From: an uncultured Eubacteriales bacterium
GTDB taxonomy: Bacteria > Bacillota > Clostridia > Oscillospirales > Oscillospiraceae
Direction of reading: 5' to 3'
Length of the DNA stretch: 18,864 nt
NCBI GenBank assembly: GCA_900546915.1
Contig: UREY01000031.1
Location: forward strand, 1 to 18,864
Translations under genes and position numbers: made by a program
Shown: one piece after another, positions 1 through 18,864 of the stretch
How positions within the stretch are numbered: position 1 is the first letter of the stretch
How the letters are laid out: the number at the start of each line of letters is the position of its first letter
Notes under the pieces: model-generated
What the model was told of the DNA's origin: nothing
What the model saw: only the letters and a program-made list of their open reading frames with translations
Database searches by the model: none

Positions 1-31
1 GGCCCCTATGGGTTTCCCATAGGGGCCGTTT
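1..31 (+). terminator. Rho-independent terminator of an upstream unit
   Basis: A 12-bp perfect stem (1-12 with 16-27, arm GGCCCCTATGGG) with a TTT loop is followed by GTTT. It lies just before the promoter of the helicase gene, so it most likely ends a gene that lies left of the window. The T-tract is short. Confidence 0.7.
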
Positions 32-78
32 CCCGGTTCCGCTTTGGGATAAGAAACCCGGAAAAAAGCAGTTATCCC

Positions 79-107
79 TTGCGTATTTCAGCTTTATGCG
101 GTAAAAT
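79..107 (+). promoter_or_regulatory. Sigma-A-type promoter of the SNF2 helicase gene
   Basis: TTGCGT (79-84), a 17-bp spacer and TAAAAT (102-107) place a transcription start near 114, about 25 nt before the chosen ATG. Assigned by eye only. Confidence 0.5.
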
Positions 108-139
108 ACCGGTAGATTCGTTGGAATGGAGTGGATGGG

Positions 140-3100
140 ATGCGCATCACGGAAAGGAAGATCCGGGAGCTGGTTCCCGACGAGGACTATGCCAGAGGGC
201 TGGCCTATTATCAGCAGGGGCGAGTCCACGGCTATCGGGAAATGAAAGCGGCGGACTCCGTCAAGATCTCCTGCAGCGTGCAGGGGACCAGGCTTTACTC
301 CGTCATTGCCTCCTACTCCGCCAAGGGGGTGGCGGCCTTGTGCACCTGCCGCCGCTTTGGGGAGCTGCACTCCTGCAAGCACCTGGTGGCGGCGCTTCTG
401 ACCTTCGCCCACTACCGGGGCGACGGCGCCAAGAGCGACCTGAGTGTCAGCCGGATGCTGGAGGCGTATCTGAACCGGCCGGAGTCCGAGGTGGACCCCA
501 CCCGGCAGGCGCAGCTGGTTCCCCGGCTGACGGTAGGGTCCTATGCCGCGTCCTATCCGTCCCTGTCCTTCCGAGTCGGCTTTGACAAGCTGTATGTGGT
601 GAAGAACATCAAGACCTTTTTGGAGCTGGTGAGCCGGGGGGAGGAGGCGAGCTACGGCAAGGGGCTGCTCCTGTGCCATGCGGCGTCTCAGTTTGACGGG
701 CCGTCCCGGGCCCTCATCGCCCTTTTGATGAATGAATTTCGCAGCTTCCGCACCTTTGAACCGGGTGACGCGATGTACGATGATTATGAAAATCCCATGA
801 AAAGCAGGTCGGAGCTTCAGCTCACCGGGGCGGCCTTCGACCGCTTTTTTCAGATCTATCTGCACCGGCAGGTGGCGTGCAGCCTGGAAAACTGCGACTC
901 CGTCCTGCTGGAGGAGGGAGACCCGCCGGTGACGCTGCGGCTGCGGGGGGGGACGGACCGTGCGGATTTGGCGGTGGAGCTGCCGGAGGGGTGCCGGTTT
1001 TTCGGCTACAGCGGGGCGCTTTACGCCCTCTGCGGCGAGAAGCTGCTGCGGTGCTCCCGGGATTTTCAGGAGCGGGTCTACCCCATGCTCTCCATCGGCT
1101 CCAGGGAGATGAAAATCTCTCTGTCGGACCTGCCCGCTTTTTGCAGCTGCGTCCTGCCGGAGGTCCGGGACTGGGTCTGCATGGAGGACCCGGACCGGCT
1201 GCTGCAACAGTACGCGCCGGAGGAATGCACCCCGCGCTACTACTTCGACCTGGATGAGGACCGGCTTTTGGCGGAGCTGAGGTTCCGGTACGGGGAGCGG
1301 GAGGTGCCCTATGGTCCCGCCGCCACCCAAGATCTTTCCGTAAAGCGAAATGCCAGGCAGGAGCAGGCGGCGCTGGCGCCCCTGCGCCGGTGCCTCCAGG
1401 AGGACCGGGCCGGGTTTTTCTTCCTGGAGGGGGAAAATGAGATTTTCGACTTCCTCACCGAGACGCTGGACAGCTTCCATGCCTACGGAGAGGTCTATGT
1501 TTCCCAGCGCCTGGGGGACAAGCAGATTCGTCCCTCCCGGCCGGTGGTGGGGATCTCCGTTTCGGAGGGCTTGCTGAGCCTGGACATCGACACCGGCGAG
1601 TTCCCGCCGGAGGAGCTGGAGGCGCTGTATGCCAGCCTGTTAAAAAAGCAAAAGTATCACAAATTGAAAGACGGCCGCTTTCTGACGCTGGGCGGGTCGC
1701 CTTATGAGACGCTGGCGGAGATGGTCCATATGACCCGGCTGCCGCCGGGAGAGCTGGCGGGGGGACATGTGACCGTTCCGGCCTTTCGGGGGCTGTACCT
1801 GGACGGGGTTTTGAGCGGAGACGAGGGACTCCAGGTCAACCGGGACGAGCGGTTTCGCGCGATGATTCAGAATTTTCAGTCTGTGGCCGAGGGAGATGCC
1901 CCTCTTCCGGCCGGACTGGAGTCGGTGCTACGGCCCTATCAAAAGGTGGGCTTTCAATGGCTGAAAACCCTGGAGAGCTGTCACTTCGGCGGCATTTTGG
2001 CCGATGAGATGGGCTTGGGCAAAACGGTGCAGGTCATTGCGTACCTGGCCACGGTTCCCCACCGGCAGACCGGGATGCCCAGCCTGGTGGTGTGTCCCAC
2101 CTCGCTCATCCTCAATTGGGGAGACGAGCTGGCCCGGTTTGCGCCCCAGCTCCGCGCCGCCCTGTTGCTGGGCCCGGCGGGGGAGCGTGAGCGCATGATG
2201 GAAGATTGCGCCGATTGGGATGTTTGGGTCACCTCCTATGACCTACTAAAGCGGGATACGGACCGGTACCGGACGCGCAGCTTTTACGCCTGCATCCTGG
2301 ACGAGGCCCAGAATATCAAAAACCAGTCTACCATGGCCTCCAAGGCGGTGAAGCGGATTGCCTGCCGGCAGCGGTATGTGCTCACCGGCACGCCGGTGGA
2401 GAACCGCCTCAGCGAGCTGTGGAATTTGTTTGATTTTTTAATGCCGGGCTACCTGTTCTCCCATACGGCCTTCCTGGAGAAGCTGGAGCGTCCCATCGTC
2501 CAGAGCGGAGACCCGGAGGCCCGGCGGCAGCTCAGCCGCCTGGTGCAGCCGTTTTTGCTGCGCCGTCTGAAGCGGGACGTGCTGAAGGAGCTGCCGCCGA
2601 AAATCGAGCACACCCGGAGGGTTCCCCTCTCCGAGGAGGAGCGGAAAACCTATCTGGCGGCGGCCGGTGCGGCCAAGGCCGCCTATTTCGGGGAGGGGCA
2701 GAATAAGCTGCAAATCCTGGCGGCGCTGACGCAGCTGCGGCAGATTTGCTGCGATCCCCATCTGTGCTTTTCCAACTACCAGGGCATTTCCAGCAAGCTG
2801 GAGGCCTGCTTGGAGCTCTGCGCCGGTATGGTGGAAAACGGGCACCAGGTGCTTGTGTTCTCTCAGTTCACCTCCATGCTGGAGCGAATCCGGCAGCGGC
2901 TGGAGGAGGCCGGGATCTCCAGCTTTACCCTGCAGGGCTCCACGCCCAAGGAGCAGCGGGCGCAGATGGTGAAGGACTTTCACAACGGCGGAGCCCAGGT
3001 CTTTTTGATTTCCCTGAAGGCGGGCGGCACCGGCCTGAATCTGACGTCGGCGGATGTGGTGATTCATTACGACCCGTGGTGGAACCTGGCCGCCCAAAAC

Positions 3101-3298
3101 CAGGCCACGGACCGGGCCCATCGGATGGGCCAGCAGGAGAGCGTGCATGTCTACCGGTTCATCGCCAAGGACACCATCGAGGAGCGGATTCTGGAGCTCC
3201 AGGAGAAAAAGTCCGCGCTCATGGACGCCGTCACCGGGGGGGAAGGCCAAAGTATTCTCTCCATGTCCAAAGAAGAGCTTCTGTCCCTGCTGGACTGA
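140..3298 (+). CDS. SWIM zinc-finger SNF2-family DEAD/DEAH helicase
   Basis: Predicted 1052-residue cytoplasmic ATP-dependent DNA translocase of the bacterial SNF2/RapA-like type. A SWIM zinc-binding motif near the N terminus (CTC at 68-70, CKH at 79-81) is followed by a long middle part that fits the SNF2-associated region. The helicase core has Walker A ADEMGLGKT (621-629), Walker B DEAQ (721-724), TGTPVENR (motif III region) and motif VI HRMGQ (994-998), so both RecA-like lobes are complete. Start: GTG at 131 is also open, but ATG 140 is preceded by GGAG at 128-131 with 8-nt spacing and is preferred. The gene is alone in its unit and converges on the pilus operon. Family knowledge links such proteins to chromatin-like remodelling, transcription or repair; the actual substrate cannot be read from the sequence. 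Confidence 0.93.
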   Translation: MRITERKIRELVPDEDYARGLAYYQQGRVHGYREMKAADSVKISCSVQGTRLYSVIASYSAKGVAALCTCRRFGELHSCKHLVAALLTFAHYRGDGAKSDLSVSRMLEAYLNRPESEVDPTRQAQLVPRLTVGSYAASYPSLSFRVGFDKLYVVKNIKTFLELVSRGEEASYGKGLLLCHAASQFDGPSRALIALLMNEFRSFRTFEPGDAMYDDYENPMKSRSELQLTGAAFDRFFQIYLHRQVACSLENCDSVLLEEGDPPVTLRLRGGTDRADLAVELPEGCRFFGYSGALYALCGEKLLRCSRDFQERVYPMLSIGSREMKISLSDLPAFCSCVLPEVRDWVCMEDPDRLLQQYAPEECTPRYYFDLDEDRLLAELRFRYGEREVPYGPAATQDLSVKRNARQEQAALAPLRRCLQEDRAGFFFLEGENEIFDFLTETLDSFHAYGEVYVSQRLGDKQIRPSRPVVGISVSEGLLSLDIDTGEFPPEELEALYASLLKKQKYHKLKDGRFLTLGGSPYETLAEMVHMTRLPPGELAGGHVTVPAFRGLYLDGVLSGDEGLQVNRDERFRAMIQNFQSVAEGDAPLPAGLESVLRPYQKVGFQWLKTLESCHFGGILADEMGLGKTVQVIAYLATVPHRQTGMPSLVVCPTSLILNWGDELARFAPQLRAALLLGPAGERERMMEDCADWDVWVTSYDLLKRDTDRYRTRSFYACILDEAQNIKNQSTMASKAVKRIACRQRYVLTGTPVENRLSELWNLFDFLMPGYLFSHTAFLEKLERPIVQSGDPEARRQLSRLVQPFLLRRLKRDVLKELPPKIEHTRRVPLSEEERKTYLAAAGAAKAAYFGEGQNKLQILAALTQLRQICCDPHLCFSNYQGISSKLEACLELCAGMVENGHQVLVFSQFTSMLERIRQRLEEAGISSFTLQGSTPKEQRAQMVKDFHNGGAQVFLISLKAGGTGLNLTSADVVIHYDPWWNLAAQNQATDRAHRMGQQESVHVYRFIAKDTIEERILELQEKKSALMDAVTGGEGQSILSMSKEELLSLLD

Positions 3299-3314
3299 CC
3301 CCCAATACACGCGA

Positions 3315-3354
3315 CACGCCGCCTTCTTTGAGGAAGGCGGCGTGCCGTTTTGGT
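3315..3354 (+). terminator. Terminator between the helicase gene and the pilus operon
   Basis: A 12-bp perfect stem CACGCCGCCTTC / GAAGGCGGCGTG (3315-3326, 3333-3344) with a 6-nt loop is followed by CCGTTTTGG. The T-tract favours + strand termination of the helicase transcript. The hairpin also sits 23 bp beyond the last pilus-operon stop codon and may act weakly there, although no T-tract follows on that strand. Confidence 0.7.
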
Positions 3355-3366
3355 GAAATGATGCGA

Positions 3367-3948
3367 TTACGAAAGTCGGCAGCGGACGGCCAGGCGGGCG
3401 CTGCCGCCTACGGTGCAGGTGAACAGCGTCAAGTCCCAAATTCCGGAGGTCATCTCCTCCACCGCCGTTTTTTCCAGAGTTTCCAGTTCCACCACGGTGT
3501 AAGACAGGACCCGGCCGGTGAGGTCTGTGAATTGCACCGAATCCCCCGGCTCCAGCTCGTTCAGACGCCCAAAATGGCTGGGGTAGTTGTGCCCGGCAAT
3601 GACGAGGTCTTGGGTGGATGGGGAACCGGCATACCGGCAGGGGGAGGTCTTCAGCGTAGGGAAGCTCCAGTCCCAGGCCACCGGGAGGCTGAGGTCCAGG
3701 GCGGGGATGGACAGAACGCCGGAGTAGCGCCGCTGCTCCACGGTCCGCAGGACCATGTCCGGCTCGGCCTCCCCGTCCCATTCTGAAGGGGAGGAGGAGG
3801 GCTGGATTTGGGGCAGAAGCTGGACCAGGGCAGTCCGGACCGCTTCTGCGGCCCGGCGCTGGTCCCAGAGGTTGTAGGCCGTCAGCAGCAGAGCCAGGGC
3901 CAGAAGAAGCCCGCCGGACAAAATGAGAAAGCGGCCGTTACGTCTCAT
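3367..3948 (-). CDS. Sortase, second enzyme of the pilus operon
   Basis: A 193-residue membrane-anchored cysteine transpeptidase. One N-terminal hydrophobic segment (about 7-25) precedes an extracellular sortase fold with catalytic His120 in AGHNY, Cys178 in TLFTC and Arg185 in ARLAVRC. There is no C-terminal membrane segment, unlike the class C enzyme encoded two genes earlier, so it looks more like a class D/B-type or housekeeping-type sortase that would anchor the finished pilus or handle the small LPQTG pilin. That division of labour is inference. Start: ATG 3948 gives an 11-bp overlap with the preceding pilin gene and is followed at once by the membrane anchor; the frame is open upstream to 3999 but that extension lacks membrane-protein character. 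Last gene of the operon. Confidence 0.87.
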   Translation of the reverse strand: MRRNGRFLILSGGLLLALALLLTAYNLWDQRRAAEAVRTALVQLLPQIQPSSSPSEWDGEAEPDMVLRTVEQRRYSGVLSIPALDLSLPVAWDWSFPTLKTSPCRYAGSPSTQDLVIAGHNYPSHFGRLNELEPGDSVQFTDLTGRVLSYTVVELETLEKTAVEEMTSGIWDLTLFTCTVGGSARLAVRCRLS

Positions 3949-4546
3949 GGCGTTTGGCGCCCCTTGCACGGCGCAGGCCTGCGGCGAGGAGCAGCCCACC
4001 GGCCAGAGCGAGGCAGGGGACCGGCCACCAGAGCTGGCCGGTTTGGGGAAGCTCCGGCGCCCTTGGCCCGGTAGGGTCCTCCGGCTGGGCAGGGGTTTCG
4101 GCCTCCGGCTTGATCAGTGCGGAGACGGACGCTCCGGCCGGAATCCAGAGGGTAACCGGCGCGGGCCGGTAGGTACCGGACTCCGACTTGTGGGCGCTGC
4201 CCAATACCAGGTATAGTCCCGGTTCCAGGCCGGAAAACGCCGCCGTTCCCTGGAGGACGGCCCCGGAGCCGGTAGCCGGGACCCGGTGCTGCTCCACATA
4301 GCGGGCCAGGGTTTTGGTCCGCTCGGTCCGCTGTTCGTTGGTGGCGCAGGAGAGACGGACCGGGCAGTCCTGAAATGGGTCCGTCAGCCCTTGGCTGCCG
4401 TCGGTCACCTGGTAAATTTGAAACGTCACCCCTTCATAGTCATAGGACAAGATCAGGGCTCCGTCCCCGGCGGCCCGGGCCGGGGTCAGGAGCAGGACGG
4501 TACACAAGCAGGAAAGGAGCAGCCTGGACCAGCTTCGTTTTTTCAT
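3938..4546 (-). CDS. Small LPQTG-anchored pilin subunit
   Basis: A 202-residue secreted surface protein. A signal peptide (positive MKKRSWSR, hydrophobic core, ARAA cleavage region near 24-27) precedes a beta-rich, Cna-B-like body (YDYEGVTFQIYQV, then GLEPGLYLVLGSA). A proline-rich stretch leads to the sorting signal LPQTG at 166-170, a hydrophobic segment and a basic tail RRARGAKR. The size and operon place fit a minor (basal or accessory) pilin. ATG 4546 overlaps the preceding sortase stop as ATGA, indicating translational coupling; the open frame to 4675 is antisense-like and rejected as a start. Its LPQTG signal differs from the IPHTG of the large pilin, which may direct them to different sortases. 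Confidence 0.85.
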   Translation of the reverse strand: MKKRSWSRLLLSCLCTVLLLTPARAAGDGALILSYDYEGVTFQIYQVTDGSQGLTDPFQDCPVRLSCATNEQRTERTKTLARYVEQHRVPATGSGAVLQGTAAFSGLEPGLYLVLGSAHKSESGTYRPAPVTLWIPAGASVSALIKPEAETPAQPEDPTGPRAPELPQTGQLWWPVPCLALAGGLLLAAGLRRARGAKRHET

Positions 4547-5394
4547 TCCGGACCGCCGCCTTCCCCGGCAGGCGTGGCAACCTGCCTTTTTTTTCGATGC
4601 CTGCGCCGGATCCAGAGGGGAAGCAGCACAAGTAAGAGAAGCAAAACCATTGCGCCCAGCAACCAGAAGGGCCAACCGGCGGAGCCTGCCCCGACCTGTG
4701 TTTCGGCTTCCTCGGTAACCCGGTGTCCCCGAACCAGGAGGCGGTGGGTATTGACGCCGTAGGGCACGCAGGTGTACAGGGTGACATAATCCATGCCCTC
4801 TGTGATGTACAGAGGTTCAATGTTGTCCGGAAGGGTGGTTTGGATTTTGTCCACCTCGTAGGTCATGTCCCGGTCCAGGATGGATACGGTGAACCGGTCT
4901 CCCACCTCCAGCTGGTCCAAGTCGGTGAACATCTTGGCCTTGACCAGTCCGTTGTGGGCGGTGAGGACGCAGTGGGTGCTGGGGCCGCCGGTGGGCAGGC
5001 TGGAGCCCAGCCAATAACCGGCTCCGGCCTGCAGCTCCTGCTCCTTGGTGCCCTGATAAATGGGCAGCTCCACGTGGATTTTGGGAATGCGGATGTAGCC
5101 CATCATGCCGTTGCCCAGGGGGTTGAGCAGACCGGCGACCCGGTCTGCCTCCTCCGGCGTGACGGTCAGCTGGTTGGGTTTGTCCAGCAGCTCCCGGTTG
5201 TATGCCTCCGCCGCCTCCCACAGGTCGGAGTAATCGATCCCCTGGCCCTCCAGCACCTGGTTGTACTGGGCCACCTCCCGCTTGGCCTGCCACCGGTAGA
5301 GCAGGTCGCTGGCGGTGGGGTACAGCAAAACGCCCAGGCCGACGAGCAGCAGAAGGAGGAAGAGTACGGTGCTGACGCGGGGTTTTCGTTTCAT
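4543..5394 (-). CDS. Class C (pilus-polymerising) sortase
   Basis: A 283-residue pilin polymerase. The N-terminal membrane segment (about 8-26) followed by YPTASDLLYRW is typical of class C enzymes. The catalytic triad is visible as His147 (LTAHNGL), Cys209 (TLYTC) and Arg218 in PYGVNTHRLLVRG. A second hydrophobic segment (about 241-262) and a basic tail give the usual class C C-terminal anchor. A textbook DPW/DPF lid is not present; SDLW at 56-59 sits in the corresponding region. The family joins pilin subunits through isopeptide bonds to a pilin lysine. The gene lies 92 bp after the large pilin, a gap that could hold a processing or attenuation site, and overlaps the small pilin by 4 bp. 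Confidence 0.92.
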   Translation of the reverse strand: MKRKPRVSTVLFLLLLLVGLGVLLYPTASDLLYRWQAKREVAQYNQVLEGQGIDYSDLWEAAEAYNRELLDKPNQLTVTPEEADRVAGLLNPLGNGMMGYIRIPKIHVELPIYQGTKEQELQAGAGYWLGSSLPTGGPSTHCVLTAHNGLVKAKMFTDLDQLEVGDRFTVSILDRDMTYEVDKIQTTLPDNIEPLYITEGMDYVTLYTCVPYGVNTHRLLVRGHRVTEEAETQVGAGSAGWPFWLLGAMVLLLLLVLLPLWIRRRHRKKRQVATPAGEGGGPE

Positions 5395-5486
5395 ATGTCG
5401 GATCTCGCCTTTCTCAAAGGGTGCGGGGGGAAGGCCTCAGACCGGGAGGGCCGGATTTCCCAGGGCGGTTGGTTCGTTCCAAGGGA

Positions 5487-7457
5487 TTAGGCGCGCTTTT
5501 TCTTCCGGGAGATCAGGAACAGAACCGCAGCGGCTGCCAAGATGGCAATGCCCACGACGGTGTACACCACCGTACCGCTGCCGCCGGTGTGGGGAATCAG
5601 CGCGTTGGCAAATTGCACGGAGACGACGTGATCTGTCGTGTCCTTTACGGAGATGACGACCGTTAGCTCCTTATCGCTTGCCACGTATCCCTCCGGCGCT
5701 TTGGTTTCCTTCAGGTAGTAGGTGCCTGCGTCCAGACCGTCGCGGATTGCGTAACCGTCCGAACCGGAGGTCAATTTGATGATGCTGCCTTTGATGACGT
5801 TGCCCTCTGCGTCCTTCTGGTACAGTTCAAACTCCGCGCCGGGCAGGGGGGCGTTTGTTTCTTGATCATACTTAAAGACCGAGAGCTGAAAGGTGTCGAC
5901 CTGGACGATATCCTTTTCCGTCTCGCCGCCTTCATATTCCACCCAGGCGGTGTTGTAGTAAGTACCGGCGGTGATATCCTCTGCGGCGGTGGCGGAGTAG
6001 GTCAGCACAATGGGGGCCGTGCCGAATTCAGCTTGCGTGAAATACTCCGCATCGTACAGCTTCACCAGGTCCAGGGTGAGGGAGATGATGGTTTGCTGGC
6101 CTTCTGCGACGGTGGACTTTAGGGTATAGAGATTAGAAGGAACGTCTTTGCCGTTTACGGTAACCTTCAGAGAATCCTCGTTGAAAATGAGCTGGGGATC
6201 CATGCGGTCCTCAAAGGTCAGGAGATAGGTGCCGCCGTTGAGGGGACTGTTGTGGGAGAGGATCGATACCTCGGGGGGATCCACCTCAGCCGGCTCCAGG
6301 TAATTGGTCAGGTCCTCGGGTACGTTGGAGGTCAGAACGAAGTCCACCTGATCACCGGCAGCTACGGTGTCGGCATCCACCAGCTCCTCGCCGGACTGAA
6401 TCTTCTTCTCCAGGCCGGGGTAGCTGGTTTTGGAGCCGGTATCCGTGAGGGTGAAGGAGCAGTTGGATTCAAACGCAGTACCTTGATAGCAGTTGCATGT
6501 ATCCGGACCGTTTAACACGCCTTTCATTTGAACGGATGTCTGGCCTTCCTGGAGATTGGCAGCGGACCAAGTATGAGACAGCTCCTGGTTTAGTGTTTTC
6601 CAAGCCTCGGTATCCGGGTCCATATACTCTGCAAGGGGATAATCGTTGACGGTAAGGAGGTGATGATAAAAGTAGTAATATCCGAGGGCTGCAACCTGAG
6701 GATTTGTTTCCGCGCCCATTTCGTTGTGTTGTCCGCCCCTGCCTGGGTTCTTGCAGCTGAACAGATTGACCATGTAAGCCATTGTGGTATCTTCCAGCGA
6801 GGCAACCGGTTGGTCTCCGCCATAGGTTGCATAATGATCATTGTAAAAATCCAGATAGTATGTTCCCAAACATGCAACCGTGATGTCCGCGTCGCTCATG
6901 TCTTCGCTGCCGTAGCCTGCTTGGCGGAGGGCGGAGCCGATGGTAGCGTCGGATAGGGCCTTGTCCATTTCAGATACGCCGCCATAACCGAAGTCAATAT
7001 CCAGAGCGGCAATGGCGTCGTTACAGGAACGGCGTACGTTATTTCCCGCAAATTCATTCTTTGTTGCATGGACGAGATATACATCCAATTGGTCAAAGGC
7101 TTTGACCGTATCGTAGTATTCCGACTCCGGCGTATAGGGAGCCGTTCCGAGGAGAATGCTACCGTCTTGATACGCGTAATTTTTTGAGGAATTATTGATG
7201 ATCGTGATGGGAAAATCGGTCCAGTCACCGGGAACGGCATTTTCCTGTTTTATGGATGCGTCGCCAAGATTGACATTCAGGTCGCCGGTTGCCCCTTCGT
7301 TGATGATCACTTGGATTTCGTCGTCCACCAGGACAACGTCGACTCCCTCTGAGGTTTCGGGGTACTGGGGTGGGGTCTCCAGCTGGACGGCAAAGGCGTT
7401 GACCGTCAGGCCAAAGATCATGAGAGCCGCCAGGAGTATCGATAATACCTTTTTCAT
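5487..7457 (-). CDS. Large pilin with D2-type and Cna-B domains, IPHTG signal
   Basis: A 656-residue secreted pilin and the first gene of the operon. The signal peptide (1 to about 23, MKKVLSILLAALMIFG... AFA) is followed by about 320 residues that I do not recognise, containing six cysteines (145, 196, 235, 321, 323, 333). Then comes a fimbrial isopeptide D2-like region (about 345-515, starting SYPGLEKK), a Cna-B domain (about 522-610; candidate bond lysine Lys529, Glu584 in the E-box YYLKETKAPEGY), sorting signal IPHTG (621-625), a hydrophobic stretch and tail SRKKKRA. The C-terminal half reads as a pilus backbone; the N-terminal insert could be an adhesive or variable part. ATG 7457 has AAGGAGAG 6 nt upstream. 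By eye the N-terminal half is more AT-rich than its neighbours. Confidence 0.9.
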   Translation of the reverse strand: MKKVLSILLAALMIFGLTVNAFAVQLETPPQYPETSEGVDVVLVDDEIQVIINEGATGDLNVNLGDASIKQENAVPGDWTDFPITIINNSSKNYAYQDGSILLGTAPYTPESEYYDTVKAFDQLDVYLVHATKNEFAGNNVRRSCNDAIAALDIDFGYGGVSEMDKALSDATIGSALRQAGYGSEDMSDADITVACLGTYYLDFYNDHYATYGGDQPVASLEDTTMAYMVNLFSCKNPGRGGQHNEMGAETNPQVAALGYYYFYHHLLTVNDYPLAEYMDPDTEAWKTLNQELSHTWSAANLQEGQTSVQMKGVLNGPDTCNCYQGTAFESNCSFTLTDTGSKTSYPGLEKKIQSGEELVDADTVAAGDQVDFVLTSNVPEDLTNYLEPAEVDPPEVSILSHNSPLNGGTYLLTFEDRMDPQLIFNEDSLKVTVNGKDVPSNLYTLKSTVAEGQQTIISLTLDLVKLYDAEYFTQAEFGTAPIVLTYSATAAEDITAGTYYNTAWVEYEGGETEKDIVQVDTFQLSVFKYDQETNAPLPGAEFELYQKDAEGNVIKGSIIKLTSGSDGYAIRDGLDAGTYYLKETKAPEGYVASDKELTVVISVKDTTDHVVSVQFANALIPHTGGSGTVVYTVVGIAILAAAAVLFLISRKKKRA

Positions 7458-7560
7458 GAAATTCTCTCCTTATTTGATTTGATTGGGATGGGGTAAATTG
7501 GGGAATGCGCATTCCCTCCTAACATACGTGCCCGTTTCCGAATTGCAGCTGACGGAAGCC

Positions 7561-7587
7561 AAGCTGTGTCATCCGCCTGCACAGCTT
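7561..7587 (-). other. Stem-loop overlapping the leader-ORF stop
   Basis: AAGCTGTG (7561-7568) pairs with CACAGCTT (7580-7587) around an 11-nt loop. An outer GCCAAGC / GCTTGGC pair (7558-7564, 7591-7597) competes for some of the same bases. In the - strand RNA the leader-ORF stop (7569-7571) falls in the loop, so ribosome position could choose between pairings. There is no U-tract, so it is not a plain terminator. Confidence 0.4.
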
Positions 7588-7661
7588 TGGGCTTGGCAGG
7601 CATTCGGCAGGATACGGCTCATGGCTCCGCCCACGGCGCTCCTATGCAGTTCTATGCCCAT
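7569..7661 (-). CDS. 30-codon leader ORF upstream of the pilin
   Basis: A short ORF of 30 codons starts MGIELHRSAVGG and ends QSCAGG. Its ATG at 7661 follows GAGGGGAGGG at a suitable 4-nt spacing, a stronger ribosome binding site than those of many full genes here. The peptide has two cysteines and no hydrophobic segment. It ends inside a stem-loop, which fits a translated leader or attenuation peptide for the pilus operon at least as well as a functional product. I do not recognise the peptide. It would be transcribed only when a leftward promoter lies upstream. Confidence 0.4.
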   Translation of the reverse strand: MGIELHRSAVGGAMSRILPNACQAQSCAGG

Positions 7662-7687
7662 GTGCCCTCCCCTCTTTTTCCGGAATG

Positions 7688-7715
7688 TTACAACAAAATT
7701 CCGATTTTGTTGTAA
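7688..7715 (+). repeat. Left recombination site (IRL) of the invertible segment
   Basis: The site is TTACAACAAAA, core TTCCGA, TTTTGTTGTAA: two 11-bp arms that are perfect reverse complements around an asymmetric 6-bp core (7699-7704). This 11-6-11 plan is that of Xer-type tyrosine recombinase sites. The same core occurs as its reverse complement at 10425-10430. The right (inner) arm and core, plus one more base, match the right-hand site exactly over 18 bp. Confidence 0.85.
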
Positions 7716-7774
7716 AAGAATTTCCACCGTTTTGCCGGGGGGGTGCAAACGGCGCTGCAAATTGCCGGTTTTCC

Positions 7775-7829
7775 AAAAGGCACGCCGAGGAAGGCTGGGA
7801 AATCCATTTTTCCAGTCTTCCTCGGCGTG
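7775..7829 (-). terminator. Leftward terminator insulating the pilus side
   Basis: A long hairpin with CACGCCGAGGAAG (7781-7793) pairing to CTTCCTCGGCGTG (7817-7829), extended inside by CTGG / CCAG, is followed on the - strand by CCTTTTGG. The layout resembles the 3315-3354 terminator. In the given orientation it would stop leftward transcripts from reaching the pilus operon; no - strand gene lies directly to its right, so insulation looks like its job. Confidence 0.6.
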
Positions 7830-7862
7830 TGTTTGGGATGCGGCGCAACCATGTGTCGGAGA

Positions 7863-7888
7863 GGGGGAAGCGCGGCCGCGCTTCCCCC
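7863..7888. repeat. Perfect 26-bp palindrome upstream of promoter P1
   Basis: Two 13-bp halves, GGGGGAAGCGCGG and its exact reverse complement, meet without a spacer. It ends 7 bp before the P1 -35 element. There is no T-tract, so it is either a regulator operator or part of the transcription barrier between P1 and the pilus leader. Confidence 0.5.
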
Positions 7889-7895
7889 TATGCGC

Positions 7896-7924
7896 TTGAC
7901 GGGGTTGCGGTTCTCTGTTATGAT
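7896..7924 (+). promoter_or_regulatory. Promoter P1 of the cargo operon
   Basis: TTGACG (7896-7901), a 17-bp spacer and TATGAT (7919-7924) form a near-consensus sigma-A promoter, with transcription expected from about 7931 into the GNAT-like and MATE genes. It lies inside the invertible segment and so moves with the genes it serves. Confidence 0.75.
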
Positions 7925-7980
7925 AAAAATGAAGGCGGACTTTGCCTGATATGATATGAATTTTATAAATGAGGTCTTGT

Positions 7981-8790
7981 ATGAATGTACAGCAGCTGTG
8001 TGAAAAAATAAGCCTGCCGTCTGAGGTCAGAAGCAGGCTGGCGGATTGTTTCCGTGCGGTTGACTTCGGCGCGGTGGACGGGGCATTGCGGGATTTTCTG
8101 GTTTATGAGAAGATTCCGGACGCTTGCGCGGCCTTGCAGGAAAAGCTGGGAGACGACGAGGATCACATGAAAATGCTGGCCTGCATGTTGCAGGCGTCGG
8201 CCAATGCCTATGCCGTTTATCGGGAAAGGGGCGTGGACGACGGGATCTACGTTGCCACCATGAAATGCTACACACGATTTCTAAACGAGACGCATCAAAT
8301 GACAGGCCGGTATGATTTTGACCGGTATGGGTGGACAGGCCGTCAGGCAGGCTGTCATTTGTTTCGAATCGGCCAACTGGAATATGAGATCAGCCCCCGG
8401 GCGGACCGAGTTACGATTGAAATCCATATCCCGTCCGATGCGGATTTTTCCCCGGCTTCTGTGGAGGAATCCCTGAAGCAGGCAAGGGCCTTTTTTGCCC
8501 GGTATGATCCGCAGCTGTCTCATTGCGCGTATTGCTGCCGTTCCTGGCTGCTGGACCGTCAGCTGAGGGGGATGCTGGGGAAGGACTCTCATATTCTCAG
8601 TTTTCAGAACCGGTTTACCATATTCGACGAAGGGGAAGCCGGCGCCGATGTGCTGCGGTGGCTGTTCCAAACCCAGGAGACTTGCTATGAGGCCTTACCC
8701 GAGAGGACTTCTTTGCAAAGAAAGGTGAAAATGCATCTTTTATCCGGCGGTGTCATTCGAAATGCAGGCGGCATATTGTGCAAACCGTGA
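7981..8790 (+). CDS. GNAT-like acyltransferase-family protein (DUF5596 type)
   Basis: A 269-residue soluble protein that I place, from overall pattern, in the Firmicutes family annotated as acyltransferase domain-containing (GNAT-like N- and C-terminal halves, DUF5596). Supporting features are the C-terminal CxYCCRSWLLDRQL stretch followed by FQNRFTIFDEG, and the beta-strand run LEYEISPRADRVTIEIHIPSDA before it. No signal peptide or membrane segment is seen. The substrate is unknown. Start: ATG 7969 is in frame but lacks an RBS, while ATG 7981 has GAGG at 6-nt spacing and was chosen. It is the first gene of the cargo operon, about 50 nt after the P1 start, and 76 bp before the MATE gene. The family call is moderate; existence of the gene is secure. 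Confidence 0.7.
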   Translation: MNVQQLCEKISLPSEVRSRLADCFRAVDFGAVDGALRDFLVYEKIPDACAALQEKLGDDEDHMKMLACMLQASANAYAVYRERGVDDGIYVATMKCYTRFLNETHQMTGRYDFDRYGWTGRQAGCHLFRIGQLEYEISPRADRVTIEIHIPSDADFSPASVEESLKQARAFFARYDPQLSHCAYCCRSWLLDRQLRGMLGKDSHILSFQNRFTIFDEGEAGADVLRWLFQTQETCYEALPERTSLQRKVKMHLLSGGVIRNAGGILCKP

Positions 8791-8866
8791 TGCCTCGAAG
8801 CCGCGCTGCCCGTGTGCATGCAGAATGCGAAGATCGAACTTACATCATGAAAGGGACGGAGCGCAA

Positions 8867-10231
8867 ATGGGAAGGGAACTGACACAGGGACCCGTCACGA
8901 AAACGCTGCTGCGTTTTGCTATTCCAATGATTTTGGGGGACCTGCTGCAGCAATGCTATAACATTGCCGACACGCTGATTGTGGGAAGATTTCTGGGGAC
9001 AGACGCGCTGGCTGCAGTGGGCTCGGCGTTTTCCCTGATGACCTTCCTGACGGCCATTTTACTGGGGCTTGCCATGGGCAGCGGCACGGTTTTTTCCATC
9101 TATTATGGGCGGAAGGATGAACACGGGCTGAAGGAAGGGATTCTGGCTTCCTTCACCCTGCTTGCCGCCGTCACGGTACTCTTGCATATTCTGACCTTTG
9201 CTTGCTTGGACTGGACGATTGCGGTGCTGCGTACGCCGGATCATCTGGTGGGGATGACGCGGGAGTACCTCGCGGTGATTTTTGTCGGAATGACCGGCAT
9301 CTTTCTGTACAACTTTTTTGCTTCGTTGCTGCGTTCTCTGGGAAATTCCGTGGCTCCGTTTGTGTTTCTGGCGATTTCTGCCTGCCTGAATATCGTCCTG
9401 GACCTTTGGTTTGTGGCAGGCCTCCACCGCGGCGTGGCCGGAGCGGCGGAGGCCACCGTCCTTTCTCAATATGTCTCCGGAATTGGAATTGCCGTTTACA
9501 CCAGATGCAAATTCCCAAAGCTGCTGAAGCGTGACCGCCGGGTCTCCCTGCGGCTCAGCCGCGTGAAGGAAATTACCCGCTTTTCCGCGCTGACCTGCTT
9601 GCAGCAGTCGGTGATGAACCTGGGGATTCTGGCCGTGCAGGGACTGGTCAACAGCTTCGGGCCGGTGATTATGGCGGCTTTTGCCGCCGCCGTTAAGATC
9701 GACGCCTTTGCTTACCTTCCCGTACAGGATTTCGGCCATGCGTTTTCCACCTTTGTCTCCCAAAACTACGGCGCGAAACAGACCGGCCGCATACAGAAGG
9801 GCGTTCGGACGGCGTTCTGGATTTCCGCCTCATTCGGCGGGATTCTCTCCCTGCTGGTCTGCGCGCTGGCGGGACCGCTGATGGGACTGTTTGTCCATGG
9901 GTCCGAAGGGGCGGTCATTGGGGAAGGCGTCCGGTATCTCCGCATAGAAGGCGCCTTTTATTGCCTCATCGGCGCGCTGTTTTTGCTGTACGGGCTGTAT
10001 CGCGGCCTGGGAAAACCCGGCATGTCGGTGGTTCTCACGGTTGTGTCTCTGGGCGTCCGGGTGGCCTTGGCCTATGCGCTTTCTGCCGTGCCGGGCATCG
10101 GCGTTGCAGGAATCTGGTGGGCGGTTCCCATCGGCTGGTTCTTAGCAGATGCCCTGGGCCTGGGATACTATGTTGCGCGGCGCAAAACATGGATGACATC
10201 CATGGCCCGGGAGATGGATCCACCGGCGTAA
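8867..10231 (+). CDS. MATE-family multidrug/metabolite exporter
   Basis: A 454-residue inner-membrane antiporter of the MATE (NorM/DinF) type, exporting cationic drugs or metabolites with Na+ or H+ in the family. The N terminus LTQGPVTKTLLRFAIPMILGDLLQQCYNIADTL.. carries the typical MATE opening (P at IPM, LLQQ-YN-AD), followed by VGRFLGTDALAAVGSAF. Hydropathy by eye supports 12 membrane segments in two halves, the second starting near ITRFSALTCLQQSVMNLG. Length matches the family. ATG 8867 has GGAG at 5-nt spacing; the open frame from 8750 overlaps the preceding gene and lacks membrane character. It lies wholly inside the invertible segment and has no clear terminator before the right site, so its transcript may run on across that site. 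Confidence 0.92.
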   Translation: MGRELTQGPVTKTLLRFAIPMILGDLLQQCYNIADTLIVGRFLGTDALAAVGSAFSLMTFLTAILLGLAMGSGTVFSIYYGRKDEHGLKEGILASFTLLAAVTVLLHILTFACLDWTIAVLRTPDHLVGMTREYLAVIFVGMTGIFLYNFFASLLRSLGNSVAPFVFLAISACLNIVLDLWFVAGLHRGVAGAAEATVLSQYVSGIGIAVYTRCKFPKLLKRDRRVSLRLSRVKEITRFSALTCLQQSVMNLGILAVQGLVNSFGPVIMAAFAAAVKIDAFAYLPVQDFGHAFSTFVSQNYGAKQTGRIQKGVRTAFWISASFGGILSLLVCALAGPLMGLFVHGSEGAVIGEGVRYLRIEGAFYCLIGALFLLYGLYRGLGKPGMSVVLTVVSLGVRVALAYALSAVPGIGVAGIWWAVPIGWFLADALGLGYYVARRKTWMTSMAREMDPPA

Positions 10232-10331
10232 TGTACCTCGGAGCGCTGCTGCGCCGTCTTGTCACAAAATGGAAATCTTTACCAAATTCACACCTTGTCA
10301 AGGGCAGTTTGCGTTTTTTCAGGGTAAGTAC

Positions 10332-10360
10332 TTGAAAAGTAAATGGGAAGTTGCTACAAT
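10332..10360 (+). promoter_or_regulatory. Promoter P2, outward-facing switch promoter
   Basis: TTGAAA (10332-10337), exactly 17 bp, then TACAAT (10355-10360): a near-consensus sigma-A promoter with its start near 10367, about 47 nt before the right site. In the given orientation no + strand gene follows; transcription would enter the 3' end of the recombinase gene as antisense. After inversion it would point at the pilus leader. A GGAGG at 10408-10412 has no suitable start codon after it in either orientation. Confidence 0.75.
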
Positions 10361-10413
10361 ATTGTATAACCTGTCGCCGGAGCGGGCACACGGCGCTTCA
10401 ATAGAACGGAGGT

Positions 10414-10441
10414 TTACAACAAAATCGGAACTTTGTTGTCA
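10414..10441 (+). repeat. Right recombination site (IRR) of the invertible segment
   Basis: TTACAACAAAA, core TCGGAA, CTTTGTTGTCA. Read on the - strand, the core is TTCCGA, the same as the left site, so the two sites are inverted. The inner arm is identical to the left site; the outer arm (10431-10441) differs at two of 11 positions. Its last three bases are the recombinase stop codon (TGA on the - strand), which may explain the divergence. Confidence 0.85.
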
Positions 10442-11281
10442 GATAACCAAGTCGAGCTGTTCCATAAGCCGTTGGTGCTCCGTACCGCTTTCCATAATAT
10501 AGATTCGGGTGGTTTCGATGCTGGCGTGGCCGAGAAGGTCCGCCAGCTTTGCCATGTCCTTGTCCAGGCTGTAAAATGTCTTGGCAAATAAATGGCGGAA
10601 ATTGTGGGGGAACACCTTGCTGGGCTCTACGTTTGCCAGTTGGCAGAGCCGGTGCAGCTCTCGCCAGACGTTGGAGCGGTCCATGGGGGCGCCGGATCTG
10701 GTGACGAAGATGGGACCGGCGGTCATTTGGCGGCTGCTGCAATAGGACTGCAGCAGGCTTCGGAGCTTGGCGGGGAGAAAGATGAGGCGCTGCTTTCCCT
10801 TGCAGTCTACCATAGTCCGGCCGGTTTGCAGAGACTCCACCGTGACAAACGGGAGCTCAGAAATTCGGATGCCGGTGGCGGCCAGGGTCTGAATCAGGCA
10901 GAACAGGCGCTGATTGCCGTGGGAGCGGGCCGCCTCTAACAGGCGGCGGTATTCCGGCTTGCTCAGCTCCTGCGCCTCATTTCGGAAAATCTGCCGCTGC
11001 AGCCGCAGCGGTTTGACCCGGCAATCGCTCCAGCCCAGAAACTGGAACAATCCGTTGGCTGCGGCCAGCATGGAGTTCACGGTGCCGGCGGCATAGCTTC
11101 CGGTCAGATGCTGCTTCCAATCCATGACGGCCTCCTTGTCTATGGTGTTGTTCCCGGCGAGAAACCGGAGCAGGTTTTGCAAGTCCCGGTTGTATTTTTG
11201 AATGGTACCCGGACTTCGCTCTGCCTCCTGCAGATATTTGCAATAATCCTGCAGCTGTGTCTGTGTGATCATCGGATGCAT
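10439..11281 (-). CDS. Tyrosine recombinase (Xer/phage-integrase family), predicted invertase
   Basis: A 280-residue site-specific recombinase, the usual XerC/D-like length. The N-terminal SAM-like core-binding domain (about 5-95) begins TQTQLQDYCKYLQEAERSP. The catalytic domain has all expected residues: Arg139 (ATGIRISEL), Lys163 (KGKQR), His226-x-x-Arg229 (HNFRH), His252 (LGHASIETT) and nucleophile Tyr261 (TRIY). ATG 11281 follows AAGGAGGG at 6-nt spacing; the open frame running on to 12079 is antisense to spoVT and is rejected. Its last codon and stop lie in the outer arm of the right-hand site, so the gene directly abuts the DNA it is predicted to invert. Recombinases of this type drive phase switches in Clostridia and other bacteria. 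Confidence 0.92.
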   Translation of the reverse strand: MHPMITQTQLQDYCKYLQEAERSPGTIQKYNRDLQNLLRFLAGNNTIDKEAVMDWKQHLTGSYAAGTVNSMLAAANGLFQFLGWSDCRVKPLRLQRQIFRNEAQELSKPEYRRLLEAARSHGNQRLFCLIQTLAATGIRISELPFVTVESLQTGRTMVDCKGKQRLIFLPAKLRSLLQSYCSSRQMTAGPIFVTRSGAPMDRSNVWRELHRLCQLANVEPSKVFPHNFRHLFAKTFYSLDKDMAKLADLLGHASIETTRIYIMESGTEHQRLMEQLDLVI

Positions 11282-11302
11282 ACGAATCCCTCCTTCATCA
11301 TG

Positions 11303-11330
11303 AGTGTACCAATTTATCCGGTGTTTGAAA
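11303..11330 (-). promoter_or_regulatory. Possible promoter of the recombinase gene
   Basis: On the - strand, TTTCAA (11330-11325), 16 bp, then TACACT (11308-11303) would start transcription about 15 nt before the recombinase ATG. The match is moderate. The -35 overlaps a pair of degenerate recombinase arm sequences. Confidence 0.4.
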
Positions 11331-11347
11331 CAAAATTTTTGCTGCAA
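11325..11347. promoter_or_regulatory. Degenerate pair of recombinase arms at the recombinase promoter
   Basis: TTGAAACAAAA (11325-11335), one base, then TTTTGCTGCAA (11337-11347). Each half agrees with the recombination-site arm at 9 of 11 positions, but the 6-bp core is reduced to 1 bp, so strand exchange is unlikely. It could be a recombinase operator for self-control, or chance in AT-rich DNA. Confidence 0.35.
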
Positions 11348-11548
11348 GGGATTGGCCCGGCTGGGTGGCGGCGGCGTCGAAGAAAGCGGAAGGAAAAACG
11401 CTGGGCGGGAAAAAAGGGAAAAACCGAAAGCGGCAAATTCCGCCGCCCATAGTTTGGCCGGAGATACATAATTCTTCTTCTTTGACAAATAATAGCCTCG
11501 ACACAGAAAGCAGGGCCGGCAGCGCCGCCCGTTTAAAGGAGAATTGGT

Positions 11549-12091
11549 ATGAAAGCAACAGGCATTGTCCGTCGCATTGACGATTTGGGGCGGGTGGTAA
11601 TTCCCAAGGAAATCCGCCGTACCCTGCGAATCCGGGAGGGAGATCCCCTGGAGATTTACACAGAGAAGGACGGCGGGGTGATTTTTCGGAAATATTCGCC
11701 CATGGGAGATTTGCAGGATTTTGCGGCGCAAATCTGCGAATCCATTGGAAAAAACACCGGACGGATCGCGGCGGTGTCGGACCGGGACTCGATCATTGCC
11801 TTGTCCGGCGCGCCCCGGCGGGAGCTGGTGGACCGGCGGAACTCTGCGGATTTGGAAAATCTCATGGAACAGCGGAAAAGCTATCGCTACAGTCCGGGCA
11901 ATGTGAAGCTGCGGGCGGTGGAAGGCTCGGAAAAGTATTATTTGGGAGCCGCCGCGCCGATTGTGGCCCAGGGCGACCTGATGGGCTGCGTCATGCTCCT
12001 GATGGACGAGGAGGAGACGCCGCCGGCAGAGGGCGACCAGAAGCTGGTCCAAACGGTGGCCGGTTTTTTGGGAAGACAAATGGAAGCATAA
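11549..12091 (+). CDS. spoVT: Stage V sporulation protein T, AbrB-family regulator
   Basis: A 180-residue DNA-binding transcription factor. Residues 1 to about 50 form the AbrB/SpoVT swapped-hairpin domain, and the opening MKATGIVRRIDDLGRVVIPK followed by EIRRTLRIREGDPLEI is essentially the canonical SpoVT sequence. The rest (about 55-180) is the GAF-like sensor domain, ending GFLGRQMEA as expected. Length matches B. subtilis SpoVT (178). In spore formers it controls forespore genes late in sporulation. ATG 11549 has AAAGGAG at 7-nt spacing. A TTGACA at 11482-11487 lies upstream but has no good -10 partner; forespore sigma-G control would be expected from family knowledge. It is divergent from the recombinase gene across 267 bp, which may be coincidence. 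Confidence 0.95.
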   Translation: MKATGIVRRIDDLGRVVIPKEIRRTLRIREGDPLEIYTEKDGGVIFRKYSPMGDLQDFAAQICESIGKNTGRIAAVSDRDSIIALSGAPRRELVDRRNSADLENLMEQRKSYRYSPGNVKLRAVEGSEKYYLGAAAPIVAQGDLMGCVMLLMDEEETPPAEGDQKLVQTVAGFLGRQMEA

Positions 12092-12095
12092 CGGT

Positions 12096-12142
12096 ACAGA
12101 GCCTGCTGCAAACGGAAGCTTGCAGCAGGCTCTGTGTATTTG
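12096..12142 (+). terminator. Terminator of spoVT
   Basis: A 16-bp perfect stem starting ACAGAGCCTGCTGCAA (12096-12111 with 12120-12135) with an 8-nt loop is followed by GTATTTGTGT. It sits 5 bp after the spoVT stop and 47 bp beyond the stop of the converging membrane-protein gene, so it may serve both directions. Confidence 0.75.
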
Positions 12143-12181
12143 TGTAACAACGTGGGAGAGCGCGTCGGGTGCGCCCCGGGG

Positions 12182-13066
12182 TCAAGAACCGGAGGAATGG
12201 ATTCTGGAACGGAGCATCTCATCCATTTTTTCGTAGAGCAGACCGGAGGCGGCCTCATGGGCCGGGACGGAGCAGATGTACTTTTCCTGCTTGTCGTACA
12301 GATACCAATTGGTGGTGCTGAACCACGGCCGGCCGATGTCGCTCCAGAGGTAAAACCGGTCGCCGGTGAGGCGGTGGACCAGCAGGCCGTCTTGATCGAT
12401 GGAGACGCCCCAAGCCCAGTTCCATACGGCGGCGGCGGCCGGAAACGGGGAGATGAGCACCATCGCCAACAGCACGCCGGGATGCACGTAGTGGGCGCCC
12501 AGGGCGGCGAAGGCCAGCAGCACCACGGAAAAATACAAAGGCGTTCCGATTCTCTCCGGGGGATGCCGGAAGGTCATCTCCGGGCGCGGGGGCAGATGGA
12601 AGCCCCATTTGCGCTTGAGCCGCAAAAGAAGAACAGCGGCCAGAGCGGTGATTGCAAAGGCGGAGAGAGCCACCCACCAACAAATGAAGCTGCACACGAC
12701 CAGATATGCCAGGGCGTAAATGCCGAAGATCACACAGGAAAAGACGTCGCGCCTCTCCAGCAGGGGATCGGTGACCGGGGTGGGCAAATAGCCGGCGATG
12801 GCCAGGGCGATGATCCAGAAACAGATATGGCCCGACCAGAAGAGCATGGCCAGGCTGACGGTTATGATGGAGGCCAAAAAAGTGCCCATAATCCAGGTGT
12901 TGACCTCCACATCCTGGGGGGTCAGGGGGCGGTCGGGATCTTTGCGCTTTGTGGCGTCGCTCCGGTCTGGGTTGCCGCGCTTGGGCGGTCGGCGGGCAGG
13001 GCGGGGGACGCCGGTCCGGCTGCCCATCGGTCTGAGTCGACTCCAAGGTAATGCCCGAGTTGTCAT
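12182..13066 (-). CDS. Hypothetical multi-pass membrane protein
   Basis: A 294-residue protein that I do not recognise. A basic, proline-rich, probably cytoplasmic N terminus (about 1-55, ending in RPLTPQDVEVNTW) is followed by about six hydrophobic segments in pairs (near 57-78, 80-95, 109-145 as two, 178-215 as two). A soluble C-terminal domain (about 220-294, DQDGLLVHRLTGDRFYLWSDIG) resembles the small PH-like domains of some bacterial membrane proteins; that resemblance is weak. ATG 13066 is preceded by AGAGAGG at about 7-8 nt; the open frame to 13243 runs into the upstream gene and is rejected. It starts 16 bp after the NuoE-like gene and is surely co-transcribed with it. Confidence 0.7.
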   Translation of the reverse strand: MTTRALPWSRLRPMGSRTGVPRPARRPPKRGNPDRSDATKRKDPDRPLTPQDVEVNTWIMGTFLASIITVSLAMLFWSGHICFWIIALAIAGYLPTPVTDPLLERRDVFSCVIFGIYALAYLVVCSFICWWVALSAFAITALAAVLLLRLKRKWGFHLPPRPEMTFRHPPERIGTPLYFSVVLLAFAALGAHYVHPGVLLAMVLISPFPAAAAVWNWAWGVSIDQDGLLVHRLTGDRFYLWSDIGRPWFSTTNWYLYDKQEKYICSVPAHEAASGLLYEKMDEMLRSRIHSSGS

Positions 13067-13082
13067 AGGAAATCCTCTCTTT

Positions 13083-13544
13083 CTATGGTTTCTTTGTGAC
13101 CAGGCTGCGGATCCGTTCCGGCGTCGCGCCTGTGTAACGTACGCCGTCCCACGTGATGCAGGGACCGTGACGGCAAGCCTTTTGACAGCCGGTGCGTTCA
13201 AATTGAAAGCCGCCTTTGGAGCTGAAGCCGCCGGACCTGACATCGTATGTGCGTTCTACAAAGCTCGCCAGGCGCGCTCCGGCGCATCGCGGTCCGCAGC
13301 AGACGGTCAGCCGGTGCGCAGCACCCGCCGGCCGCAGACTGGGGTACCGCCGGACCATGGCGGACAGGAAAGAGACCCGAAGGGAAAAGGCGCAGGCAAT
13401 TTCCTCCAGGGCTTCCATAGGCAGCGCGCCGCCGCAGTGCTCCTGCACCTCCTGCAAAAGCGTGAGGAGGGCCTGCTGATCTGCCGGTCCGCCCAAGCGG
13501 CGGCAGCGGTCGAGGGCTTCAGCAAAGTCAAAATTCCATGGCAT
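13083..13544 (-). CDS. NuoE-like [2Fe-2S] thioredoxin-fold ferredoxin
   Basis: A 153-residue soluble protein of the NuoE/HoxE/HydA-accessory type. The N-terminal helical part (LLTLLQEVQEHCGGALPMEALEEIACAFSL) matches the family opening, followed by the thioredoxin-like fold with cluster ligands C82-x4-C87 and C120-x3-C124, the spacing of NuoE. Family members pass electrons from NAD(P)H-oxidising NuoF-like partners to hydrogenases or complex I. No NuoF or hydrogenase gene is adjacent, so it is an orphan or works with a partner elsewhere. ATG 13544 has GGGAGGTG upstream. It leads a two-gene operon with the membrane protein. Confidence 0.85.
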   Translation of the reverse strand: MPWNFDFAEALDRCRRLGGPADQQALLTLLQEVQEHCGGALPMEALEEIACAFSLRVSFLSAMVRRYPSLRPAGAAHRLTVCCGPRCAGARLASFVERTYDVRSGGFSSKGGFQFERTGCQKACRHGPCITWDGVRYTGATPERIRSLVTKKP

Positions 13545-13582
13545 GGTGTCACCTCCCAGCTTCCGGCCGTTCCAGCGTTTTT

Positions 13583-13611
13583 ATTATAGCATAAGAATAT
13601 GGCGATTTAAA
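13583..13611 (-). promoter_or_regulatory. Promoter of the NuoE-like operon
   Basis: On the - strand, TTTAAA (13611-13606), 17 bp, then TATAAT (13588-13583) preceded by TGC, giving an extended -10. The start is expected near 13576, about 32 nt before the gene. Confidence 0.65.
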
Positions 13612-13787
13612 TACCTTGAGATAAAAATAGCAAAAATTTTTTGCAGAGTACGAATTGCTATGCTGGAGAATGGAAGGTTGTCTCTGCACGATGAAAAATG
13701 GGATAATTTACCAATAGTTGAGCTGGGAATTTTTTCCTGCTATACGGATCCAAAGGGAAACTTTGGAAGCAAGGCGAAAAATTTTGC

Positions 13788-13815
13788 TTGTCATATGATG
13801 CAACTGTGATACAAT
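13788..13815 (+). promoter_or_regulatory. Promoter of the two-component operon
   Basis: TTGTCA (13788-13793), 16 bp, TACAAT (13810-13815). The -10 lies inside a tandem repeat that is probably bound by the response regulator, so binding would compete with or position RNA polymerase. Confidence 0.5.
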
Positions 13816-13825
13816 TGTGATACAA
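13805..13825 (+). promoter_or_regulatory. Tandem 11-bp-phased direct repeats, likely regulator box
   Basis: TGTGATACAA occurs twice exactly (13805-13814 and 13816-13825) with an 11-bp period, followed by a partial CTGTATC. OmpR/PhoB-family regulators bind head-to-tail repeats of this spacing, and the box ends 25 bp before the response-regulator ATG, pointing to autoregulation. Confidence 0.6.
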
Positions 13826-13850
13826 ACTGTATCCCGGAGGCGAATTTTCC

Positions 13851-14510
13851 ATGATACGGATTTTAATTGTAGAAGATGAGCAGCCCATCGCCAATTTGAT
13901 CGACTGGAACTTGACGGACTGCGGATATTCGTGCCGGAAGGCTTATGACGGTTTGACGGCGGCGGACCTGATTCTGGAAAATACATATGATCTGATTTTA
14001 TTGGACATTATGCTTCCCGGCGTGGACGGATACAGCCTGCTGGAGCAAATCAAACCCACGGGGACGCCGGTCATTTTTCTCACGGCCAAGGGATCGGTGG
14101 CCGACCGGGTGCGTGGACTCCGGGCAGGCGCCGACGACTACCTGGTCAAGCCGTTTGAAATTGTGGAGCTGCTGGCTCGGGTGGAGACGGTGCTGCGCCG
14201 GGTGGGGAAGGGCAGAGAGCGCATTCAAATCGGCGATGTGGTCATTGACGAGAGCTCCATGCAGGTGACCAAGGGGGGAGAGCCGGTATCTCTGACGAAA
14301 AAAGAATTCGACCTGCTCCTGTTATTTGTCCGGAATCAAAACATGGCGCTGTTTCGCGAGACGATTTATGAGCGGGTCTGGGAGGCGGAGTACACCGGAG
14401 ACAGCCGCACGGTGGACCTGCATGTGCAGCGGCTGCGGAAGAAGCTGGGGTGGCAGCACCGCCTGACGGCGGTGTACAAGGTGGGATACCGGCTGGAGGT
14501 GAAAGAGTGA
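13851..14510 (+). CDS. OmpR/PhoB-family response regulator
   Basis: A 219-residue two-component DNA-binding regulator. The receiver domain (1 to about 117) has the acidic pocket Glu8-Asp9, phosphoacceptor Asp52 (LILLDIMLPG), Thr78 (FLTAKG) and Lys100 (DYLVKPFE). The winged-helix output domain (about 125-216) contains LTKKEFDLLLLFVRNQ and ends with RTVDLHVQRLRKKLG and VYKVGYRL. ATG 13851 has CGGAGG 8-9 nt upstream. The stop overlaps the kinase start as GTGA. The signal is not readable from the sequence; the neighbours encode a surface-associated protein, so an envelope cue is plausible. Confidence 0.95.
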   Translation: MIRILIVEDEQPIANLIDWNLTDCGYSCRKAYDGLTAADLILENTYDLILLDIMLPGVDGYSLLEQIKPTGTPVIFLTAKGSVADRVRGLRAGADDYLVKPFEIVELLARVETVLRRVGKGRERIQIGDVVIDESSMQVTKGGEPVSLTKKEFDLLLLFVRNQNMALFRETIYERVWEAEYTGDSRTVDLHVQRLRKKLGWQHRLTAVYKVGYRLEVKE

Positions 14511-15901
14511 AGCTGTCCTGGAAGATCGTCCTGGTGGTTTTGCTGATTGTCGCCGTGACGGTGAGCGCCGCCAGCTATACCATGATTGCCTCTGCCTTCC
14601 AGGCGGAGCTGGACAGCCAGGTGAGCGCGGCGGCGGATGAAAGCCAAATGCTGTGCCTGACCCTGGGCGCTTTGGCCGCACAGGCCGTGGGCAACGGGGA
14701 GGGGTCTCTGCGGGAGATTTTGAACAGCAGCTTTTTTCAGAACTATCGCATGATCGTATACCGGCAGGACGGCAGCGTTTTATGGCAGAACCGGGAGGAG
14801 GCGGCCGGTCTCGCCCCGGGGGATGTGGGAGAGGAAGGCATCTGCTACATGATCTCCCGGTTGGAGCGGGGAGGGAGCCGGTATCTGGAGACGATTCAGC
14901 GGCTGGAGCTGAAACAGGAAACCTTTTATGTGGACCTGCTCCAGGAAGCGGACCAGGCGTTTCTGCGGCGGGATGCGAATCTGGCCGTTTACCACCGGGT
15001 GATGCTGGTTTCCATAGGCGCGGGCGCGCTGGCGGCTGTGGCCTGCGCTGCGGTGGTTACGGACCCCATCCGGAAGCTCTCCCGCTCCACCCGGTCTATG
15101 GCGGACGGGCAATACGCCCGCCGGGTGAAGGTGCGCTCCCGGGATGAGCTGGGGGCGCTGGCAGAGGATTTCAATCACATGGCCGACGCGCTGGAGATGA
15201 AGATTCAGGAGCTGGCGGCTGCGGCCCAAAGGCAGCGGGATTTTACGGCGTCCTTCGCCCATGAGCTGAAGACGCCCCTGACCTCCGTCATCGGTTATGC
15301 CGATACCCTGCGCAGCCGGGAGCTGTCCCGACGGCAGCAGCTGGAGGCGGCCAATTACATTTTTACAGAGGGAAAACGGCTGGAGGCCATGTCCTTTTCC
15401 CTGCTGGATCTGTTCGCCCTGGAGCGGTCGGAGCCTCAGATGACCTCCGTGCAGGCCCAGTCGTTGGCCCGGTCGGTGTCGGAGAGCGCGGGGTATCTCA
15501 TGGAGCAAAGCCGGGTGAAGCTGTGCGTCGCGGTAGAGGCGGGGACCTTTACCGGGGAGCCGAATCTGCTGAAAACCTTACTGTACAATCTGCTGGACAA
15601 TGCCCGAAAGGCGTCCGAGCCGGGGAGCGAGGTGGAGCTCCGGGGCCGGGCCGGGCCCGCAGGCGTGTATACCTTCCAGGTGGAGGACCACGGCCGGGGC
15701 ATTCCCCGGGAGGCGCTGGACCGGGTGACGGAGCCGTTTTATATGGTGGACAAGTCCCGCGCCAGGGCCCAGGGAGGGGCCGGATTGGGGCTGGCGCTGT
15801 GCCGGCGCATTGCCGAGGCCCACGGAACCAAGCTGTATTTTACAAGTCGGGAGGGAGCGGGCACCTGCGTGTCGTTTTCCCTGGGAGAGACGGGCCTGTG
15901 A
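14507..15901 (+). CDS. Membrane sensor histidine kinase
   Basis: A 464-residue transmembrane kinase paired with the preceding regulator. Membrane segment 1 (about 5-27), an extracytoplasmic sensor loop of about 135 residues (PAS-like YRMIVYRQDGSVLWQNR), membrane segment 2 (about 163-184), HAMP (DPIRKLSRSTRSMADGQYARRV), then H-box His252 (SFAHELKTPLTSVIGYAD), N-box Asn361-Asn365 (NLLDNARKA), G1 Asp394 (EDHGRGIP), F-box EPFYMVDKSR and G2 GGAGLGLAL. All catalytic elements are intact. Start GTG 14507 overlaps the regulator stop by 4 bp and has GGAGG upstream; it gives a normal basic N terminus before the first membrane segment. Confidence 0.94.
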   Translation: MKLSWKIVLVVLLIVAVTVSAASYTMIASAFQAELDSQVSAAADESQMLCLTLGALAAQAVGNGEGSLREILNSSFFQNYRMIVYRQDGSVLWQNREEAAGLAPGDVGEEGICYMISRLERGGSRYLETIQRLELKQETFYVDLLQEADQAFLRRDANLAVYHRVMLVSIGAGALAAVACAAVVTDPIRKLSRSTRSMADGQYARRVKVRSRDELGALAEDFNHMADALEMKIQELAAAAQRQRDFTASFAHELKTPLTSVIGYADTLRSRELSRRQQLEAANYIFTEGKRLEAMSFSLLDLFALERSEPQMTSVQAQSLARSVSESAGYLMEQSRVKLCVAVEAGTFTGEPNLLKTLLYNLLDNARKASEPGSEVELRGRAGPAGVYTFQVEDHGRGIPREALDRVTEPFYMVDKSRARAQGGAGLGLALCRRIAEAHGTKLYFTSREGAGTCVSFSLGETGL

Positions 15902-16025
15902 AACGAAATGCGGCGGACCGGCTTGACCGGCGCTTCGGGCTTGCCCCAACGGGAAAAGGGGCGTCCCGTTGCGGGCTCCGGCGCGGCGGCTTGAGAATGA
16001 TTTGCATGGAGAGGAGGGATGGACG

Positions 16026-16757
16026 ATGACCAAACGAGGCTGGCTTCTTTTGCTGTCGGCGGCGGCGGTGCTGGCGGGAGCCGCGTTTTTGCCCGGCGGC
16101 GTTTTGGCGGCCCGGGAGCGCATGCTGTATGGAAAAAAGCAGCTGTGGCAAAGCCTGGGGGTTTCGTTCTCCATGAATACCGGGACGCTGCTCCAGCGGC
16201 TGGAGGTGATCGGCAACCACGGAAGCGTGTCGGAAATCGATGTGGAGGTGGGCGAATCCCGATATTACGACCCGGAGACGCTGGTGTTCCTGTGTGAAAA
16301 GGAGCTGGATGAGCTGGCCGAAACAAACCGGATCGGAAAGGCTTTCCAGCTCCGGCTGGAGGACCTGCTGGCGGAAGAGGAGACAGGGCATGTTTTGTCC
16401 GCGGGCTATATGTGCGTGGTGGACTCGTCCACGGGAAATACCTTCTTATTGGGGTATCTGGCCAGTCTGTACGGGGATCTGGAACTATATCTGGATCTGG
16501 ATTCCGAAAAGCTGATTTACATGAGCGGGTCTGTGGGCGAGATGGAGCAGTATTTGGGCGCGGTACCCTGGCACCATGAGGTCTGCGCCGATACCTTTGC
16601 CCGGTATCTGGACCTGCAGTACGTGGAACTGGGCGGGACGACCTCTTTTGGAGGAATGTATGCGCTGGTGGATCCGGAGGATCCGGAGGGACTTTCGGCG
16701 CCGTTTTGGGTAGAGGCCCAAAATGGCTGGGCGTCGATGGGGGTTATGCCGTACTGA
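16026..16757 (+). CDS. Hypothetical exported protein after the two-component genes
   Basis: A 243-residue protein that I do not recognise. The N-terminal hydrophobic segment (about 5-28, RGWLLLLSAAAVLAGAAFLPGGVLAA) is a signal peptide or membrane anchor; the rest is predicted outside the cell. It is acidic, contains an EVGESRYYDPETL stretch and ends WVEAQNGWASMGVMPY; no catalytic motif stands out. ATG 16026 has GGAGGG upstream. It follows the kinase by 124 bp with no terminator between, so it is probably the third gene of that operon and could modulate the kinase or be its target. A small hairpin (15947-15954 with 15964-15971) lies in the gap. Confidence 0.7.
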   Translation: MTKRGWLLLLSAAAVLAGAAFLPGGVLAARERMLYGKKQLWQSLGVSFSMNTGTLLQRLEVIGNHGSVSEIDVEVGESRYYDPETLVFLCEKELDELAETNRIGKAFQLRLEDLLAEEETGHVLSAGYMCVVDSSTGNTFLLGYLASLYGDLELYLDLDSEKLIYMSGSVGEMEQYLGAVPWHHEVCADTFARYLDLQYVELGGTTSFGGMYALVDPEDPEGLSAPFWVEAQNGWASMGVMPY

Positions 16758-16908
16758 CGGCGCAAAGAGCCGGGCCGTCGTGTTCTCCGGAGGGCCTCCG
16801 GCGGATGCAGCGCAAATCGGAATGAATTTGGATGCAGCGGATGCGGTATGGTCCGACTATGCCGGGGCGCAGCAAATTTTTACCTGATGTATGGGAGGAA
16901 ATGCAATC

Positions 16909-17952
16909 ATGAAGCTGGAACTTGTTACACCGCAGACGGCAGGGGAACTGGACGCTTTTGTGGAGCAGCATCCCCAGGGATATTTCACCCAAACCTCCCC
17001 ATGGGGAAAGGTGAAGGAGGATTGGCTTTGGCGGGGGATCCTGTGCCGGGAGGAGACGGGACGCATTCGCGGCGCCATGGCGGTTCTCATGCGCCGGGTC
17101 CGGTGGATCGGCTGCCGCATGCTGTACGCGCCCCGAGGGCCTGTGGCGGACCCCGAGGATCTGGAGACCCTCGCCCTCCTGGTCCGCGGGGCCAAGGAGA
17201 TGGGGAAGGTATATCAAGGGTATTTGCTGCGGATCGACCCTCCGGCGCCGGAGTCCGACGGGGATTTCCGCCGGAGGATGGAGAGATTGGGCTTTCGGAT
17301 TGACCCCATTTCCGATTTCTCCAGCTTTCAGCCGCGCTTGGGCTACCGCCTGGATTTGACCGGGAAAACGGAAGAGCAGCTTTTGGTTGCATTTCACAGG
17401 GAAACCAGGTATAATGTAAAATCGGCTGAGCAGTGCGGCGTGCATGTGGAGCCGGGCGGTCCGGAGGATGCCGAAGTCTTTTTTTCCATGATGGAACACA
17501 CGGCCCGGCGGGATGGATTCACGCCCCAAAGCGCCGATTTTTACCGCAGGTTGCTCCTGGCTTTTCCGCAGTGGGCCAGAATGTATCTGGCCTGGTATGA
17601 CGGCAGGCCGGTTGCCGGGACGATCTGCTTACATATGGGGAGCCGGACCTGGGAGCTGTACAGCTGCTCCGCCGGCGGCGAGGCCCGGCATTCCAATGAG
17701 CTGCTGAAATGGACCGTGATCCGGTGGGCGTTGCAAAACGGGAGCGCCTGCTGTGACTTCGGCGGCGTGGAGGGGTATCCCAACCGGGATAACCCCCAAT
17801 TCGGCCTGCACCGGTTTCTGCAGGGCTTTGGTGCGGAGTTTTACGCGTATCTGGGGCAAATGGATTTGCCGTTGCGTCCCTGCCTGTGCCGGTGGGTGCA
17901 GTGGGGCCAAAGCGCTTGGCCGGCGTTGCGGGGAAAGGAGTTTTCCAAATGA
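16909..17952 (+). CDS. FemAB-family peptidoglycan-bridge aminoacyltransferase
   Basis: A 347-residue cytoplasmic aminoacyltransferase of the FemABX type, which adds amino acids from aminoacyl-tRNA to the lipid II stem peptide. The opening FVEQHPQGYFTQTSPWGKVK is typical of the family. The two GNAT-like halves follow: RMLYAPRGPV in the first, and FHRETRYNVKSAEQCGV, FFSMMEHTARRDGF, YLAWYDGRPVAGTICL, then LLKWTVIRWALQNG and YDFGG-like CDFGGVEGYP in the second. Length fits. ATG 16909 was chosen because GGGAGG lies about 10 nt upstream; ATG 16891 lacks an RBS. The amino acid added is unknown. It is coupled by ATGA overlap to the next gene. Confidence 0.9.
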   Translation: MKLELVTPQTAGELDAFVEQHPQGYFTQTSPWGKVKEDWLWRGILCREETGRIRGAMAVLMRRVRWIGCRMLYAPRGPVADPEDLETLALLVRGAKEMGKVYQGYLLRIDPPAPESDGDFRRRMERLGFRIDPISDFSSFQPRLGYRLDLTGKTEEQLLVAFHRETRYNVKSAEQCGVHVEPGGPEDAEVFFSMMEHTARRDGFTPQSADFYRRLLLAFPQWARMYLAWYDGRPVAGTICLHMGSRTWELYSCSAGGEARHSNELLKWTVIRWALQNGSACCDFGGVEGYPNRDNPQFGLHRFLQGFGAEFYAYLGQMDLPLRPCLCRWVQWGQSAWPALRGKEFSK

Positions 17953-18803
17953 ACAAAAGCAAAAAAAGAGCCCGAAGAAGGCGCCGAAGAAAAGACCCGG
18001 CGCCCTATTTGGTCGGCGCCGGGCTGGTTCTGGTGGTCTTGCTTGGTTGTCTGCCTCTGCTGAGCGGAGCCGGGGAGACGGAGCCGGATGGAGCGGAGGA
18101 GCCGGTTTCCCAGGAGTCCCAAGGGCCGGTGGAGGCGCAGGAGACGGGGGAATCCGCACCGGTGGAGAAAACGGAGCCTGGAGCGGACTGCCCGGCGCTT
18201 TTGCGGGAGCTTTTGGAGCGAAATCCGGAGACCTACGACTTTGTAGCCGGGTATCCGGGAACCTATGACCTGGATGCCGACCTGGAAGAAGATTATACCC
18301 CCGGGGAGATTCCGCACCTGTTTCAGTGGGACACCCGATGGGGGTACTATCCCTACGGGGGCAATCGGGTGCAGGATTTGCTGGGCCTGTCCGGCTGCGG
18401 ACCCACGGCGCTGTCTATGGTTGTGGTGGGCATGACCGGCGACACCGCCTGGAACCCGGCGAAGGTGGCCCAGTATGCCGCCGAGGCCGGATATGTCACC
18501 CGGGAGGCGGGGACCGCTTGGGCCCTGATGAGCGAGGGCTGCAGCCGTTTCGGCTTGGCGGCGCAGGACGTTCCCCTGTGGGAGGATACCATGGTACAGG
18601 CGCTGGACAGCAGTCCGCTGATTTGCGCCTTGGGCCCCGGAGATTTTACCGAGGTGGGACATTTTATCGTCATCGCCGGTTACGAGGAGGGCGCTTTTCG
18701 GGTTTTGGACCCCAATTCCCAGGCCAACAGCGAAAAGGCCTGGAGCTACGACACCCTGGAGCCGCAAATCAAGGCGATTTGGAGCTTTTCTCTGGAGGAC
18801 TGA
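17949..18803 (+). CDS. Membrane-anchored C39-like cysteine peptidase
   Basis: A 284-residue surface-facing protease-fold protein. A very basic N terminus (KKRARRRRRR) precedes one membrane segment (about 20-38), a Glu/Pro-rich linker (about 40-78) and a C39_2-like papain-fold domain (about 118-284). Candidate catalytic residues are Cys150 (LSGCGPTALSM), His238 (EVGHFIVIAGY) and Asp254 (VLDPNS). Family members cut peptides or wall cross-links; coupling to a FemAB enzyme suggests a cell-wall role, which is inference. ATG 17949 overlaps the preceding stop by 4 bp and has AAAGGAG 7 nt upstream; the in-frame extension to 17886 lies inside the FemAB gene and is rejected. Confidence 0.88.
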   Translation: MNKSKKRARRRRRRKDPAPYLVGAGLVLVVLLGCLPLLSGAGETEPDGAEEPVSQESQGPVEAQETGESAPVEKTEPGADCPALLRELLERNPETYDFVAGYPGTYDLDADLEEDYTPGEIPHLFQWDTRWGYYPYGGNRVQDLLGLSGCGPTALSMVVVGMTGDTAWNPAKVAQYAAEAGYVTREAGTAWALMSEGCSRFGLAAQDVPLWEDTMVQALDSSPLICALGPGDFTEVGHFIVIAGYEEGAFRVLDPNSQANSEKAWSYDTLEPQIKAIWSFSLED

Positions 18804-18829
18804 AGCCGCCGGGGGACAGAAAAGAGATA

Positions 18830-18860
18830 CGAGGCCGGGCGCTTTGCGCGCCCGGCCTCG
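18830..18860 (+). terminator. Strong hairpin after the peptidase gene
   Basis: A 13-bp perfect stem CGAGGCCGGGCGC / GCGCCCGGCCTCG (18830-18842, 18848-18860) with a 5-nt loop lies 26 bp after the stop. The window ends before any T-tract can be seen. Confidence 0.65.
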
Positions 18861-18864
18861 TGGG

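What the first reader, a model, noticed from the sequence alone, without database searches (positions are those of the whole stretch)
7688..10441. Inverted Xer-type sites define a predicted 2.7-kb invertible segment
Seen: two 28-bp sites with 11-6-11 architecture. Their cores are TTCCGA at 7699-7704 and its exact reverse complement at 10425-10430; core plus inner arm match over 18 bp, and outer arms match at 9 of 11. A tyrosine recombinase with all active-site residues ends inside the right site. Known: this recombinase family inverts DNA between short inverted sites in phase-variable loci. Inferred: this is a DNA switch. I do not recognise this exact locus layout.
Basis: partly seen in the sequence, partly recalled or inferred. 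Interest (0 to 1): 0.95.

Follow-up and report, generated by a model that had tools for sequence, protein, structure and literature searches.

The report
Gene-carrying DNA switch for pili
A bacterium that is probably one of the Clostridia appears to turn its surface pili on and off by flipping a piece of DNA that holds their promoter; this kind of switch is already known, but here the flipping piece is about ten times longer than usual because it also carries two whole genes.

Summary
Two 28-bp 11-6-11 sites lie in inverted orientation at 7688-7715 and 10414-10441, with identical cores and inner arms; none is expected by chance. The layout is tyrosine recombinase, site, segment, site, SpaA-type pilus operon, with recombinase and operon reading the same way. 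The strongest promoter match of the window lies 53 bp inside the right site and points away from the pili, so the sequenced state is predicted OFF; inversion would aim it at the pilus operon.

Of 102 related recombinase genes examined, 77 have such a site pair at their 3' end (control: 1 of 224 places). Spacing is 142-418 bp in 75 of 77. Promoter calls are 18 ON, 49 OFF, 10 undecided. Some relatives hold homologous segments in opposite orientations. The kind is known: a published Clostridia inverton group has similar size and measured flipping (PMC11892184, passages).

Unusual here is the 2726-bp spacing, with an acyltransferase-like gene and a MATE transporter inside. One other member (728 bp, RelB antitoxin) also carries cargo. 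Flipping of this very locus is inferred, not seen.

The parts
10439..11281 (-). Xer-like tyrosine recombinase, 280 aa; stop codon inside the right site
   Evidence: Pfam Phage_integrase 1.5e-23 and Phage_int_SAM_1 1.3e-10; below NCBIfam XerC/XerD/XerA cut-offs; best match among solved structures XerD 1a0p
10414..10441 (-). Right recombination site, 11-6-11, core 10425-10430
7688..7715 (+). Left recombination site, 11-6-11, core 7699-7704
7716..10413 (.). Predicted invertible segment between the sites (2698 bp)
   Evidence: start-to-start spacing 2726 bp here, 142-728 bp in the 76 other paired genes
10332..10360 (+). Predicted invertible promoter TTGAAA-17-TACAAT with TG before the -10; points at the recombinase now (OFF), at the pilus operon after inversion
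   Evidence: highest-scoring promoter match of the whole window on both strands (ad hoc score)
7969..8790 (+). Cargo gene 1: NAT_N/GNAT_C acyltransferase-like protein, 273 aa
   Evidence: PF18164 6.9e-41, PF18082 1.3e-21
8867..10231 (+). Cargo gene 2: MATE-family transporter (start at the ATG at 8867 is inferred; the ORF is open from 8750)
   Evidence: scanned as 8750-10231: PF01554 1.3e-49, TIGR00797 187 bits, above its cut-off
7896..7924 (+). Predicted promoter of the two cargo genes, TTGACG-17-TATGAT with TG before the -10
7772..7838 (.). Long stable hairpin at the left inner end of the segment, possible insulator or terminator
5487..7457 (-). Predicted target, first gene: SpaA/SpaH-like LPXTG pilin, 656 aa
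   Evidence: SpaA 6.7e-21 and Gram_pos_anchor 3.3e-06; SpaH/EbpB-type model 83.5 bits, below its cut-off of 95
4543..5394 (-). Predicted target: class C sortase
   Evidence: NF033745 234.6 bits, above cut-off 160
3938..4675 (-). Predicted target: small LPXTG-type surface protein (LPQTG near its C-terminus)
   Evidence: translation; no Pfam match; weak pilin match
3367..3999 (-). Predicted target: second sortase
   Evidence: PF04203 5.9e-16

Best explanation
This is a recombinase-linked invertible-promoter switch (inverton) that controls a sortase-assembled pilus operon. The recombinase binds the two 28-bp sites and exchanges strands at the shared 6-bp core TTCCGA, inverting the 2.7-kb segment. 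The promoter at 10332-10360 sits just inside the right site. In the sequenced orientation it fires toward the 3' end of the recombinase gene, so the pilus operon lacks a promoter (OFF). After inversion it lies just inside the left site and fires leftward through a leader of about 300 nt into the pilin gene (ON). Unlike ordinary members, the segment has gained an acyltransferase-like gene and a MATE transporter with their own promoter, which ride along on each inversion and always read in the same direction as the switching promoter. Shown here: the sites, gene order, promoter match and the pattern in relatives. Inferred: inversion of this locus, binding and strand exchange by this recombinase, and promoter activity.
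For: Sites are exact and not chance. Of 102 distinct recombinase genes examined, 77 have an inverted site pair near the 3' end, against 1 of 224 control places. Over the 77 pairs core identity is 100%, inner arms 83%, outer arms 76% (the pairing rule allowed 2 mismatches in the central 18). Promoter calls: 49 toward the recombinase, 18 toward the downstream gene, 10 undecided of 77; in 60 of 77 the best match lies 20-45 bp from a segment end. Of 21 homologous segment pairs, 7 align in reverse and all 7 have opposite promoter calls; 14 align forward, and the 10 of these with both called agree. For L066/L151 the recombinase genes are colinear at 89% while the segment is reversed at 81%. Surface-protein domains are the most frequent families in downstream genes of relatives. 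In the window the highest-scoring promoter match is the one inside the right site, and no minus-strand promoter-like match was reported between the pilin gene and the left site.
Against: No read, assembly or conspecific genome shows the other orientation of this locus. The spacing is 2726 bp against a median of 261 bp, so inversion may be slower or lost. The outer arms differ at 2 of 11 positions. Promoter scores use ad hoc weights made here; low-scoring minus-strand matches do exist in the pilin leader (12.3-12.5). Of the 102 genes, 25 had no pair under the rule, 16 of them with at least 1500 bp downstream. The one control hit scored 49, and one accepted pair scored 48 (L148).
Confidence: 0.78

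Rival explanations
1. A locked switch: the segment once inverted like its relatives, but the cargo insertion has fixed it, so the pili are permanently OFF (or driven from elsewhere) in this lineage.
For: Longest spacing by far among 77; no copy in the other orientation was found, though no conspecific genome could be searched.
Against: Core and inner arms are still identical and the recombinase is full-length with its active-site residues; the pilus genes are full-length, which is odd for a locus silenced for long.
Confidence: 0.13
2. Control after initiation, as recalled for C. difficile cwpV and flagellar switches: orientation decides whether a transcript passes a terminator or Rho-dependent stop, not where the promoter points.
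For: Very stable hairpin at 7772-7838 inside the segment; the title of PMC7446863 (search listing) names Rho in a C. difficile switch; the rest of this mechanism is recalled.
Against: No minus-strand promoter-like match upstream of the pilin outside the segment, whereas most family segments hold an outward promoter match near one end (60 of 77 within 20-45 bp).
Confidence: 0.06
3. The sites are attachment sites of a mobile or integron-like cassette that brought in the GNAT and MATE genes.
For: The cargo lies between the two sites; the recombinase is integrase-like.
Against: The sites are inverted, which gives inversion and not excision; 75 of 77 paired loci have only 142-418 bp between site starts; the integron-integrase cut-off is not met.
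Confidence: 0.03

Closest known systems
Clostridia inverton group 139 with invertase group 35 (Microbiome 2025, PMC11892184; start of abstract, passages and section 8 seen)
   Same: Tyrosine recombinase near a short inverton in Clostridia; the two examples whose coordinates I read have start-to-start repeat spacings of 231 and 241 bp, within the range found here; orientation shifts measured in reads
   Different: Their repeats and recombinases were not compared with ours, so identity is likely but untested; the passages I saw describe no cargo genes
C. difficile RecV switches (PMC5903667, passages; starts of abstracts)
   Same: Tyrosine recombinase inverting segments upstream of surface or motility genes (flagellar and cwpV switches)
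   Different: RecV is required for some but not all switches of its genome; in the loci paired here the sites start at the recombinase gene's own 3' end
E. coli fim switch and Providencia stuartii fimbrial switch (PMC5903667, passages)
   Same: Invertible segment at a fimbria locus; the Providencia segment (844 bp) encloses a reading frame
   Different: Gram-negative fimbriae (recalled); the enclosed frame is a recombinase, not unrelated cargo
XerC/XerD at dif
   Same: Same enzyme superfamily and 11-6-11 site layout (layout recalled)
   Different: Scores far below the XerC/XerD cut-offs; paired inverted sites and a promoter segment

Membership tests
Clostridia recombinase-linked promoter inverton (defined by the survey in this report) | Recombinase homologous to the family | tested here: met
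   Most surveyed relatives are 41-57% identical over nearly the full length; a few are lower (29-40%) or partial
Clostridia recombinase-linked promoter inverton (defined by the survey in this report) | Partly palindromic 11-6-11 site at the recombinase 3' end with an inverted partner downstream | tested here: met
   Window score 58; range over the 77 pairs 48-61
Clostridia recombinase-linked promoter inverton (defined by the survey in this report) | Outward promoter match close to one segment end | tested here: met
   53 bp from the right site, score 21.0; 60 of 77 lie at 20-45 bp
Clostridia recombinase-linked promoter inverton (defined by the survey in this report) | Same-strand surface gene downstream | tested here: met
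   Pilin gene starts 231 bp beyond the left site, sortases follow
Clostridia recombinase-linked promoter inverton (defined by the survey in this report) | Short segment (spacing about 140-420 bp) | tested here: not met
   2726 bp; the only other outlier is 728 bp. Treated as variation within the kind, not as a defining feature
Published inverton group 139 / invertase group 35 | Sequence membership in their repeat and invertase clusters | not testable with these tools
Any active inverton | Both orientations observed for this locus | not testable with these tools
   No reads and no genome of the window held; no close copy in the scans made
Xer/dif chromosome-dimer resolution | XerC/XerD model cut-off | tested here: not met
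   128.2 vs 329.6 bits (XerD), 115.9 vs 335.15 bits (XerC)
Integron integrase | Integron integrase model cut-off | tested here: not met
   45.2 vs 265 bits

The most novel reading that the evidence does not exclude
Recombinase-linked promoter invertons act as landing places for cargo genes, and the cargo becomes tied to the switch. Here the GNAT and MATE genes always read in the same direction as the switching promoter, so in the ON state their transcript could run on into the pilus operon, and in the OFF state it runs antisense into the recombinase gene. Orientation would then link transporter expression, pilus expression and the flipping rate.
Probability: 0.22. Interest if true: 0.7.

Novelty: new variant of a known kind. 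Interest (0 to 1): 0.5.

Why it matters
It gives a concrete predicted target (a sortase-assembled pilus) and a predicted current state (OFF) for a common class of Clostridia switches. It also suggests that such a switch can hold whole genes. If the long version still flips, it offers a natural test of how segment length affects flipping, and of whether genes caught inside a switch become part of its control.

Tried and rejected
Searching the window's own genome failed: none is held. The genome-contig scan found one relative, at 47% identity. Viral contigs gave no exact site match and no relative. Placing the window taxonomically by its SNF2 helicase (matches at 33-43% identity) and by its SpoVT-like regulator (top rows 58% and 61%) did not find close kin, so 'Clostridia' is inferred from the relatives. 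Asking whether the GNAT and MATE genes are neighbours elsewhere failed: GNAT had no match in 43 genomes (E<=1e-25) or 46 genomes (E<=1e-15), and the tool warns that an empty answer shows nothing.

Considered and rejected: chance repeat; integron or attachment-site cassette (inverted sites); Xer/dif site. A search for short repeats shared by the two cargo borders found 8-bp matches at most, so no insertion scar was identified. My first pair rule missed the window's own pair and some others because it asked for an exact 12-base centre; one search uses a looser rule with a control. Of the 16 unpaired genes with at least 1500 bp downstream, a still looser rule, for which no control was run, gives possible partners at 151-263 bp for five (L073, L120, L127, L131, L162).

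Paper searches (the first found nothing) listed no gene-carrying recombinase-linked inverton of this kind by title or start of abstract. Only open-licence PMC papers are held, and long listings were cut, so this does not show absence from print.
Full report
CHECK OF THE OBSERVATION. Left: 7688-7715, TTACAACAAAA-TTCCGA-TTTTGTTGTAA. Right: 10414-10441, on the minus strand TGACAACAAAG-TTCCGA-TTTTGTTGTAA. They are the first-ranked inverted repeat of the window (32-nt arms, 91% complementary). A 26-base pattern allowing three mismatches matches these two places only, with none in 200 shuffles. The recombinase gene 11281-10439 ends inside the right site; aligned with XerD (1a0p) it keeps the R, K, HxxR, H and Y positions (that these are the catalytic residues is general knowledge).

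ANATOMY. Reading leftward on the minus strand: recombinase (11281-10439), right site, segment, left site, then a pilus operon. That operon holds a SpaA/SpaH-like LPXTG pilin (7457-5487), a class C sortase (5394-4543), a small LPXTG-type protein (4675-3938) and a second sortase (3999-3367). Inside the segment, on the plus strand, lie a NAT_N/GNAT_C acyltransferase-like gene (7969-8790) and a MATE transporter (to 10231). Two of them are in the segment: 7896-7924 (20.1), in front of the GNAT gene, and 10332-10360 (21.0, the highest), 53 bp inside the right site. Both point right, away from the pilus operon. The consensus scan reported no minus-strand match between the pilin gene and the left site; on the ad hoc score that stretch holds low minus-strand matches only (12.3-12.5). 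The segment's left end also holds a very stable hairpin (7772-7838, in a fold of -54.3 kcal/mol) and a 26-bp palindrome at 7863-7888.

FAMILY SURVEY. No genome is held for the window. The genome scan gave one relative, L001, a Lachnospiraceae MAG, whose recombinase (47% identity) ends in a site of very similar sequence with an inverted copy 237 bp on. I fetched flanks for 96 places; not every listed place was fetched. With L001 and the window these 98 sequences hold 102 distinct recombinase genes.

SITES IN THE FAMILY. Under one rule (28-mers, inverted identity at least 20 of 28, central 18 at least 16, both partly palindromic) 77 of 102 have a pair near the recombinase stop, against 1 of 224 control places in the same loci. 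Scores of the 77 are 48-61; the control hit scored 49. In 72 of 77 the first site starts within -30 to +40 of the stop codon. Of 86 genes with at least 1500 bp downstream, 70 are paired. The 25 unpaired genes include 9 with less downstream sequence than that, one locus with 100 unread bases there (L050) and one with 10 (L139); a looser rule without a control gives five more possible pairs at 151-263 bp. Core identity over the 77 is 100%, inner arms 83%, outer arms 76%, as expected if the 6-bp core is the exchange region (inference).

SPACING. Median start-to-start spacing is 261 bp; 75 of 77 lie at 142-418 bp, L143 at 728 bp and the window at 2726 bp. The window is thus the clear outlier. In L143 the extra length holds a RelB-family antitoxin gene (PF04221, 2.7e-8) with its own promoter match. 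A second promoter-like sequence there, found by eye, has its -10 end 32 bp from the far site and aims at LPXTG-like genes; the automatic ON call for L143 rests on the antitoxin's promoter. In both outliers the cargo reads in the same direction as the switching promoter and lies behind it.

EVIDENCE THAT SUCH SEGMENTS INVERT. Promoter direction differs between relatives: 49 toward the recombinase, 18 toward the downstream gene, 10 undecided of 77; in 60 of 77 the best match lies 20-45 bp from a segment end. Homology tests this independently. Of 21 segment pairs alignable at E<=1e-8 (over 70-203 bases), 7 align in reverse and all 7 have opposite promoter calls; 14 align forward, and the 10 of these with both called agree. 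In L066 and L151 the recombinase genes are colinear (89% over 838 bases) while the segment is reversed (81% over 191 bases); L151 and L152 show the same (recombinase 83%, segment 82% over 203, reversed). These comparisons share ancestry and some are between copies in one genome (L132/L134; L076, L165, L166); none shows both orientations of one locus within a species. The 1.5-kb regions downstream of L066, L151 and L152 do not match each other by blastn, so recombinase plus segment looks like a portable unit (inference).

TARGETS. I picked one gene downstream of the segment for 46 of the 49 loci then held and scanned 41 of them, leaving out five very long ones. Most frequent Pfam families among the 41: Flg_new 7, SLH 6, Flg_new_2 5, LRR_5 4, SpaA 4 (the window's pilin among them), LRR_8 4, dockerin 3 (25 of 68 families were shown). 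Domains typical of surface proteins head this list; I did not count how many of the 41 are surface proteins in all, and other kinds occur.

MECHANISM. The best reading is an invertible promoter: OFF as sequenced, ON after inversion, when the promoter would lie near 7770 pointing left with a leader of about 300 nt before the pilin ATG at 7457. The GNAT and MATE genes would keep their own promoter in both states. No terminator-like site was called between the MATE stop and the right site. In the ON state MATE transcripts could therefore run into the pilus operon, and in the OFF state into the recombinase gene from behind. That last part is inference.

COMPARISON WITH WHAT IS KNOWN. PMC11892184 (start of abstract, passages and section 8 seen) describes inverton group 139, 33 invertons of which 32 are from Clostridia, linked to tyrosine recombinase group 35. 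Two members (Clostridium sp. D5, Intestinimonas butyriciproducens) have start-to-start repeat spacings of 231 and 241 bp by the coordinates given, and shift orientation in culture. Size, taxon and recombinase type fit the family found here, but the sequences could not be compared. PMC5903667 (passages) describes a putative Providencia stuartii fimbrial switch of 844 bp that encloses a recombinase frame, so longer, gene-holding switches are reported in other groups. The kind is therefore known; the gene-carrying version in this Clostridia family is a variant, and my paper searches listed no description of it by title or start of abstract.

VERDICT. The switch is of a known kind with an unusual, cargo-carrying segment. 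Inversion of this very locus remains to be shown.

Noticed in passing
L143:1611-2366 (G745): A second member of the family with a long segment (728-bp spacing) that holds a RelB-family antitoxin gene; no toxin-like gene was noticed inside among ORFs of 80 aa or more, though only the antitoxin was scanned. A promoter-like sequence at the far site points toward LPXTG-like genes.
   Followed up: partly
L066, L151, L152: Recombinase gene and segment are 81-89% identical in three genomes while their 1.5-kb downstream regions do not match by blastn: the switch looks portable.
   Followed up: partly
G105 (L076, L162, L163, L165, L166, L167): One genome holds six recombinase relatives, so several such switches may coexist in one cell.
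   Followed up: no
window:7772-7838 and 7863-7888: Two strong palindromes at the left inner end of the segment, without a clear T-run; role unknown.
   Followed up: partly
window:11549-12091: SpoVT-like regulator divergent from the recombinase gene; it scores below the NCBIfam SpoVT cut-off (203.8 vs 235.9) and could be a local regulator of the switch.
   Followed up: no
window:10549-10577: Promoter-like match on the plus strand inside the recombinase gene, antisense to it.
   Followed up: no
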